64,000 nt of DNA from Rhizobium sp. TH135 (lineage in GTDB: Bacteria; Pseudomonadota; Alphaproteobacteria; Rhizobiales; Rhizobiaceae), in contig NZ_PKRP01000001.1 in the NCBI RefSeq assembly GCF_002855515.1, positions 558,001-622,000 on the forward strand, written 5' to 3'. A model generated the notes under the pieces. That model did no database searches and was not told the DNA's origin. It saw nothing but the letters and a program-made list of their open reading frames with translations. The position numbers and the translations under genes are program-made. Shown piece after piece: positions 1-64,000 of the stretch. Within the stretch, counting starts at the first letter, position 1, and every line of letters starts with the position of its first letter.

Positions 1-1934
1 ACGGCACGCGCGGCAGAAAGCTCCTCGATCAGGCTGCTTTCCGTCACTTCAAGGTGCAGACGTTTGGCCGAAAGTCCGGTCTCATTGAGGATCTCTGCGA
101 CCGTTGCCGCAAGGTCCCCGTGACGGAGGTCGTGAACGGAGAGATTGACGGAGACGCCGATCGGCTCCGGCCAGGCCCGGCAATCGGCACAGGCCTTGCG
201 CAAGACCTGATGCGTGATGTCAGTAACGATCCCCATCTCTTCGGCAATCTGGATGAAGATATTGGGCGCAATCGGCCCCTTCTCCGGATGATGCCACCGC
301 GCAAGCGCCTCGCAACAGGCGAGCACCCGGCCATCGGGTGTGAACATGGGCTGATAGACGACGGTGATGCCGTGATCGTCCACAGTTGCCCTGAGGTCTG
401 CCTTCAGCCGCTGGCGCTCCAGATAGCGGGCATCCATTTCCTTGGCAAAGAGCGTGAACTGTCCACGGCTGCGCGCCTTCGATTCAAACAGCGCAATGTC
501 AAGCTTGACGGGCCACTCGTCCATCTTGACGTCTGCGCTCTCAAGCAGCACCGCGCCGGCGGAGAAACTGACGGTGATGACGGCACCGTCAACCTCGAAG
601 TTGCTGCAGGCGGCCGCGTGCAGGCTGCGCATCTCCTCATCCAGATCCTCCCGCCCCTCGACATTGGGGAAGAAGCAGATGAAGTGATCCCCGACCTGGC
701 GGCCGACGACGGCCTTGCCGACCGCAAGCTCGGTCAGCCGGGCAGCGATCGCGACAAGCAGTTTGTCGCCGGTCAGGTGACCCTTGAGGTCGTTGACATG
801 CTTGAAGTCGGTCACATCGAGGATCATCAGACCGACCACGGGCCCGAACTCCCCCGGACGCTCCAGGCGCTCGCGCACCAGCTCGGTAAAATAGCCGCGC
901 TGCGGAAGCCCCGTCAGACTGTCGTACCGCGCCATGTGAAGGATCTTGCGGTCGGCGCGCACACGTGCGGTCACATCTTCGAAGATCAGAACCACGCCGC
1001 CTTCATCCCGCCGCTTGGCGGAGAATTCCAGCACCAGATCCTCGGAGAAATGCATGACGGCGCGATTGGAAAGACCCTGCGTCAGCTGCGAGAGTTGCTT
1101 CTGCAAGAGACTGGGCATCGATCCGTCGATGAAGGTGTGGCGCACGCCATAGCGCAGCACCACGTCCAGATCGCAGCCCGTCAGGCGCCGTCTGTCGCCG
1201 AGGCTCAAGAGTTCGCAGGCCTTGCGATTGACCACCTCGATCCGGTTGTTCGGATCGAGCATCAGGAGACCATGGGTCATGTTGCTGAGCGCGGTATCGA
1301 AGCGGTCGGCAATCTTGGCCATCTCGCGCGAGGCGATGACGTTTTCGTAGAGGAAGTCGCGCACACCATTGGCCATCGCGCGGGTCGTCAGCCAGAATGG
1401 GATCAGCATCAGCGACAGCAGCGACTTGAAGATGTCCTGCGCCAGAAGGCTGCCGATCACCATGGGCGCGCAACAGGCGAGTGTCTGCAAATCCACCGCC
1501 AGACGCGAGCCATAGTTACGGCCGACGATCGAAACCATCGTGGCCATGGCGACCGAAATGCAGGCGAGTTCGGCAAACGTGTCCTGGAAGGCCAGCATCG
1601 CATAGCCGCTGCCAATGCCCAGAATGGCCGTGGTCAATGCGCCGCCGAGAACATAACGCCGTTCCCAGGCTGCAATCTGCTCGCGCGTGAGCTTCGCCTT
1701 GTCCTCGCGATCGAACAGGAAGAAGGAGTGAAGCCGGAACGAGAAGACCAGCACGAAGCAGGCGCAGAGCAGAAGGTAGAAGGAGGCACCCGTCTGCACA
1801 TAGACGGTGACGAAGGTCAGGATGTGGACAACCATGCCGGTGAACAGCGTGAAGCGGTTGTCAAAGAGAGAGCTCACGAACGACAGATATACATCCGTGG
1901 GCACATTGTGGTCATGCCCCTTGTCGGCCCTCAT
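1..1934 (-). CDS. GGDEF-EAL c-di-GMP turnover protein with degenerate GGDEF (3' end missing)
   Basis: The gene starts with ATG at 1934 and runs off the left edge without a stop, leaving about 644 residues. The first 200 or so residues contain several hydrophobic segments (for example TGMVVHILTFVTVYVQ, YLLLCACFVLVFSF), so it is membrane anchored. A PAS-like segment follows (LDPNNRIEVVNRKACELL), then a GGDEF domain opening with HMARYDSLTGLPQRGYF. Its signature is changed: the A-site reads R-Q-V-G-D-H-F instead of RxGGDEF, so cyclase activity is unlikely. The EAL domain carries the motif CEALARW. From family knowledge such proteins are usually phosphodiesterases whose GGDEF domain is a regulatory GTP-binding module. 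The end of the EAL domain lies outside the window, so its catalytic residues cannot all be checked. Confidence 0.9.
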   Translation of the reverse strand, partial: MRADKGHDHNVPTDVYLSFVSSLFDNRFTLFTGMVVHILTFVTVYVQTGASFYLLLCACFVLVFSFRLHSFFLFDREDKAKLTREQIAAWERRYVLGGALTTAILGIGSGYAMLAFQDTFAELACISVAMATMVSIVGRNYGSRLAVDLQTLACCAPMVIGSLLAQDIFKSLLSLMLIPFWLTTRAMANGVRDFLYENVIASREMAKIADRFDTALSNMTHGLLMLDPNNRIEVVNRKACELLSLGDRRRLTGCDLDVVLRYGVRHTFIDGSMPSLLQKQLSQLTQGLSNRAVMHFSEDLVLEFSAKRRDEGGVVLIFEDVTARVRADRKILHMARYDSLTGLPQRGYFTELVRERLERPGEFGPVVGLMILDVTDFKHVNDLKGHLTGDKLLVAIAARLTELAVGKAVVGRQVGDHFICFFPNVEGREDLDEEMRSLHAAACSNFEVDGAVITVSFSAGAVLLESADVKMDEWPVKLDIALFESKARSRGQFTLFAKEMDARYLERQRLKADLRATVDDHGITVVYQPMFTPDGRVLACCEALARWHHPEKGPIAPNIFIQIAEEMGIVTDITHQVLRKACADCRAWPEPIGVSVNLSVHDLRHGDLAATVAEILNETGLSAKRLHLEVTESSLIEELSAARA

Positions 1935-2313
1935 AGTTTGCCCTCCCGGCGAGGTTGGACTCGAAACCTCAGATGTCAAATGATGTCTCTTCCAATCCTT
2001 ATTCCCGTTTCCGGGGGCAAAAAGCATGTTCTAAAACGTCACAGTAATGCGCAAAGCGAAGCAAATGCTAAAATGCACTGCTTCGAAGCGGGACGCAAAC
2101 AAGTAAGTGAGAACCTGTTAAGGCCGGCATAGGGAAACCGGTAAAATGCGACCAAATGACGAAACGGCAAAGCATGACGATTTCGTCCGGGGCCGACCGC
2201 GCCGAACCAAAAACCTTCGACTTTGGTATGCGTCACGGGAGGACAGGTGCTGTCCAGTTGCGCGCCGTTTACCATTGCTCTAAGCACAAAAAGACAAGGG
2301 GAGAAAAAACACA
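1935..2313. other. Intergenic region between divergent GGDEF-EAL gene and TRAP operon
   Basis: About 380 bases lie between two divergent genes, so it must hold both promoters. I see a purine-rich ribosome binding site (AAGGGGAGAAAAAACACA) just before 2314. I do not see a convincing sigma-70 promoter or operator pair, nor a small gene. A long + strand reading frame crosses the region from 54, but it is antisense to the GGDEF-EAL gene and is not credible. Confidence 0.6.
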
Positions 2314-2877
2314 ATGACAATCCTGTTGGCTGTTTCCCGGGTGATCGACGCGATCAACGGGGCCATCGGGCGCTGGGTTTCCTGGCTGCTCCTGGCCGCC
2401 GTTCTGATCAGCGCCGGCAATGCCGTCATCCGCAAAGTCTTCGACATTTCATCCAATGCCTGGCTCGAGCTGCAATGGTACCTTTTCGGCACCGTGTTCA
2501 TGCTCGCCGCCGCCTATGCTCTGCTCCGCAACGAACATATCCGCATCGACATCCTGTCGAGCGGCTGGAAGAAGCGGACGCGCGACTGGATCGACCTGAT
2601 CCTCCACACCATTTTTCTAGTGCCTTTCGCTGCCCTGATGGCCTATCTCGCCTGGCCCTGGTTCTGGCTGTCCTTCCGGTCCGGCGAAGTGTCCTCCAGC
2701 GCCGGTGGCCTGATCATCTGGCCCGCCAAGGCGATGGTCCTGCTTGGCTTCATGATGCTGACGGCTCAGGCCTTCTCCGAAATCATCAAGCGCGCCGCCG
2801 TGCTGATGGGCCGGATCGAGGAGCCGAACGCAGTCACGCCTGAGCCAGAAACTGAGACCGAAGGCAGGGAGGCCTGA
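2314..2877 (+). CDS. TRAP transporter small permease subunit (DctQ family)
   Basis: The 187-residue protein has four hydrophobic segments (near residues 20-40, 53-72, 92-117 and 135-157), the arrangement of the DctQ/small TRAP permease family. The motif NAWLELQWYLFGTVFMLAAAYALLRNEHIRIDI is cut here to its key features: a central W-Y-L-F-G run followed by an RxxEHIRID segment typical of the family. In TRAP systems this subunit pairs with the large DctM permease to move an organic acid with sodium or protons. Start ATG at 2314 follows a strong GGGGAG site. The DctM gene begins one base after the stop, so the two are translationally linked. The acidic C-terminus (EPETETEGREA) is unremarkable. 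Confidence 0.93.
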   Translation: MTILLAVSRVIDAINGAIGRWVSWLLLAAVLISAGNAVIRKVFDISSNAWLELQWYLFGTVFMLAAAYALLRNEHIRIDILSSGWKKRTRDWIDLILHTIFLVPFAALMAYLAWPWFWLSFRSGEVSSSAGGLIIWPAKAMVLLGFMMLTAQAFSEIIKRAAVLMGRIEEPNAVTPEPETETEGREA

Positions 2878-2878
2878 G

Positions 2879-4714
2879 ATGATCGACCTTATCGCCCACA
2901 ATCTCGCGCCGATCATGTTCACGACCGTCATGGCCATGCTGCTGCTTGGCTATCCGGTCGCCTTCACGCTTGCAGCCGGTGGTTTGATCTACTTCGTGCT
3001 CGGCGTCGAACTGTCGATCTTCTCGTCGGAGATCCGCCTCTTCTGGCCGCTGCTCCAGTCGCATCCGGAGCGCATCTACGGGATCATGTATAACGACACT
3101 CTGCTGTCGATCCCGTTCTTCACGCTCATGGGCATCATTCTGGAACGATCGCGCATGGCGGAAGACCTGCTCGACACGATCGGCCAGCTGTTCGGCCCGA
3201 TCCGTGGCGGTCTTGCCTATGCCGTCATCCTCGTCGGCGCGCTGCTTGGCGCAACCACCGGCGTCGTCGCAGCCTCGGTTATGGCCATGGGCCTGATCTC
3301 GCTGCCGATCATGCTGCGCTACAAGTATAATGGCCCGCTGGTCTCGGGCACGATAGCGGCCTCCGGTACGCTTGCCCAGATCGTTCCGCCTTCGCTCGTT
3401 CTGATCGTCATGGCCGACCAGCTCGGCCGCTCGGTCGGCGACATGTATGTCGGCGCGCTCTACCCGGCCCTGATGATCATCGCGGCTTACTGCGCCTACA
3501 TCTTCGCGGTCACCATCATCAAGCCGGAATGGGCACCTGCCCTTCCCAAGGAAGCTCGCACTCTCGGTGATGGCGTAACCTCGCTTCTGGTGATGATCGC
3601 CATCGGCACGGGCCTTTACTTCCTCGGCTATCACATCCTGTTCACCGGCATCGCAAGCGCCGAGTGGCAGTTGGTGGCGGCACTCGCCTTCGGCGTCATC
3701 TCCGTCTACGTCTTCGCGCTCGTCAATCGCGGTATGCAGTTGAACGTGATCTCGCGTCTCGCCCAGGAAGTCATCATCGTCATGGTGCCGCCGCTGGCGC
3801 TGATCTTCCTGGTTCTCGGCACGATCTTCCTCGGCATCGCAACGCCGACAGAAGGCGGCGCCATGGGCGCGACCGGCGCTCTGATCATCGCCGCAGCCAA
3901 GGGACGCCTGAACCTCGCCATCCTGAAGAACGCTCTCGACGCCACCACGCGTCTCTCGGCCTTCGTCATGATGATCCTGATCGGCGCCCGTGTCTTCGGT
4001 CTGACCTTCTACGGCATCAACGGCAATGTCTGGGTCGAAGACCTGATGCTGGCGCTTCCGGGCGGGGAGTATGGCTTCCTGATCGTTGTCACGATCATCG
4101 TCTTCATCCTTGGCTGCTTCCTCGACTTCTTCGAGATCGCCTTCATCATGGTGCCGCTTCTGGTCCCGGTCGCCCAGAGCCTGGGGATCGACCTCGTCTG
4201 GTTCGGCATCATTCTGGGCATCAACCTGCAGACCTCCTTCCTCACGCCACCCTTCGGCTTCTCGCTCTTCTACCTGCGCTCGGTCGCGCCGGAGGGCAGA
4301 TGGAGGGACAAGGTCACCGGCCAGATGCAGGACGGCATCAAGACGCTGGACATCTACAAGGGTGTGCTGCCCTTCATCATCATCCAGTTCCTGGCGATCA
4401 TCACGGTCATCGCCTTCCCGGGTCTGGTGATGCATTACAAGGGCGATGCAGTTGTCCAGGATCCGAGCACGATCCAGATCACCATCCCGCAGCCGACCGA
4501 CGGCGGCGGCATTACCATGCCGTCCTTCGGCCTGCCACCGCTCGGCAGCGAGGCACCGGCTGGCGGTGCAGGCCAGCAGCCGGCACTCGGCCTGCCGCCC
4601 CTCGATCTCGGCCAGCCTCCGGCCATCCAGCCGCCAGCAGGCGCGGCACCAGCCGCACCTGCCCCAGCACCGGCACCTTCGATGGACCTGAGCCAGCCGC
4701 CTGTCATTCAGTAA
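2879..4714 (+). CDS. TRAP transporter large permease (DctM family) with Pro/Ala-rich C-terminal tail
   Basis: The 611-residue protein is the large, channel-forming TRAP permease, with a dozen or more membrane segments and family motifs such as the ATTGVVAASVMAMGLISLP and IASGTLAQIVPPS regions and a C-terminal FLTPPFGFSLFYL. Large DctM proteins of the mannitol/chloroaromatic or TakP-like class carry an insertion between the two halves, as here, so the length of the membrane part (about 520 residues) is normal for that subgroup. The last 90 residues are unusual: a hydrophilic, Pro/Gln/Ala-rich tail containing two near-identical repeats, LDLGQPPAIQ and MDLSQPPVIQ. ATG at 2879 is one base after the small permease stop. 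Transcription should end at the hairpin at 4753-4777. Confidence 0.93.
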   Translation: MIDLIAHNLAPIMFTTVMAMLLLGYPVAFTLAAGGLIYFVLGVELSIFSSEIRLFWPLLQSHPERIYGIMYNDTLLSIPFFTLMGIILERSRMAEDLLDTIGQLFGPIRGGLAYAVILVGALLGATTGVVAASVMAMGLISLPIMLRYKYNGPLVSGTIAASGTLAQIVPPSLVLIVMADQLGRSVGDMYVGALYPALMIIAAYCAYIFAVTIIKPEWAPALPKEARTLGDGVTSLLVMIAIGTGLYFLGYHILFTGIASAEWQLVAALAFGVISVYVFALVNRGMQLNVISRLAQEVIIVMVPPLALIFLVLGTIFLGIATPTEGGAMGATGALIIAAAKGRLNLAILKNALDATTRLSAFVMMILIGARVFGLTFYGINGNVWVEDLMLALPGGEYGFLIVVTIIVFILGCFLDFFEIAFIMVPLLVPVAQSLGIDLVWFGIILGINLQTSFLTPPFGFSLFYLRSVAPEGRWRDKVTGQMQDGIKTLDIYKGVLPFIIIQFLAIITVIAFPGLVMHYKGDAVVQDPSTIQITIPQPTDGGGITMPSFGLPPLGSEAPAGGAGQQPALGLPPLDLGQPPAIQPPAGAAPAAPAPAPAPSMDLSQPPVIQ

Positions 4715-4752
4715 CGGCGGCTAAAGTCCACAGCACGACGACAGATCCGCAG

Positions 4753-4777
4753 AACCCCGGCCTCGCGCCGGGGTTTT
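4753..4777 (+). terminator. Intrinsic terminator of TRAP permease operon
   Basis: A GC-rich hairpin (AACCCCGG ... CCGGGGTT) is followed by TTTTGTTTTG on the + strand, 38 bases after the large permease stop. Confidence 0.8.
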
Positions 4778-4796
4778 GTTTTGCCCGAAGGCGCAA

Positions 4797-4828
4797 GAAA
4801 AAAGCCCCGGTCGCGAGGACCGGGGCTG
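4797..4828 (-). terminator. Intrinsic terminator of TRAP binding-protein gene
   Basis: A perfect 10-bp stem (AGCCCCGGTC / GACCGGGGCT) with a GCGAG loop is followed, reading on the minus strand, by a run of T (positions 4802-4797). It lies 26 bases past the dctP-type stop and back-to-back with the + strand terminator. Confidence 0.85.
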
Positions 4829-4853
4829 CTGACTGTCGAGATGCAATTGTTGA

Positions 4854-5963
<1,110 letters not shown>

Positions 5964-6050
5964 CTACCTCCCAGTTGTTGCCCCACCGGCGGGCATCGTC
6001 GGCCCCTCCCGGCAGCGATGCGCGAGCTAACCATTTTGTCCAAAGCCTTT

Positions 6051-6060
6051 CAAGCGCTTG
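6051..6060. promoter_or_regulatory. Candidate LacI-type palindrome upstream of TRAP binding protein
   Basis: CAAGCGCTTG is a perfect CG-centred 10-bp palindrome inside the partly symmetric CTTTCAAGCGCTTGGGAG, about 90 bases upstream of the binding-protein start. CG-centred AAGCGCTT cores are common in LacI-family operators. The nearest LacI gene (7793-8809) is a possible but unproven partner. Confidence 0.35.
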
Positions 6061-6216
6061 GGAGCTATTCTTTTGGATGAGAGCTTTCACTTGCGCGTGC
6101 CAATTTTTATCAACCGCGATGTTAGCGCGAACACGCATTTACTTCCCAGAGACCTACAACCAGGGCGATGTGCAAGCCATTTTTACAAGGACATTTTCGG
6201 CCGGTGACAGGCGCGC

Positions 6217-6696
6217 TCAGGGCAGCATGAGGAGCGCCAGATCAGCATCCGGCGCGTCTGTTGCCTCATAGGAAAAGTGTTGTCCGCGCACGAGCGTCAA
6301 CACGGTCGCCCCGGCGGCATCGCTGATCGTCACGCTGCCGTCCTCGTTCTGCGTCCAGTTGCTGGCGCGCGTCAGGCCGGGCCAGACTTGCTCGCAGTCG
6401 GGTGGCGCAAAGAAATCTCGGCTTCGGCTGGTCAAGGCCGCTCCGCGTTCGACGAGACAGACCGTCCGACTTTTAAAGTTGGAGACCGAGAAGATGGCCG
6501 GCGGGGAAACGGTACCCGCCTGCAGCGAGGCGGATAGTCCAGACGGCGAAGCACCTGGCGTCGGGATCGTTCCAAGGACGATCGGATCTGCCACTAAGGG
6601 CTCGGAGGGCTGCGGCATGGCCCAGAAGCTGAGCCCGACAGCCGAAACACCTGCACACACCAGTGCCGTCGTCACGATGACGAGAGAGGCGTTCAT
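6217..6696 (-). CDS. Secreted/anchored protein with AprI/Inh-like protease inhibitor domain
   Basis: The 159-residue protein opens with one hydrophobic segment (ASLVIVTTALVCAGVSAVGLSFW), probably a signal or anchor. It has a Pro/Ser-rich linker and then an 85-residue domain with two cysteines about 36 residues apart, a tryptophan after the second (ASNW), and a DGSVTISDAAGATVLTL strand. That spacing resembles the Inh/AprI beta-barrel inhibitor of secreted metalloproteases, including the Omp19-like proteins of Brucella and rhizobia. This is a pattern-level match only. I chose ATG 6696 because GGAAGG lies 8 bases ahead; an in-frame start at 6747 has no such site and would add a charged prefix before the signal. 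Confidence 0.55.
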   Translation of the reverse strand: MNASLVIVTTALVCAGVSAVGLSFWAMPQPSEPLVADPIVLGTIPTPGASPSGLSASLQAGTVSPPAIFSVSNFKSRTVCLVERGAALTSRSRDFFAPPDCEQVWPGLTRASNWTQNEDGSVTISDAAGATVLTLVRGQHFSYEATDAPDADLALLMLP

Positions 6697-6772
6697 CGGA
6701 GCATCCTTCCGCTCGAAACCCCATGTCCGAACAGGATGCTCCCTCAAGCTTGCGGAAGGCTGAACTGCCGAA

Positions 6773-7735
6773 TCAGGCAGGTTTGTGTGGCGTCTCCGGC
6801 ACTGGCGTCAGCGGTTTGCCGGTCTGAAACCAGGCAATGAGATTGTCGACAACGAGGTCGGCCATCGCATCGCGCGTCGGCACGGAAGCAGACGCAACAT
6901 GCGGAAGCAGGGATAAATTGGGCAAGTCGATCAGCGCCTGAGGCACGCGAGGCTCATCCGCAAAGACATCGAGGCCGGCTGCAGCAATCGTCCCCTTCTG
7001 GAGCGCCGCGATCAAAGCTGGCTCATCCACAGTCGAGCCACGACCGACATTGATGAGCACGCCATTCGAGCCAAGGGCTTCCAGCACCGCGGCATTGATC
7101 GCCCCATTGGTCTGAGGTGTGGAGGGCACGATCGAAATCATGATATCGACGGCCGCGGCCAGTCCGACGAGGCTGTCGTGATAGGCATAGGGCACATCCG
7201 TGCGCGGTCGTCGCGTGTGGTAGGCGATCTCGACTTTGAATGGCGCAAGCCGCGAGGCGATCTCCATGCCGATACGACCGAGACCATGAATCCCGACCTT
7301 CCGCCCCTTGAGTGACAGGGGCGACAACGGAAACGCACCTTCCTTCTCCCAACGCCCCTCACGCAGGTAGCGCTCTGCGAAGAAGAACTGGCGCAGGGTA
7401 TTGAGGAGCAGCGCGATCGTCGTATCGGCCACTTCATCGTTCAGGACATCAGGCGTGTTGGTGACCACGATGCCGTGCGCGGCCGCAGCCTTCACATCGA
7501 CACCGTCATAACCGACACCAAAGCTGCCGATCACTTCGAGTTTGGGCAGGCGATCGATGAGCGAGGCCGGGAAACGACCCGACACAGTAGCTCCGCGCAC
7601 GCGCGACAATTGCTCCGGCGTCGCCTCGGTCGCCGACGCGTCAGCGACCTCCAGCAGTTCAAACGTTTCGGCAAGACGGGCACGCACCCGCGAATGAATG
7701 CGACCGGGGATCAAGACGAGGGGGCGATCGGACAT
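6773..7735 (-). CDS. D-2-hydroxyacid dehydrogenase (glyoxylate/hydroxypyruvate reductase type)
   Basis: The 320-residue protein has the D-isomer-specific 2-hydroxyacid dehydrogenase layout: a substrate-binding half (residues 1-100), a Rossmann half with GLGRIG near residue 150, and the catalytic set Arg in INVGRGS, Glu in DVFADEP and His in LLPHVAS. It resembles the GhrB/hydroxypyruvate reductase branch, so it probably reduces glyoxylate or hydroxypyruvate with NAD(P)H. The true substrate is not decidable here. It sits 57 bases downstream of the LacI regulator gene and may be transcribed with it. Confidence 0.9.
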   Translation of the reverse strand: MSDRPLVLIPGRIHSRVRARLAETFELLEVADASATEATPEQLSRVRGATVSGRFPASLIDRLPKLEVIGSFGVGYDGVDVKAAAAHGIVVTNTPDVLNDEVADTTIALLLNTLRQFFFAERYLREGRWEKEGAFPLSPLSLKGRKVGIHGLGRIGMEIASRLAPFKVEIAYHTRRPRTDVPYAYHDSLVGLAAAVDIMISIVPSTPQTNGAINAAVLEALGSNGVLINVGRGSTVDEPALIAALQKGTIAAAGLDVFADEPRVPQALIDLPNLSLLPHVASASVPTRDAMADLVVDNLIAWFQTGKPLTPVPETPHKPA

Positions 7736-7792
7736 AACTGTCTCCTGGCAGGCAAGGATGGGGAGCGGCCGGATTGAACAACCGGCCGACGC

Positions 7793-8809
7793 TCAGCGGC
7801 GGATCGGACCCGTCGACTGGCGGATGCGCATCTCGGGCTTGATCAGGTGTATGCCGTCAGGCTCATGGCTGCCGGCAAGCTTGTCGAGAAGCGCGCGGGC
7901 CGCAAGCCGCCCGACCTCAGCCTGACCGTTCCAGACGGTGGTCAGCGACGGCGTGGCAATCGAGGCTTCCTCGAGGTCGTCATAACCCGTGACGGAAATG
8001 TCCTGGCCGGGAATGAGCCCCGCACGCGCAATACCGTTCATCAACCCGATCGCGACCAGATCGTTCCAGCACACCGCCGCCGTCGGCTTCTGGGGGAGCG
8101 AGAGGAAATTCACCGCGGCCTCGAAGCCACCCTGCTTGGTGCGGGGACCCGGAATGCGCAGACCGGGATCAACCTCGATGCCGGCCTTGCGCAGCGCGTT
8201 GACGTAACCTTGGTAGCGGTCGCGCCCAGTCGAAGTCTGATCCGTGCCCCCGATCATGGCTATCGAGCGATGGCCAAGACCGATCAGATGATTGGTGGCG
8301 AGCGAAATGCCATAGGTGTCGTCACCGCGATAGATCGGAACGTCGAGGCCCTCCATCGAACGCGCGATGAAGATGGCTGGCATGCCGTTGTTTTCCGCCA
8401 GCAGCACATCCTCCGGCGGCGTGCCGATCGCTGGCGACATGATGACGCCGTCACCACCGAGCTGCAGCAAAGTCTCCACGAACATCCGCTGTTTGTCGAC
8501 GCTGTCGTAATGGTTGGAAAGAATGAAGGTGTGGCGGCTGCGGTCGAGCTCGGTCTCGATGGCTTTCAGGATTTCGCCGTAGAACGGGTTCATGATGTCA
8601 TGCACCACGACGCCGATGATCCCGGAGCGCGAGGTGCGCAGGCTGGCGGCACGACGGTTGTAGATATAGCCGAGGGCGCGCGCCTGTTCCTTGATCTTCT
8701 CGCGGGTATCGGCGGCGACAAGCGGGCTGTCACGAAGCGCAAGCGAGATGGTGGCGGTCGAAAGACCCAGCGACTCCGCAATGGTCGAAAGCTTTACCTT
8801 TTGTGCCAC
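7793..8809 (-). CDS. LacI-family transcriptional regulator (GTG start)
   Basis: The 338-residue protein has an N-terminal LacI helix-turn-helix (KLSTIAESLGLSTATISLALRDS, hinge through GYIYNRRAASLRTSRSG) and a periplasmic-binding-protein-like effector domain (GVVVHDIMNPFYGEIL, MIGGTDQTSTGRDRYQGY, VTGYDDLEEASIATPSLTTV). The start is taken as GTG at 8809 because GAGGGAGG lies just before it; an upstream ATG at 8845 would read a Cys-rich tail with no ribosome site. Effector and targets are unknown. The downstream hydroxyacid dehydrogenase is a candidate target. Upstream (8851-8872) is an AT-rich palindrome TTTAATTAAA, which is not CG-centred and may just be promoter. Confidence 0.9.
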   Translation of the reverse strand: MAQKVKLSTIAESLGLSTATISLALRDSPLVAADTREKIKEQARALGYIYNRRAASLRTSRSGIIGVVVHDIMNPFYGEILKAIETELDRSRHTFILSNHYDSVDKQRMFVETLLQLGGDGVIMSPAIGTPPEDVLLAENNGMPAIFIARSMEGLDVPIYRGDDTYGISLATNHLIGLGHRSIAMIGGTDQTSTGRDRYQGYVNALRKAGIEVDPGLRIPGPRTKQGGFEAAVNFLSLPQKPTAAVCWNDLVAIGLMNGIARAGLIPGQDISVTGYDDLEEASIATPSLTTVWNGQAEVGRLAARALLDKLAGSHEPDGIHLIKPEMRIRQSTGPIRR

Positions 8810-8885
8810 GTTTCCTCCCTCGCAGCAGATCGGCGGGCATTTCATCGCCCTTAAAAGTTTTAATTAAACAATTTAAGGAGCCGTT

Positions 8886-9413
8886 TCAATCGTCTTCCTC
8901 GGCCTCGTTCGAAGGTCGTATGACCACATTGCCGGAGAGATTGCCCTCGATAAGAGACAAGAGCTTCACCAGCGTCTTCAGCTCCTTGCCCGACAAACCC
9001 TGAACCGCCTGCGTCTCACAGGCTTCCATGGCGCCTGCGATGCGGGCAACGCTGCCGCGACCTTCATCGGTCAGATAGACCTTGGTAAGCCGGCCGTCGC
9101 GATCATCGGTGCGACGCAGGACAAAACCCTGCGCCTCCATACGCCCGATCGTGCGGGTCATGGTCGGAGCCTTTACGCCAAGCTGATGGGCGAGCGCCCC
9201 GGGCGTCTGCCCGTCTTCCTGGGCGAGCAGTTGCACGACGCCGTCCTGGCCGGGGTAAAGACCGCTTGCGGCAAGACCATGGGAAAGATGGGTGCGCATC
9301 GAACGCGCAACTTGGGTAACGCTGGCACACAGAACGCCGGAGCGTGGTGGCTCCTTCTTCTTGCTCTTCTTCTTTTCGCCGCGGTCCTTGTCGGCCTTGT
9401 CCTTTTTCGCCAT
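8886..9413 (-). CDS. MarR-family transcriptional regulator with Lys-rich N-terminal tail
   Basis: The 175-residue protein has a winged-helix MarR domain: GLYPGQDGVVQLLAQ, the recognition helix region GVKAPTMTRTIGRMEAQGFV and the wing RRTDDRDGRLTKVYLT. Its first 30 residues are almost entirely Lys, Glu, Asp and Arg (KKDKADKDRGEKKKSKKKE), an extension most MarR proteins lack, which could add nonspecific DNA affinity. ATG at 9413 is preferred over a start at 9434 because GGGGAG precedes it. The creatininase-family gene is divergent, 90 bases away, and is the natural candidate target. Confidence 0.88.
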   Translation of the reverse strand: MAKKDKADKDRGEKKKSKKKEPPRSGVLCASVTQVARSMRTHLSHGLAASGLYPGQDGVVQLLAQEDGQTPGALAHQLGVKAPTMTRTIGRMEAQGFVLRRTDDRDGRLTKVYLTDEGRGSVARIAGAMEACETQAVQGLSGKELKTLVKLLSLIEGNLSGNVVIRPSNEAEEDD

Positions 9414-9503
9414 GACTCTCCCCGGTCGACACACGCTGCGGTCGCCACTTCATACACGCAGCGATGGCTGCAATGCATAACGAAGATCAGGAGCTTAGAC
9501 CAG

Positions 9504-10295
9504 ATGGCGAAACCAGCCCCGTGGTTCAAGGATAACGATCCGGAACTGACTGCCGCAGATCGGCACGACTGGATCGCCGTCCTGCCGCTCGGCGCCCATG
9601 AGCAGCACGGCCCCCACCTGCCCTTCGAAACCGACACGATCATCGCGACCGGCATAACTGGGCGTGTGGTCGCAGCACTTCCCGAACACCTGCCTGTCAC
9701 CATGCTACCGGTCGAACCTGTCGGCTATTCCATCGAACACATGGACGTCGAGGGCACCCGCAGCCTCGCCTTTGACGAAGCCGTCAATCGCTGGCTGGGC
9801 ATCGCCGAGGACCTCCATCGCCAGGGCATCCGCAAGCTCGTCCTGCTCAATGCCCATGGCGGCAATTCCCCGCTCCTGACAATTGTCGCGACGGAAGCCC
9901 GGGTTCGTTTCGACATGCTGGTGGTCGCCACCAGCTGGACCCGCTTCGGCCAGCCGGAGGGCTGGATGAGCCCGGAAGACAAGGCTATCGACATCCACGG
10001 CGGAGACATAGAGACCTCGGTGATGCTGGCGCTGGCGCCTGAGAAGGTCGACATGACGGAGGCCGCCGCCTTTCCCTCGCGCCAATCCGAGTTTTCCGCC
10101 AGGTACAGACACCTGCGCGCCTATGGTCCACACGCCTTCGGCTGGAAGATGTCGGACCTCAACCCCGATGGCGTCGCCGGCAACGCGGCGGCGGCAACCG
10201 CGGAACGGGGGGAGCAACTGATTGCGCATGCCGTGAGGGGCATTTTGGAACTGCTGGATGACGTGCGTGGGTTTGATGTGGCAACATTGACGTGA
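9504..10295 (+). CDS. Creatininase-family amidohydrolase
   Basis: The 263-residue protein carries the metal-binding signature of the creatininase (creatinine amidohydrolase) family: LPLGAHEQHGPHLPFETDT near residue 27, LLNAHGGN near 115 and DIHGGDIETS near 160. The family holds creatininases, riboflavin-pathway formamide hydrolases and the mycofactocin peptidase MftE, so the substrate cannot be named. A start at ATG 9504 gives the family's normal length and follows AGGAG; the reading frame extends further 5' (to 9186) but that part is antisense to the MarR gene. Divergence from the MarR gene suggests repression by it. Confidence 0.88.
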   Translation: MAKPAPWFKDNDPELTAADRHDWIAVLPLGAHEQHGPHLPFETDTIIATGITGRVVAALPEHLPVTMLPVEPVGYSIEHMDVEGTRSLAFDEAVNRWLGIAEDLHRQGIRKLVLLNAHGGNSPLLTIVATEARVRFDMLVVATSWTRFGQPEGWMSPEDKAIDIHGGDIETSVMLALAPEKVDMTEAAAFPSRQSEFSARYRHLRAYGPHAFGWKMSDLNPDGVAGNAAAATAERGEQLIAHAVRGILELLDDVRGFDVATLT

Positions 10296-10353
10296 GCTTG
10301 CAGGCTCGAGAGGTAAGGCGCATATTCATTGCGAGAGATCGTGAGGAAGAAGC

Positions 10354-10632
10354 ATGCGTGTTTCCATGGAGCAGGCAGCCGCACGGGTGGAAGAACTCGT
10401 AGAACGAGCCGAACGCGGAGAGCCCGTCATCATCACCCGCGACGGGCAGGATGCTGTCGTGCTGCGACCGGTTGAAGCTTCAGAAAGGCGGCCAACTCTC
10501 TCGCAAGAGGAACGGCGGCAGCTCTTCAAGCAGCTACAGCAACGCGTTGCAGAGATACCAGACCCCTTTCCAGATGAAACGGCAGCGAGAAGCCAGGACT
10601 TTCTATATGACGAAAATGGTCTACCTAAGTGA
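10354..10632 (+). CDS. Phd/YefM-type antitoxin
   Basis: The 92-residue protein begins RVSMEQAAARVEELVERAERGEPVIITRDGQDAVVLRP, the fold and sequence pattern of Phd/YefM antitoxins (prevent-host-death): an N-terminal dimerising DNA-binding domain, then an acidic, Pro-rich C-terminal tail (residues 55-92) that would wrap the toxin. Its stop overlaps the toxin start by four bases (GTGA at 10629-10632), a standard toxin-antitoxin arrangement. Autoregulation by the antitoxin-toxin complex is expected from family knowledge; I see no clear operator in the 58 bases upstream. Confidence 0.88.
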   Translation: MRVSMEQAAARVEELVERAERGEPVIITRDGQDAVVLRPVEASERRPTLSQEERRQLFKQLQQRVAEIPDPFPDETAARSQDFLYDENGLPK

Positions 10633-11024
10633 TCGTGGTCGACACCTCGGCGCTGATGGCGATCCTCAAGACAGAGACTGCAGCCGTTGAATGCGAGGCC
10701 ATTCTGTCGGATGGATCTCGGCGCCTTCTAATGTCTGCTGCCATCTTGACTGAAGCCCACATCGTCGCTGCGCGCAATCAGCGGCTCGCAGAAATGAAGA
10801 TGCTCATTACGGCATCGGTCATTGAAATCATCCCTCTGACGTCATCACGCGCTGAACTCGCCGCCGCAGCCTATAAGCGCTTCGGCAAGGGCTTTCACCC
10901 CGCAGCCCTCAATTTCGGCGACTGCTTTTCCTACGCCACGGCCAAAGAGTTTGACTGCCCCCTCCTCTATGTCGGTGACGATTTCGCCCGCACCGATATC
11001 CGCTCGGCCCTGTCCGCCGCCTGA
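10629..11024 (+). CDS. vapC: PIN-domain ribonuclease toxin (VapC family, GTG start)
   Basis: The 131-residue protein is a VapC PIN nuclease. The acidic active-site residues are visible: Asp5 (VVDTSA), Glu42 (LTEAH), Asp98 (LNFGDCFSYA) and Asp117 (YVGDDF). VapC toxins cleave tRNA or rRNA, halting translation when free of antitoxin. The start is GTG, overlapping the antitoxin stop. All catalytic positions are present, so it looks functional. Confidence 0.92.
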   Translation: MIVVDTSALMAILKTETAAVECEAILSDGSRRLLMSAAILTEAHIVAARNQRLAEMKMLITASVIEIIPLTSSRAELAAAAYKRFGKGFHPAALNFGDCFSYATAKEFDCPLLYVGDDFARTDIRSALSAA

Positions 11025-11040
11025 CCCCACACGAAAGCCT

Positions 11041-11087
11041 TTGAACTGGCAAAGCGGAACGCCTATATGGGGGTAACACCATTACAG
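11041..11087 (+). promoter_or_regulatory. Promoter of CobW/WD40 pair with Zur-like inverted repeat
   Basis: A -35 TTGAAC (11041-11046) and -10 TATATG (11064-11069) are 17 bases apart. Directly after the -10 lies GGGTAACACCATTACAG (11071-11087), a 7-3-7 imperfect inverted repeat with inner arms GTAA/TTAC, which would cover the transcription start. A similar 7-3-7 element lies at 31445-31461. Rhizobial Zur sites have a TGTTAT-N3-ATAACA-like form, and COG0523 genes are often Zur targets; assignment to Zur is inference. Confidence 0.45.
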
Positions 11088-11124
11088 CCGCATCGCCCGG
11101 CGCCCCCTGACATCAGAGGCTTTC

Positions 11125-12237
11125 ATGACCGAAGCATCCGCGAAACCGACACCCGTCACCGTGCTCACCGGCTACCTCGGCGCCGGCAAGACGACGCTGT
11201 TGAACCGCATTCTCTCCGAGAACCACGGCAAGAAATACGCTGTCATCGTCAATGAGTTCGGCGAGATCGGCATCGACAACGACCTGATCGTCGAGTCGGA
11301 CGAAGAAATCTACGAGATGAACAACGGCTGCGTCTGCTGCACCGTGCGCGGCGACCTGATCCGCGTCGTGGAAGGTTTGATGCGCCGCCCGGGCCGCTTC
11401 GACGGTATCATCGTCGAGACCACGGGCCTCGCCGACCCGGTACCGGTCGCCCAGACATTCTTCATGGACGACGACGTTCGCTCCAAGACCGAGCTCGACG
11501 CCGTCGTCGCGCTGGTCGATGCCAAGCACCTGCCGCTGCGTCTGAAGGACAGCCGCGAAGCCGAAGACCAGATCGCCTTTGCCGATGTCGTCGTCATCAA
11601 CAAGGCCGATCTCGTCAGCCATGATGAGCTGCACCAGATCGAGCACATCGTGCGCGCGATCAATCCTTCGGCCCGCATCTACTCGACCACCCGTTCCGGC
11701 GTTGATTTGTCGAAGGTCCTCGACCAGGGTGCCTTCAATCTCGAGCGCGCGCTGGAAAACGATCCGCATTTCCTCGATCACGACGACCCGGACCACGTCT
11801 GCGGCCCGGATTGCGATCAAGATCACCACCACCACGGCCATGACCATCATGACCATGATCACGGGCATGATCACCATCATCATGACCACGGACACGGCCA
11901 CCACCATCACGACCACGCCCCGTCTGCCATCCACGACGTGACCGTGACCTCTGTCTCGCTTCGCGGCGGCGAGATGAACCCGGATCGCTTCTTCCCCTGG
12001 ATCCAGAAGGTGACCCAGACACAAGGCCCGAACATCCTGCGCTTGAAGGGCATTATCGCCTTCAAGGGCGATGAGGAGCGCTATGTCGTCCAGGGCGTAC
12101 ACATGATCGTCGAGGGTGACCACCAGCGCCCGTGGAAGGATGGCGAGAAGCGCGAAAGCCGGCTTGTCTTTATTGGCCGCGAGCTCGACCGCGAGAAGCT
12201 GGAAGCAAGCTTCAAGGCCTGCGAAGCCTCTGCCTGA
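11125..12237 (+). CDS. COG0523 CobW/P47K-family GTPase metallochaperone with His-rich loop
   Basis: The 370-residue protein has a G3E GTPase domain: Walker [10 protein letters not shown] (residues 15-23), the metal-binding [11 protein letters not shown] with the CxCC motif (about 72-82), ETTGLADP, and VVINKADL as the guanine-specificity NKxD. Between the GTPase and the C-terminal CobW_C domain (about residues 217-268) is a loop with more than 25 histidines alternating with Asp and Gly, likely zinc-binding. The family delivers zinc, cobalt or other metals to target enzymes, chiefly under metal limitation. The neighbouring WD40 gene is 67 bases downstream, the same pairing known for Zur-regulated chaperones in agrobacteria. 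The promoter region carries a Zur-like repeat. Confidence 0.92.
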
Positions 12238-12304
12238 ATCGAACGAGCGGGGCGCGTTTGCGCCCTTCTCCGCCTGACCTCTGCCTGAAAGAAAGCCTTG
12301 TAAT

Positions 12305-13291
12305 ATGCCGACAGTCGCCCCTCTCGATATCGAAGGTCACGTTGTCTCGACCCATTTCCTGGGAGACATCCCGGTCTTTGCTGCCGCGACGGGTGCCATC
12401 CATCGGCTGGACGGCGGCGAAAAGGTAACGGAGGCCAATGCCGGCCTCCTCACCTGCGTCAAGGATGCCGCCAGCCAGACGCTGCTGACTGGCGGCGAAG
12501 ACGGTCGCGTGTTGCGCATTGCGCATGACGGCACCGTGAGCGAACTTGCCCACGTGCCGCGCAAGTGGATCTCGGTTGTGGCGCCGGGCCCTCAAGGGGC
12601 CGTGGCGTATGCCCATGGCAAGTCGACATTTGTCCGCCTCGCTGATGGGACTACAAAGGAATTCACCGAGGAGCGCACGGTCGAGGCAGTCGATTTTGCG
12701 CCCAAGGGCCTGCGCATCGCCGTCGCCCGCTACAATGGCGTGACGCTCCACTGGGTTGGCACGGCAGGTGCTCCGGTCGATCTCGACTGGAAGGGCGCCC
12801 ATACCGGCGTCACCTTCTCGCCCGATGGCCGCTTCGTCGTGACCATGATGCAGGAATCGGCGCTGCACGGCTGGAAGCTCGACGGCAAGGCCGCCGACAC
12901 CCGCCATATGCGCATGACCGGCTACCCCGCCAAGGTCAAATCCCTCTCCTGGTCACCCAAGGGCAAATGGCTTGCCTCTTCAGGCGCACCCGCCGCTATC
13001 GTCTGGCCGTTTTCCGGCAAGGACGGCCCGATGGGCAAGGCGCCCCTAGAGCTCGGCACCCGCGCCAACATCCTTGTCACCCAGGTCGCTTTCCATCCGA
13101 TCGAAGAGGTGCTGGCGATCGGTTTCATAGACGGCATGATCCTCGCGGTCCGCATCGCCGACAATAAGGAGGCGCTACTGCGCCGCCCGGGTAAGGGTGC
13201 GATCACCTCGATTGCCTGGAGCAGCACCGGCAAACTGCTCGCCTTCGCCTCCGAAGCGGGCGACTGCGGCGTCGTCGACATCACCGGCTGA
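12305..13291 (+). CDS. WD40-repeat beta-propeller protein paired with the CobW gene
   Basis: The 328-residue protein is made of WD40-like blades, visible in repeats such as VDFAPKGLRIAVARYNGVTLHWVG, VTFSPDGRFVVTMMQESALHGWKL, LSWSPKGKWLASSGAPAAIVWPF and IAWSSTGKLLAFASEAGDCGVVDI. There is no signal peptide, so it is cytoplasmic. No catalytic residues are expected; propellers of this kind act as scaffolds. Its position 67 bases after the CobW gene with no terminator between suggests one transcript and a role with the chaperone, perhaps in presenting its client. The molecular function is unknown. Confidence 0.85.
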   Translation: MPTVAPLDIEGHVVSTHFLGDIPVFAAATGAIHRLDGGEKVTEANAGLLTCVKDAASQTLLTGGEDGRVLRIAHDGTVSELAHVPRKWISVVAPGPQGAVAYAHGKSTFVRLADGTTKEFTEERTVEAVDFAPKGLRIAVARYNGVTLHWVGTAGAPVDLDWKGAHTGVTFSPDGRFVVTMMQESALHGWKLDGKAADTRHMRMTGYPAKVKSLSWSPKGKWLASSGAPAAIVWPFSGKDGPMGKAPLELGTRANILVTQVAFHPIEEVLAIGFIDGMILAVRIADNKEALLRRPGKGAITSIAWSSTGKLLAFASEAGDCGVVDITG

Positions 13292-13590
13292 TTGCTGAAA
13301 ATCACGCCTCAAAGCGTTTTAGTTGCGTGTAAACGCGTGAAAAATCGCGCCTAAGGTCAAATAGTATAAAAATTTGCACTGTCTCGTTCATCAATTACTC
13401 ACCTTAACCATGTGGTAGTAATTACCTCCCTAATTTGAGGGAGGACGAGCGAGAGACAAAACAGCCGCGTCTCGTCGGGACTGGGAATCATTCCAACATA
13501 GCCTATTCAATTCTTCTTCAACCATGGCTGCCTGGCCGCGGGCGCTTATCCATGCGCCGCGCCGACGGGCGGACTGCGAACGGACGCAAC
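13292..13590 (+). other. Upstream region of chemoreceptor gene with hairpin
   Basis: The stretch is AT-richer than its surroundings (around 13360-13440). It holds a perfect 7-bp hairpin CCTCCCT/AGGGAGG at 13425-13444 and, overlapping its left arm, the imperfect palindrome GGTAGTAATTACC (13414-13426). A GAGGGAGG ribosome-site-like run at 13437-13444 is itself the right arm of the hairpin. No gene is supported here. Confidence 0.4.
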
Positions 13591-15426
13591 ATGAATCTCA
13601 ACCTGAAAATTGTGGTGACGGCAGCAGGTCTTTGCCTTGCAGCCGGGATAGTCGCCGTCGCGGGTGTTGGTGCCCAGACGCTGCAGACGCTCAAGGTCAA
13701 CGGCCCGATCTACAAGCAGATCGTGGACGGAAAAGATCTGATCGCCGACATCCTGCCGCCGCCGCTCTACCTGATCGAATCCTATGCGCTGGCCAATGAG
13801 GTCTTCGTCCATCCGGACACAGCAGGGGTAAACCTGCCGCGCTTCGATCTGCTCAACAAGCTCTATGATGAGCGCCGGGAATACTGGAAGAACTCGACGC
13901 TGCCCGAAAATCTGCGCGCCAAGCTTTATAATGAAGTCATCGCAAAGGGTGATCTCTATTGGGCCACGTTGCAGAACGACCTCAAGCCCGCGCTTGTTGC
14001 CGGCGATGCCAGCGCTATCACTCCGATTCTCTCGAAGCTCAAGCTCCAATTCCATGACCACGAGACCTCGGTGAACGAACTCGTCACGATGGCGAGCGAG
14101 TATCTGGTTGATCGAGAAGGGTTTGCGGCAGCCGAATCCGCCAGCCGCGAGGCTCTTGTCCTGACCCTCGGCCTGCTCCTGATTGCGACAGCACTCGGCA
14201 GTGTCTTCTTCATCCACCGCCGCGCGTTGAAACCGCTCGGAGAAATCACCGACTTCATGACCAACATGGCATCGGGCGACTTCACCGCCACCGTCCCGCA
14301 CGCCAACCGCCGTGACGAAATTGGCCACATCGCTGCAGCCGTCGAGGTCTTTCGTCAGTCAGGTCTCGAAAATCAGCGTCTGCAGGCCGAAACGGAGGCC
14401 GCCCGCGCGGAAGTCGACCGGGAACGCAACTTGCGTGACAAGGACCGCTTGATCGAGGCCGAAGCGCTGCGCTTCGTCATCGAGGCGCTCGGTGCCGGCC
14501 TTCACCGTCTTGCGGAATGCAACATCCGCATGACCCTGGACGACGCCTTCGATGCCCGCTTCGAACCCTTGCGGCAGGACTTCAACCACTCGATCGCCAC
14601 CTTCCAGGCGACGCTGGAAAAGGTCATGGAGGAAACCCGCCGTCTGCTGGAAAACAGCCAGGAGATGCGCGAAGCTTCCAGCAATCTGGCAAACCGCACC
14701 GAACAGCAGGCCGCAGCGCTCGAGCAGACGTCGGCCGCACTCGAACAGGTGACGGCAACGGTGCGTGCTTCTGCGCAGCGCACCAGCGATACACGTGAAC
14801 TGGTGCGCGAGGCCAAGAACTGTGCCGTCGCCTCAGGCGGTGTTGTGCGATCGGCCGTGTCAGCCATGGAGCGGATCGAAACGGCCTCCTCCGAGATCGG
14901 CCAGATCATCGGCGTCATCGATGAGATCGCCTTCCAGACGAACCTGCTCGCGCTCAACGCCGGCGTCGAGGCGGCTCGTGCCGGGGAAGCCGGTAAGGGC
15001 TTTGCGGTCGTTGCCCAGGAAGTGCGGGAACTCGCCCAGCGCTCGGCCACCGCTGCACGGGACATCAAGGGGCTGATCCAGAAGTCCAGCATCGAAGTCT
15101 CGTCCGGCGTGCAGCTCGTCGGCGAGACGGGCAGCGCGCTCGACCAGATCGGCGAGTTCGTCAGCCGGATCGACACCAATGTCGATGCGATCGCAACCGC
15201 TGCCCGCGAACAGGCGGTTGGCCTGCAGGAAATCAGCACCGCCATCAACAGCATCGATCAGATGACGCAGCAGAATGCCGCCATGGTCGAGGAAACGACA
15301 GCGATCAGCCACACTCTGGCGGAGGGCGCCGTGCAGTTGACCTCGCTGGTCAACCGCTTCCAGTTGAACCGGCGCAGCGACATCAGGGCAGAAGGCACCC
15401 GCGAGATCGACCACCGCGCGGCCTGA
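13591..15426 (+). CDS. Methyl-accepting chemotaxis protein
   Basis: The 611-residue receptor has a first membrane segment (IVVTAAGLCLAAGIVAVAGVGA), a periplasmic sensor of about 165 residues with the PPPLYLIESYALANE start found in many rhizobial receptors, a second membrane segment (LVLTLGLLLIATALGSVFFI), a HAMP domain (RRALKPLGEITDFMTNMASGDF) and the signalling hairpin tip DEIAFQTNLLALNAGVEAARAGEAGKGFAVVAQEVR, named here by its E-A-A-R-A-G-E core. There is no C-terminal CheR-binding pentapeptide. The ligand is unknown. The frame is open back to TTG 13435, but ATG 13591 places the membrane segment at residue 6 as expected; its ribosome site is weak. Confidence 0.92.
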   Translation: MNLNLKIVVTAAGLCLAAGIVAVAGVGAQTLQTLKVNGPIYKQIVDGKDLIADILPPPLYLIESYALANEVFVHPDTAGVNLPRFDLLNKLYDERREYWKNSTLPENLRAKLYNEVIAKGDLYWATLQNDLKPALVAGDASAITPILSKLKLQFHDHETSVNELVTMASEYLVDREGFAAAESASREALVLTLGLLLIATALGSVFFIHRRALKPLGEITDFMTNMASGDFTATVPHANRRDEIGHIAAAVEVFRQSGLENQRLQAETEAARAEVDRERNLRDKDRLIEAEALRFVIEALGAGLHRLAECNIRMTLDDAFDARFEPLRQDFNHSIATFQATLEKVMEETRRLLENSQEMREASSNLANRTEQQAAALEQTSAALEQVTATVRASAQRTSDTRELVREAKNCAVASGGVVRSAVSAMERIETASSEIGQIIGVIDEIAFQTNLLALNAGVEAARAGEAGKGFAVVAQEVRELAQRSATAARDIKGLIQKSSIEVSSGVQLVGETGSALDQIGEFVSRIDTNVDAIATAAREQAVGLQEISTAINSIDQMTQQNAAMVEETTAISHTLAEGAVQLTSLVNRFQLNRRSDIRAEGTREIDHRAA

Positions 15427-15443
15427 CCACTGTCCAAAAACGA

Positions 15444-15477
15444 AAAAGCCCGGCCTCCTCGCGGAAGCCGGGCTTTT
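15444..15477. terminator. Bidirectional terminator between chemoreceptor and Omp gene
   Basis: An 11-bp stem AAAAGCCCGGC/GCCGGGCTTTT serves both the + strand receptor gene and the minus-strand outer-membrane protein gene. Confidence 0.85.
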
Positions 15478-15496
15478 CTATGTCAGATCGATCGGA

Positions 15497-16132
15497 TCAG
15501 AACTTGACTGCGAGGCCGACATTGACCGTGTGCTGGTCGAAGTCGACGTCAGTGCCGCCGAGGTCGCCGCTGCCGAAGTCGTTGTAACGATATTCGACGC
15601 GGGTGAACATGCGGTCGGTCAGGGCGTAATCAACGCCACCGCCGATGGTCCAGCCATGCAGCGTGTCGTCGAAGCTGCCAACTGCGGTGTCGCCTTCGAT
15701 GTTGGTGCCAGCGTAACCACCGGCAACGTACAGCAGAGCGCGATCCATGGCATAGCCGACGCGGGCGCGAGCCGACCAGTTCATGCCGGACTCGAAGTCG
15801 CCAACGCCAGCAACAGTCTCGTCATTCCAGTCGTAGTTCAGGTCGCCTTCGAGACCGACGACCAGCTGGTTGCCGAGGTCGAAGTTGTAGCCGACGAAAC
15901 CGCCGAGACGTGCACCGTCGAAGCTTTCGGTGCCTGCGACGCCTTCAACTTCGCCGTCACCCCAACCATAGCCGGTCAGAATACCTGCATAGCCACCTGC
16001 CCAGGAAAACTGCGGCACGGTTTCGACGGCTACCGGCGGTTCTGCCGGAGCTTCGTAGATTGCGTCAGCCGCAAAAGCCGAGGTCGAAATCGCCAGAGCG
16101 GCGGCAGATCCGAGAAGGATGCTCTTCATCAT
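15497..16132 (-). CDS. Omp25/31-like outer membrane beta-barrel protein
   Basis: The 211-residue protein has a signal peptide ending SAFAAD and an 8-strand barrel pattern with alternating aromatic strands (FSWAGGYAGILTGYGWGD, GGFVGYNFDLGNQLVVGLEGDL, ARARVGYAMDRALLYVAGGYA, GGGVDYALTDRMFTRVEYRY) and the C-terminal Phe expected of a BAM substrate (GLAVKF). It belongs to the opacity/Omp25 class that is abundant in Rhizobiales. ATG 16132 is used because AGGAG lies 8 bases upstream; a second ATG follows directly. A TATAAT -10 is present at 16194-16199. Confidence 0.9.
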   Translation of the reverse strand: MMKSILLGSAAALAISTSAFAADAIYEAPAEPPVAVETVPQFSWAGGYAGILTGYGWGDGEVEGVAGTESFDGARLGGFVGYNFDLGNQLVVGLEGDLNYDWNDETVAGVGDFESGMNWSARARVGYAMDRALLYVAGGYAGTNIEGDTAVGSFDDTLHGWTIGGGVDYALTDRMFTRVEYRYNDFGSGDLGGTDVDFDQHTVNVGLAVKF

Positions 16133-16193
16133 GTTTTTAACTCCTGTGTTACAAGGCCACTTATAACGCCATCTCTGGTTAAAGTATGTGATG

Positions 16194-16199
16194 ATTATA
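16194..16199 (-). promoter_or_regulatory. Probable -10 element of Omp25/31-like gene
   Basis: Reading on the minus strand this is TATAAT, a perfect sigma-70 -10, about 62 bases ahead of the start codon. The -35 is poorly conserved. Confidence 0.5.
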
Positions 16200-16522
16200 C
16201 AACATAACCATCTAAACCTAACCGGCGCATTTGTTCCCGCCCGTGCGAAATTCTCGCGCCGGACCCCGCAGCAAGAAGCTCCAAGCAGGAAAATGGTTCC
16301 TTGGTATGGCGGAAAAAAGATGCGCTGTTTCAGGAAGGCGTGAGGAGTGCGTGAGATTTGCAACACTAGCCGTTGAGATACGGAAGCTGAGAACCGAATA
16401 CCAGATGGCCAAGTGATTGGTGTAGCAACAGATTTTGGCGAAAGGCTTCCCGCTAGAGCAAACGGCAAGGGGCGGCCGCCATCGGCCACCGCCCCTCAAA
16501 GAAAACTTGGCTCGGAAGGCAA
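16200..16522. other. Region between the two outer-membrane protein genes
   Basis: About 320 bases without a supported gene. A 61-codon + strand frame (16231-16416) has no convincing ribosome site and no recognisable features. A GC-rich hairpin (GGGGCGG ... CCGCCCC, about 16469-16496) follows the OmpW-type gene on the minus strand and may end its transcript, though the T tract is poor. Confidence 0.5.
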
Positions 16523-17224
16523 TTAGAACCGGTAGGTGATACCCGCACCGATCAGCCACGGATCGAGCTTCGCCTTCCCCGAGACCGCAGAACCGTTCAC
16601 GGTCGCGTCGAAGTCGGCTTTCAGGAAGAGCTTCTTGACGTCGAAGTTCACGCCCCAGTGCTCATTGACCATATAGTCCGCTCCGACCTGAAGTGCCGTG
16701 CCGAAGGTGTTCTTGACGTCGAGGCTGCTCGCCGCATCGCCCTTCTGGCTGTAGAACATCGTGTAGTTGACGCCCGCGCCGACATAGGGCTTGAAGGCAC
16801 CGAAATCGGTGAAGTGGTATTGCAGCGTCAGCGTCGGCGGCAGCACCCAGGTCTTGCCGACCTTGCCAAGGCTGGCCAGACTGCCTTCACCGTAGATATT
16901 GGCATAGGTCGTACCAAGGATCAGTTCGGCCGCGATATTGTCGGTGAGGTAGTAGCTGATATCCAGCTCGGGGATCACGCTGTCGCTATAGGACAGGCCC
17001 GAACCGGCAGCGCCATCGACGAAACCCGAATCATGCGTGACGACGCCGAGGCCGCGTACGCGGATCTGCCAGGGGCTGGACGCAGCCACCGTCTCGATCG
17101 CCGCTTCCGGTGCCGGTTCCATGAGCGGCGCTATGTCCGCCGCAAAGGCAGCCGGAGCGAGCAGCAACAGTGTGGCGGTCGCGGCAAGAGCGCGGGTCGG
17201 GGCAGTCCGGACGGTGGTCATCAT
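16523..17224 (-). CDS. OmpW-family outer membrane protein
   Basis: The 233-residue protein has a signal peptide (cut after AAFAAD) and the OmpW barrel pattern: WQIRVRGLGV, the extracellular ISYYLTDNIAAELILGTTY segment, LPPTLTLQYHF, FKPYVGAGVNYTMFY and a C-terminal GITYRF with terminal Phe. OmpW proteins form narrow hydrophobic channels, induced in enterics under oxygen limitation. Two adjacent ATGs (17224 and 17221) follow AAGGAG; either can serve. A perfect TTGA-N6-TCAA site lies 67-80 bases upstream, suggesting FNR/FixK control. Confidence 0.92.
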   Translation of the reverse strand: MMTTVRTAPTRALAATATLLLLAPAAFAADIAPLMEPAPEAAIETVAASSPWQIRVRGLGVVTHDSGFVDGAAGSGLSYSDSVIPELDISYYLTDNIAAELILGTTYANIYGEGSLASLGKVGKTWVLPPTLTLQYHFTDFGAFKPYVGAGVNYTMFYSQKGDAASSLDVKNTFGTALQVGADYMVNEHWGVNFDVKKLFLKADFDATVNGSAVSGKAKLDPWLIGAGITYRF

Positions 17225-17290
17225 TCTCTCCTTGAAACAACTAATGGCGTTGAGCCAATGCCAGCTAGCAGCCCGGGAGAGACGAGCATC

Positions 17291-17304
17291 TTGAGCCAGA
17301 TCAA
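17291..17304. promoter_or_regulatory. FNR/FixK-type anaerobox upstream of OmpW gene
   Basis: TTGAGCCAGATCAA matches the TTGA-N6-TCAA consensus of FnrN/FixK sites at all eight conserved positions. Its centre is about 73 bases upstream of the OmpW start, leaving room for a transcript start 41.5 bases downstream, as in class II activation. Confidence 0.6.
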
Positions 17305-17425
17305 TAGGTTAGATCTTAATTATATAAAACAACCATCGCCCGTGTGACTGTGACCGGCGCGACACAGCCAGAGTTGACGATTGAAAAACACCGCAGAAGC
17401 GCTGTGCAAAACAGAGCGCAAAGGA

Positions 17426-17460
17426 AAGGGCCCGGCGCGACGAATCGCGGCCGGGCCCTT
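17426..17460 (-). terminator. Terminator of the decarboxylase/GNAT unit
   Basis: A strong hairpin (AAGGGCCCGGC / GCCGGGCCCTT, partly with the inner GCGA/TCGC pairs) is followed on the minus strand by TTTCCTTTG. It lies 24 bases past the GNAT stop. Confidence 0.75.
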
Positions 17461-17483
17461 CAGCGAGCATCCGGGAGCCTTGT

Positions 17484-18080
17484 TCAGGCTGCGCGGCGCA
17501 GGCCCGTCGGCTGCGACAGCTTGCGACCGGACGGGACCACCATGCCGGCAGCTCCTTCGAGCCAGCCATGCACGAGTTCCAGCGCCAGGAAGCGGTCGCG
17601 CGCAAACGGACCCGGCATCACCAGATGCTGCGTCTTGTCGGCAAAGAAGCCGAAGCGCTCATAGTAAGGGGCGTCACCAACGAGAAGCACGGCGCCATGT
17701 CCGCGCTTGCGGGCCTCAAGAAGCGCTGCCCGCATCAAGGCGCCACCGATGCCCTTGCCGGCATGTGCCTCGTCGACCGCGAGCGGGCCGAGCAGAAGGG
17801 CGTCGATCGCCCTGCCCTCACGGCTGATGCCGGCTTCGACGTTCCACAGGCGGACTGTGCCGATGACATGGCCGGCAGCGTCACGGGCTACGAGGGCCAG
17901 GCCCTCGGCCGGAATCCGGCCGCTGCGGATCTTCTCCGACGACTTCTTGCGGCGATCCTTACCCATGGCGCGGTCGAGCAAAGCCTCGCGTGCCACGACG
18001 TCGGCCGGCGTTTCATGATCAATGACGAATGCAGGCGCCGGCGCGAAAAGCGCGCGCATGCTGGTCAGAACAGCGGCCAT
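17484..18080 (-). CDS. GNAT-family N-acetyltransferase (YhbS-like)
   Basis: The 198-residue protein has the acetyl-CoA-binding core of GNAT enzymes: LGPLAVDEAHAGKGIGGALMRAALLEARKRG (motif A, with Q/RxxGxG/A as AGKGIG) followed by VLLVGDAPYYERFGF. The N-terminal Lys/Arg-rich stretch KDRRKKSSEKIRSGRIPAEGLALVA is typical of the rhizobial YhbS-like group. It lies 69 bases downstream of the ornithine decarboxylase gene with no terminator between, so the two are probably co-transcribed. A polyamine or aminoacyl substrate is only a guess from context. Confidence 0.88.
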   Translation of the reverse strand: MAAVLTSMRALFAPAPAFVIDHETPADVVAREALLDRAMGKDRRKKSSEKIRSGRIPAEGLALVARDAAGHVIGTVRLWNVEAGISREGRAIDALLLGPLAVDEAHAGKGIGGALMRAALLEARKRGHGAVLLVGDAPYYERFGFFADKTQHLVMPGPFARDRFLALELVHGWLEGAAGMVVPSGRKLSQPTGLRRAA

Positions 18081-18149
18081 TCTGGCCTCCTATCCCAAGC
18101 GATGACGATGATTGTGAAGGTCCGTGCCGGCTGGCCGGCACGGGAGACG

Positions 18150-19283
18150 TCAGATGACGTAGGACTTCAGCGGGTCGAAGCCATTGAACGCCACCGCCGA
18201 ATAGGTGGTGGTGTAGGCGCCGGTGCCCTCGATCAGAACCTCGTCGCCGATCGAAAGCGAGATCGGCAGCGGATACATGTTCTTCTCGTACATCACGTCG
18301 GCCGAATCGCAGGTCGGACCGGCGAGAACGCAGGGCTCCATCGCGTCGGCGTCATGGGCGGTGCGGATCGGGTAACGGATCGCTTCGTCCATGGTTTCGG
18401 CGAGACCGCCGAACTTGCCGATGTCGAGGAACACCCAGCGGTGCTCATCGTTGTCAGACTTCTTCGAGATCAGCACGACCTCGGCCTTGATCACGCCGGC
18501 ATTGCCGACCATGCCGCGGCCCGGCTCGATGATGGTCTGCGGGATGTTGTTGCCGAAGTGCTTCTTCAGCGACGCCTTGATTGCCAGGCCATAAGCTTCT
18601 GCCGACGGGATGTCGCGCAGGTACTTGGTCGGGAAACCACCACCCATGTTGACCATCTGGAGGACGATGCCCTGCTTGGCCAGCGAGTTGAACACGCGCT
18701 TGGCATCGGCAAGAGCGCCGTCCCAGGCATCGACCTTGGTCATCTGCGAACCAACATGGAACGAGACGCCGAAGGATTCGAGTCCGAGCTGGTGTGCGTA
18801 GACGAGAACGTCGACGGCCATCTGCGGCACGCAGCCGAACTTGCGGGAAAGCGGCCATTCGGCGCCTTCGCCGTCCGTCAGGACGCGGCAGAACACACGA
18901 GCGCCAGGAGCAGCACGGGCGATCTTCTCGACTTCCTCGTGGCTGTCGACGGCATAGAGGTTGACGCCGAGTGCGAAGGCACGCGCGATGTCACGCTCCT
19001 TCTTGATGGTGTTGCCGAACGAGATGCGCGAAGCATCTGCACCGGCATCGAGCGCCATCTGGATCTCGGCAACGGAAGCGCAGTCGAAGTTCGAGCCCAG
19101 CGAGGCCAGGAGCTGGAGGATCTCCGGCGCCGGGTTCGCCTTGACTGCGTAGTAGATGGCGCTGTCCGGCAGGGCATGACGGAAGGCACCGAAATTGTCG
19201 CGCACGACGTCGAGGTCGACCACGAGGCAGGGACCTTCGGGACGTCGGGTGTTGATGAAGTCGAGGATGCGAGCAGTGGTCAT
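18150..19283 (-). CDS. Ornithine (lysine/ornithine) decarboxylase, PLP fold III
   Basis: The 377-residue enzyme is an alanine-racemase-fold PLP decarboxylase of the eukaryotic-like ODC family. Visible are the PLP-lysine motif YYAVKANP (near residue 45), HVGSQ, the glycine loop NMGGGFPTKY, EPGRGMVGNAG, and the active-site cysteine in GPTCDSADVMY near the C-terminus. It makes putrescine from ornithine (and, in related enzymes, cadaverine from lysine). The start is ATG 19283 with GGAAGG nearby; the frame is open further upstream but that is leader sequence. A leader of about 400 nt with several perfect hairpins, matching the speF leader context, precedes it. Confidence 0.92.
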   Translation of the reverse strand: MTTARILDFINTRRPEGPCLVVDLDVVRDNFGAFRHALPDSAIYYAVKANPAPEILQLLASLGSNFDCASVAEIQMALDAGADASRISFGNTIKKERDIARAFALGVNLYAVDSHEEVEKIARAAPGARVFCRVLTDGEGAEWPLSRKFGCVPQMAVDVLVYAHQLGLESFGVSFHVGSQMTKVDAWDGALADAKRVFNSLAKQGIVLQMVNMGGGFPTKYLRDIPSAEAYGLAIKASLKKHFGNNIPQTIIEPGRGMVGNAGVIKAEVVLISKKSDNDEHRWVFLDIGKFGGLAETMDEAIRYPIRTAHDADAMEPCVLAGPTCDSADVMYEKNMYPLPISLSIGDEVLIEGTGAYTTTYSAVAFNGFDPLKSYVI

Positions 19284-19680
19284 CGATGTAACCTTCCATA
19301 TTCCAGCGATACCCGAAGCTGCCAAGCTTCGGATGGACAAAGGACGGCGAGACATCGCTCGAAACCAGTCGGTGGAGACACCGGTACCGTACGAACGCTC
19401 GACGCGCGAAACGATGGATCAACGCACTCTGGAAACGAGTACAATAATCCGCTTTGTCTGCCATGGATTGGAGGGAGACCCTACCGCACTTCCGGCAATG
19501 ATGGTGTGCCTCTGAAGTAACTCCAGCTGATGGAAAGCCGGAAGAGACTAGAAAGGCCCGCACCGTCGTTGCTTCGTATGTCCTCGCATTTTCCGGTTGG
19601 CCGGAATAGCGACTGGAGGGGTTAGTTCCAGGTACCTTACCGATGACCTCACCTTAGGGATTAATCCCCATTCGAGGGTC
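19284..19680 (-). promoter_or_regulatory. Structured 5' leader of ornithine decarboxylase gene (speF-like RNA)
   Basis: On the minus strand the leader holds, in order: GGTA-AGG-TACC (19631-19641), CTGGA/TCCAG (19613-19631), a perfect TTCCGG-CCAA-CCGGAA tetraloop hairpin (19591-19606), and close to the start codon an 8-bp CCGAAGCT-TGGC-AGCTTCGG hairpin (19313-19332). Alphaproteobacterial ornithine decarboxylase genes are known to carry the conserved speF RNA element (Rfam) at this place. I match it by context and by the clustered hairpins; I cannot run the covariance model. The ends given are approximate. Confidence 0.55.
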
Positions 19681-19850
19681 GGCGGACACACACGGGCACG
19701 TGCGACTTTGGGCTGAACACGAGATAAGAAATGTGTCGATCATAATCAAGAGGTTTTTTCGCCCCTGGTTAATTTTGCCGACTTGGACACTTTTCTTTGA
19801 ACAATTTCCTCCATACGTTCACAAATAGCGGTAAATTTTGGGGGATTGGG

Positions 19851-20744
19851 ATGGACACGCTCACTCGTATTCGTGCCTTCATCGATGTGGTCGAAGCCGA
19901 GGGCTTTTCCGCAGCCGCCCGCAAGACAGGCCGCTCCAAGGCGCTTTTGTCCAAATATGTCAGAGAGTTGGAGGATGAGCTCGGCGCTTTGCTGCTCAAC
20001 CGCACCACACGGCAATTCTCGCTGACCGAGGCCGGCCACACCTATTTCCGGACGGCTGCCGACATCCTGAAGGAGATCGACAACCTCGCGGATCTCGTGC
20101 GCGAGAACAATGCCGACCTCAAGGGCAAGCTTAAAGTGACGGTCCCCCGCACCTTCATCGATGCCGATGTCGGCCAGTCGCTCATCGATTTCGCCAAGGA
20201 GAACCCGCAGATCTCGCTCGAGATCGTCGCGGAAGATCGATTCGTCGACCTGATCGAAGAGGGTTTCGACCTGGGCATCCGAATCACGAAGCTCGACGAT
20301 TCCGGCATGATTGCCCGCAAGCTCTCCGACTTCCGGGTCTACGCCTGCGCCACGCCAGCCTTCATCGCCGAAAATGGACCGCTGACGCATCCGAGCGAAC
20401 TCTCTCGCATCCCGTTCCTCATCGACACCAACTCCCGGTCCCACAACAGCCTGCGCTTTCTCGATACCGATGGCGACATGATCTCGGTCAGCGTCACAGG
20501 CCCGATCGAGGTGAATAGCCCTCTCGCAACCCTCAGGGCTGCCCGCGCCGGCATGGGCATCGCGATGATCCCCGACTTCATCGCCCGCCCCTATCTGGCC
20601 TCCGGCGAACTCGTCTCGCTCTTCGACGATTTCATCGCCAAGGATCGCGGCATCTGCGCCGTCTATCCCCATCGCCGCTATCTGCCGGCCAAGGTCCGCG
20701 CCTTCGTTGACTACCTTCACGCATGGTTCAAGCGCTATTCCTGA
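19851..20744 (+). CDS. LysR-family transcriptional regulator
   Basis: The 297-residue regulator has the LysR N-terminal helix-turn-helix (RIRAFIDVVEAEGFSAAARKTGRSKALLSKYVRELEDELGALLLNRTTR) and the substrate-binding domain (LKVTVPRTFIDADVG ... GFDLGIRI ... GMGIAMIPDFIA). It belongs to the DsdC/AaeR-like group with an N-terminal MDTLTRIRAF. ATG 19851 follows a G-rich run; an upstream ATG at 19797 has no ribosome site. It points toward the DUF1007-NicO pair but no metal link is apparent from its sequence. Confidence 0.9.
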   Translation: MDTLTRIRAFIDVVEAEGFSAAARKTGRSKALLSKYVRELEDELGALLLNRTTRQFSLTEAGHTYFRTAADILKEIDNLADLVRENNADLKGKLKVTVPRTFIDADVGQSLIDFAKENPQISLEIVAEDRFVDLIEEGFDLGIRITKLDDSGMIARKLSDFRVYACATPAFIAENGPLTHPSELSRIPFLIDTNSRSHNSLRFLDTDGDMISVSVTGPIEVNSPLATLRAARAGMGIAMIPDFIARPYLASGELVSLFDDFIAKDRGICAVYPHRRYLPAKVRAFVDYLHAWFKRYS

Positions 20745-20833
20745 GCCATAGAGCCGGCACAGGGTCCCACTTTTGTCCCAATCATCGGACAGGGAGAGAC
20801 CAACAGCTGGAATTCGGGAAGGGTATTCAAAGC

Positions 20834-21478
20834 ATGCGGAAGAGGCTCGGTTACTGCGCGGCCGGAGCGGTCATGGCGTTTGCATCGCCGGCCCTCTCCC
20901 ATCCGCACATCTTTGCCGAGGCCCGCGTGGAGATCGTCGCGACGGATGACGGCATGCTGAAGGAACTGCGCAATGTCTGGCGCTTCGACGATATCTTCTC
21001 CTCCAGCGTCCTCATGGATTTCGACAAGAACAGCGACCTGAAGCTGGACCACAGTGAGTTGAACGAGATCGGCAACACGATCCGCGATTCTCTCGGCGAC
21101 TACAGCTATTTCACCTTCATCTCGAAGGACGGGGCATCGAGCGAGATCGCAAAGCCCGAGATCTTCAATGTCGACTTCAAGGACAACCAGCTTCTCGTCT
21201 TTTTCGTCGCCAAGCCCAAGACACCACTGAAGATCGGCGGCCGCATGACCTTCGGCGTCTATGATCCCACCCTCTACACGGCGATCGACTTTGCCAAGGA
21301 CGAGGACATGGTGGTCGAGGGCAAGCCTTTCGAGGCCTGCACCCACAAGGTCGTCCGCCCCGATCCCGACCAGGTGATCGCCCAGAACCAGTCCAATCTG
21401 ACCGAAGCCTTCTTCAACGATCCGGCCGGCACCGACATGGGCAAGCTCTTCGCCACGCGGCTGGAGGTGACATGCTGA
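20834..21478 (+). CDS. DUF1007 periplasmic protein of a nickel/cobalt transport pair
   Basis: The 214-residue protein has a signal peptide ending PALSHPH, with the characteristic SHPHIFAEARVEI start of DUF1007 proteins, whose histidines right after the cleavage site could bind metal. It also has an EF-hand-like DFDKNSDLKLDHSE stretch. Family members sit next to NicO-type nickel/cobalt permeases, as here: the stop codon lies inside the first codons of the permease gene (7-base overlap at 21472-21478). A role in presenting or sensing the exported metal is inferred. ATG 20834 gives a standard signal peptide; the frame is open further 5'. Confidence 0.85.
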   Translation: MRKRLGYCAAGAVMAFASPALSHPHIFAEARVEIVATDDGMLKELRNVWRFDDIFSSSVLMDFDKNSDLKLDHSELNEIGNTIRDSLGDYSYFTFISKDGASSEIAKPEIFNVDFKDNQLLVFFVAKPKTPLKIGGRMTFGVYDPTLYTAIDFAKDEDMVVEGKPFEACTHKVVRPDPDQVIAQNQSNLTEAFFNDPAGTDMGKLFATRLEVTC

Positions 21479-22590
21479 AGATTGCCGGGCATCCGTCCCT
21501 CGCACGCTTCGTCCTCGCCGTCCTTCTGTGCCTCCTGCTCGCCGGCTTCGCGCACGCCGCCTCCCCGCTCGGCATCGGCACGGCCGAACCGAGCTACCGG
21601 CCGACAGGTGGCCCCTTCGCCGAGCTGCTTGTCTGGATCAATACGCATCAACAGGCCTTCTACCGATCCTTGACGAATGCCCTCAAGGCCATGCGCGAGG
21701 ATCCCTGGAGCCTTGTGACTCTCGTCGGCCTCTCCTTTGCATACGGTGTTTTCCATGCCGCAGGCCCCGGCCATGGCAAGGCTGTCATCTCGTCTTACCT
21801 GCTTGCCAACGAGATCGAGCTTCGCCGCGGCATCCTCGTCTCCTTCGTCTCGGCCTTCCTGCAGGCGGTCGTCGCGATCACGGTCGTCGGCGTCACCTAC
21901 TTGGCTCTGCGCGGCACATCGATCAGCATGACCGACGCAACGCGGACGCTCGAAATCGCAAGCTACGCGATGATCGTGGCCTTTGGCATCTGGCTCCTGA
22001 TCCGCAAGCTGAGAGCATCCTTCGCCACCTCGGTGCAGACCGCGGGCACCGGCGCGCTGTTCGGCACCCCGGAAACACCCACCACCAGCAGCGTCACCGC
22101 CTCGCTCTTTGCCGAACCGGCGACAACAGCGACGCCCCGCGAAACGGGTGCCTCCCGCTTCCGCGCCATGGCAGTCGCCCATGATCATGACGCGCTGGCC
22201 CCCGGCTCCGTCTGCCATGAATGCGGGATCGCCCATGTGCCGGATCCGGGCCTGGTCAGCGGCAGCACATTCAGCCTGCGGGATGCTTGGTCGGCGGTGA
22301 TTGCGGTCGGAATGCGCCCCTGCTCCGGTGCGCTGCTGGTCATGACCTTTTCGCTGCTGAACGGCCTGCTGCTCGGCGGCATCCTGTCCGTGCTCGCCAT
22401 GGCGCTTGGCACGGCCATCACCGTCTCAGTGCTGGCAAGCCTCGCCGTCGGCGCCAAGAGCGTCGCTCTCAGGCTCTCCGGCCCCGGCTCCCGTAGAGCC
22501 GGCATTGTCGCAAGCGCAATCGAAGTGGGCGCTGCTCTGCTGGTGATACTGCTCGGGAGCCTGCTTCTTGCCGCAAGTCTGACCGCCTGA
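21472..22590 (+). CDS. NicO/RcnA-type nickel/cobalt transporter
   Basis: The 372-residue membrane protein has the NicO signature HAAGPGHGKAVISSYLLAN near residue 95, a central hydrophilic loop containing HDHDALAPGSVCHECGIAH with metal-binding His/Cys, and the second conserved helix region AVIAVGMRPCSGALLVMTF. RcnA-like proteins export Ni2+ or Co2+. It is translationally coupled to DUF1007. No RcnR-type regulator is visible next to it, so its control is unclear. Confidence 0.9.
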   Translation: MLKIAGHPSLARFVLAVLLCLLLAGFAHAASPLGIGTAEPSYRPTGGPFAELLVWINTHQQAFYRSLTNALKAMREDPWSLVTLVGLSFAYGVFHAAGPGHGKAVISSYLLANEIELRRGILVSFVSAFLQAVVAITVVGVTYLALRGTSISMTDATRTLEIASYAMIVAFGIWLLIRKLRASFATSVQTAGTGALFGTPETPTTSSVTASLFAEPATTATPRETGASRFRAMAVAHDHDALAPGSVCHECGIAHVPDPGLVSGSTFSLRDAWSAVIAVGMRPCSGALLVMTFSLLNGLLLGGILSVLAMALGTAITVSVLASLAVGAKSVALRLSGPGSRRAGIVASAIEVGAALLVILLGSLLLAASLTA

Positions 22591-22595
22591 GGCGA

Positions 22596-22997
22596 TCAGC
22601 CCTCGTCAGCCTCATGGCTGCGCTGATGACGCGAGCGCAGCCAGAGGATGAGGAAGATCGCCATCAAGGCGACGGCACCAACCAATGCGCCGAGTTCCGG
22701 CGAATAACGGCCGAGCCAGAGTACGACCGTCGGCACCACAAGCATCAGTCCGAAGATTACGGCGACAACGACAGCGGCCTGTTTCGTCTGCGAACGCGGG
22801 GACAGTTCAGCACCGTCTTTCCGCATAGCCTTCCTCGGCTCCGGCAGGAAACGGAAGGCATAGACGACGAGACCGATCGCCACGCAAAGGCCGACCGACC
22901 AGGCAACGGTCGCGCTCTTGTAGCTCGCATAGGCGAGTGCGGCGACAACCACAGCCGTGCCGACATTGAGAATGATGCTGAAGATGTTCGGCTTCAC
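22596..22997 (-). CDS. Small four-helix membrane protein of unknown function (GTG start)
   Basis: The 133-residue protein has four hydrophobic segments (SIILNVGTAVVVAALAYA, AWSVGLCVAIGLVVYAF, AAVVVAVIFGLMLVVPTVVLWLG, LGALVGAVALMAIFLILWL) and charged loops. I do not recognise a family. GTG 22997 is the most plausible start (AGGA nine bases ahead), because the upstream frame reads through the end of the GNAT gene. It lies 14 bases after the GNAT gene, so they form one unit. Confidence 0.7.
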   Translation of the reverse strand: MKPNIFSIILNVGTAVVVAALAYASYKSATVAWSVGLCVAIGLVVYAFRFLPEPRKAMRKDGAELSPRSQTKQAAVVVAVIFGLMLVVPTVVLWLGRYSPELGALVGAVALMAIFLILWLRSRHQRSHEADEG

Positions 22998-23011
22998 GGT
23001 GTCATTTCCTA

Positions 23012-23701
23012 TCAGGTCGCGGAGGCTGCGATTTCGGCCCGCAGCTCTTCCAGCCGACGCATCTGGCGTCCGGCATCGTCGAAATTTTGAGGATCGAGCC
23101 AGGCCTCGAAGGCAGCCCGGATGAGTGGCCATTCGCCGTCGATCATCGAGAACCAGGCCGTGTCACGATTTTTGCCCTTGGACAGCATATGCTGGCGGAA
23201 GATGCCTTCGAAGCTAAAGCCATAGCGCTTGGCCGTCACCTTGCTGGGCTCATTCTCGTTGTGGCACTTCCACTCGTAGCGGCGATAGCCGAGATCATCG
23301 AAGACATGCCGGGCGAGCAGATAGTGCGCTTCCGTCGCAAGCGGCGAACGGCTCATTGCGGGACCATGCGCCACGCCACCGACCTCGACCACGCCATTTG
23401 CCGGATCCGGCCGCATATAGTTGGCCATGCCAACGACCTTGCCGGTCGCCTTGTCCCGAAACACTTCCGTGACCCATCCGCCCTTCTGGACGGCGCTCAG
23501 CCAGGCATCGAAATCCTCGATGCCCTTGAAGTCCGGCTGCGCGAAATAAGTCAGAAGCGGGTTGATCGCCATGCCGCCCAGCCCATCCCAGAGGGCCTCG
23601 AGATGAACAGCACGCCCATAAGGCTCGACCACGACAAAACGACCCTCCAGCCTGACGGGCTGGGGAGCCGGACATCCCTTGAAGCTGGATAGGTCACGCA
23701 T
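23012..23701 (-). CDS. GNAT N-acetyltransferase (RimJ/RimL type)
   Basis: The 229-residue protein has the RimJ/RimL-like layout: VRLEGRFVVVEPYGRAVHLEALW at the N-terminus, a central VVEVGGVAHGPAMSRSPLATEAHYLLARHVFDDLGYRRYEWKCHNENEPS block with the conserved ExxNxxS near its end, and RYGFSFEGIFRQHML. This subgroup (often annotated as a GNAT of the 2-oxo/acetyl type) acetylates protein N-termini or small amines; the substrate is unknown. The small membrane protein follows 14 bases downstream. Confidence 0.88.
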   Translation of the reverse strand: MRDLSSFKGCPAPQPVRLEGRFVVVEPYGRAVHLEALWDGLGGMAINPLLTYFAQPDFKGIEDFDAWLSAVQKGGWVTEVFRDKATGKVVGMANYMRPDPANGVVEVGGVAHGPAMSRSPLATEAHYLLARHVFDDLGYRRYEWKCHNENEPSKVTAKRYGFSFEGIFRQHMLSKGKNRDTAWFSMIDGEWPLIRAAFEAWLDPQNFDDAGRQMRRLEELRAEIAASAT

Positions 23702-23809
23702 GGCAAAGTCTCGGGGTCAAACAATTGCCCGAGGCTTAAGTCACGCAGGCGGCAAAGGCAACCGCCGTCGCGGACACCCGGGTGGACCGGATGCCGCAGA
23801 CGCGTGGCG

Positions 23810-24508
23810 TCAAAGGCTGATCTTGGCAGAGGCGACGGTCGCCTCGATATGGTCGACCAGCGCATCCGGAAGCCCAAGGCGGCCGGCAAGCATGTCGAGA
23901 TAGCCACGCTCCGTGCGGGTATCCGGCTCGATCGTCAGGCGCGAGGCAGTGTAGATCTCGACGCGCTGCTCTTCGGTCTTGGCCGAGGCAACCAGCGTGT
24001 CCAGATCGATCGGCTTGGCAAGCTCGGCCTCGATGAAGGCTTCCGCCTCGGCGCCGAGGCCAGACAGATGAACCTTGTCCATGATCCGCGCCCGTTCGCT
24101 CGCATCGATATGGCCGTCGGCCTTGGCGGCGGCGATCATCGCGCGCACCAGCGACAGGGCAAAATCATCGGAGACAGCCTGGGGCTCGGTGCTGAAGGGC
24201 GAATCCTTCGGCGGCGGCAGGAGTTCAGGCAATGACTGGGTCGGTTCGGGCTTCTGACCAGCCTGGTAATTCTTGTAGGCCTGGTAGCCGAGACCGGCGA
24301 TGACGGCGAGACCGCCGAGCTTCAGGGCATTGCCGCCGAGCGAGCGTCCGGTCTTCGTGCCGAGCAGCACAGCCGCAAGAGCCCCGCTCTTCCAGGGATT
24401 GGCCTTCGCCATGCCCAGGAGATCGTTCCCCTTCTGGCCGAGCGACCCTGATGCTCCCGGCATCTGCGATCCCAGAAATTGATCCAGCAGCTTCTTGGCG
24501 TCGAACAT
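23810..24508 (-). CDS. DUF533/TerB-like protein (YebE type)
   Basis: The 232-residue protein has an N-terminal Gly/Ala/Lys-rich half with a short hydrophobic segment (GNALKLGGLAVIAGLGYQAY) and a C-terminal TerB-like all-alpha domain: ALSLVRAMIAAAKADGHIDASERARIMDKV and MLAGRLGLPDALVDHIEA. DUF533 proteins such as YebE are inner-membrane associated and induced by envelope stress in enterics; function is undefined. The ATG at 24508 has AGGAG six bases upstream; the codon before it is GTG. Confidence 0.82.
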   Translation of the reverse strand: MFDAKKLLDQFLGSQMPGASGSLGQKGNDLLGMAKANPWKSGALAAVLLGTKTGRSLGGNALKLGGLAVIAGLGYQAYKNYQAGQKPEPTQSLPELLPPPKDSPFSTEPQAVSDDFALSLVRAMIAAAKADGHIDASERARIMDKVHLSGLGAEAEAFIEAELAKPIDLDTLVASAKTEEQRVEIYTASRLTIEPDTRTERGYLDMLAGRLGLPDALVDHIEATVASAKISL

Positions 24509-24595
24509 CACGGTCTCCTTGTTGTCTCTGTCGCTCCCTAGATAGGAAGCGACTTCGACATTACAAAGAGGATGGCGATGAAGCTGGCTTAAATG

Positions 24596-25234
24596 TCACC
24601 CCTTGAGGGCTGCAGCTTCGCTGGCAAGCTTGGTGATACCAGCCCAGTCGCCGGCAGACACCAGTTCCTTCGGCGCGACCCAGGAGCCGCCGACGCAGAC
24701 GACGTTCGGTAGCGACAGGTAATCCATGGCGTTCTTCAAAGAGATGCCGCCGGTCGGGCAGAACAGCGTGCCGGCAAGCGGCGAAGACAGGGCCTTGAGG
24801 TAAGCGGCGCCACCGGCCTGTTCGGCGGGGAAGAACTTCAAAACCTTGTAGCCTTCTTCGCGCAGCGCCATGACTTCGGATGCGGTCGCCGCACCGGGCA
24901 GAAGCGGAATGTCGGACTGACGCGCGACGTCGAGCAGTTCCTGCGTCGTGCCGGGGCTGACGATGAACTGCGAGCCGGCATCGACAGCTGCGGCATAATG
25001 AGCGGCATTGAGGATGGTGCCGGCGCCGACCACGGCACCTTCGACTTCCTGAGCAACGAGGCGCACCGCTTCCAGGGCTGCCTCGGTGCGCAGCGTGATC
25101 TCGATTGCCTTCAAACCGCCTGCGACAAGTGCGCGCGCCAGGGGCACGGCGGTCTTGGCATCTTCGATGATCAGGACCGGCACGACCGGCTGCAGCTTCA
25201 GGGTGGAGAGGAGCTTTTCGGTTTTGTCGCCCAT
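24596..25234 (-). CDS. eda: 2-dehydro-3-deoxy-phosphogluconate (KDPG) aldolase
   Basis: The 212-residue enzyme is the class I KDPG aldolase of the Entner-Doudoroff pathway, splitting KDPG into pyruvate and glyceraldehyde 3-phosphate. Catalytic Glu45 (AIEITLRT) and Schiff-base Lys133 (VLKFFPAE) are present, with the phosphate loops GAGTIL, LLPGAATASE and FCPTGGI. The length is normal. The gene stands alone here, apart from edd and zwf, as is common in rhizobia. The Entner-Doudoroff pathway is the main sugar route in that group, which fits the sugar genes later in the window. Confidence 0.95.
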   Translation of the reverse strand: MGDKTEKLLSTLKLQPVVPVLIIEDAKTAVPLARALVAGGLKAIEITLRTEAALEAVRLVAQEVEGAVVGAGTILNAAHYAAAVDAGSQFIVSPGTTQELLDVARQSDIPLLPGAATASEVMALREEGYKVLKFFPAEQAGGAAYLKALSSPLAGTLFCPTGGISLKNAMDYLSLPNVVCVGGSWVAPKELVSAGDWAGITKLASEAAALKG

Positions 25235-25388
25235 GGCAGGACCCTCTTTTAAAACGATTAGATCGGCAATTCACTAACCCGCGCCGACCGCGATGTCGAG
25301 ACCGACAGGTAGCACGGAATCTTTCGGGTTTCCTAACACCTCCGCCTCCGCTATGGTCACATGGCGTAATATTTCGGAGCGTGAGTGT

Positions 25389-25877
25389 ATGGCGAAGGAA
25401 ATCGAGCGCAAGTTTCTCGTCCGGACCGATGGCTGGAAAAGTGCCGTCACTTCCGAGACGAAAATCCGGCAGGCCTATATTGCAGCCGAAACGGATCGCT
25501 CCGTCCGCGTCCGCACACGCAACGACCAGACCGCCCAGCTGACCATCAAGTTCGGCAAAGGCCATCTCATCCGCGACGAATTCGAATATCCGATAGCCCA
25601 TGACGATGCGCTGGAAATGCTGGCCTTTTCGATTGGCAACGTCATCGAGAAGACCCGCTACACGGTCGACTTCGAAGGCTTCACCTGGGAGATCGATGTC
25701 TTCGAAGGTGTCTATCGCGGGCTCATCACCGCAGAGGTCGAGATGGGCTCGGAAGACGACGCCCCAGCCCTCCCGGCATGGCTCGGCCGTGAAGTGACAG
25801 GCGACAAGCGCTATTCCAACCAGGCCCTTGCCACCGAGCGCATGCGGCCGGAGCTGGTGCATGCCATATCGCATTAG
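25389..25877 (+). CDS. CYTH-domain triphosphate-binding protein
   Basis: The 162-residue protein opens with the CYTH motif EIERKFLV and shows the tunnel-lining charged strands (IRQAYI, RSVRVRTRNDQTAQLTIKFG, RYTVDFEGFTWEIDVFEG, LITAEVEM). CYTH proteins bind or hydrolyse triphosphates; bacterial ones include short-chain polyphosphatases and, more rarely, adenylate or thiamine-triphosphate enzymes. The following gene encodes a CHAD protein and overlaps this one by 17 bases, suggesting joint action on inorganic polyphosphate. ATG 25389 is used because the EIERKFL motif starts at residue 4, as in the family. Confidence 0.9.
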   Translation: MAKEIERKFLVRTDGWKSAVTSETKIRQAYIAAETDRSVRVRTRNDQTAQLTIKFGKGHLIRDEFEYPIAHDDALEMLAFSIGNVIEKTRYTVDFEGFTWEIDVFEGVYRGLITAEVEMGSEDDAPALPAWLGREVTGDKRYSNQALATERMRPELVHAISH

Positions 25878-26769
25878 GCCGGACCGGCCTCTTCTTGCCG
25901 AGGTCCGGCTTGTTGCCCGCCAGGAGCTGGACAAGGCGATCGAAACGCTGGAGGCGAGACCGGACGGTCTGCACGAAGCCATCCACGCCGCCCGCAAGAA
26001 ATTCAAACGCCTGCGCAATCTCTATCGGCTGGTCGCGAGCGGCGACAAGCCGTTCCAGAAGGCGGAGAACGCAAGGTTGCGCGATGCGGCCCGCAGCCTG
26101 TCACGCATGCGCGACGCCACGGCCCTGATCGAAACCGTCCAGCACCTGAGCAATCATACGCTGACCGAGGATGAGGCCGAAACGCTGTCGTCCGCCCGCG
26201 CAGTGCTGGCTCTCCGCCGGGACGAAATCGCTGAGACGGAAAGCGATCTCGAGGCGAAGGTGGCCAACGCGGTCGCCGAATGCCGGTCGGGGATCGAGGC
26301 TCTTGAGGGCCTGTCTCTCCCGTCCAAGACGGGTCACGCCGCCCGCCTCATGGCCAAAGGCTGGCGCAAGGGCCTCGACGAAGCCCGCAAGTCACTCGAA
26401 ATCTGCAAGGGCGAAAGCCACGGCGAGGCCTTTCACGACCTGCGCAAGGCAGCCCAGGCCTACTGGATGAACCTTTCCCTCCTGCGCGACCTTTGGCCAA
26501 GCGCCTTCGATGCCAAACGCCAGGACACCAAACAACTCGTCGACCTTCTCGGCCACGAGCACGATCTGACCGTGCTCACCACGCTGATCGATCATGAACC
26601 CGAGACGTTCGGGGATGGCGAGGGTCTGTCCTTCCTCCTCGCCATCATCATCCGCCGCCAGCAGGACCTGCGCCGGGAGGCACTTGATCTGGCCGACCAA
26701 GTTTTCGCCGACCCCGCGAAGAGCGAGGCCGGCATCATCGAGGCATTGTGGATGCGCGCGGCGACCTAG
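25861..26769 (+). CDS. CHAD-domain (polyphosphate-binding) protein
   Basis: The 302-residue all-alpha protein has the two CHAD repeats with conserved histidines and basic residues: LHEAIHAARKKFKRLRNLYRLV near residue 35 and EAFHDLRKAAQAYWMNLSLLRDLWP near 195, plus LGHEHDLTVL. CHAD domains bind inorganic polyphosphate. In many bacteria CYTH and CHAD are fused; here they are separate but overlapping genes. ATG 25861 has GGAG seven bases upstream. Its TAG stop shares the palindrome CTAG with the stop of the convergent ABC ATPase gene. Confidence 0.9.
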   Translation: MPYRIRPDRPLLAEVRLVARQELDKAIETLEARPDGLHEAIHAARKKFKRLRNLYRLVASGDKPFQKAENARLRDAARSLSRMRDATALIETVQHLSNHTLTEDEAETLSSARAVLALRRDEIAETESDLEAKVANAVAECRSGIEALEGLSLPSKTGHAARLMAKGWRKGLDEARKSLEICKGESHGEAFHDLRKAAQAYWMNLSLLRDLWPSAFDAKRQDTKQLVDLLGHEHDLTVLTTLIDHEPETFGDGEGLSFLLAIIIRRQQDLRREALDLADQVFADPAKSEAGIIEALWMRAAT

Positions 26770-28169
26770 AGGCCGCCGATCTGCACCTGCCGGTCGCAGG
26801 TTTTCTCGATCATTACAGCATCATGGCTGACGAGAAGCACCGCGCAGTTTCGCTCCCTTGCCAGTTCGGTCAGCAGATCGATAGTCTCCTGCTGGGTGAT
26901 CAGGTCGAGACGCGAGGTCGGCTCATCGGCGAACAGGAAGACCGGATCGAGCAACAGCACCCGCAAGAGTGCGAACCGCTGCAACTCGCCACCGGAAACT
27001 TCCGTCGGCAGGCGCGTCAAGAGCACCGGCGAAAGCCTGAGACGCTCCATCAGCGGCTGAACGCGGGATGCGTCAAGCCGATGCAGGCGAACGAGATCGG
27101 CAATCGCCTCGCCCAGCGTGATCTTCTGCGGGAAGGCCGAGGGTGGATCCTGGTAGAGCTTCTGATAGCGAACGGCCTTGGCCTGCGGCAGGCGGGTCAC
27201 CTGCCCGGCGTCGGCCTTCAACAATCCCAGCAGAACGTCACCGAGCGAACTTTTGCCCGATCCGCTCGGGCCGGTGATCCCGACGATCTCGCCGGGACGA
27301 AGCGACAGGTCCTGCCCGGAAAAGAGCATCTTGCCACCCCGCGTCTTGGCGAGGCCCGAGGCGATCAGGATCGGATCAATATCCTCAGGTGCAGCTGAGG
27401 TCCTCGAAGGCCAGTTTTCCGGCTCGGCCGCGATCAGGCGACGGGTATAGTCATGCGAGGGAGCCCTAAGCACATCCGCTGCCTCGCCCGTCTCGATGAT
27501 TTTGCCCTCCAGCATGACAGCGAGGTCGCCGCCCATCTGCCGCGCGAGCGCCAGATCATGGGTGATGACAAGCACCGTACCGCCGGCCGCCACCTCCTGC
27601 ATCAGAAGCGCGATCACCTCGTCGCGTCTGCTGACATCGAGACCCTTGGTCGGCTCGTCGGCAATAATGATGCGGGCACCGCCGGCACGCGCGGCGGCAA
27701 AGGCAACGCGTTGCGCCATGCCACCCGAGAGCTGTCCCGGCAACTTGGCTTCAGCATCGAGCACGCCCAGCGCTTCGAGATCGGTGCGGGCGGCGGAGAT
27801 GGACTCGTCTTCCCCGAGACGACCGAGATAGCGATGCCCCTCGGCCACCTGCTCGAGCGCAACCATGGTCGGGTCAAGCGCCAGCCACGGCTCCTGCGGC
27901 AGCACGCCGACCTTGCGGCCCCAGAGCGGTCGAAACAGCTTCGGCTCGGCAAGCGAGAGCGTCTGCCCTTCGATCGCCACAGATCCAGTCGCGGTCAGCC
28001 CCTCCGGGAGAATGCCGATGATCGCCTGGGCGAGCAGGCTCTTTCCCGAGCCGGTTTCGCCGAGGATGGTAAAGGGCCGTCCGGCTTTCAGGGAAAACGA
28101 GACCGGGGCAACGATCTCGCCGGTCACGGCAGAAACAGAGGCCGCTTCGACGGAAAGAAGAATGGTCAT
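26766..28169 (-). CDS. Peptide/nickel-type ABC transporter, fused dual ATPase (NikDE/DppDF-like)
   Basis: The 467-residue protein holds two ATP-binding cassettes in one chain. The first has Walker A GETGSGKSLL, signature LSGGMAQR and Walker B IIIADEPTKGLD; the second has GPSGSGKSSL, VSGGELQR and LFADEPTSRLD. Each lacks the long C-terminal oligopeptide tail of full-length DppD/F, so the fusion is compact. It energises the two permeases encoded just upstream. ATG 28169 overlaps the permease stop (ATGA). The long upstream frame to 28529 is antisense-shifted inside the permease gene and was rejected. Confidence 0.92.
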   Translation of the reverse strand: MTILLSVEAASVSAVTGEIVAPVSFSLKAGRPFTILGETGSGKSLLAQAIIGILPEGLTATGSVAIEGQTLSLAEPKLFRPLWGRKVGVLPQEPWLALDPTMVALEQVAEGHRYLGRLGEDESISAARTDLEALGVLDAEAKLPGQLSGGMAQRVAFAAARAGGARIIIADEPTKGLDVSRRDEVIALLMQEVAAGGTVLVITHDLALARQMGGDLAVMLEGKIIETGEAADVLRAPSHDYTRRLIAAEPENWPSRTSAAPEDIDPILIASGLAKTRGGKMLFSGQDLSLRPGEIVGITGPSGSGKSSLGDVLLGLLKADAGQVTRLPQAKAVRYQKLYQDPPSAFPQKITLGEAIADLVRLHRLDASRVQPLMERLRLSPVLLTRLPTEVSGGELQRFALLRVLLLDPVFLFADEPTSRLDLITQQETIDLLTELARERNCAVLLVSHDAVMIEKTCDRQVQIGGL

Positions 28170-28984
28170 GGCTTGTCCTTTCCGCCGATCAGCTGCAGCG
28201 CAAGCACCATCAGGAAGATCACGGCAATCGGCTGCAACAGCGCATGCGGCGCTTCCTGGTAATAGGGCAGAAGCTCGATCATCATCGAACCGAGCTCCGG
28301 TGTCGGCGGCCGAACCCCGACGCTGACGAAGCCGAGGGCCGCAATCGCCATGATCGCGGACGCCGCACCATAGGCGGCAACCGTCAGCAGCATCGGCGCA
28401 AGCTCCGGCCAGAGATGCCGGCGCAGGATATAGGCCGGGCCAAAACCGAGCAGCCGCGAGGCTTCCACCGCCGGTGACAGCAACAGAGGCCGTGCCATGG
28501 CCCGCGTCAGGCGGAAATACTCGACCCACAACACCAGCGAGATGCCGATATAAAGCATCGCCGGATTGTCGGGCACGATCGCCGTCAGCATCAACACCAG
28601 CAGCAGCCCCGGCAGCGCGAGGAAGGCCTCGGATACCGCACCCACGGCACGGTCGGCAAACCCACCGCGCCGGGCAGCGAGAACCCCGAGCAGCACGCCG
28701 GGGATCATTGCGGTAAAGACGGAGAGCAGTGCCAGCCCGAGCGAGAGGCGAAGAGCTGCGGCCAGCCGCGCCTGCATCGAGCGCCCGAGATGGTCATAGC
28801 CGAACCAGTCGGCGACGCTCGGCCCCTGCAGCGTCAGACGCAGGGTCTGCTTGAGCGGATCGGCTCCACCGAAAATGAGCGGCAGGAAGGCAAAGGCGAG
28901 CAAACCGCCGAGGATTGCCACACCCACAAGCCGGCGCAGCGGCCAGCGCGCGGGGCGCGGCGCTACATAATCAAACGTCGTCAT
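28166..28984 (-). CDS. Peptide/nickel-type ABC transporter permease (DppC/NikC-like)
   Basis: The 272-residue permease has six hydrophobic segments and the DppC-type hallmark FGYDHLGRSMQARL after the first one (the FGTDxxGRD-like motif), then the EAA loop region VEASRLLGFGPAYILRRHLWPELAP. Its start codon overlaps the DppB-like stop (ATGA at 28981-28984), and its own stop overlaps the ATPase start. The five components come from four overlapping genes, a tightly coupled operon. Confidence 0.93.
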   Translation of the reverse strand: MTTFDYVAPRPARWPLRRLVGVAILGGLLAFAFLPLIFGGADPLKQTLRLTLQGPSVADWFGYDHLGRSMQARLAAALRLSLGLALLSVFTAMIPGVLLGVLAARRGGFADRAVGAVSEAFLALPGLLLVLMLTAIVPDNPAMLYIGISLVLWVEYFRLTRAMARPLLLSPAVEASRLLGFGPAYILRRHLWPELAPMLLTVAAYGAASAIMAIAALGFVSVGVRPPTPELGSMMIELLPYYQEAPHALLQPIAVIFLMVLALQLIGGKDKP

Positions 28985-29916
28985 GCGCTGCGCCTCCTCG
29001 GATCCACGCCATGGCAGAAGAGATCGACCAGCGCGTTGAGCGCGACGAACATCAGTCCCATGACGAGCGCGGTCCCCTGGATCATCGGCACGTCCCGCCC
29101 GAAGATCGCATGCACCAGCGCATGGCCGATGCCCGGCCAGGCAAACAGCGTCTCGACGACCACGACGCCTTCAACGAGATAGACGAACTGCACGCCGAGA
29201 TAGGTGACGATAGGGACCGCGACATTGCGAAATCCGTGCCGCGTAAAGACCTGCCATTCGGAGAGGCCCTTGGTTCGCCCGAAGGCGTAGTAGGGCGAGC
29301 GCGATACGGCGACCATGGCATCGCGTGTCACCCGGTTCGACACTGCGGCCAGTCCGAGCGCCAGCGTCAGCGCAGGCAACACGAGATGCGCCCCATGGGT
29401 GTGCCCCGCCGCCGGCAGCACATTGAGCGTGATCCCGAAGACAATGATCAGGATGAGGCCCACCACGAATTGCGGCAACGCCCGCAAACCCGTCGACACC
29501 AGCATCAGCGTCCGGTCGAGCACGCCACCGGGCCTGAGCCCCGCGAGAATGCCGAGCGGCGGACCGATGAACAGCGACAGCACGATCGCGGCCAGTGCCA
29601 GCTCGATCGTATGACCGAGCTGCATGCCGATTTCCTCGATGACCGGCTTGCCGGTGACCAGCGACGTTCCGAGATCGAAGCGAAGGAGGTCGGTCATCCA
29701 GTCGAAGAGGGCGACGATGGCTGGCTTGCCGAGGTCGAGTTCGGCGGCAACCTTGGCAGCTGCCGCACTGTCGACGACGTCAAAGCCATAGCGGCCGGCA
29801 GCGATCCGGTAGGCGAGGTCGCCCGGAAGCGACCTCGTCATCACGAAGCAGATGAGCCCCACCATGAACGCGACCAGAGCCGCCTGAATGAGGCGGTTCA
29901 GGATGGCCTTGCTCAT
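28981..29916 (-). CDS. Peptide/nickel-type ABC transporter permease (DppB/NikB-like)
   Basis: The 311-residue permease shows the DppB features: an N-terminal NRLIQAALVAFMVGLICFVMTRSLPGD, a periplasmic stretch, and the EAA loop AFGRTKGLSEWQVFTRHGFRNVAVP followed by VVETLFAWPGIGHALVHAIFGRD. The start is ATG 29916, which overlaps the binding-protein stop (ATGA); a GTG nine bases upstream in frame is possible but weaker. Confidence 0.93.
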   Translation of the reverse strand: MSKAILNRLIQAALVAFMVGLICFVMTRSLPGDLAYRIAAGRYGFDVVDSAAAAKVAAELDLGKPAIVALFDWMTDLLRFDLGTSLVTGKPVIEEIGMQLGHTIELALAAIVLSLFIGPPLGILAGLRPGGVLDRTLMLVSTGLRALPQFVVGLILIIVFGITLNVLPAAGHTHGAHLVLPALTLALGLAAVSNRVTRDAMVAVSRSPYYAFGRTKGLSEWQVFTRHGFRNVAVPIVTYLGVQFVYLVEGVVVVETLFAWPGIGHALVHAIFGRDVPMIQGTALVMGLMFVALNALVDLFCHGVDPRRRSA

Positions 29917-31430
29917 TTCGCCCACCGCATGGTTTCAAGCCCGAAGGAACGCTCGAAGGGATCGATCGTGGCGCCCTCCAGCTTCGGCGAGAAAGCCACC
30001 GTCTGCTGGTACCAGGCGATCGGGATAACGGGCAGATCGGCCTGGATCGCCGCCACGGCCTGATGGCGAAGCGTCTCGCCCTCAGCGGAATCCGTGACGC
30101 GCGTGAGATCATCCAGTGCCTTTTCGAAGCCGGCATTCGTCCAGTTCATCGCACCCCAGTCACCACCACCAGGGCCGTAATCGGAAAGCATGGTGCCGAT
30201 CGGATCGGGAACCAGCGCGAAGTTGCGCGCCATCAGTGCAAGCTCCAGCGAACCGTCCTGATGCTTGGCCGGGATCTCCGAGGAATTGGTCGAGTTGATC
30301 GTCAGCGCCACCCCGATTTCCTTGAGCTGGTCCTGCAGGACAGCGGCGATCAGTGGCAGTTCCGGGCGGTCAGGATAGGTTGTCAGCGTCAGCGCGAAGG
30401 GCTTGCCGTCCTTCTCCAGGATGCCGTCGGCACCCGGCGTCCAGCCGAGTTCGGCAAGCAGCGCCTTTGCCTTCTCAGGATCATAGCCAAGCGGTGCGAG
30501 AGCAGCATCATGCCAGATCTTCAGGCTCGGCGGGAAGAGTTGCGTGGCCGCTGCCGGATAACGCAGGATCGCAACGGCAAGCCCTTCGCGGTCGATGGCC
30601 AGGCTCAAGGCCTCGCGTGCCTTGACGTCGGCGAGGAAGGCATGGCCGGCATTGACCTTCAAGAGCACGCTGCGCGGGATCGACACCGACTGCAGCACGA
30701 CCTTGTCGCTCTTGGCGAGACGCGTGCGGCTCGCGGGATCAAGATTGAAGACATAGTCGGCGTCGCCGCTCTCGGCCATCAGCGCGCGGGTCTCGGCGCG
30801 GCTGACGGAGAGATAGGTCGCCTTCTCGATCTGCGGCTTCTCGCCCCTATAATCGGCGAAACGTTCAACGGCGAGGCTCTGCGGCGCCTCGAGCTTGGTG
30901 AGCTTGAACGGCCCCGTACCGATGATCGCCTTGACGTCCGCACTTTCATAGGCAGCCGGCGCCAGGATCTGGGCGCGGTTTTCGGCAAGGAAGGCCAGCA
31001 GCGGCACAAAAGGCTTCGACAGCGAGACGACAACCGCCCCTTCCGCGTCAGCCTTGATCTCGGTGATTGGTGCCTTGCTGAGAAGCCCGGCCTTCGCCCT
31101 TGCGATGTTAAGCGCAGAGGCAACCGCCTCGGCCGTCAGCCCCGTGCCGTCCTGGAATTTCACGCCTGTCTGCAGTTCAAAGCGCCAGGTCAGGCCGTCT
31201 TCGCTCACCGTCCAGCTCTTCGCGAGCGCCGGCACCGGATTGCCGTCCATATCAGCTTCGACAAGCGTTTCGACGATCCCCATGCGCAGGAAAATGTCTC
31301 CGGATTTAGCGGGATCGAGACCGGTGATCTCGAAGGGCGCGACGATATCGACGACACCGTCCGTCGCCATGGTGGGCGCCGAACCGGCCAGCAGCGTCAT
31401 GAGCGCGACAGCGATGATATTCTTGAACAT
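29913..31430 (-). CDS. Peptide/nickel-type ABC transporter substrate-binding protein (SBP family 5)
   Basis: The 505-residue protein has a signal peptide ([21 protein letters not shown]) and the SBP family 5 pattern: [66 protein letters not shown]. The family imports peptides, nickel complexes, opines and metallophores; the ligand cannot be told from sequence. It is not a typical NikA, so free nickel is not assured. Start ATG 31430 has AAGGTG seven bases ahead. A 7-3-7 Zur-like inverted repeat lies 15 bases upstream, overlapping the likely -10, so zinc (perhaps as a metallophore complex) is a possible cargo. Confidence 0.88.
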
Positions 31431-31444
31431 TAGCATCACCTTTA

Positions 31445-31461
31445 ATGTTATAAAGTTACAT
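31445..31461 (-). promoter_or_regulatory. Zur-like inverted repeat at ABC operon promoter
   Basis: ATGTTATAAAGTTACAT is a 7-3-7 imperfect inverted repeat (arms ATGTTAT and GTTACAT, five of seven positions paired). Read on the minus strand, TTGGCT-17-TAACAT may be the promoter, with the -10 inside the repeat. Its form matches the 11071-11087 element ahead of the CobW gene. Confidence 0.4.
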
Positions 31462-31602
31462 CCGTCTAGCCAAACCGATCCGCGCTGTCCAGTGCTGCAA
31501 CGCACTCGCCCACAACCCTCACCTCACTTGACGATTTTCAAACTTGACCCGGAAAGCGGAAATCCGTTGCACGGCAGGGTCCGAGGCGGTATTTCGCAGG
31601 CC

Positions 31603-32547
31603 ATGACAGAACATTCGACAGCCCCCCGCCCCGAGACAAGCGGCGCCTTTTGCGTCGCCGCCCTCTATAACTTTGCCAAGTTTCCGCGTTTCGAGAGCTT
31701 TCAGGAACCGCTCGAGGCACTCTGCAAGGCTGAAGGCGTCAAGGGCACGCTGCTCATTGCCCATGAGGGCATCAACGGCACGATCGCCGGCACCGATACC
31801 GCGATTGCCAAGGTTCTGGCATTCCTGCGCAGCCAGCCGGAATTCAGTGCGCTGGAGCACAAGGAAAGCCGGGCTTCGAAGATGCCCTTCCTGCGCATGA
31901 AGGTCAGGCTGAAGAAGGAAATCGTGACGATGGGCGTCGAGGATATCGACCCCAACGAGATCGTCGGCACCTATGTCGACCCGAAGGACTGGAACGATCT
32001 GATCTCAGATCCCGAGACCATCGTCATCGACACCCGCAACGACTACGAAACCGCCATCGGCATCTTCCGCGGCGCCGTCGATCCGAACACCAAGACGTTT
32101 CGCGAGTTTCCCGACTGGGTGAAGAACAATCCCGGCCTGCACAACAAGCCGAAGATCGCGATGTATTGCACAGGCGGCATCCGCTGCGAGAAGGCGACGG
32201 CTTTCATGAAGCAGCAGGGTTTTGAGGAGGTCTACCACCTCAAGGGCGGCATCCTGAAATATCTGGAGGAAGTGCCGGAAGAGCAGAGCCTCTGGGATGG
32301 CGCATGCTTCGTCTTCGACGAGCGCGTGTCTGTCACCCATGGCCTGAAAGAAGGCGATCACAAGCTCTGCCACGCCTGCCGCAACCCGATCACCGCCGAA
32401 GAACTGACACATCCCCACTACGAGGAAGGTGTCTCCTGCAGCCATTGCTACGAGAGCCGCACCGAAGCCGACCGCGACCGTTATCGCCAGCGCCAGCTGC
32501 AGATCGCGCTCGCAAAGAAGCGCGGCGAAAGGCACATCGGCAGCTGA
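31603..32547 (+). CDS. trhO: tRNA uridine(34) hydroxylase, rhodanese domain (TrhO/YceA)
   Basis: The 314-residue protein has the N-terminal ferredoxin-like domain ([30 protein letters not shown]), a central rhodanese domain with active-site Cys189 in [11 protein letters not shown], and a C-terminal Cys-rich segment (CHACRNPI ... CSHCYESR). TrhO uses O2 to hydroxylate U34 of some tRNAs toward 5-hydroxyuridine-based modifications. ATG 31603 gives the family start; the reading frame extends far upstream but that part is antisense to the binding-protein gene. It is transcribed divergently from the ABC operon. Confidence 0.93.
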
Positions 32548-32599
32548 ACACTGACCACAGGAGAAGCCCCGAGCATTACTGCCGGCCTCCCTCAGGACC

Positions 32600-34840
32600 T
32601 CACACCAGCACACCACCATCGCGGCTGGCGGCAAAGGCAAGTTCGGCTGCCTTGGCGCGCAGCTCCATTGGCCGCAGCATCAGTTCGCCGATTTCGCGGG
32701 GTGTTTGCGGACGGCCAAAGAGGTAACCCTGCAACTGGTCGCATCCGGCCAGTCGCAGAATAACGGCCTGCTGTTCGGTCTCAACGCCCTCAGCGGTAAC
32801 AGGGATACCAAGCGACCGCGCAAGCGCCACCGTCGCCTGCAGCATCTCGACGGCGCGATGCCCCCGGTCGAGCGACTGGACCAGTGAGCGATCGATCTTC
32901 ATGCGGTCGAAGCCGAACTGCCTGAGATAACCGACGCTGGAGAAACCGGCACCGAAATCATCGAGCGCAATGCGCAGCCCAAGCGCCTTCAGCCGTTCCA
33001 GCGCGAGGCGAGCTCGGTCCGGGCTCTGGATGAAATAGGTCTCGGTCATTTCCAAAACGACCCGGCCCGGCTCGATGTTCGCCTCCTCGAAGAGATCTGC
33101 AACGCGATCGACGAAGGCGGGGTCGCGGAACTGTCCGGGGGAAACATTCACCGACAGCTTCAGGTCGGGCCAGTGCGAAAGCTGACGCAGTGCCTGGCTC
33201 AGAACGCAAAGCCCAAGCTGGTCGATCAGCCCGCTCGCTTCGGCGATCGGAATGAAGACATCGGGCGAAACAGGTCCATGACCCTTGCGGGTCCAGCGCG
33301 CCAGCGCCTCGACGCTGACAAGCGAGAAGGTCTTCGCATCAACGACCGGCTGATAGACGACGGTGATCTCGCCACGGGCGATCGCGCTCCGGAGATCGAT
33401 TTCCATCTGGTTGCGGGTTTCACGCTCCTCGTCCATGCGCGGATCGTAGAGTGTCCACCGCCCCCGACCACCGTCCTTGGACGAATACATGGCCATGTCG
33501 GCCCGACGCGTCAGTTCGCTGCCGTCCACCTGGCCGCCCTCGGAAACGCAGATGCCGATGCTGCAGCCGACGACAACGGTGCGTTCGCCAAGAAGCACGG
33601 GCTCGTCGAAAAAGGCGATGATCGAGGTGGCAAGCGTATAGGCGCGCGCCTGTGCATCCTGGCCCGTCAGCACGATGCCAAATTCGTCTCCGCCGATACG
33701 GGCAAGACCAGCCCCCTCGCCCACCAGAACCGCAAGACCAGCGGCCACGGCCCGGATAAGCCGGTCACCGGTGGCATGGCCATAGGCGTCATTGATCTCC
33801 TTGAAGCCATCGAGATCGAGATAGAGCAGGACCACGTCCTCGCCCACATCACGCCCATGGCGAACCGTATCCTCGAGCAGCTGGTTCAATCCCGCACGAT
33901 TGAGAAGGCCGCTCAGACGATCGGTCTGCGCGAGCTTGACCGCATTCGCCTCATCTCTCCGGACGCGGCGCATCTCGGCATTGCCGATAACCACGAGCAG
34001 GAGAGCATAGATCGTGACGATCACGAGGGCAGCCTTGATCAGCGGCTTCACCTGTTCGCGGCTCTGGTCGCCCGGCGCGCGCGGTGTCCAGGCAAGCGAC
34101 GCGATCGCCTCTCCTGAGGGCGCGGAAATGGTGACGGAGGTTTTGTTCGTCGATGGCGGCACGAGAACGAGACCCGGCAACACATAGGCCTCCGACAGCC
34201 GCTCGACCGTCGATGAAGACAGATGCCGGATGAAGGCGAGATAAACGTAGTTTTCGCGCGGCTGGCTAATCTCCCCGGATTTCGGGCGGATCAGCGCCAC
34301 CCCTGCCGAACCGATCCCCTTTTGCGTCCGGATGAAGCCGAGCGCCTGCGGGACGAGGCCACTCTTGCCACTCTGGACCGTGTCGAACAGCCCCATCAGT
34401 GCCGGCGTCAGATATCCTGTCACGCGCCCTTCGAGCGGCTGACCGTCGGAATAAGCCATCTGCGGACGCCCCTTGGCATCGAGCACGATCGCCACGTCGA
34501 ACAGATCGCTGTCGAAGGTCATGTCGCCGAAATTGCTGATCATCCACGCCATGTCGGGATGGTCGTAAGCATTGGCGGCCGCATCATCCCAGGCGGTGTA
34601 GTCGAGGAGTGTCGCGCCGAGCTGATGCTCAAAAGTCTGGACCGCACCGACCAGCGTCTCGCGGGAGCGTTCTTCGTCGAGATGATTGGCATAGCTGGCG
34701 ACACGGTCGAGCGCCGTCATCACAATCGAGGCGACCATCATTGCCATGGTCGCGAACACCACGAGCAACACCGCAACCGCCACGCGGCGGGTCGCAAGAG
34801 GCCGGAGCCGTCTGTCCAAATGCTGAAGCCGCATACACAT
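32600..34840 (-). CDS. CHASE4-GGDEF-EAL bifunctional c-di-GMP protein
   Basis: The 746-residue protein has one membrane segment (VAVAVLLVVFATMAMMVASIVM), a periplasmic sensor of about 240 residues with the CHASE4-like LDYTAWDDAA motif, a second membrane segment (ALVIVTIYALLLVVIG), a GGDEF domain with an intact ARIGGDEFG, and an EAL domain with SVEALARW, MTETYFIQ, DDFGAGFSS and KIDRSLV. Both active sites look complete, unlike the protein at the left edge. A periplasmic cue probably sets whether it makes or breaks c-di-GMP. ATG 34840 is chosen; 34834 is an alternative. Both lack a strong ribosome site. Confidence 0.92.
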   Translation of the reverse strand: MCMRLQHLDRRLRPLATRRVAVAVLLVVFATMAMMVASIVMTALDRVASYANHLDEERSRETLVGAVQTFEHQLGATLLDYTAWDDAAANAYDHPDMAWMISNFGDMTFDSDLFDVAIVLDAKGRPQMAYSDGQPLEGRVTGYLTPALMGLFDTVQSGKSGLVPQALGFIRTQKGIGSAGVALIRPKSGEISQPRENYVYLAFIRHLSSSTVERLSEAYVLPGLVLVPPSTNKTSVTISAPSGEAIASLAWTPRAPGDQSREQVKPLIKAALVIVTIYALLLVVIGNAEMRRVRRDEANAVKLAQTDRLSGLLNRAGLNQLLEDTVRHGRDVGEDVVLLYLDLDGFKEINDAYGHATGDRLIRAVAAGLAVLVGEGAGLARIGGDEFGIVLTGQDAQARAYTLATSIIAFFDEPVLLGERTVVVGCSIGICVSEGGQVDGSELTRRADMAMYSSKDGGRGRWTLYDPRMDEERETRNQMEIDLRSAIARGEITVVYQPVVDAKTFSLVSVEALARWTRKGHGPVSPDVFIPIAEASGLIDQLGLCVLSQALRQLSHWPDLKLSVNVSPGQFRDPAFVDRVADLFEEANIEPGRVVLEMTETYFIQSPDRARLALERLKALGLRIALDDFGAGFSSVGYLRQFGFDRMKIDRSLVQSLDRGHRAVEMLQATVALARSLGIPVTAEGVETEQQAVILRLAGCDQLQGYLFGRPQTPREIGELMLRPMELRAKAAELAFAASRDGGVLV

Positions 34841-34953
34841 TACCCAAGGCTGAGGCGCCACCTTGCGGCAGAATGTGTTCAATTTGACTTAACATACTGA
34901 ACAGCATGCAGAATAACGAATGATCCGGTTAAACGAATATTCGGACGACGAAG

Positions 34954-34979
34954 AAGGGCTCCGGTTGCCCGGAGCCCTT
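34954..34979 (-). terminator. Terminator of nitroreductase gene
   Basis: An 11-bp perfect stem (AAGGGCTCCGG/CCGGAGCCCTT) with a short TTGC loop lies 40 bases past the nitroreductase stop on the minus strand, followed by TTCTTCG. Confidence 0.75.
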
Positions 34980-35018
34980 GGCAGGCCGGCCTGGAGGCAC
35001 CGGCAGCTCATGTGTTGA

Positions 35019-35657
35019 TCAGGCGACGACGGATACGAATTCGTCCTTCGGACGGCGCACCTTCTTCAGGCCGGCAAGCCAGTCGCCCTCGGCCGCACGA
35101 TAGCCGATCGGCAGGATGGTGACCGAGCGCAGGCCCTTTTCGCGCAAGCCCAGGATCTCGTCGAGCTTGGCAGCGTCGAAACCTTCCATCGGGGTCGCAT
35201 CGACACCTTCGAATGCGGCAGCCGCAACAGCCATGCCGAAGCCGATATAGGCCTGGCGGGCGGCGTGCTCGAAGTTCACGTCCGCGTCGCGGCCCGGATA
35301 CATGCCGAGCAGCATCTGGCGATAATTTTCGAAGCCTTCGTTCGTGAAGCCGCGCTCTTCATTGGTGAGGTCGAACATATGATTGATGCGCTCGACCGTG
35401 TAGTTGTCCCAGGCGGCGAAGACGAGCAGATGCGAGCCTTCGGTGACCTGCGCCTGGTTCCAGGCGATTTCCTGGATCTTGGCGCGAACGTCCTTGTTCG
35501 TCACCACGATCACTTCGAAGGGCTGCAGCCCGCTGGAGGTAGGCGCGAGGCGGGCCGCTTCGAGAATGCGCTCGACCTTGTCTTCGGAGACGGTCTTGGC
35601 CGGGTCCATTTTCTTGGTGGCGTAGCGCCAGTTCAGCTTTTCGATCAGTGCGGACAT
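35019..35657 (-). CDS. FMN-dependent nitroreductase-family oxidoreductase (NfsB-like)
   Basis: The 212-residue protein has the nitroreductase pattern: LNWRYATKKMDPAK at the N-terminus, LAPTSSGLQPFEVIVV for FMN binding, AAAFEGVDATPMEGFD and GLRSVTILPIGYRAAEGDW near the C-terminus, all as in NfsB/NADPH-dependent nitro- or quinone-reductases. It probably reduces quinones or nitro compounds with NAD(P)H. It diverges from an HxlR regulator, a classic pairing for stress-induced oxidoreductases. ATG 35657 is used rather than the frame start at 35705. Confidence 0.92.
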   Translation of the reverse strand: MSALIEKLNWRYATKKMDPAKTVSEDKVERILEAARLAPTSSGLQPFEVIVVTNKDVRAKIQEIAWNQAQVTEGSHLLVFAAWDNYTVERINHMFDLTNEERGFTNEGFENYRQMLLGMYPGRDADVNFEHAARQAYIGFGMAVAAAAFEGVDATPMEGFDAAKLDEILGLREKGLRSVTILPIGYRAAEGDWLAGLKKVRRPKDEFVSVVA

Positions 35658-35718
35658 GGTGTCGATCCTGGTTGGACCCGGTAGCGCGCCGTTAAGAGTT
35701 GGCATCGCGAACGAGGTC

Positions 35719-35796
35719 TGGTATCAATTCGTAACCAGGCCTAGATATGTAACCGGGAATTTTGTGCAAGAAGGCACATTTTTGATACCAGGTTAC
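35719..35796. promoter_or_regulatory. Repeat-rich operator region between nitroreductase and HxlR genes
   Basis: TGGTATCAA (35719-35727) and its exact reverse complement TTGATACCA (35782-35790) flank the region. GTAACC occurs at 35731 and 35749 (18-base step) and inverted as GGTTAC at 35791. Such clustered half-sites between divergent genes suggest binding sites of the HxlR protein. Confidence 0.5.
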
Positions 35797-35820
35797 ACCG
35801 ATGGAACGATTGGACCCGCC

Positions 35821-36216
35821 ATGTGCGACAATTATGATCCGAGCAAGTGCCAGACCGTCAGCGAAATGCTGGCCCGTTTGGGCGATAAATGGACGGTTTT
35901 GGTCATCATGATGCTCGGAGACGGCCCCCAGCGCTTCTCGGATCTCAAGCGATCGGTGGTCGGAATCTCGCAGCGTATGCTGACATTGACACTGCGTTCA
36001 CTGGAGCGGGACGGCATCGTCGAGCGCACGGTGCATCCGACCGTGCCGCCCAAGGTGGAGTATGCGCTAACCGATCTCGGTCGTTCCTTCGGCGAGCCGA
36101 TCCGGGCGCTGGGTGGCTGGGTCTTCACCCATCACGACCGCATCCAGACGGCCCGCGCCGAATTCGACCGGCGCACCGAGATCGATGCCGGCAACAAGCT
36201 GATCAAGCTGGGCTGA
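35821..36216 (+). CDS. HxlR-family transcriptional regulator
   Basis: The 131-residue protein has the HxlR winged helix: the N-terminal Cys-containing CDNYDPSKCQTVSEMLARLGDKWTVLVIMML, FSDLKRSVVGISQRMLTLTLRSLERDGIVERTVHPTVPPKVEYALTDLG, matching the family closely (the GISQRMLT helix is the recognition helix). Cys2 and Cys10 flank the first helix and may sense quinones or electrophiles by oxidation or alkylation, as in YodB/QorR. ATG 35821 is used; the frame is open upstream to 35656 through the operator region. Confidence 0.92.
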   Translation: MCDNYDPSKCQTVSEMLARLGDKWTVLVIMMLGDGPQRFSDLKRSVVGISQRMLTLTLRSLERDGIVERTVHPTVPPKVEYALTDLGRSFGEPIRALGGWVFTHHDRIQTARAEFDRRTEIDAGNKLIKLG

Positions 36217-36217
36217 A

Positions 36218-36249
36218 GGTGGCAAACGGGGCATGAAGCCCCGCCACCT
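36218..36249. terminator. Bidirectional terminator between HxlR and beta-glucosidase genes
   Basis: A two-part hairpin, AGGTGGC ... GCCACCT enclosing GGGGC-ATGAA-GCCCC, sits between the convergent stops. It overlaps the first base of the beta-glucosidase stop codon. Confidence 0.6.
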
Positions 36250-37622
36250 CAATCCGCCGTGAAATTCCCCTTCGGAAATTCGAGTGCCAGATCGCGATAC
36301 CACTTCCCGCTCTTCTTGATGGTCCGGACCTGCGTGTCGTAATCGACATGCACGAGGCCGAAGCGCATCTTGTAGCCTTCCGCCCATTCGAAATTGTCCA
36401 TCAGCGACCAGGCGAAGTAGCCCTGCATCGGATAGCCCTCGGCAATCAGGTCGGCGACCTTGTCGAGATGTTCGGCGTAATAATCGAGCCGCGGCTGGTC
36501 TTCGACCTCGCCACCCTCGACCTCCATGTTGTAGCAGGCGCCGTTCTCGGTGATGTAGCAGACCGGCAGGTCATAGCGGGCATAGAGCCGCTCGACGAGC
36601 GACTTCAAAGCAGGTGCATAGACCTCCCAGCCGATATCCGTCTTCACGTCCGATACAGGCGCCGCGTTGACGGTCGCCGGGAATTCGGCACCGGGCGTCG
36701 GATCGTCAGCGACGCGCATTGGCGTATAGTAGTTGAGACCCCACCAGTCGAGAGGCTGGTTGATGATGGCAAGATCACCGTCTTCGATCTTGGGCATGCG
36801 ATGCCCCAGCGCCGACAGGAACTCGGCGGGATACTCGCCCTTGAAGACCGGATCGAAGAAGACGCCATTGTGGAACTGATGCGCGCGCTCGGCGGCAGCG
36901 AGATCGGTAGCACTGTCCGAGCCCGGCAACGTCTCGTGCGCATTCAAAACCAGCCCGACCGGCACCTTCGGCGACACATCGCGGATCGCTTGCACGGAAA
37001 GGCCATGCGCCAGATTGGTGTAATGCAGGGCATGCAGGGCTGCATCCATGCTGCGCTCGCCCGGCGCATGCACACCGTAGAGATGGCTGAGCCAGACCGA
37101 ACACCACGGCTCGTTGAAGGTCGCAACCGCATCGAGCCGATCGCCGAGCCGCTCCATCACCACCTTGGTGTAGCGCTGGAAGGCCTGCGCCGTGGACCGC
37201 GCCGTCCATCCACCCTCGCCCATCAGCGCCAGAGGCAGATCCCAATGGTAAAGCGTCGCGTAGGCCTTGATGCCGCGGGCCTTCAATCCGTCCACGAGGT
37301 TGTCGTAGAAATCGAGGCCCTTCTCGTTGATCGGTCCAGTCCCCTCGGGCAGCACGCGCGGCCAGGCGATCGAGAAGCGATAGCCGGTCACCCCCATGTC
37401 CTTGATAAGGTCGAGATCGCTTTCCCACCTGTTGTAGTGGTCGCAGGCCATATCGCCATTATGCCGCCCGAAGACCCGGCCCGGCATATTGGAGAAGGCA
37501 TCCCAGATCGAGGGCTTGCGCCCATCCGCCTTCGACGCTCCTTCGATCTGGAAGGATGCGGTGGCCACACCAAACAGGAAGTCACCGGGAAAACGCGAGG
37601 CGAGCGCCTTGGGATCGATCAT
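36249..37622 (-). CDS. Family GH1 beta-glucosidase
   Basis: The 457-residue enzyme is a GH1 retaining glycosidase: acid/base Glu171 in TFNEPW, nucleophile Glu359 in YITENGA, N-terminal FLFGVATASFQIEGA and C-terminal GYFAWSLMDNFEWAEGYKMRFGLVHVDY. No signal peptide, so it acts in the cytoplasm on imported beta-glucosides or related sugars. ATG 37622 is preceded by AGGA; the codon before it is TTG. It lies upstream of the Gfo/Idh and ABC genes on the same strand but a 400-base gap with a repeat separates them. Confidence 0.93.
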   Translation of the reverse strand: MIDPKALASRFPGDFLFGVATASFQIEGASKADGRKPSIWDAFSNMPGRVFGRHNGDMACDHYNRWESDLDLIKDMGVTGYRFSIAWPRVLPEGTGPINEKGLDFYDNLVDGLKARGIKAYATLYHWDLPLALMGEGGWTARSTAQAFQRYTKVVMERLGDRLDAVATFNEPWCSVWLSHLYGVHAPGERSMDAALHALHYTNLAHGLSVQAIRDVSPKVPVGLVLNAHETLPGSDSATDLAAAERAHQFHNGVFFDPVFKGEYPAEFLSALGHRMPKIEDGDLAIINQPLDWWGLNYYTPMRVADDPTPGAEFPATVNAAPVSDVKTDIGWEVYAPALKSLVERLYARYDLPVCYITENGACYNMEVEGGEVEDQPRLDYYAEHLDKVADLIAEGYPMQGYFAWSLMDNFEWAEGYKMRFGLVHVDYDTQVRTIKKSGKWYRDLALEFPKGNFTAD

Positions 37623-37819
37623 CAAACATGTCCTTCGTCATATCAGGGCGAACAGGGGGCGCCCGATGTCAGTGACAAGCGATTTAGAGCAAAGGCGCGA
37701 CGCGGTGAAGACGGCCGGACCAAAAAACTGCAACGTTGCAGGAAATCCATCCTAACTTTGAGGGGCCAGGTCGGAGCGCAGCTTCGGTGTGGATAGCTTC
37801 AACATAGAGCGCCTGCGTC

Positions 37820-37985
37820 ACCTCCTCTCCCCTCGGGGAGAGGGTCGCCGAGCGAAGCGGAGGCGGGGTGAGGGGGCGGTTCGGCGAAGCATTTGCCTTT
37901 GCCTGATGGCCTTGTGCTTCGCTCCCCCTCATCCGGCGCTTTGCGCCACCTTCTCCCCGCTGGGGAGAAGAGGGAGAAACCCGCC
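37820..37985. repeat. RIME-type palindromic intergenic repeat, copy 1
   Basis: Two inverted palindromes lie here: CTCTCCCCTCGGGGAGAG near the left end and CTTCTCCCCGCTGGGGAGAAG near the right, with CCCTCATCCGG-type sequence beside the latter. The same motifs recur at 50.9 and 62.1 kb. This is the form of rhizobial intergenic mosaic elements. It fills most of the 405-base gap between the beta-glucosidase and Gfo/Idh genes; I see no gene in that gap. Confidence 0.75.
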
Positions 37986-38027
37986 AACGCCTCCACCACC
38001 CCGCGCTAAAAAGAGGGAAGGTGAACC

Positions 38028-39200
38028 TTACACCTTCACCCAGCCACCATTCTTCTTGCCCGACTCGATGCAGGCCTCGACAAACGCCACACCCTTCACA
38101 CCATCATCCACCGTCGGATAGACCACCGCCGCATCGACCGCAGTCCCGGCCTTCGCCGCATTGATGGCGTGAGCCGCTTCCGTATAGATCGTCGCGAAAG
38201 CTTCGAGATAGCCCTCCGGATGGCCGGACGGAATGCGGGTGACACGGCCAGCGGCCGCATTCGCCCCTGCCCCGCCGCGCGTGATCAGCTGCTTCGGCTC
38301 GCCAAGGCGGGTGAACCACAGATAGTTCGGATCGGCCTGCGTCCACTCGATCCCGGCCTTGGTGCCGTAGATGCGAACCTTCAGACCGTTCTCGTTGCCG
38401 GTAGCCACCTGGCTGCACCAGAGCAGCCCCTTGGCGCCGCCTTTGAAGCGCAGCATCACATGGGCATTATCATCGAGGCGGCGCCCTTCAACGAAGGTGT
38501 GCACATCGGCGGCCAGCTCATCGAGTTCCAGACCCGAGATGAACGAGCCAAGATTATAGGCATGCGTGCCGATATCGCCGGTCGAACCACCCGCACCCGA
38601 CTGCTTCGGATCCGTGCGCCAGGCGGCCTGCTTCTGGCCGGTCTGCTCGATCGGCTCGGCCAGCCAATCCTGCGGATACTCCATCTGTACGAGACGCAGA
38701 TCGCCGAGTTCGCCGGAGTACACAAGCTCGCGCGCATGCCGCACCATCGGATAGCCGGTGTAGTTGTGGGTCAGGATGAACAGCGCCTTCGCCTTGTCGG
38801 CAACGGCCTTCAGCGCCTTGGCATCTTCAAGGTTTGAGGTCAGCGGCTTGTCGCAGATGACATGGATGCCGCGCTCCAGGAAAGCCTTGGCCGCCGGGAA
38901 GTGCACATGGTTCGGCGTGACGATCGACACAGCCTCGATGCCATCGGGGCGCGCCGCTTCCTTCTCCGCCATCTCTTCGTAAGAGCCGTAGCAGCGCTCG
39001 GGGTCGAGCCCGAGCTCACGGCCTGACGCCACGGACTTTTCCGGCGTCGACGACAATGCGCCGGCAACGAGGTCGTACTGGTCGTCGAGACGCGCTGCCA
39101 TGCGATGCACCGCGCCGATAAACGCGCCAGCGCCGCCGCCGACCATGCCCAGCCGGATCTTCGGTGTCCGTTCGCCCGATTTGCTTGCTTCGATCGCCAT
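38028..39200 (-). CDS. Gfo/Idh/MocA-family oxidoreductase
   Basis: The 390-residue protein has an N-terminal Rossmann fold (RLGMVGGGAGAFIGAVHR) and the family motif HVICDKPLTSNLEDA with the catalytic-type Lys in DKP, and GSTGDIGTHAYNLGSF with a His in the C-terminal domain. Such enzymes oxidise sugars or sugar derivatives, often to 3-keto forms, with NAD(P). It may work with the epimerase at 40023-41075 on the sugar imported by the ABC transporter at 41.2-44.9 kb; the substrate is inferred only. ATG 39200 follows AAGGAGG; the frame continues upstream into the leader with two hairpins. Confidence 0.9.
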   Translation of the reverse strand: MAIEASKSGERTPKIRLGMVGGGAGAFIGAVHRMAARLDDQYDLVAGALSSTPEKSVASGRELGLDPERCYGSYEEMAEKEAARPDGIEAVSIVTPNHVHFPAAKAFLERGIHVICDKPLTSNLEDAKALKAVADKAKALFILTHNYTGYPMVRHARELVYSGELGDLRLVQMEYPQDWLAEPIEQTGQKQAAWRTDPKQSGAGGSTGDIGTHAYNLGSFISGLELDELAADVHTFVEGRRLDDNAHVMLRFKGGAKGLLWCSQVATGNENGLKVRIYGTKAGIEWTQADPNYLWFTRLGEPKQLITRGGAGANAAAGRVTRIPSGHPEGYLEAFATIYTEAAHAINAAKAGTAVDAAVVYPTVDDGVKGVAFVEACIESGKKNGGWVKV

Positions 39201-39226
39201 GATGCGTCCTCCTTCTATGAGCTTCG

Positions 39227-39279
39227 TCTGGAGTTCACGCTCCAGATCCGTTAGACTGGCATCCGAGAAGAAGGATGCC
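39227..39279 (-). promoter_or_regulatory. Two hairpins in the Gfo/Idh gene leader
   Basis: TCTGGAG/CTCCAGA (39227-39246) and GGCATCC/GGATGCC (39258-39279) are perfect 7-bp stems in tandem, the nearer about 14 bases from the GGAGG ribosome site. They could be a leader structure, but no family is recognised. Confidence 0.3.
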
Positions 39280-39383
39280 CTGACAGTGAACATCTGAGAT
39301 CCGCCTCTTCTGAGGCAAAGCGAACAAGCCCGCGTCAGCGATCACCGCGACGCTGAATGGAAGCTTTTGCAAGGATCTCAACC

Positions 39384-40019
39384 ATGCCTTTTCTCGATCC
39401 GAGACAACCCTATCCAATCACGCTCGCCGATGGCACGCCCCATCGCGAGACCGTTCAGCTTGCTGCCGTCATCGATCATCCCCGCATGGAGATCGGCGAG
39501 TTCAGCTACTTCACCCATTCCGGCACGGCAGAAGAAACGGCAGCAGCACTCGCGCCCTATCTCTACCCCTTCAGCCAGGAACGGCTGGTGATCGGCCGTT
39601 TCGTGCAGATTGCCCGCGAGGCGATCTTCATCACCAGTTCGGCCAATCATGCCATGTCGGGAGTGACGACCTATCCCTTCCGCGTCTTCAGCCCTGATAC
39701 CATCGACGGCTATCAGGACCTGCCTTTCCTGGATACCATCATCGGCCACGACGTCTGGATCGGTCATGGCGCAACGATCATGCCGGGGGTCACGATCGGC
39801 TCCGGCGCCATCATCGCCGCCCGCGCCGTGGTGACCCATGATGTGCCGGCCTACACCATTGTCGGCGGCAACCCGGCAACCGTCATCCGAAAGCGTTTCA
39901 CGGACGAGGAGATTGCCGACCTGCTGGCGCTTGCCTGGTGGGACTGGCCGCTCGACAGGTTAGAACGGGCCCTGCCCCACCTTGAGAGCGGCGACATCGC
40001 CGCCCTCAAGCAGGTCTGA
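39384..40019 (+). CDS. CatB-like hexapeptide acetyltransferase
   Basis: The 211-residue protein has left-handed beta-helix hexapeptide repeats: [22 protein letters not shown], then [46 protein letters not shown], with the conserved H in ANHAM that serves as catalytic base. It belongs to the Vat/CatB xenobiotic acetyltransferase family; despite resistance-type annotations, many members act on unknown small molecules. It is on the + strand between two minus-strand sugar genes, with its stop 3 bases from the epimerase stop. ATG 39384 has AAGGA eight bases upstream. Confidence 0.88.
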
Positions 40020-40022
40020 CGA

Positions 40023-41075
40023 TCAGAGCCCCAGCATCCGGCGGTTCGCGGCATCATCCGTGCCGCCGGACGCGAAGTCGTCAAACGCCTTCTCCGTCAC
40101 CCGAATGATATGCGCCCGGACGAAATCGGCTCCTTCGCGGGCGCCATCTTCCGGGTGCTTCAGCGCGCACTCCCATTCGACAACGGCCCAGCCGTCGAAA
40201 TCGTTCGCTGCCATCTTAGAAAAAATCGCGCCGAAATCGACCTGTCCATCGCCCAGCGAGCGGAAGCGCCCGGCGCGATTGACCCAACCCTGATAGCCGC
40301 CATAGACGCCCTGCCGGCCGGTCGGATTGAATTCCGCGTCCTTGACGTGGAACATCTTGATCCGGTCTTTGTAGATGTCGATGTTGTCGAGATAGTCGAG
40401 GCACTGCAGCACATAATGCGACGGGTCGTAGAGCATGTTGGCGCGGGAATGGTTCTTCACGCGCTCGAGGAACATCTCGAAGGTCACGCCGTCATGCAGG
40501 TCTTCGCCCGGATGGATCTCGTAGCAGACGTCAACACCCTGCTCCTCGGCATAATCGAGGATCGGCAGCCAGCGGCGCGCAAGTTCGTCAAAGGCGGTCT
40601 CGACCAGACCGGCCGGGCGCTGCGGCCAGGGATAGATATAGGGCCAGGCCAGCGCGCCCGAGAAGGTCGCATGCGCCTTGATGCCGAGATTGCGAGAAGC
40701 TTTCAGCGCGTACTTGACCTGCTGCACGGCCCATTCCTGGCGGGCCTTCGGATTGCCGCGCACTTCCGGCGCCGCAAAGCCGTCGAAAGCCTCGTCATAG
40801 GCCGGATGAACCGCAACCAGCTGGCCCTGAAGGTGCGTGGAAAGCTCGGTGATCTCAACGCCGTTCTGGCGCGCCACACCGGCGAGTTCGTCGCAATAAT
40901 CTTTGGATTCAGCCGCCTTTTTTAGGTCCATCAGCTGGCCGGCCCAGGTCGGGACCTGCACGCCGACATAGCCCTTTTCGGCTGCCCACTTCGTAATCCC
41001 ATCCCAGGTATTGAACGGTGCGGCATCACCCGCAAACTGGCCGAGAAAGATCGCCGGTCCCTTGATCGTCTTCAT
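40023..41075 (-). CDS. Xylose-isomerase-like sugar phosphate isomerase/epimerase
   Basis: The 350-residue TIM-barrel protein (AP endonuclease 2 superfamily) has metal-binding motifs DVCYEIHPGEDLHDG, LYDPSHYVLQ, and HVKDAEFNP in the expected order. Such proteins isomerise or epimerise free sugars and keto-sugars. It lies just after the ABC genes on the same strand, behind a terminator, and next to a Gfo/Idh gene, which suggests a sugar oxidation and isomerisation route. ATG 41075 follows GGGAGGAG. Upstream (41101-41122) are CG-centred LacI-like half-sites (AACGTT and AACGAT) 12 bases apart, not a clear operator. Confidence 0.9.
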   Translation of the reverse strand: MKTIKGPAIFLGQFAGDAAPFNTWDGITKWAAEKGYVGVQVPTWAGQLMDLKKAAESKDYCDELAGVARQNGVEITELSTHLQGQLVAVHPAYDEAFDGFAAPEVRGNPKARQEWAVQQVKYALKASRNLGIKAHATFSGALAWPYIYPWPQRPAGLVETAFDELARRWLPILDYAEEQGVDVCYEIHPGEDLHDGVTFEMFLERVKNHSRANMLYDPSHYVLQCLDYLDNIDIYKDRIKMFHVKDAEFNPTGRQGVYGGYQGWVNRAGRFRSLGDGQVDFGAIFSKMAANDFDGWAVVEWECALKHPEDGAREGADFVRAHIIRVTEKAFDDFASGGTDDAANRRMLGL

Positions 41076-41169
41076 GAATTCTCCTCCCTGAGTATTCCTG
41101 CAACGTTTCCGTGAACGATTACAGGAGATGGAATTTCGACACAACCGCAATGATGTTCACAGCGGAAAT

Positions 41170-41192
41170 CTGCCCGGGAAAAACCCGGGCAG
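41170..41192 (-). terminator. Terminator of the ribose-type ABC operon
   Basis: Perfect 9-bp stem CTGCCCGGG/CCCGGGCAG with a five-base A loop (T on the transcribed minus strand), 25 bases past the binding-protein stop. Confidence 0.7.
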
Positions 41193-41216
41193 ACCATGGC
41201 GTTGAAGTCCTGCGGA

Positions 41217-42170
41217 TCAGAACGGCGAATCCGGGAAGTAGTAGTTCTTCGCGTTGTCAGGTGTGATCAGCGTCGCGTCGAGCGTGTAGGTGCCATGCAC
41301 CGGAACGCTGTCGTAGAGGGCAGCAGCCGTCATCTCCATCGCCGTGCCAACCATCGACGGCGGATAGAGAACGTTGACCGGAACCATCTTGTCGCCGTCC
41401 ATGACCTTCTTGATCATGTCCTTCGAACCGGCACCACCGATGATGTACTGGATATCGGTACGGCCCGCCTGTTCGATCGCCTGCAGCACGCCGACAGCCA
41501 TGTCGTCGTCCTGGCACCAGACCACATCGATCTTCGGATACTTGGTCAGGTAGTCCTGCATGACCTTGAAGGCGTCGTCGCGGTTCCAGTTGCCGAACTG
41601 GCGATCAAGGATCTTCACGTTCGAGCCGGCGATGCCCTTGTCGAAACCATCCTGGCGCTGCTGATCGATCGGGATCGGCATGCCGCGGATGACGACAACT
41701 TCAGCGTCCGGGGTCGTCGCGGCGATGTACTTGCCAGCGACTTCACCGAGAGCCGGGTTGTTACCGGCCACATAGAGGTCACGGACGGTGTTGTCGTTGA
41801 CCGACGGTGCGCGGTCGACGAGAGCGACGAACTTGCCGCTGTCCTTGATCTGGCGGATGGCGTTGACAAGCGGATCCGGATCCGTCGGCAGGATCACGAG
41901 TGCATCGATGCCTTGCGTGGCAAGATCCTGCACGGCATTCGCCTGGCTGGACGGATCAGCGGAGGTCTTGACGACCACGTTGAGGCCCGGATGACGCTCC
42001 ATGAGCTGCTTGGCAATACGCTCGGCGTGATAGATGACGCCCGATGTCCAGCCATGCGTCGCAGCCGGGATCGAAACGCCGATCGTCTTGGCGTCCTGGG
42101 CCTGCGCTGCGCCGAAGATCGACACCAGCGCGGTCATGGCGACAGCCATACCCATAAGTTTCTTGTGCAT
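41217..42170 (-). CDS. Sugar ABC transporter substrate-binding protein (RbsB-like)
   Basis: The 317-residue protein has a signal peptide (GMAVAMTALVSIFGAAQA) and the PBP type I fold: IGVSIPAATHGWTSGVIYHAERI, TQGIDALVILPTDPDPLVNAI and DVVWCQDDDMAVGVLQAIEQAG, as in ribose/xylose/inositol binders. The sugar is not decidable. It is the last gene of the transporter operon, with a strong GGGAGG ribosome site, consistent with its need for high expression. It ends at a terminator at 41170-41192. Confidence 0.92.
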   Translation of the reverse strand: MHKKLMGMAVAMTALVSIFGAAQAQDAKTIGVSIPAATHGWTSGVIYHAERIAKQLMERHPGLNVVVKTSADPSSQANAVQDLATQGIDALVILPTDPDPLVNAIRQIKDSGKFVALVDRAPSVNDNTVRDLYVAGNNPALGEVAGKYIAATTPDAEVVVIRGMPIPIDQQRQDGFDKGIAGSNVKILDRQFGNWNRDDAFKVMQDYLTKYPKIDVVWCQDDDMAVGVLQAIEQAGRTDIQYIIGGAGSKDMIKKVMDGDKMVPVNVLYPPSMVGTAMEMTAAALYDSVPVHGTYTLDATLITPDNAKNYYFPDSPF

Positions 42171-42239
42171 TGGTTTCCTCCCAAAGTGACGAGGGTCGAG
42201 TGTGAACGAACCGGGCGACCCTCCTGCCCGGTCGTTTCT

Positions 42240-43250
42240 TCACGCCTTGCGCGCCAGCGACCGCTGGACGAGCATCGCGATGATGATGATCGTGCCCTGG
42301 ATGGCGCCGATCAGATATTCGGAGATGAAATTCGATAGCAGCATGATGTTGCCGACCAGCTCGAGGATGAAGGCACCGCAGATGGTACCCCAAACGCGAC
42401 CCGCCCCACCCTTGAGGGCCGTGCCACCCACGACGACGGCCGTAATCGCCTGCAGCTCCCAAAGGATGCCTGTCGTGGCAGACGTCGAGCCGAGACGCGG
42501 CACATAGAGCAGCACGGCAATCGCCACACAGAGCCCCTGGATGACGAATGCAATGGTGCGCACCCGGTCAACGGCAATGCCGGAATAGCGCGCGACATCG
42601 CGGTTCGAGCCGACGGCGACGACATGGCGGCCATAGCGGGTGCGGTAAAGCACGAAGGCGGCAATCGCGGTCACCACCAGAATGATGACGATCGGCACCG
42701 GCACCCCGAGGATCGAACCAAAATAGACCGGGCGATAGAGGGCCTGCTGTTCGGCATCGCGCAACGTGATCGCACCGCCCTGGGAGAGCCAGGTGGTGAG
42801 GCCACGATATATGCCCATCGTGCCGAGTGTGGCAATGAACGGTTCGATCTTGCCGACAGTGGTGATCAGACCATTGGCCAGACCGCAGAGCGAACCGATG
42901 ATGACGGCGAGCGCCATGGCGGCCGCAATCATCAGGCCGGGATCGGCAATCGCGCCGGAATTCATAAACAGGATCATCAGGCTGGCGACAAAGGCCACCA
43001 TCGAACCGACCGAGAGATCGAGATCCCCCGAGGAAATGACGAAGGTCGCACCGACGGCTATGATCGCGATGAAGGCAGAGCGTGTCGCGACATTCGCAAG
43101 ATTGGTGAGGCCGATGAAGTTCGGGTTCACCAGGGCGCCAACGATCAGCAGGATCAGAAGCGCGGCAAAGGGCGCCACGGCGCGCATATCCACATCGCGC
43201 CACGTTCGGCCGGCACGGCCAGGTGTGGTCGTTTCAGTCTCGGCAGTCAT
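42240..43250 (-). CDS. Sugar ABC transporter permease (RbsC-like)
   Basis: The 336-residue permease has about ten hydrophobic segments and the RbsC signature FVISSGDLDLSVGSMVAFVASL with GLANGLITTVGKIEPFIATLGTMGIYRGL. The N-terminal 40 residues are hydrophilic. ATG 43250 follows GGGAGGAG; the frame start at 43340 would add a non-conserved stretch. It is encoded between the ATPase and binding-protein genes of the same operon. Confidence 0.92.
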   Translation of the reverse strand: MTAETETTTPGRAGRTWRDVDMRAVAPFAALLILLIVGALVNPNFIGLTNLANVATRSAFIAIIAVGATFVISSGDLDLSVGSMVAFVASLMILFMNSGAIADPGLMIAAAMALAVIIGSLCGLANGLITTVGKIEPFIATLGTMGIYRGLTTWLSQGGAITLRDAEQQALYRPVYFGSILGVPVPIVIILVVTAIAAFVLYRTRYGRHVVAVGSNRDVARYSGIAVDRVRTIAFVIQGLCVAIAVLLYVPRLGSTSATTGILWELQAITAVVVGGTALKGGAGRVWGTICGAFILELVGNIMLLSNFISEYLIGAIQGTIIIIAMLVQRSLARKA

Positions 43251-43344
43251 GTTGTCCCGTCTCCTCCCGCGCACCTCGACTGGAGGTCGCGCACCCTGAA
43301 GTCTTCGTTCAAGCCCGGTCTTGTCGCCGGGCTGCGCCAATCGC

Positions 43345-44871
43345 TCAGCTCGCCATCTGCCGTTTCAGGCCGGCGGCGTAACGCATGATCGTCTGCTCGT
43401 TGATGTCATCGCCCTCGAGCATGCCTACCATGCGGCCTTCGCGCATGACGGCGACCCTTGTGCAAAGCCCGATCACCTCGGGCATTTCCGAGGAGATGAC
43501 GATGATCGAGCGGCCCTCGCGGGCGAGCGCTGCGATAAAATGATAGATCTGCTGCTTGGTGCCGACATCGATGCCGCGCGTCGGCTCATCGATGATGATG
43601 ATCTGGGGCTCGACTTCCATGATCTTGGCGAGCAGCAGCTTCTGCTGGTTGCCACCCGACATGCGACCGACCCGCACCTTCTCGTCGCGCACACGAATGT
43701 CGAAACGGCGCTTGGCGCGCGCCATGGCCTTCGCCTCGCTGGCGGGGTCGAGGTAACCATGGCGGACGTGATTGTCCATCGACTGCAAGGTCAGGTTTGC
43801 GGTCATGCCCTCGCCGAGCAGCAGCCCCTTGCCCTTGCGATCCTTTGTCATGTAGGCGAGCCCGCGCCGGTTCGCCTCGCGGAAGTCGCCGGCATCGAGA
43901 ACACTGCCCTTGAGCCGCACCTCGCCCGAAAGCCGGGGCCTTAAACCCGCCACCGCCTCCATCAGCTCGGTCCGCCCTGAGCCGATCAGGCCGGAAAAGC
44001 CGAGCACTTCGCCGCGTTTCAGCTCGAAACTGGCATTTTTGACGAAGCCCGTCGTCAGTTCCCTGACCGACAGCACGATCTCTTCGTCAACATTGGGTTC
44101 ATGCTTGGCAGGATAGAGGCTCGACAATTCACGGCCGACCATCAGCTGCGCGATCGCCTCGCCATCGAGCGCCGAGGTCGGCGCCGTCTTCACCCATTGG
44201 CCATCCCGCAGCACCGTGACCCGGTCGGTGAGCTCCATCACCTCATCAAGCTTGTGGCTGACGAAGACGAAACTCGTGCCCCGCGCGCGCAGCTTGCGCA
44301 CCTGATCGAACAGCACTTCCGTTTCGTCCCGGGACAAGACAGCCGTCGGCTCGTCCATAAAGACGATCCGCGCCTTGCGGCTGATTGCCTTGGCGATCTC
44401 GACCATCTGCTTGTCGGCGACAGCCAGCGAGCTGATCAGCGCATTCTCGTCGATCCTCGACCCCAACTGGTCGAGCACGCGCCGCGCTTCGGCCCGCATC
44501 ACCTTGCGGTCGAGAACGCCGAAGCGCGTCACCTCGCGGCCGAGAAACAGGCTCTCGGTGACCGTCAGATGATCGGCAAGATTGAATTCTTGGTGGATGA
44601 GCACGATGCCAAGCGCCTCGGCCGAGCCATTCGCCGGCAGGATCACCGGCTCGCCGTCGAGCAGGATGCGTCCCGCCGTCGCCTGCTCGAAGCCTGAGAG
44701 TATCTTCACGAGCGTCGATTTGCCCGCGCCGTTCTCGCCCATGAGCGCATGAACCTCGCCCGGCAACACGTCAAAATCGACGCTGAACAGCACCTGCACG
44801 TCGCCAAATGATTTGGCGATACGCTCCGCCACGAGCACGGGTTTCCGTGCTTCGCCCCCAGCCAATGTCAT
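43345..44871 (-). CDS. Sugar ABC transporter ATPase with two cassettes (RbsA-like)
   Basis: The 508-residue protein has two cassettes. The first holds GENGAGKSTLVKIL, SLAVADKQMVEIAKAI and FMDEPTAVLS; the second holds GLIGSGRTELMEAV, RMSGGNQQKLLLAKI and IIDEPTRGIDVG. As in RbsA, the second Walker A is modified (GSGRT). It powers the RbsC-like permease. ATG 44871 follows GGAGG. Its upstream region holds two perfect 14-bp LacI-type operators at 44911 and 44932. Confidence 0.93.
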   Translation of the reverse strand: MTLAGGEARKPVLVAERIAKSFGDVQVLFSVDFDVLPGEVHALMGENGAGKSTLVKILSGFEQATAGRILLDGEPVILPANGSAEALGIVLIHQEFNLADHLTVTESLFLGREVTRFGVLDRKVMRAEARRVLDQLGSRIDENALISSLAVADKQMVEIAKAISRKARIVFMDEPTAVLSRDETEVLFDQVRKLRARGTSFVFVSHKLDEVMELTDRVTVLRDGQWVKTAPTSALDGEAIAQLMVGRELSSLYPAKHEPNVDEEIVLSVRELTTGFVKNASFELKRGEVLGFSGLIGSGRTELMEAVAGLRPRLSGEVRLKGSVLDAGDFREANRRGLAYMTKDRKGKGLLLGEGMTANLTLQSMDNHVRHGYLDPASEAKAMARAKRRFDIRVRDEKVRVGRMSGGNQQKLLLAKIMEVEPQIIIIDEPTRGIDVGTKQQIYHFIAALAREGRSIIVISSEMPEVIGLCTRVAVMREGRMVGMLEGDDINEQTIMRYAAGLKRQMAS

Positions 44872-44910
44872 GCAATCCTCCCGGCGGCTCCTCAACCGCT
44901 ATGCCATTTG

Positions 44911-44945
44911 TGTAAACCTTTACATGGCCGATGTAAAGGTTTACA
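44911..44945. promoter_or_regulatory. Tandem LacI operators between ABC operon and its regulator gene
   Basis: TGTAAACCTTTACA (44911-44924) and TGTAAAGGTTTACA (44932-44945) are perfect 6-2-6 palindromes. Their centres are 21 bases apart, two DNA turns, so two regulator dimers would lie on one face. They lie 40 bases upstream of the ATPase gene start. Confidence 0.8.
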
Positions 44946-45047
44946 TCAATCGCTCATGGGGACAATTTGAGCCCTGCCGGCTTTCGCAGCCGGAACAGGA
45001 ACGGTAAGGTCTCCAACGATTCCATGCGGATAGGGGGATGGAGCCGC

Positions 45048-46067
45048 GTGCCGAATTCAGCACCAGCAACGATCGAGGATGTGGCGCGCATCGCGGAAGT
45101 GTCGATCGCGACTGTGAGCCGCGCGATCCACACGCCCGATAAGGTGGCGAAATCCACCCGGCAGCGGGTGAACCAGGCCATCGCCATCACCGGCTACACG
45201 ACCAATGCCATGGCGCGCTCGTTGCGCATGGGCAGGTCGAACATGATCCTGATCCTTGCTCCCGACATCGGCGATCCCAACTTCTCATCGACCCTGATCG
45301 GCCTCGAAAACGAAGCGCGTGCCCATGGCTATGGCGTGCTCATAGGCCATACCCAAAACGATCCGGAGCGCGGCCTCGAATACTTGAAATTCTTGAGCTC
45401 CGGCCAGGCAACAGGCCTGGTGTTGTTCACCGGCCACGAGCCCTTCGGCCATCAGGTGCTCGGCCAGCGCCTGCCGCCGTCGGTGGCCGTCTTCGAACCG
45501 GTCTTCGGCTCGAAGATTTCCTATGTCGGCGTCGATGATGTGGCAGGCGCCCGGAAGGCCGCCGAACACCTGCTCTCGGCTGGCCACCGCTCCATCGCCT
45601 TCATCGGCGACAGCAAGACGCGGCTCGGCCACCAGCGCCGCCGCCAGGGCTTCGACATCGCACTGGACGCCGCCCGCATTCCGCCCAATCAACGCTTCGT
45701 GCTGGAAGGCGAAGGCACCATCGAAAGCGGGCGCCTCGCCGTCGAGCAGCTTTTCATGCGCGACCAACTGCCCTCGGCCTTCATGTGCGTCAACGATGCC
45801 ACGGCCGTCGGCGTGCTGAACGGCCTCACCGCCCGCGGCTACGACCTGCCACACGACTTCTCCGTCATCGGCTTCGACGACGTGCCCCAGGCGACCTATG
45901 TAAACCCCGCACTCACCACCATCCGCCAGCCCCGCACGGCGATTGGCCGCCAGGCCATGTCACTGCTGATCAAGTCGCTGGGTGACCGCACGATGGAGCG
46001 CCAGGAAATCCTGCTGATGCCGGATCTGATTGTGCGGGGGTCTGTGACGGGGCCTGCGCGGCGATAG
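45048..46067 (+). CDS. LacI-family regulator of the adjacent sugar ABC operon (GTG start)
   Basis: The 339-residue protein has the LacI helix-turn-helix (TIEDVARIAEVSIATVSRAIHTPDKVAKSTRQRV), hinge region GYTTNAMARSLRMGRS and effector domain (ILILAPDIGDPNFSSTLIGLE, GHRSIAFIGDSKTRLGHQRR, SVIGFDDVPQATYVNPALTTIRQP). It is divergent from the ABC operon and the two operators in between are its likely sites. GTG 45048 follows GGGGGATGGAG; an ATG at 45024 has a weaker ribosome site. The sugar effector is unknown. Confidence 0.92.
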   Translation: MPNSAPATIEDVARIAEVSIATVSRAIHTPDKVAKSTRQRVNQAIAITGYTTNAMARSLRMGRSNMILILAPDIGDPNFSSTLIGLENEARAHGYGVLIGHTQNDPERGLEYLKFLSSGQATGLVLFTGHEPFGHQVLGQRLPPSVAVFEPVFGSKISYVGVDDVAGARKAAEHLLSAGHRSIAFIGDSKTRLGHQRRRQGFDIALDAARIPPNQRFVLEGEGTIESGRLAVEQLFMRDQLPSAFMCVNDATAVGVLNGLTARGYDLPHDFSVIGFDDVPQATYVNPALTTIRQPRTAIGRQAMSLLIKSLGDRTMERQEILLMPDLIVRGSVTGPARR

Positions 46068-46082
46068 GGCGATACAGCAGCG

Positions 46083-46895
46083 CTATTGGATCTGCACGTG
46101 GATGTGGTCGTCGTGACGCGCCGCGCGGCATCCCTGGAAGCGGACCGCCGGAGCCGCAACGCCCAGCGCATCCGTGAGATGCGGCTCAAGGAAGACTTTC
46201 TCGATCCCATACTCGGCAGCACCTGTCTCCGCGAGCCAGGAAACGGCCGCCCGCATTCGCTCGGGCTCAATCCTGTAGACAGGAAAAAACGGCTGTAGCC
46301 ATGCGAGATCCCAGCGCATCGTCAGCCAGTCATCACGCCCGGCACAAGGCTGCTTGTCCGTTGAATTCGGTTGCTCGAAGGCAAAATAGCCGATCGGCGA
46401 CCGCGTGACGCCATTGAGGAAACGATCCTCGCCATCACGATAGTAGAACGCAAGATCCAGCTTCCGGCCATCGGCATGGGAAAGATGCGGCAGCAGCGGA
46501 AACCCGTCGACGAACGGAAAGTTGGCATCCAGGGCGACAGTGACCGTGCCAGGGAAACGCGCGTCTATGTGGTCTGCCAGCCCCTCGGCCATCCGCAACA
46601 GGCCGGGCGTGACATAGTTCCGGTTGAGGGCACAGTAGAGGGGCGATCGCACAACGAGATGATCCGCTGGCTTGGCAAGGCAGGAGAGCGCTACGCGGCC
46701 GAAATGCGGTGCGATGAACGTCGCGGCGGAGGTCACGCCTATGTAGAAGGCAAAGAAAAGGCTGAGCCTTGCAAGCATGCTACCAAGGCGCAAAACCCTG
46801 GCAACACCGAGTGTCGCAATGTAGGCGAGCCCTCCGAGCTGTGTCAGCGCTGTAAGCAGAATGAATAGAATAATCCGGGTCGCGATTTTCGCCAT
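46083..46895 (-). CDS. Membrane-anchored protein with LAS-type (MepA-like) metallopeptidase motifs
   Basis: The 270-residue protein has two N-terminal hydrophobic segments (ILFILLTALTQLGGLAYIATLG and LSLFFAFYIGVTSAATFIA). The remainder shows the LAS metallopeptidase zinc motif: His140-x6-Asp147 in SHADGRKLD, and His264-x-His266 in RHDDHIHVQI at the extreme C-terminus, as in MepA-like murein endopeptidases. These motif spacings fit Zn-binding and catalysis; the region between is unlike MepA, so this is a distant relation. A role in peptidoglycan trimming is inferred. No conserved neighbours were recognised. The gene runs tail to tail with the LacI gene at 15 bases. Confidence 0.6.
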   Translation of the reverse strand: MAKIATRIILFILLTALTQLGGLAYIATLGVARVLRLGSMLARLSLFFAFYIGVTSAATFIAPHFGRVALSCLAKPADHLVVRSPLYCALNRNYVTPGLLRMAEGLADHIDARFPGTVTVALDANFPFVDGFPLLPHLSHADGRKLDLAFYYRDGEDRFLNGVTRSPIGYFAFEQPNSTDKQPCAGRDDWLTMRWDLAWLQPFFPVYRIEPERMRAAVSWLAETGAAEYGIEKVFLEPHLTDALGVAAPAVRFQGCRAARHDDHIHVQIQ

Positions 46896-47052
46896 GGAAA
46901 CACTTAGGTGCTGAAACTGTTAGGAGACTGAGGGAACGCCCGACTGAATGCAACTGCAGCTGTAACTGCACCTCTTCCGGCGCCAGCACTTCTTGGCATA
47001 CCCGCCAGCTGCCCCTATGTTGCCAGCCCACGATTTATGATCGGAATACCCC

Positions 47053-47535
47053 ATGAGTGTCGCCTTTACCAAAGAAGAGAGTTCGGAAACAGCAGCGGAA
47101 CTCCATCTGCCGGATCGTCCGATCTCGCAGCACCCAAACCTGGTGACGGCGCAAGGGCTCGCACGGCTTGAGGCCGAGGCGGAAGAGGCCCGCGTCGCCT
47201 ATCTCGCGGCGCAGTCGGTCGAGGATGTGAACGAGCGTCGTCGCCAGTCGGCGGTCCCCTATCGTGACCTCAAATACCTGACGGAGCGCCTGCGCACCGC
47301 GCAGGTGATCCCAGAGCCCGAAACCAATGCCGTCGTCGCTTTCGGCAGCAAGGTCACCTTCGAGCGGGACGACGGCCGCGTCCAGACCTACCGCATCGTC
47401 GGCGAGGATGAAGCCGATCCGAAGACCGGCTCGATTTCATTCGTTTCGCCTGTTGCAGCCCGCCTAATGGGCAAGGCAGTCGGCGATGTGGTGACGGTCG
47501 GCGACCAGGAGCTGGAGATTACGGCCATAGCTTGA
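47053..47535 (+). CDS. GreA/GreB-family transcript cleavage-like factor
   Basis: The 160-residue protein has an N-terminal coiled coil of about 85 residues (LARLEAEAEEARVAYLAAQ ... RDLKYLTERLRTAQV) and a C-terminal FKBP-like domain (AVVAFGSKVTFERDDGRVQTYRIVGEDEADPKTGSISFVSPVAARLMGKAVGDVV). The C-terminal block matches GreA well. The coiled-coil tip, SVEDVNERRRQ, is not the classical GDLSENAEY loop, so the invariant catalytic Asp and Glu are not at their usual places. It may be a GreA-like paralog (regulatory, Rnk-like) rather than the housekeeping GreA. ATG 47053 is used. Confidence 0.85.
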   Translation: MSVAFTKEESSETAAELHLPDRPISQHPNLVTAQGLARLEAEAEEARVAYLAAQSVEDVNERRRQSAVPYRDLKYLTERLRTAQVIPEPETNAVVAFGSKVTFERDDGRVQTYRIVGEDEADPKTGSISFVSPVAARLMGKAVGDVVTVGDQELEITAIA

Positions 47536-47586
47536 GGGCCGGTCGTCCAGCGACGCCTTCACCGCCGTCATCTCTCTGGGACGTCC

Positions 47587-48459
47587 TCAGCCCGCTGCGC
47601 CAATTCCGTCCAGTTCCGTCATGACATCCACAGGCAGATCCATATCGGCAACGGCAAGATTCTGCCTGAGATGCGCCCGCGACGAAGTGCCTGGAATGAG
47701 CAGGATGTTCGGCGACCGTTTCAGAAGCCAGGCGAGCGCCACCTGCATTGGCGTGAGGTTCAGCCGTGCGGCCACGTCGGACAGAGTTGACGACTGTAGC
47801 GGCGAGAAGCCGCCCAGCGGGAAGAACGGCACATACGCTGTCCCCTCGGCAGCCAACTGGTCAATCAATGCGTCGTCGGCCCTGTGCGCCAGATTGTACA
47901 TGTTCTGCACGCAGACGATCTCGGTAATCTTGCGGCCATCCGCCACCTGCTTGGGCGTTACGTTGGAAAGGCCGACGTGCTTGACCAGCCCCTGCTGCTG
48001 CAATTCTGCCAGCACGGTGAGGGGTTCCTCGAGATCACCTTCGGCAGGGCCATGCACATCGAACATCGCCCGCAGGTTGACGACGTCGAGCGCGTCGAGC
48101 CCGAGGTTCTTCAGGTTGTCATGCACGGCCTGCGTCAAAGCCTCCTTAGAAAAGGCTGGGTTCCATGAGCCATCGTCGCCGCGCACGGCACCGATCTTGG
48201 TGACGATAACGAGATCGTCGGCGTAAGGATGCAGGGCCTCGAGGATGATCTGGTTGGTAACGTGTGGGCCGTAGAAGTCGCTGGTATCGATGTGATCGAC
48301 ACCGCTTTCGACCGCCTCACGAAGAACGGCGACAGCCTCTGCCCGGTCCTTCGGCGGACCGAAGACCCCGGGGCCGGCCAATTGCATGGCGCCGTAACCC
48401 AGACGTTTGACGGTGAGATTGCCCAGCTTGAAGCTGCCGGCATTTTTCAGATTGGCCAT
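47587..48459 (-). CDS. Aldo/keto reductase
   Basis: The 290-residue protein is an aldo/keto reductase: LGYGAMQLAGPGVFG, VDHIDTSDFYG with catalytic Tyr and Asp, VIVTKIG with Lys, and the NADPH-binding C-terminus LIPGTSSRAHLRQNL. The conserved His is not obvious at its usual place (NLRAMFD), a variation seen in the oxidoreductase YdbC-like group. The substrate is unknown. It is divergent from a LysR gene 113 bases away, likely its regulator. ATG 48459 follows AAGGAG. Confidence 0.9.
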   Translation of the reverse strand: MANLKNAGSFKLGNLTVKRLGYGAMQLAGPGVFGPPKDRAEAVAVLREAVESGVDHIDTSDFYGPHVTNQIILEALHPYADDLVIVTKIGAVRGDDGSWNPAFSKEALTQAVHDNLKNLGLDALDVVNLRAMFDVHGPAEGDLEEPLTVLAELQQQGLVKHVGLSNVTPKQVADGRKITEIVCVQNMYNLAHRADDALIDQLAAEGTAYVPFFPLGGFSPLQSSTLSDVAARLNLTPMQVALAWLLKRSPNILLIPGTSSRAHLRQNLAVADMDLPVDVMTELDGIGAAG

Positions 48460-48572
48460 GTCGATTTCTCCTTGGTGTGGTGAACAGCTATGTACTGCAC
48501 CCGCACTTTGAGGATAATGGGAGGCAATCCGGACGGGCCGTCCGGAAAACAGAACAATGATCAGGAGCGGCA

Positions 48573-49484
48573 ATGGTCGATACACCCGAGATGAGCGATG
48601 TCAGCGCTTTTCTCGCTGTCGCCCGCGCCGGCGGGTTTCGCGAGGCGGCACGCCTGGGCGATACAAGCGCCTCCGCTTTGAGCGATGCGGTGCGCCGGCT
48701 GGAGGCAAAACTCGGCGTCCGGCTTCTCAACCGCACTACACGCGCCGTCGTGCCGACTGATGCCGGTCGCGGGCTGATGGAACGCATCGGCCCCGCCTTC
48801 GGGGAAATCGGGGCCGCGCTCGAACATATCAGAAGCTTCGATGGCCGCGCCGCCGGCACGCTCAGGCTCAATGTACCCGCTAGCGCCGCAAGAATGGTGC
48901 TACCGGCGATCGTCCCCGGCTTCCTCGCCGCCTATCCGGACATCCGGCTGGAAATCGACACCGACGAGAGCCTGATTGATGTCGTCGCCGCCGGTTACGA
49001 TGCCGGCATCCGCTATGACGAACGCTTGGCACGGGACATGATCGCGGTGCCGATCGGCCCACGCCAGCAGCGCTACGCCCTTGGCGCATCTCCCGCCTAT
49101 CTTGAAGCACACGGTCATCCGCAGCATCCCCGCGACCTGCTGACGCATAACTGCATCCGCAGCCGCTTCGCGGGGCGTCCCGTGATGGCCTGGGAGTTCG
49201 AGAAGGATGATAAGACGCTGGTCGTGGAGCCCAATGGGCAGCTGATCGTGCAGGCCGGCGATGCAAGTGACCTCGGCATCCGCACCGCCATTTCAGGCGC
49301 TGGTATCTTTGCCCTGTTCGAAGACTGGCTGAAACCGCATTTCGACAGCGGGGAGTTGCTGCCGGTGCTTCAACCATGGTGGCTTAGCTTTTCCGGCCCC
49401 TTCCTCTACTACCCGGAGCGCCGTCTCATGCCGACGCCGCTGCGCGCCTTCGTCGACTACATCAAGACCAGCCGGCCCGGCTGA
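48573..49484 (+). CDS. LysR-family transcriptional regulator divergent from aldo/keto reductase
   Basis: The 303-residue regulator has the LysR helix-turn-helix (DVSAFLAVARAGGFREAARLGDTSASALSDAVRRLEAKLGVRLLNRTTRAV) and an effector domain typical of the DmlR/AaeR-like group (TLRLNVPASAARMVLPAIVPGFLAAYPDIRLEI, ISGAGIFALFEDWLKPHFDSGELLPVL). LysR regulators commonly control a divergent oxidoreductase, here the aldo/keto reductase. AGGAG precedes ATG 48573 by five bases. Confidence 0.9.
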   Translation: MVDTPEMSDVSAFLAVARAGGFREAARLGDTSASALSDAVRRLEAKLGVRLLNRTTRAVVPTDAGRGLMERIGPAFGEIGAALEHIRSFDGRAAGTLRLNVPASAARMVLPAIVPGFLAAYPDIRLEIDTDESLIDVVAAGYDAGIRYDERLARDMIAVPIGPRQQRYALGASPAYLEAHGHPQHPRDLLTHNCIRSRFAGRPVMAWEFEKDDKTLVVEPNGQLIVQAGDASDLGIRTAISGAGIFALFEDWLKPHFDSGELLPVLQPWWLSFSGPFLYYPERRLMPTPLRAFVDYIKTSRPG

Positions 49485-49504
49485 TCCGCCCCAGAAACGT
49501 CAAA

Positions 49505-49530
49505 GGCCGGGACGCTTCCGCGCCCCGGCC
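49505..49530. terminator. Terminator between LysR gene and xylA
   Basis: GGCCGGG ... CCCGGCC hairpin (7-bp stem, 12-base loop) between convergent stops, with an A tract on the left (T for the minus strand). Confidence 0.6.
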
Positions 49531-49554
49531 CCTGTCTCATCGAGAACCGCGAAA

Positions 49555-50865
49555 TCAAACGTAACGGTTGACCACGTTCTCCAGCAGTTCCTGCTTGCCG
49601 GAAACCGGCTGCGGGTTGACGTTCTTGGCTTCAACGCGGGCAGCGATGGCGTCGAGGCTTTCTTCGCCGCGCAGCATCTTCTGGTTCTCGGCCTTGTCCC
49701 AGCCGGCGTAACGGCTATTGAGCGGAGCCGACAGCGCCTTGTCCTCGACCATCTTGGCAGCAGCCTTCAGGCCGCGGGCGCAGCAATCCATGCCGCCGAT
49801 ATGGCCGATCAGCAGGTCTTCGGCGTCGAGCGACTGTCGGCGCAGCTTGGCGTCGAAGTTGGTGCCACCGGTGGTGAATCCGCCGGCCTGCAGGACCTGG
49901 TAATAGGCCAGCGCCATTTCCGGAACATTGTTCGGGAACTGGTCGGTATCCCAGCCCGACTGGTAGTCGTTGCGGTTCATGTCGATCGAACCGAAGATGC
50001 CGAGCGCATTGGCAAGCGCCAGCTCGTGCTCGAAGGAGTGGCCGGCGAGGATCGCATGGCCCTGCTCGATGTTCACCTTCACTTCGTTCTCGAGACCGTA
50101 ACGCTTCAGGAAGCCGTAGACGGTGGCAACGTCGTAGTCATACTGATGCTTCGACGGCTCCTGCGGCTTAGGCTCGATCAGGATTGCGCCCTTGAAGCCG
50201 ATCTTGTGCTTGTATTCGACGACGAGGTTGAGGAAGCGGCCCATCTGGTCAAGTTCGCGGGAAAGATCGGTGTTGAGCAGCGTCTCATAGCCTTCACGGC
50301 CACCCCACAGCACGTAGTTCTCGCCGCCGAGACGCTGGGTCGCGTCGAGGCAGGTCTTCACGGTTGCGGCAGCAAAGGCGAAGACATCAGGATCCGGATT
50401 GGTGGCTGCACCCGACATGTAGCGGCGATGCGAGAACATGTTCGCCGTACCCCAGAGCAGCTTGACGCCGGTCTCTTCCTGCTTCTTGGCGAAGTAGTCG
50501 ACGATCTCGTTCAGGTTCTTGGTGTTCTCGGCAAAGCTGTTGCCCTCAGGGCGAACGTCGGCGTCGTGGAAGCAGTAATAGGGTGTGCCGAGCAACTGGA
50601 AGAATTCGAAGGCGACATCGGCCTTCAGCTTCGCAGCATCCATCGTGTCCTTGAACCACGGACGCTCAAACGTGTTGCCGCCGAACGGGTCGGTGCCCGG
50701 CCAGACGAAGGTGTGCCAATAGGCAATCGCAAAGCGCAGATGGTCTTCCATGCGCTTGCCGAGGACGACTTCGTCCGGATTGTAATGGCGGAAGGCCAGC
50801 GGATTGGTGCTGCCTTCGCCTTCATATTTGATCTTCTGGATATTGCCGAAGAAACCTGTGCTCAT
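49555..50865 (-). CDS. xylA: Xylose isomerase
   Basis: The 436-residue enzyme interconverts D-xylose and D-xylulose. It has the class II length with N-terminal insert ([29 protein letters not shown]) and conserved [36 protein letters not shown] and [10 protein letters not shown], with the metal and substrate residues in place. ATG 50865 follows AAGGAG. It is downstream of xylB on the same strand, separated by an intergenic repeat of about 120 bases. Confidence 0.97.
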
Positions 50866-50917
50866 GGGTAGTACTCCTTGGTGTGTGTTCGTTGAATTGT
50901 GATGGCACTGGGTGGGG

Positions 50918-51042
50918 TTCCCCCTCACCCTGCCCTCTCCCCGCTGGGGAGAGGAGAATGTCGGCGCGTGCCGCTTGTCTCTTCTCCCAGCCGGGAGAAG
51001 GTGCCGGCAGGTCAGGCGCAACGTATTGCGCCGGGGATGAGG
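50918..51042. repeat. RIME-type palindromic intergenic repeat, copy 2
   Basis: CTCTCCCCGCTGGGGAGAG and CTTCTCCCAGCCGGGAGAAG hairpins with flanking CCCTCA/ATGAGGG sequence, between xylA and xylB. It would be transcribed within the xyl unit as an RNA hairpin. Confidence 0.75.
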
Positions 51043-51047
51043 GAGCA

Positions 51048-52502
51048 TCAGCTGCCGAGGGAACGGATCGCCGGATACAGCGCCCTGTAACGCCGGTAAG
51101 CAGCCTCATAGGCAGAGGTCAGATCCTTGACCGGCTCCACCGTCTCCGCCGTTTGAGGCGCCGTGCAGACCGACAGCGGATCCGCCCCGCTTGCCGCAAT
51201 CAGCCCGAGGCGGGCCGCCCCGAAGGCAGCCCCGAAGTCGCCGTCGGCGGGAATGTCGACCGGCATATCGAGCGCCGTCGCAATCGAGGACAGCCAGTAG
51301 CGCGAGCGAGAACCGCCGCCGATCGCCGTGACGCGGCTGATCGAGGTGCCAGCAGACTTCAGCGCCTCAAGGCTATCGCGGATCGCGAAGGTGACGCCTT
51401 CCAGAACCGCCTGCGTCAACACCGCGCGGTCGCTCTCATGGCCAAGCCCGATGAAAGCACCGCGGATCTTCGCATCGTTGTGCGGTGTGCGCTCGCCCGA
51501 GAGATAGGGAAGGAACGTCACTCCTGTGGGAGCCTTCAGGGCATCGCCGAGTTCGCCGGTCAGCTCGCCCGCCGATTTACCGGTCACGCTCGAATGCCAG
51601 TTCAGCGCATCGGTGGCCGATAGGATGACACCCATCTGGTGCCAGGTATTGGGCAGCGCATGGCAAAACGCATGCACGGCGCTTTCCGGCTTCGGCAGAT
51701 AGGAAGCATTGGCGGCAAACAGCACGCCCGAAGTTCCGAGCGAGACGAAGGCCTGACCTTCGGCAACCGTACCCATGCCGCAGGCCGAGGCCGCATTGTC
51801 CCCTGCCCCGCCGGCAATCACGACATTGGACCCGAGGCCCCACTTCTCGGCCAGTTCGGCACGCAGCGTACCGGCGCGATCGGTCCCCTCGACGAGACCG
51901 GGCATCTGCTCGATCGTCAGCCCCGTGGCGTCGAGCAGTTCCGTCGACCAGGCCCGCTTGCCCGTATCGAGCCAGCTGGTGCCGGCCGAGTCGGACATGT
52001 CAGAGAGATATTCCCCCGTCAGCCAGAAGCGCAGGTAATCCTTGGGCAGCAACACCTTGGCGACCTTGGCAAAGGTCTCGGGCTCGTTGTTTTTCACCCA
52101 GGCGAGCTTCGGTGCGGTGAAGCCGGGAAAGACGATGTTGCCGGTGAGCGCCCGGAAGCGCGGGTCGGCATCGAGGGCTGCCGCTTCCGCATGGCTGCGC
52201 GTATCATTCCAGAGGATGCAAGGCCGCAGCACCCGACCCTTGGCATCGACAAGCGTCGCGCCATGCATGTGGCCGGAAAGGCCGATGCCCCGCACGGCTG
52301 CCAGCTCCTTGGGATGCGCTGCTTTGAGCGCCGCAATCGCCTCTTCCGTCGCATGCAGCCAGTCGCCCGGCGCCTGTTCCGACCAGCCGGGATGCGGTCG
52401 CTGCACGGTGAGACCAGCATGGCCAACGCCAATCACCTGCTGGGCGTCGTTGATCAGCATCGCCTTGATGCCGGACGTGCCGAGATCCAATCCGAGATAC
52501 AT
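51048..52502 (-). CDS. xylB: Xylulokinase
   Basis: The 484-residue FGGY kinase phosphorylates D-xylulose. Motifs are [13 protein letters not shown] at the start, [34 protein letters not shown] and the GGGSRSRYW phosphate loop. The length is normal. ATG 52502 follows GGAGG. It lies 23 bases downstream of the LacI gene, so the order lacI-xylB-xylA may form one transcription unit controlled from the region upstream of 53551. Confidence 0.96.
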
Positions 52503-52525
52503 GGGTGTCCTCCATTCCTCTGCCT

Positions 52526-53551
52526 TCAGGGCAGATTGTCCTTCAAGAATATGTCGATACGAATGCGCTCCTGGTCGGCCACGACCGGCAGCCCATCGGC
52601 CTTGGCCTTCAGGACACGGATCGCACTGCGCACCTCATGTCCCGCATCCTGGTTGAGCACGGCGTCGATCAGCCCCGATTGCAGCGCACCGCGCGTCGTC
52701 TCGGTCAATTCATGCGCGATGACGACCGGACGCCGCTCGGCCGGCACGCATTCCAACGCCTTGACGAGGCCGCGATTGCCAGCCCCCAGGCTGTAGAGGG
52801 CGACGATATCGTCAAGCCCCGAGAAGAGTGCCGCAACCAGCCGCTCGACGACTGCAGGATCGTCACGGCCCTCAAGCACCGGCAAAAGCTCAAGTGTCGG
52901 GAAGTCCCGCGCCATGACGGAGGCGAAGGCCTCGCAGCGTTCACGATGGTCGCGCACCAGCATCGATCCGGCAAGCACTGCAACCTTGCCCTGACGCCCC
53001 CCTGCAAACCGACCAAGCAAACTTGCAGCCGTGCGCCCGGCCGCCGCATTGTCGATGCCGGCATAATGATCGCGCTCCGTGCCGGAGAGATCCGACACCA
53101 GCGTGACCAGCGGAATGCCGGCCGCGATGACCTCGGATGCAGCGACCGCCACTTCAGGCGCATCCACGGCCACAAACGCGATGCCGGCCGGCTGCTCGGC
53201 CGCAGCATCTCTCAGCGCACCGGCGAGCGCTGCTGCGTCAAAGGCCGGCACATCAACCAGGCGGATCGCGATCCGCTCGACGCCCGCGCGGTCCCGCGCC
53301 TCGTCGAGCGCGAGCCGCAGGCCCCGCATGAAGGAATTGTCGTTTGAAGGAATGAGGAAAGTCAGCGGATAGGTCCGCCCCTTGGCAAGATTGGCCGCCG
53401 CCACGTCGCGCACGAAGCCAAGTTCGTGCACCGCCTTGTCCACCTTCTCACGGGTCCGCGCACTCACTCCCGGCCGCCGGTTCAACACCCGGTCGACGGT
53501 GGCGAGGCTCACGCCTGCATGGCTCGCGATGTCGTGGACTGTCGGCTTCAT
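52526..53551 (-). CDS. LacI-family regulator of the xylose genes
   Basis: The 341-residue protein has the LacI helix-turn-helix (TVHDIASHAGVSLATVDRVLNRRPGVSARTREKV) and a ribose-binding-type effector domain (LTFLIPSNDNSFMRGLRLALDEARDRA, AGIDNAAAGRTAASLLGRFAG). It lacks the usual final DNA-hinge Arg run but keeps FVRDVAAANLAKG. It lies immediately upstream of xylB, so regulation of xylose uptake or breakdown is inferred. Its upstream region has a 10-bp perfect inverted repeat at 53586-53620. ATG 53551 follows GGAGGAG. Confidence 0.9.
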   Translation of the reverse strand: MKPTVHDIASHAGVSLATVDRVLNRRPGVSARTREKVDKAVHELGFVRDVAAANLAKGRTYPLTFLIPSNDNSFMRGLRLALDEARDRAGVERIAIRLVDVPAFDAAALAGALRDAAAEQPAGIAFVAVDAPEVAVAASEVIAAGIPLVTLVSDLSGTERDHYAGIDNAAAGRTAASLLGRFAGGRQGKVAVLAGSMLVRDHRERCEAFASVMARDFPTLELLPVLEGRDDPAVVERLVAALFSGLDDIVALYSLGAGNRGLVKALECVPAERRPVVIAHELTETTRGALQSGLIDAVLNQDAGHEVRSAIRVLKAKADGLPVVADQERIRIDIFLKDNLP

Positions 53552-53585
53552 TCTCTCCTCCGGCGCCGTTCCTACACCACCTCAT

Positions 53586-53620
53586 GAGGTACGTAAATCA
53601 GAAATTGATGTACGTACCTC
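53586..53620. promoter_or_regulatory. 10-bp inverted repeat upstream of xylose LacI gene
   Basis: GAGGTACGTA (53586-53595) and TACGTACCTC (53611-53620) are exact reverse complements with a 15-base spacer. Arm centres are 25 bases apart. It is the likely autoregulatory operator. Confidence 0.6.
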
Positions 53621-53630
53621 TTTCACAGGC

Positions 53631-53661
53631 AAAAAAGAGGCCGCCCCAACTTGGGACGGCC
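53631..53661 (-). terminator. Terminator of the EmrAB-like operon
   Basis: GGCCGTCCCAAGTTGGGGCGGCC hairpin reads on the minus strand and is followed by TCTTTTTT (53636-53631). It lies 58 bases after the EmrB-like stop. Confidence 0.75.
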
Positions 53662-53718
53662 GAGATCTGGAGATCGATGTGAAGACTGGACCGCGAAGCT
53701 TATGCGGGCATGGAGATG

Positions 53719-55302
53719 TCAGTGCCCGGCGCCTGCGGGTGCGGCACCCTGCGGCTTCTTCAGCAGCAAGACCAGGAACACAAGAGCAATGAAGAGAACG
53801 GTCAGCCCCATGAACACGTCCATGAAGGACAGGAGCCAGGCCTGCTGCGTCACCACGCCGGACAGCTTCTTGATCGCAACCGCTGTCCCGTCGAGGCCGT
53901 AGCTGTCGTAGTTTGCACCCACGCTTGCCAGCCAGTCGAGCGCTGCCTGGTTGCTCCAGGAAAGCTGCTCGGAGAGCCGTGCATAGTGGTCGTCAGTTCT
54001 CTGCGTCAGCATGGTGTTGATGATCGCGAGCCCGACCGCCCCGCCGAGGTTGCGGGTCAGATTGAACAGGCCAGAGGCGTTCTTCATCCGGTCAGGCGGC
54101 AGCGTGCCGAGCGCCAGATTGTTGATCGGCACCATGCAGATCATCAGCGAGCAGCCGCGCAGGATCTGCGGCGCGAGCAGCTCATAGAAATCCCAGTCCG
54201 CCGTGATGCCCGTCATCATGTAGGTGCCGAGCGCGAAGCCCGAAAAGCCGATCATCATCATCACGCGCGGATCGAGCTTGTTGGAAAGCACACCGGCGAC
54301 CGGCGCCGTCAGGAACATCGCAGCCCCCGACACGAACATGGTCTCGCCGATCATCAGCGAGTCATAGCCCCGGATGCGACCGAGATAGAGCGGATAGAGA
54401 TAGGTGAGCCCGTAAAGCCCCACCCCCATGACGAAGGAGAAGAGCGAACCGAAGGCGAAGTTGGCATTCGAGAAGGCCCTGAGATCAACGACGGGCAGTT
54501 CGACCTTGAACACCCGCCAGAAGAAGATGGCCCCGCCGATAACCATGGCGACCGTGCCCATGACGATGTGGTGGTCGTTGAACCAGTCCTTGTTGTTGCC
54601 CTCCTCCAGCACGAACTCCATCGTACCGAGGAAGACCGCCATGGAGGCAAGCCCCCACCAGTCGAACTTCTTGAGGAGCTTGAGATCCGGCTTGTCGAAA
54701 TCGATCAGGCTCCAGGCGGCCGCAGCCACCAGCATGCCGGGAATGACATTGATCAGGAACAGCCAGTGCCAGGACATCGCATGGCTGATGTAGCCACCGA
54801 TCGTCGGACCGATTGTCGGCGCCAGTGTGGCAACAAGACCGACCATCGGCGAGACGATGTTGCGCTTGGACGGCGGGAAGATGGTGAAGGCAGCAGCAAA
54901 CACCGATGGGATCATGCCACCACCAATAAAGCCCTGGATCGCCCGGTAGACGATCATCTGCTCGATATTGGTGGCCGTTGCACACAGGGCGCTGGCAAGC
55001 GTGAAGCCGGCCGCGCAGAAGGTAAACAGCACACGGGTCGATACGATCCGTGCGAGCACACCCGACAAGGGGATCATGATGACTTCGGCGATCAGGTAGG
55101 AAGTCTGCACCCAGGCGATTTCGTCAGAACCGGACCCGAGGCCCGCCTGGATTTCGGCCAGTGATGCCGAGACGATCTGGATGTCGAGGATCGACATGAA
55201 CATGCCGAAGACCATTGCCAGGAAGGCAAAGACGCGTCTGGGATCCATCCGCTCCTCGGTAGGAGCCGAGGCAGCGAGGTCATGTGTGGTGGTTGCGGCC
55301 AT
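53719..55302 (-). CDS. MFS multidrug efflux permease (DHA2, EmrB/QacA-like)
   Basis: The 527-residue permease has 14 predicted membrane segments and DHA2 motifs: DIQIVSASLAEIQAGLGS, SYLIAEVIMIPLSG, GLVATLAPTIGPTIGGYI (motif C), and NLTRNLGGAVGLAIINTM. It works with a periplasmic adaptor (EmrA-like, next gene) to push drugs across the envelope, probably via a TolC-type channel encoded elsewhere. Start ATG 55302. It ends in a His/Gly tail (GAAPAGAGH). The TetR gene at 56663 is probably its repressor. Confidence 0.93.
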   Translation of the reverse strand: MAATTTHDLAASAPTEERMDPRRVFAFLAMVFGMFMSILDIQIVSASLAEIQAGLGSGSDEIAWVQTSYLIAEVIMIPLSGVLARIVSTRVLFTFCAAGFTLASALCATATNIEQMIVYRAIQGFIGGGMIPSVFAAAFTIFPPSKRNIVSPMVGLVATLAPTIGPTIGGYISHAMSWHWLFLINVIPGMLVAAAAWSLIDFDKPDLKLLKKFDWWGLASMAVFLGTMEFVLEEGNNKDWFNDHHIVMGTVAMVIGGAIFFWRVFKVELPVVDLRAFSNANFAFGSLFSFVMGVGLYGLTYLYPLYLGRIRGYDSLMIGETMFVSGAAMFLTAPVAGVLSNKLDPRVMMMIGFSGFALGTYMMTGITADWDFYELLAPQILRGCSLMICMVPINNLALGTLPPDRMKNASGLFNLTRNLGGAVGLAIINTMLTQRTDDHYARLSEQLSWSNQAALDWLASVGANYDSYGLDGTAVAIKKLSGVVTQQAWLLSFMDVFMGLTVLFIALVFLVLLLKKPQGAAPAGAGH

Positions 55303-55335
55303 GACACGGCCCTTTCGATAACGACTGCCGGTGGT

Positions 55336-56520
55336 TTACTTCGCGGCAAGCGCCCGGCCCTCAGGGGCCGTGCGGGTGTCGACGTCGACGATGACACTGA
55401 GGCCGGCGCGCAGATGGCCGCCGGCGAGGGCGTCTTCGGGAAGGGCGATACGAACAGGCACGCGCTGCACAACCTTGGTGAAATTGCCCGTGGCGTTTTC
55501 GGCCGGTAGCATCGAGAAGATGGCGCCGGAGGCCGGCGCGATGGAGGTCACCGTGCCTTCGAGCGGCTGATCACCATAGGCGTCCACATGGATCGAAACC
55601 TTGGAGCCGGGCACCAGATCGGCGATCTGCGTCTCCTTGAAATTGGCCTCGATATAGAGCTCGCTGGTCGGAACGAGAGCCGCGAGACGCTTGCCGGCGG
55701 AAACTAGGTCACCAGCCTGAACGGCGAGATTGCCGATCACGCCGTCATAAGGTGCCTTGAGAACCGTGAAATCGAGGTCGCGCTTGGCCTTGTCGATCGC
55801 CAGCTGCTGCAGGCGAACCGTGCTCAAGGCCTCTTCGCGCTGCGCCTTCAGGAGCGCCAGATTGGCTTTCGCGGAAGAAACAGCCGCCTGCCCGGCCACG
55901 AGATTGGCGCGTGCCTGGTCGAGCGACACCTTTGCGTTGTCGAGATCAGCAGTGGTGCCGACAGACTTGGAGGCAAGGTCGCTCGCCCGATTTGCGGTGA
56001 TTTCAGCACCGCGCGCGGCCGCTTCGAGCGCACCGAGCTGGGCTTCGTACTGCGCCACGCTCGCCTCGCCGCCGATGATCTGCGCATCCATGCGCTTCAC
56101 CGACAGTTCCGCGCTTTCCTTGTTGGCGAGCGCCTGCTCATAGGCAATCTGATAGTCGCCGCCATCGAGCGTTACGAGCGGATCGCCGGCATGGACGATC
56201 TGGTCGCTGGTCACATTGACCTTCTCGACATAGCCGGACACCTTCGGCGAGATGATAGCGATATCACCCTCGATATAGGCATCCTCCGTCGACACCATGA
56301 ACCGACCCTCGGTCCACCAGCCGTAACCATACCAGGCCGCGCCGCCGAGGAGTACTGCAAGGATCACCGGGAGAACCGGGCTGCGCTTCTTCGCCTTCGG
56401 GGCGTCGGAGATGGACGGTGTAGGGACCCCGGTATCCGTTTCAGTTGCGGGCGCGGCCTCATTCCGGTCGACTGGAGTAGAATTGGAACGAAGGGCGGTG
56501 GATCTTTGCGTCGCTGACAT
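55336..56520 (-). CDS. HlyD/EmrA-type membrane fusion protein
   Basis: The 394-residue adaptor has a cytoplasmic N-terminus, one membrane segment (PVLPVILAVLLGGAAWYGYGWW), the biotinyl-lipoyl half-motifs FMVSTEDAYIEGDIAIISPKVSGYV and FTVLKAPYDGVIGNLAVQAGDLVSAG, and a coiled coil between them (residues 100-230). It is the EmrA-like partner of the downstream permease, 33 bases away. Its promoter region holds the palindrome at 56557-56570. Confidence 0.93.
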   Translation of the reverse strand: MSATQRSTALRSNSTPVDRNEAAPATETDTGVPTPSISDAPKAKKRSPVLPVILAVLLGGAAWYGYGWWTEGRFMVSTEDAYIEGDIAIISPKVSGYVEKVNVTSDQIVHAGDPLVTLDGGDYQIAYEQALANKESAELSVKRMDAQIIGGEASVAQYEAQLGALEAAARGAEITANRASDLASKSVGTTADLDNAKVSLDQARANLVAGQAAVSSAKANLALLKAQREEALSTVRLQQLAIDKAKRDLDFTVLKAPYDGVIGNLAVQAGDLVSAGKRLAALVPTSELYIEANFKETQIADLVPGSKVSIHVDAYGDQPLEGTVTSIAPASGAIFSMLPAENATGNFTKVVQRVPVRIALPEDALAGGHLRAGLSVIVDVDTRTAPEGRALAAK

Positions 56521-56556
56521 GATACGGACCGGGGATTGGTTGAATTTGTTCGAACT

Positions 56557-56570
56557 GAACCGTTCGGTTC
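56557..56570. promoter_or_regulatory. Palindromic operator between EmrA-like and TetR genes
   Basis: GAACCGTTCGGTTC has perfect 6-bp arms (GAACCG/CGGTTC) around TT. It lies between the divergent pump and TetR genes, 37 bases from the EmrA-like start, a normal place for TetR repression. Confidence 0.65.
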
Positions 56571-56662
56571 GATTGACATATAGCCTTTGCTAACGCATAT
56601 CAAGGCATAGAAACGCGGATTTTCAGTGAAGATCCGATTGGGTTAATAGTCTTGAAGGCAGA

Positions 56663-57364
56663 ATGCCGAGGCAGAGGATGAAACAGGAAGAGATCACAAT
56701 AGCAGCCCCCGAGGGTTGCGGTGGGGTCGGCCGTTTCGCAGCGGGCGCAGACCCTGTGAAGCGAGGCCAGATCCTGGACGGCGCGAAGCGCGTCTTCATG
56801 AAGCTCGGCTATGACGCCGCAAGCATGAATGACGTGACCCGCGAAGCCGGCGTTTCCAAGGGCACCATCTACGTCTATTTCCAGAGCAAGGAAGATTTGT
56901 TCGGCGCGCTCGTAGAACGGGAAAAGAGCGCCTTCGATGCCACTATCCGACAAATCCTTGACGAGAGCGCCACCGTCGAGGACGGCCTGCGTGGCTATTC
57001 TCATGCCTATGCCCATTTCATTCTCGACACCGAAATGATCCCGACAATGCGCATCCTGATGGGTGTGCTGGACCGCATGCCAACGCTCTGTCAGCGCTTC
57101 TTCGCGTCGTCACCGACGAACATCAAGGTCCTGCTGCAGGACTATATTGCGGCTGCCGCCGACAAAGGTGAACTCGAAGTCGAGGACACGGATCTCGCCG
57201 CACGCCAGTTCATCGACCTGTCGACGGCCGGATATTTCAAGAAGCGTCTGTTCAACGACATCCCGGTGCGTCCTGATGACAAGGAGATTGCACGCGTGGT
57301 GGATTCAGGAGTTCGCATGTTCATGAACTTCTACGGCCCGAAAAACACCGAAGCCCGAGGCTGA
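56663..57364 (+). CDS. TetR/AcrR-family regulator of the efflux operon
   Basis: The 233-residue protein has an unusual 30-residue N-terminal lead (EEITIAAPEGCGGVGRFAAGADP) before the TetR helix-turn-helix (RGQILDGAKRVFMKLGYDAASMNDVTREAGVSKGTIYVYFQSKEDLFGAL) and an AcrR-like C-terminal domain (TMRILMGVLDRMPTLCQRFFASSP). It is divergent from the efflux genes with a clean palindrome between. ATG 56663 or 56678 are both possible starts. Confidence 0.92.
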   Translation: MPRQRMKQEEITIAAPEGCGGVGRFAAGADPVKRGQILDGAKRVFMKLGYDAASMNDVTREAGVSKGTIYVYFQSKEDLFGALVEREKSAFDATIRQILDESATVEDGLRGYSHAYAHFILDTEMIPTMRILMGVLDRMPTLCQRFFASSPTNIKVLLQDYIAAAADKGELEVEDTDLAARQFIDLSTAGYFKKRLFNDIPVRPDDKEIARVVDSGVRMFMNFYGPKNTEARG

Positions 57365-57475
57365 TCATCGACGGAACTTTGTTCCGATCTCGGACTTTAA
57401 ATCGCTGCTTGCCATTCCCCGGGATATGTCTCATGTCCTAGGTCCCCCATCCGTTTGATCAGCACGGAAGACATC

Positions 57476-58234
57476 ATGGAAAATATCAGCGTTCTCCTCC
57501 AGGACCCCGCCGCCTGGGTCGCACTCGTGACGCTCGTCGTCATGGAAATCGTGCTCGGCATTGACAACCTCATCTTCATCTCGATCCTGACCAACAAGCT
57601 GCCCGCAGAGATGCGCGAAAAGGCCCGTCGCATCGGCATCGGCCTTGCACTGGTCATGCGTCTGGCCCTGCTTGGCACCGTCGCCTGGATTGTCCAGCTG
57701 ACAACGCCCGTCTTCGAGCTCTTCGGCCAAGGCTTCTCGTGGAAGGACATGATCCTGATCGCCGGCGGTCTCTTCCTCGTCTGGAAGGCAACGAAGGAAA
57801 TCCACCATGCCGTGGACCCGGTCGACAAGGAAGAGGACTTCATCGCCTCGACCGCATCGACGACCTTTGCCAGCGCCATCGGCCAGATCCTGCTGCTCGA
57901 CCTCGTCTTCTCGATCGACAGCATCATCACCGCCGTCGGCATGACCCCGCATGTCCCGATCATGGTCGTCGCCGTGGTCGCAGCCGTCACCGTCATGCTG
58001 GTGGCAGCCACCCCGCTTGCCAACTTCATCGAGAAGAACCCGACCATCGTCATGCTGGCGCTGGCCTTCCTCATGATGATCGGCACGACGCTCATCGCCG
58101 AAGGCATGGGCTTCCATGTGCCGAAGGGTTATGTCTACGCCGCGATGGCCTTCTCGGCCTTGGTCGAGGTGCTCAACATGTTCGCCCGCCGCAAGCGCGA
58201 GCGAGACCGCGTGGCCAAGACCGCGGTTCATTGA
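57476..58234 (+). CDS. TerC-family integral membrane protein
   Basis: The 252-residue protein has seven to eight membrane segments and the TerC motifs [16 protein letters not shown] with a conserved Asp and Asn, and [18 protein letters not shown] with another acidic pair. TerC proteins (COG0861, YgdQ/YoaE class) are linked to metal-ion (manganese, calcium) export during protein secretion and to tellurite resistance. ATG 57476 follows GGAAG. No Mn riboswitch was seen in the 110 bases upstream, though some TerC genes have one. Confidence 0.92.
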
Positions 58235-58254
58235 GCTCCAGCTGAATTGAAAAG

Positions 58255-58282
58255 AAGGCCTGTCGCGAGATGGGCCTTTTTT
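58255..58282 (+). terminator. Terminator of terC-type gene
   Basis: AAGGCC ... GGGCCTTTTTT hairpin with a T tract, 20 bases after the TerC stop. Confidence 0.8.
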
Positions 58283-58376
58283 ATCTGCAGCGATCGCGCC
58301 GGAACCGATTGGCTCTTGCCGGAATTGCTGTCAGCGCTTACGCCTTCATCGACCATCCGCATTTGGCCGGAGCCCA

Positions 58377-60146
58377 ATGACATACGAGCAAATCCTCGCC
58401 TTCGGCCTCATCGCGGTGATGATGGCCGCCTTTCTCTGGGAGAAGTTTCGCTACGACGTCGTGGCCTGCGTGGCGCTCGTCGCCGCGGTCGTTCTCGGGC
58501 TGCTGCCGGCAGCCGATGCCTTTTCCGGCTTCTCTGACGACCTCGTCATAATCGTCGGCAGCGCATTGGTGGTCAGTGCGGGTGTCGCCCGCTCCGGCGT
58601 GGTGGATCTCGCCATCAAGCGCTTCTTCCCGGCCCTGACATCGCTGCACGGTCAGATGCTGCTCCTGCTGGTCACCGTGACCGTGCTCTCGGCCTTCATC
58701 AAGAATATCGGCGCGCTCGCCATCATGATGCCGGTCGCCTTCCAGTTCGCCCGCAGATCGAGCGTCCCGCCATCTGTCTTCCTCATGCCCATGGCCTTCT
58801 CCGCACTGCTTGGCGGCTTGATGACGCAGATCGGCACCTCGCCGAACATCGCCGTCTCCCGCCTGCGGGAGGAGCTGACGGGTCAGCCCTTCACCATGTT
58901 CGACTTCACGCCGGTCGGCGCAACGCTCGCGGCAGCCGGTATCGTCTTCCTGATCTTTTTCTACTGGCTCGTGCCGCGCCGCGAGAACCAGAATCCGTCG
59001 CTGCAGGAGGCACTCGAAGCCTCGAGCTTCGCGACGGAAGCCATGATCACCCGCCAGTCTCCCTTCGTCGGCAAGACGCTGCATCACCTGCTGCAAACGT
59101 CCCACGGCGAGGTGACGGCCTCGGCCATCCTGCGTGGCCAGACCCGTCTGTCGCCCTTCCCGGATGTCCTGCTGCACGAGGAGGACACGCTTCTCCTGGA
59201 AGGACCGTCCGAGGCTTTGGACCGTATCGTCTCGCAAGGCAATCTCAGCCTGTCCGGGAACACGGATGGCGACCGCAAGCGGCGTGGCGACATCTCCTCC
59301 GTCGAGGCCGTCATCGGACGCGGTTCGCCGCTGATCGGTCAGACAACCAGCGAGCTGTCACTGGTCCACACCTACGGCGTCAACCTCCTGGCCGTCAGCC
59401 GCCAGGGCAAGCGCATCCGCGAGCGCCTCGGCCAGTTGACCTTGCGCTCGGGCGACGTCGTCGTGTTACAAGGCCTGCGCCAGCAGATGCCGTCCATCCT
59501 GACCGAGCTTGGCTGCCTGCCGCTGGCCGAACGCGAAATCCTGCTCGGCACCAGCCGCAACATCTTCATCCCGCTGGCAATCCTCGTCATCGCCATGGGC
59601 GCAACCGCGCTCGGCCTGGCGCCTGTGGCCATCGCCTTCTTCGCCGCAGCCCTTGCCATGGTTGCCTTCGGCGTCATCCCTGTGAGCGAGGTCTACCGTG
59701 CCGTCGACGGGCCGATCCTGGTCATGCTGGCCGCCCTGATCCCCGTTGCCGATACGCTGCGCACGTCAGGTGGCAGCGACGTCATTGCCGGCTGGCTCAA
59801 CGCAGTGGCTGGAGGAATGCCCGCCTGGGGTGCTGTGGCAATGATCCTGCTGACCGCCATGGCCGTCACGCCCTTCCTCAACAATGCAGCGACGGTTCTT
59901 GTCATGGCCCCGATCGCTGCAAGCTTCGCGACCGGCCTCGGCTACAAGCCGGAGGCCTTCCTGATGGCCGTTGCCATTGGTGCAGGCTGCGATTTCCTTA
60001 CCCCCATCGGCCACCAGTGCAATACGCTGGTCATGGGCCCCGGCGGCTACCGCTTTTCGGACTATCCGAGGCTTGGGCTTCCCCTCTCCATCCTCATCGT
60101 CCTGGTCTCGGTCCCGGCCCTGCTGATGGTCTGGCCGGTCAACTGA
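58377..60146 (+). CDS. SLC13/DASS-type permease with two TrkA-C domains
   Basis: The 589-residue protein has N- and C-terminal membrane halves of the SLC13/citrate-ion transporter fold (SAFIKNIGALAIMMPVA, GGLMTQIGTSPNIAVS; later VTPFLNNAATVLVMAP and LTPIGHQCNTLVMGP) with two RCK_C/TrkA-C domains inserted (around residues 215-300 and 300-400). Such hybrids are annotated as sulfate, citrate or ion permeases; the RCK domains imply gating by a ligand such as a nucleotide. The transported anion is unknown. ATG 58377 is used with a weak ribosome site (GGAG). Confidence 0.92.
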   Translation: MTYEQILAFGLIAVMMAAFLWEKFRYDVVACVALVAAVVLGLLPAADAFSGFSDDLVIIVGSALVVSAGVARSGVVDLAIKRFFPALTSLHGQMLLLLVTVTVLSAFIKNIGALAIMMPVAFQFARRSSVPPSVFLMPMAFSALLGGLMTQIGTSPNIAVSRLREELTGQPFTMFDFTPVGATLAAAGIVFLIFFYWLVPRRENQNPSLQEALEASSFATEAMITRQSPFVGKTLHHLLQTSHGEVTASAILRGQTRLSPFPDVLLHEEDTLLLEGPSEALDRIVSQGNLSLSGNTDGDRKRRGDISSVEAVIGRGSPLIGQTTSELSLVHTYGVNLLAVSRQGKRIRERLGQLTLRSGDVVVLQGLRQQMPSILTELGCLPLAEREILLGTSRNIFIPLAILVIAMGATALGLAPVAIAFFAAALAMVAFGVIPVSEVYRAVDGPILVMLAALIPVADTLRTSGGSDVIAGWLNAVAGGMPAWGAVAMILLTAMAVTPFLNNAATVLVMAPIAASFATGLGYKPEAFLMAVAIGAGCDFLTPIGHQCNTLVMGPGGYRFSDYPRLGLPLSILIVLVSVPALLMVWPVN

Positions 60147-60179
60147 TCCGGCCAGGGCGCGGAAGAATGCGCACAAAGA

Positions 60180-60207
60180 AAAACCTGCGTCGGCGGACGC
60201 AGGTTTT
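60180..60207. terminator. Bidirectional terminator after SLC13 gene
   Basis: A perfect 12-bp hairpin, AAAACCTGCGTC/GACGCAGGTTTT with a GGCG loop, and a T-rich tail on either strand. It could also terminate a minus-strand RNA from 60.2-60.35 kb. Confidence 0.85.
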
Positions 60208-60229
60208 CCTTGGGGGCGGGGACTTGGGG

Positions 60230-60348
60230 AGAGCGCAGGCCGGACGGTTAAGGGGCTCGCCTGCCATTTCGTTGGCCACGGATAGAAACCGGAAAAACTC
60301 CCGTGTTCCCCATATCCCGTCGCGTCCGGTTGGCACGGCCTGCGCTCT
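60230..60348. ncRNA. Unassigned structured RNA candidate upstream of gltX
   Basis: AGAGCGCAGGCC (60230-60241) and GGCCTGCGCTCT (60337-60348) are perfect 12-bp complements closing a 95-base interior. Directly inside, GGACG (60242-60246) pairs with CGTCC (60323-60327), and CACGG/CCGTG form an inner stem (near 60276-60304). On the minus strand the hairpin at 60180-60207 would serve as its terminator. Strand and family are not settled; it is not recognisable as a tRNA, tmRNA, SRP or RNase P RNA. Confidence 0.4.
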
Positions 60349-60604
60349 GCCTTAAGAACGCCGGATCCGGCCCCAGGTTCCGGCTTTCCCAAAAAATTTT
60401 TGACGATTTTTTCAGCGCCGCTTGAAAGGCCGGTTTCCGTGGTTTTTCTTGACGCAAGGCCCTGAATATGGCCTAAGGCCACGCTGTGGAACAGGCGGCG
60501 CCAAGGTGCCGAACTCCGTTCTCACCGGCCCTTACCGGCAGCCTCACAATTTCAAGATCCGGCACTAAACTGCCGATCATCCGCACGCACCACGAGCTTT
60601 ACCC
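60349..60604 (+). other. Upstream region of gltX
   Basis: It contains a 12-base palindrome GCCGGATCCGGC (60360-60371), an AT-rich run around 60388-60411 that could act as an UP-like element, and a CTTGAC -35-like hexamer at 60448 with no good -10 at 17 bases (GCCTAA). A GGCCTAAGGCC palindrome at 60470-60480 is also present. The gltX promoter is probably within this region. Confidence 0.4.
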
Positions 60605-62062
60605 ATGACCAAGTCCGGCGTCCGCGTCCGCATTGCACCCTCCCCGACCGGCGAGCCCCATGTCGGCACCGCCTATATCGCGCTGTTCAACTACCTCTTC
60701 GCGAAGAAATTCGACGGCGAGTTCATCCTGCGCATCGAGGACACCGACGCGACCCGCTCGACCGCGGAATTCGAACAGAAGGTTCTGGACGCCCTGAAGT
60801 GGACCGGCCTCACCTGGTCGGAAGGCCCCGATGTCGGCGGCCCTTACGGCCCCTATCGCCAGTCCGAGCGCAAGGACCTCTACCGCCCTTACGTCGACAA
60901 GATGCTCGACAATGGCGGCGCATTCCATTGCTTCTGCACACCGGAACGGCTTGAGAGCATGCGCGAAGCCCAGCGCGCCGCTGGCAAGCCGCCGGGTTAT
61001 GACGGCCACTGCCTGCACCTGAAGGCCGAAGAAGTGACTGCCCGCGTTGCTGCCGGCGAACCACATGTCATCCGCCTGAAAGTGCCGAGCGAAGGCTCCT
61101 GCGATTTCCACGACGGCGTCTATGGCGATGTCTCGATCCCGTGGGAAAGCGTCGACATGCAGGTCTTGCTCAAGGGCGACGGCATGCCGACCTATCACAT
61201 GGCCAACGTCGTCGACGACCACATGATGAAGATCACCCACGTCGCCCGCGGCGAGGAGTGGCTGGCATCAGTGCCGAAGCACATCCTGATCTACAAGCAT
61301 CTCGGTCTTGAGCCGCCAGTCTTCATGCACCTGTCGCTGATGCGCAATCACGACAAATCGAAGCTCTCGAAGCGCAAAAACCCGACTTCGATCTCCTATT
61401 ACTCGGCCCTCGGCTACCTGCCGGAAGCCCTGATGAACTTCCTCGGCCTGTTCTTCATCCAGATCGCAGAAGGCGAAGAGCTGCTGTCGATGGAAGAGCT
61501 GATCGCCAAGTTCGATCCCGACAACCTGTCGAAGGCCGGCGCGATCTTCGACATCCAGAAGCTCGACTGGCTGAACGGCCGCTGGCTGCGCGAAAAACTG
61601 TCGCCGGAAGACTTCGTCGCACGCGTGCTCGACTGGTCGATGGAAAACGACCGTCTCGTCGAAGGTCTGAAGCTTGCCCAGAGCCGCGTCACCAAGCTCG
61701 GCGAAGTCCCGCCGCTCGCCGGCTTCCTGCTGGCAAACGACGTCGGCCTGACGCCAGCCTCCTTTGGCGGCCTGAAGACCAGCCCGGCCGAAACACTCGA
61801 AATCGTCACCACCGTTCAGGCGGACCTCGAAAAGATCCTCGAATGGAATGTCACGACCATCGAGGAAGAGTTGCGCGCGATCTCCGAGCGCATGGAAAAG
61901 AAGCTCCGCGTCGTCACCCCGCCCCTCTTCGTCGCCGTCTCGGGCAGCCAGCGTTCGCTGCCGCTGTTTGACTCGATGGCGCTACTCGGCCGCTCGGTCG
62001 TGCGCCAGCGTCTGAAGGTTGCGATCCAGGTGCTGACCGCGATGGCGGGTGCGCAGAATTGA
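60605..62062 (+). CDS. gltX: Glutamyl-tRNA synthetase
   Basis: The 485-residue class I synthetase has the HIGH motif as HVGT (PSPTGEPHVGTAYIALFNY), the zinc-site-like CFCTPERL, and KMSKS as KLSKRK (SLMRNHDKSKLSKRK). Its length fits bacterial GluRS; alphaproteobacteria often charge both tRNA(Glu) and tRNA(Gln) with such enzymes and then amidate. The KLSKR variant is typical of this subgroup (a second GluRS paralog is common in rhizobia). It lies upstream of lysS on the same strand with a repeat between. The start ATG 60605 follows a weak GAG site. Confidence 0.96.
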   Translation: MTKSGVRVRIAPSPTGEPHVGTAYIALFNYLFAKKFDGEFILRIEDTDATRSTAEFEQKVLDALKWTGLTWSEGPDVGGPYGPYRQSERKDLYRPYVDKMLDNGGAFHCFCTPERLESMREAQRAAGKPPGYDGHCLHLKAEEVTARVAAGEPHVIRLKVPSEGSCDFHDGVYGDVSIPWESVDMQVLLKGDGMPTYHMANVVDDHMMKITHVARGEEWLASVPKHILIYKHLGLEPPVFMHLSLMRNHDKSKLSKRKNPTSISYYSALGYLPEALMNFLGLFFIQIAEGEELLSMEELIAKFDPDNLSKAGAIFDIQKLDWLNGRWLREKLSPEDFVARVLDWSMENDRLVEGLKLAQSRVTKLGEVPPLAGFLLANDVGLTPASFGGLKTSPAETLEIVTTVQADLEKILEWNVTTIEEELRAISERMEKKLRVVTPPLFVAVSGSQRSLPLFDSMALLGRSVVRQRLKVAIQVLTAMAGAQN

Positions 62063-62072
62063 TTTGAAAGAG

Positions 62073-62190
62073 TGCCCCTCATCCGCCCTTCGGGCACCTT
62101 CTCCCCGTGAACGGGCGAAGGCCACGACGGCCAAACTTGGCACAACGTCTCCTCTACCCGCTTGCGGGGAGAGGGTAGGGTGAGGGGCGA
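62073..62190. repeat. RIME-type palindromic intergenic repeat, copy 3
   Basis: Contains CCCTCATCCGCCCTTCGGGC and CTTCTCCCCGTGAACGGG motifs on the left and CCGCTTGCGGGGAGAGGG on the right, related to copies 1 and 2. It lies between gltX and lysS and could form RNA hairpins in a shared transcript. Confidence 0.7.
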
Positions 62191-62225
62191 AGACTTACGG
62201 CAGAGGCCGCCACAGGAACCACGCG

Positions 62226-63722
62226 ATGACCGAACAGACCACCGAAACCGCCCTCTCCTCCGACCCGACGGAAGTCCGCCGCCAGAAGCTCGCGCTGCTG
62301 CGCGAACAGGTCGGCGACGTCTATCCGGCGCATTTCCACCGCACGATGACCAATGCGGAATTTGCCGAGAAATACGCAGGGTTGGAACTGGACGAGACGT
62401 CTGACGACATCATCACTGTAGCCGGCCGCGTTTATTCATCGCGCAATTCCGGCATGTTCATGGACATCCATGACGCCTCGGGCAAGATCCAGATCTTCTC
62501 CCACAAGGACACGACGCCGGAACAAGCCCGCGCGCTGCTGCCGATGATCGACCTCGGCGACATCATCGGCGTCAAGGGCCAGGTCCGTCGCACCAAGCGC
62601 GGCGAACTGACCATCAACGCCCATGAAATCACCATGCTGACCAAGACGCTTCTCCCCATGCCGGAGAAGTATCATGGCCTCGCCGACATCGAGCTGCGCT
62701 ACCGCAAGCGCCACCTCGACATCCTCACCAATGAGGAATCCAAGCTCCGCTTCCAGCAGCGCTCGAAGATCGTCTCCGGCATCCGCCGCTTCCTCGAGGG
62801 CGAAGGCTTCCTCGAAGTCGAGACGCCGATGCTGCAGACCGTCTATGGCGGCGCGACCGCCGAGCCGTTCAAGACGCACCACAACACGCTGAAGATGGAC
62901 ATGTATCTGCGCATCGCGCCGGAACTGTTCCTCAAGCGTACGCTGGTATCGGGCCTTGCCGACAAGGTGTTCGAGGTCAACCGCAACTTCCGCAACGAAG
63001 GTGTGTCGACCCGCCACAATCCCGAATTCACCATGATGGAATGCTACTGGGCCTATGCCGATTACGAGGACATGATGGGCCTCGTCGAGCGCATGTTCGA
63101 GACGCTCGCGATCGGCATCCACGGCACGACCGACCTTACCTTCGGTGACAAGCAGCTTTCCTTCAAGGGCCCGTTCAAGCGCGTGCCCATGCCCGACGCC
63201 GTCAAGGAAGCAACAGGCATCGACTTCCTGGCCATGAAAACCGACGAGGAAGCCCGCATCGCCGCGAAGGCCGCAGGTTTTGCCGTCGAGAAGGACTGGA
63301 CATGGGGCGAATGCCTCGCCTTCATCTTCGAGGAAAAGGTCGAGGGCACGCTGATCCAGCCGTCGCACGTTACGCATTTCCCCAAGGACATCTCGCCCTT
63401 TGCCAAGGAAGTGCCGGGCGAACCGCGCCTCGTCGAGCGTTTCGAGACCTATTGCAACGCCTGGGAAGTCGGCAACGCCTTCTCTGAACTGAACGACCCG
63501 GAAGAGCAGCGCAAGCGCATGGTCGAGCAGCTCGAACAGGCCCATTCGCGCGGCGAAAAGGACAAGCAGCTCGACGACGAGTTCCTCGATGCGATCGACC
63601 AGGGCATGCCGCCCGCCGGCGGCCTCGGCATCGGCGTCGACCGCCTGATCATGCTGTTGACCAACGCCCCGTCGATCCGCGACGTCATCCTCTTCCCGGC
63701 GCGCCGCAACCGCAACGACTGA
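62226..63722 (+). CDS. lysS: Lysyl-tRNA synthetase, class II
   Basis: The 498-residue class II enzyme has an N-terminal OB-fold (VAGRVYSSRNSGMFMDIHDASGKIQIF), motif 1 near FLEVETPMLQ, motif 2 FEVNRNFRNEGVSTRHNPEFT and motif 3 GGLGIGVDRLIMLLTNAPSIRDVI. All active-site regions are intact. It charges tRNA(Lys). ATG 62226 follows CACAGGAACCACGCG. A terminator-like hairpin follows at 63743-63776. Confidence 0.97.
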   Translation: MTEQTTETALSSDPTEVRRQKLALLREQVGDVYPAHFHRTMTNAEFAEKYAGLELDETSDDIITVAGRVYSSRNSGMFMDIHDASGKIQIFSHKDTTPEQARALLPMIDLGDIIGVKGQVRRTKRGELTINAHEITMLTKTLLPMPEKYHGLADIELRYRKRHLDILTNEESKLRFQQRSKIVSGIRRFLEGEGFLEVETPMLQTVYGGATAEPFKTHHNTLKMDMYLRIAPELFLKRTLVSGLADKVFEVNRNFRNEGVSTRHNPEFTMMECYWAYADYEDMMGLVERMFETLAIGIHGTTDLTFGDKQLSFKGPFKRVPMPDAVKEATGIDFLAMKTDEEARIAAKAAGFAVEKDWTWGECLAFIFEEKVEGTLIQPSHVTHFPKDISPFAKEVPGEPRLVERFETYCNAWEVGNAFSELNDPEEQRKRMVEQLEQAHSRGEKDKQLDDEFLDAIDQGMPPAGGLGIGVDRLIMLLTNAPSIRDVILFPARRNRND

Positions 63723-63742
63723 GCGAATATAACCATCACATG

Positions 63743-63776
63743 CAAAAGCCCCGGCCTCTAAGGACCGGGACTTTTG
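63743..63776. terminator. Terminator after lysS
   Basis: CAAAAGCCCCGG ... CCGGGACTTTTG hairpin with one mismatch, in both orientations T-rich on one side, serving lysS and the minus-strand gene at the right edge. Confidence 0.75.
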
Positions 63777-63826
63777 TGTTTCTTGGCCGTGAGTTGCAGC
63801 GCGTGGTGCTCAGGCAATCTCAGCGA

Positions 63827-64000
63827 TCAGTGATCGGCCTTGGCATGCTCGTCGGCTTTGGGCTTGGCCTTGGGCGGCAGGATTGCTTCGTCTTCCGCGG
63901 GTGGATGGGCCTCGGTCGCAGCGCCATGCTCTTCCGGCTTGGGTGCCGGCGCGGCAGCTCCCGCACCCTGTGGTGCGATCGGCTGTGCCCGCATCTTCTC
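63827..64000 (-). CDS. C-terminus of an unidentified protein with Pro/Ala/Lys-rich tail (5' end missing)
   Basis: The frame enters from the right edge and ends at 63827, giving 57 residues: a low-complexity tail rich in Pro, Ala, Lys and Glu (QPIAPQGAGAAAPAPKPEE, PPAEDEAILPPKAKPKADE, ending HAKADH). No domain can be named from this fragment. Confidence 0.6.
   Translation of the reverse strand, partial: EKMRAQPIAPQGAGAAAPAPKPEEHGAATEAHPPAEDEAILPPKAKPKADEHAKADH

Follow-up and report, generated by a model that had tools for sequence, protein, structure and literature searches.

The window analysed here, a stretch of 64,000 nucleotides, carries an ATG-initiated ORF of 270 amino acids on its minus strand (46083–46895). 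Its product very probably has the fold and the residues of an LAS metallopeptidase, judging from profile comparisons and predicted structures. The best explanation of the evidence as a whole, with a probability of roughly 0.6, is a membrane-tied periplasmic zinc peptidase of MepA fold that would cut peptidoglycan near the membrane. Place of action and exact bond are the weakest parts of this explanation. The bound zinc, the enzymatic activity, the membrane orientation, the substrate and where the enzyme acts are what we infer, and the proposed mechanism runs as follows. (i) An N-terminal two-helix hairpin would tie an LAS-fold zinc metallopeptidase of the MepA (M74) type to the inner membrane. 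(ii) The catalytic domain would face the periplasm. (iii) His140, Asp147 and His266 would bind zinc, as in MepA. (iv) His264, with His261 nearby, would support catalysis, again as in MepA. (v) The bond cut would most likely be an amide in peptidoglycan stem peptides or cross-bridges (D-Ala–mDAP type). (vi) The substrate would be membrane-near peptide material (nascent strands), and the enzyme would not roam the sacculus, unlike soluble MepA.

The ORF, its conservation, the predicted fold, the residue correspondence and the two hydrophobic segments come directly from computation. The features, in window positions, are these:

46083–46895, minus strand: whole ORF, putative membrane-anchored MepA-like protein, 270 aa (ORF, relatives, conservation, codon substitution).
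46794–46892, minus strand: first membrane segment, residues 2–34 (model helices 2–18 and 21–34, hydropathy, conserved LTxxTQxGG).
46701–46778, minus strand: second membrane segment, residues 40–65 (model helix 40–65, hydropathy window 44–62, conserved F47 and Y51).
46086–46700, minus strand: predicted MepA-like LAS domain, residues 66–270 (hhalign, soluble-domain model, Foldseek, VIA).
46485–46520, minus strand: hydrophobic conserved loop FPFVDGFPLLPH, residues 126–137, directly before the zinc motif (conservation).
46455–46478, minus strand: His140-x6-Asp147, predicted zinc ligands corresponding to MepA His113 and Asp120 (83 of 83 rows; aligned with MepA HASHQxGxDxD).
46179–46187, minus strand: Glu237-Pro238-His239 in KIFIEPHLK, counterpart of MepA IFVNPAIK (conservation, hhalign).
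46098–46115, minus strand: His261-x2-His264-x-His266, corresponding to MepA His206, His209 and His211 (83 of 83 rows; alignment).

Codon substitution was compared between the window gene and its close kin L002–L005. The dN/dS ratios, computed from NG86 values, are about 0.10 (L005), 0.17 (L002), 0.20 (L004) and 0.24 (L003), and this range of 0.10–0.24 indicates purifying selection and therefore a real gene. Genome contigs were scanned with a pattern as seed; 127 relatives were confirmed, of which the best 80 loci were kept. Two alignments describe the family. The first has 83 rows, the window protein and 82 others with identical proteins merged; a broken copy (L069) and L001, which is the window itself, are left out, and L045 is trimmed to its last 290 residues. 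The second, A1, has 63 rows, the window protein and 62 of the 80 loci, the other 18 being near-copies, broken, cut, endowed with awkward starts, or set aside for brevity. His137, His140, Asp142, Asp147, Gly255, Cys256, Arg260, His261, Asp262, Asp263, His264 and His266 are present in all 83 rows. Also invariant, there and in A1, are Arg67, Arg92, Leu122, Asp123, Phe126, Pro136, Ser139, Gly169 and Tyr170.

The original prediction had singled out His140, Asp147, His264 and His266, and these numbers are correct in the translated ORF. It had also placed the C-terminal HxH in a DDHIHV context; the protein indeed ends in RHDDHIHVQIQ, and a third histidine, His261, completes an HxxHxH with His264 and His266. 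PMC4087270 gives H-x(3–6)-D and H-x-H as the LAS motifs and assigns the catalytic role to the first histidine of the latter. The corresponding His140-x6-Asp147 and His264-x-His266 occur together in 83 of 83 rows. Glu237 and Pro238 are found in 82 of the 83 rows and His239 in 72. By analogy, His266 is predicted to be a zinc ligand and His264 the catalytic residue; this presumes the roles that we assign to MepA His113, Asp120, His206, His209 and His211, and an offset of +19 in MepA numbering.

Low overall similarity to known proteins had been anticipated. Taken alone, the window protein finds no counterpart in Pfam, NCBIfam, PHROGs or PDB sequences at a threshold of E≤10; this includes Pfam PF03411 (Peptidase_M74), whose curated cut-off of 25 bits it does not exceed, and the NCBIfam MepA model NF006947. 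An annotation as 'hypothetical' had been expected as well, and all three plasmid-borne homologues are labelled 'hypothetical protein'. The family as a whole behaves differently from the single protein. A comparison of A1 with nine alphaproteobacterial MepA sequences by hhalign gives a probability of 90.5, an E value of 1.3e-6 (for one comparison) and a score of 52.2, against at most a probability of 0.74 and a score of 20.25 in the controls (20 column shuffles and one reversal). The alignment pairs His140 and Asp147 with the MepA motif SHQxGxDxD, and His261, His264 and His266 with HxxHxH. PF03411 is matched at E≤1 by 42 of 63 members (best 2.4e-7) and NF006947 by 43 (best 9.3e-8). Among the matches listed, these MepA models are the sole Pfam or NCBIfam entries common to more than three members.

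Individual scores are low. Ten relatives were tabulated against PF03411: nine reach 13.0–22.5 bits, all below the 25-bit cut-off, and one is unmatched. Only 2 of the 63 members match at E≤1.6e-5, the estimated neighbourhood of that cut-off. When the family profile is run against PDB sequences, MepA comes fifth (E 0.92), after four unrelated sequences. For single proteins, the link to MepA through sequence alone is weak. The profile of the family is nevertheless homologous to MepA (hhalign; 42 of 63 match PF03411 at E≤1). The window protein, which falls short of the curated cut-offs, is not filed as an M74 member. Taking profile and predicted structure together, the protein is probably built like an M74 member and probably works like one.

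Structure prediction was carried out with AlphaFold2. The full-length model has a pLDDT of 94.0. VIA ranks 1u10 first for this model (Z 13.1, 172 residues aligned, rmsd 3.3), followed by Hedgehog (Z 8.3). Both 1u10 and 1tzp are taken here to be E. coli MepA. Foldseek, run with the same model, returns Hedgehog domains in 35 of 49 matches (best E 0.046), with BaLdcB also among them, and no MepA chain at E≤10. Because Foldseek had missed MepA where VIA ranked it first, a separate model of the soluble domain was made (pLDDT 91.6). With it, the first four Foldseek matches are all MepA (E 6.7e-6 to 2.5e-5), and the next lies at E 0.074. VIA aligns 157 of the 205 residues with 1tzp (Z 13.3, rmsd 2.9), and most of the predicted domain follows the MepA fold. 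Hedgehog is second (Z 8.1), and structures of LdcB type and VanXYc also align (Z 7.0, 6.4 and 5.7), so that the comparison with the predicted model is led by MepA, Hedgehog, LdcB and VanXYc. The comparison with MepA and VanX suggested in the original prediction thus puts MepA first, and the VanX kind is represented by VanXYc alone among the matches listed. These results support an LAS metallopeptidase fold closer to MepA than to VanX-type enzymes.

VIA pairs Gln270, the last residue of the model, with MepA residue 215, and a gap-free alignment of the final residues would place His266 on His211. Clustering of His140, Asp147 and His266 would follow from this end-to-end alignment with MepA. The LAS metallopeptidase reading put forward earlier is borne out by the profile, by confident predicted structures and by a fold comparison topped by MepA; the peptidoglycan role and the inner-membrane attachment also proposed there remain predictions. 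A chance motif was considered and is ruled out by the 83/83 invariance together with the profile and fold results. The Hedgehog matches raise another alternative, a non-catalytic or signalling protein that has retained its zinc site as Hedgehog domains have. Hedgehog N-domains are indeed the next fold matches, but MepA outranks them in VIA and in the soluble-domain Foldseek search, although not in the full-length one. The counterparts of MepA His206 and His209, as well as the three ligand positions, are kept in 83 of 83 rows, and among the Pfam and NCBIfam matches listed the MepA models alone are common to more than three members. This alternative is highly improbable.

The two N-terminal membrane segments of the original prediction are seen both in hydropathy and in the model helices. 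Kyte–Doolittle windows of 19 residues exceed 1.6 within residues 2–29 and at 44–62, and the model has helices at 2–18, 21–34 and 40–65, with a break at 19–20 inside the first segment. The LTxxTQxGG motif occupies residues 14–22 of this segment; L14, T15, Q19, G21 and G22 are each conserved in at least 90% of the 63 rows. In our judgement, conservation of the first helix exceeds the needs of a plain anchor. Mean net charge over the 63 rows is +3.4 for the inter-helix loop, +1.6 for the N-tail and +1.3 after helix 2, the loop being more positive than the N-tail in 52 rows and equal to it in nine. Since the inter-helix loop is the most positive segment, it should lie inside with both ends outside, an orientation that is not certain because a slight positive charge is found beyond helix 2 as well. 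Cys256 is present in 63 of 63 rows and Cys184 in 61; Cys72 occurs in 27, always with Cys88 alongside. Charge bias and conserved cysteines fit, and suggest, a periplasmic, disulphide-bearing catalytic domain.

With no linker, the domain follows helix 2 immediately, from residue 66 on, and would therefore be confined near the membrane. An arrangement of this kind favours a membrane-near substrate and lends something to the idea that the same zinc peptidase is a carboxypeptidase, trimming pentapeptides on lipid II or on nascent strands, and not an endopeptidase that opens cross-links. LdcB-type structures and VanXYc, which belong to the same superfamily, also align (Z 7.0, 6.4 and 5.7), and this speaks for it too. 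It is nonetheless unlikely, as the endopeptidase MepA is nearest in sequence and fold by a wide margin (Z 13.3) and the C-terminal HxxHxH has the MepA form.

In the hydrophobic loop before the zinc motif, F126, P133, P136 and H137 are invariant, and P127, F128 and L134 are conserved in at least 90% of the 63 rows. Model confidence is 95 for residues 121–130 and 76 for 131–140 in the full-length model, and 69 for 126–135 and 76 for 136–145 in the soluble-domain model. As these residue blocks are out of register between the two models, there is only a hint that the FPFxxGFPLLP loop leans on the helix hairpin. A more speculative, and rather doubtful, extension is that the hairpin (LTxxTQxGG, F47, Y51) and this loop form one unit that would hold the active site on the membrane surface, facing lipid II-linked or freshly polymerised peptides. 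If true, the enzyme would be a cell-wall peptidase whose target is the precursor at the membrane and not the completed sacculus.

The gene converges with ORF 44967–46067, 15 bases away, which we take to encode a LacI-type regulator, and diverges from ORF 47053–47535, presumably a GreA/B-type factor. The surroundings (41217–44895 and 49555–51048) presumably encode a sugar ABC transporter set with a LacI-type regulator, and xylose isomerase. For the wider neighbourhood, clusters were built from the ORFs of the 80 loci; these ORFs were called crudely, with no main ORF at four loci (L009, L025, L031 and L069). An operon or neighbourhood clue was rejected, as the widest non-family cluster, which touches 16 of 80 loci, varies in distance and strand and appears to be tied together by loose links. 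In seven Bacteroidia loci (L042, L051, L056, L068, L074, L078 and L081) an ORF of AHSA1 type recurs directly upstream, on the evidence of three scanned, all AHSA1. At L056 and L068 this upstream ORF ends on the base where the MepA-like ORF begins. Another upstream ORF recurs in six loci on the alphaproteobacterial side; two were scanned and both are ThiF, preceded at L022 by a dUTPase ORF. Among those seen, recurrent upstream genes are lineage-bound. Of the five clusters listed, both phyla appear only in the loose one and in one of five loci, whose scanned member (L034) is a histidine kinase. When 45 chosen co-directional upstream ORFs were compared with Pfam at E≤1e-4, 63 families were matched. 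Among the matches listed (25 of the 63 families), AHSA1 is commonest (5 of 45 ORFs), and Peptidase_M23 occurs once. No cell-wall gene context was found in the 80 clustered loci or the 45 scanned ORFs.

This lack of a cell-wall neighbourhood, together with a sparse distribution, leaves some room for a substrate other than peptidoglycan (a membrane protein, a lipopeptide or another amide) or for a domain that faces the cytoplasm. The hydrophobic conserved loop before the zinc motif, unlike the QPRGGPM of MepA, points the same way, and the charge test of orientation is not sharp. Known bacterial LAS relatives, however, have peptidoglycan peptides as their substrates. Several are named as acting on such peptides in PMC4087270. 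Cys184 and Cys256 are moreover conserved, as expected outside the cytoplasm. Both variants are decidedly improbable, and a periplasmic peptidoglycan peptidase is preferred.

Phage cargo was also considered and rejected, since a search of 50,697 phage records gave nothing at E≤0.01 and no PHROG was matched (E≤10). One locus on a predicted viral contig, L139, matches locus L059 of Rhizobium sp. CF122 at 100% identity along 10,253 bases and is therefore no evidence for a phage gene. Its provirus border is perhaps too wide, since the adjoining ORFs look bacterial by eye.

The best 80 of the 127 loci come from Rhizobiaceae, other Alphaproteobacteria and many Bacteroidota. Among the 80 are two records titled Gammaproteobacteria or Thiotrichaceae and one betaproteobacterial bin (L040), which the tree places within Bacteroidota, perhaps because the contig was mis-binned. 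This quick tree (75 rows, without L002–L005) has the Alphaproteobacteria on one side of a branch, with the two Gammaproteobacteria beside them. Three plasmid records carry family members. Pseudooceanicola spongiae HQ09 has two copies with identical proteins at two sites of one chromosome record (L016 and L017). Within the genus, 6 of 60 genomes carry the gene (the window's included); elsewhere in the order it occurs in 3 of 40, and in a phylum sample in 11 of 398. Most sampled sister species lack it. By these sequence comparisons, this is a real, sparse family, in no Pfam or NCBIfam entry as such and mainly of Alphaproteobacteria and Bacteroidota.

The site of the gene was surveyed in 30 loci around the GreA/B-like gene, from 30 of the 60 genomes. 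Between the GreA/B-like and LacI-type genes, five loci have this gene, and 14 have adjacent flanks with an empty slot (about 120–137 bases between match ends). One (L117) has a different ORF of 233 amino acids, and in ten the 1.5 kb examined contains no LacI-type match. The variable slot spans 46067–47053 of the window and is seen at L102–L106, L109, L111, L112, L114, L115 and L117–L121. Empty slots with adjacent flanks imply that the gene was gained or lost singly at this site; on this comparison of sequences it is an optional one-gene cargo. A classical MepA is encoded elsewhere in the genome (L090, G000:C9:234624-235364; PF03411, 328.5 bits), and the anchored protein is therefore an addition and not a replacement. 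This resident MepA, the absence of the gene from most sampled sister species and the lack of a cell-wall neighbourhood count against the preferred explanation.

What is new here is probably a membrane-anchored variant of the MepA kind, an uncatalogued branch, as far as profile and model indicate. A literature search returned no title or abstract start on a membrane-anchored M74-type protein. The analysis supplies a likely function class for a family absent as such from Pfam and NCBIfam. With a MepA-type domain fixed at the inner membrane, cleavage where the wall is synthesised would be set apart from cleavage within the sacculus. Should the protein turn out to be a common, redundant endopeptidase, only an annotation is gained.

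Several known systems share its core. Hedgehog N-terminal domains have the LAS core in common with it (Z about 8); these are animal signalling proteins, and no sequence match to them was found in PDB-sequence searches with protein or profile. LdcB/VanY-like proteins and VanXYc (M15) likewise share the LAS core (Z 5.7 to 7.0), and no M15 family is among the matches listed for the 63 members (25 of 28 Pfam families). According to PMC4087270, LdcB is without the H-x-H that is present in the window protein. MepA (PF03411; 1u10, 1tzp) is alike in fold, in motif order, in HxSHxxGxxxD, in the IFxxPxxK stretch and in HxxHxH, at an identity of 14–17% in structure alignments. E. coli MepA is considered to be free in the periplasm. 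In PMC6403190, MepA is described as zinc-dependent and as cleaving D-Ala–mDAP. The window protein has a two-helix membrane hairpin, whereas the MepA sequences compared mostly start with a stretch read as a signal peptide. Its domain follows helix 2 without a linker, unlike MepA, and the hydrophobic FPFxxGFPLLP loop stands where MepA has QPRGGPM. Finally, the window protein stops right after HIHVQIQ, whereas the compared MepA sequences continue into a cysteine-bearing C-terminal part.
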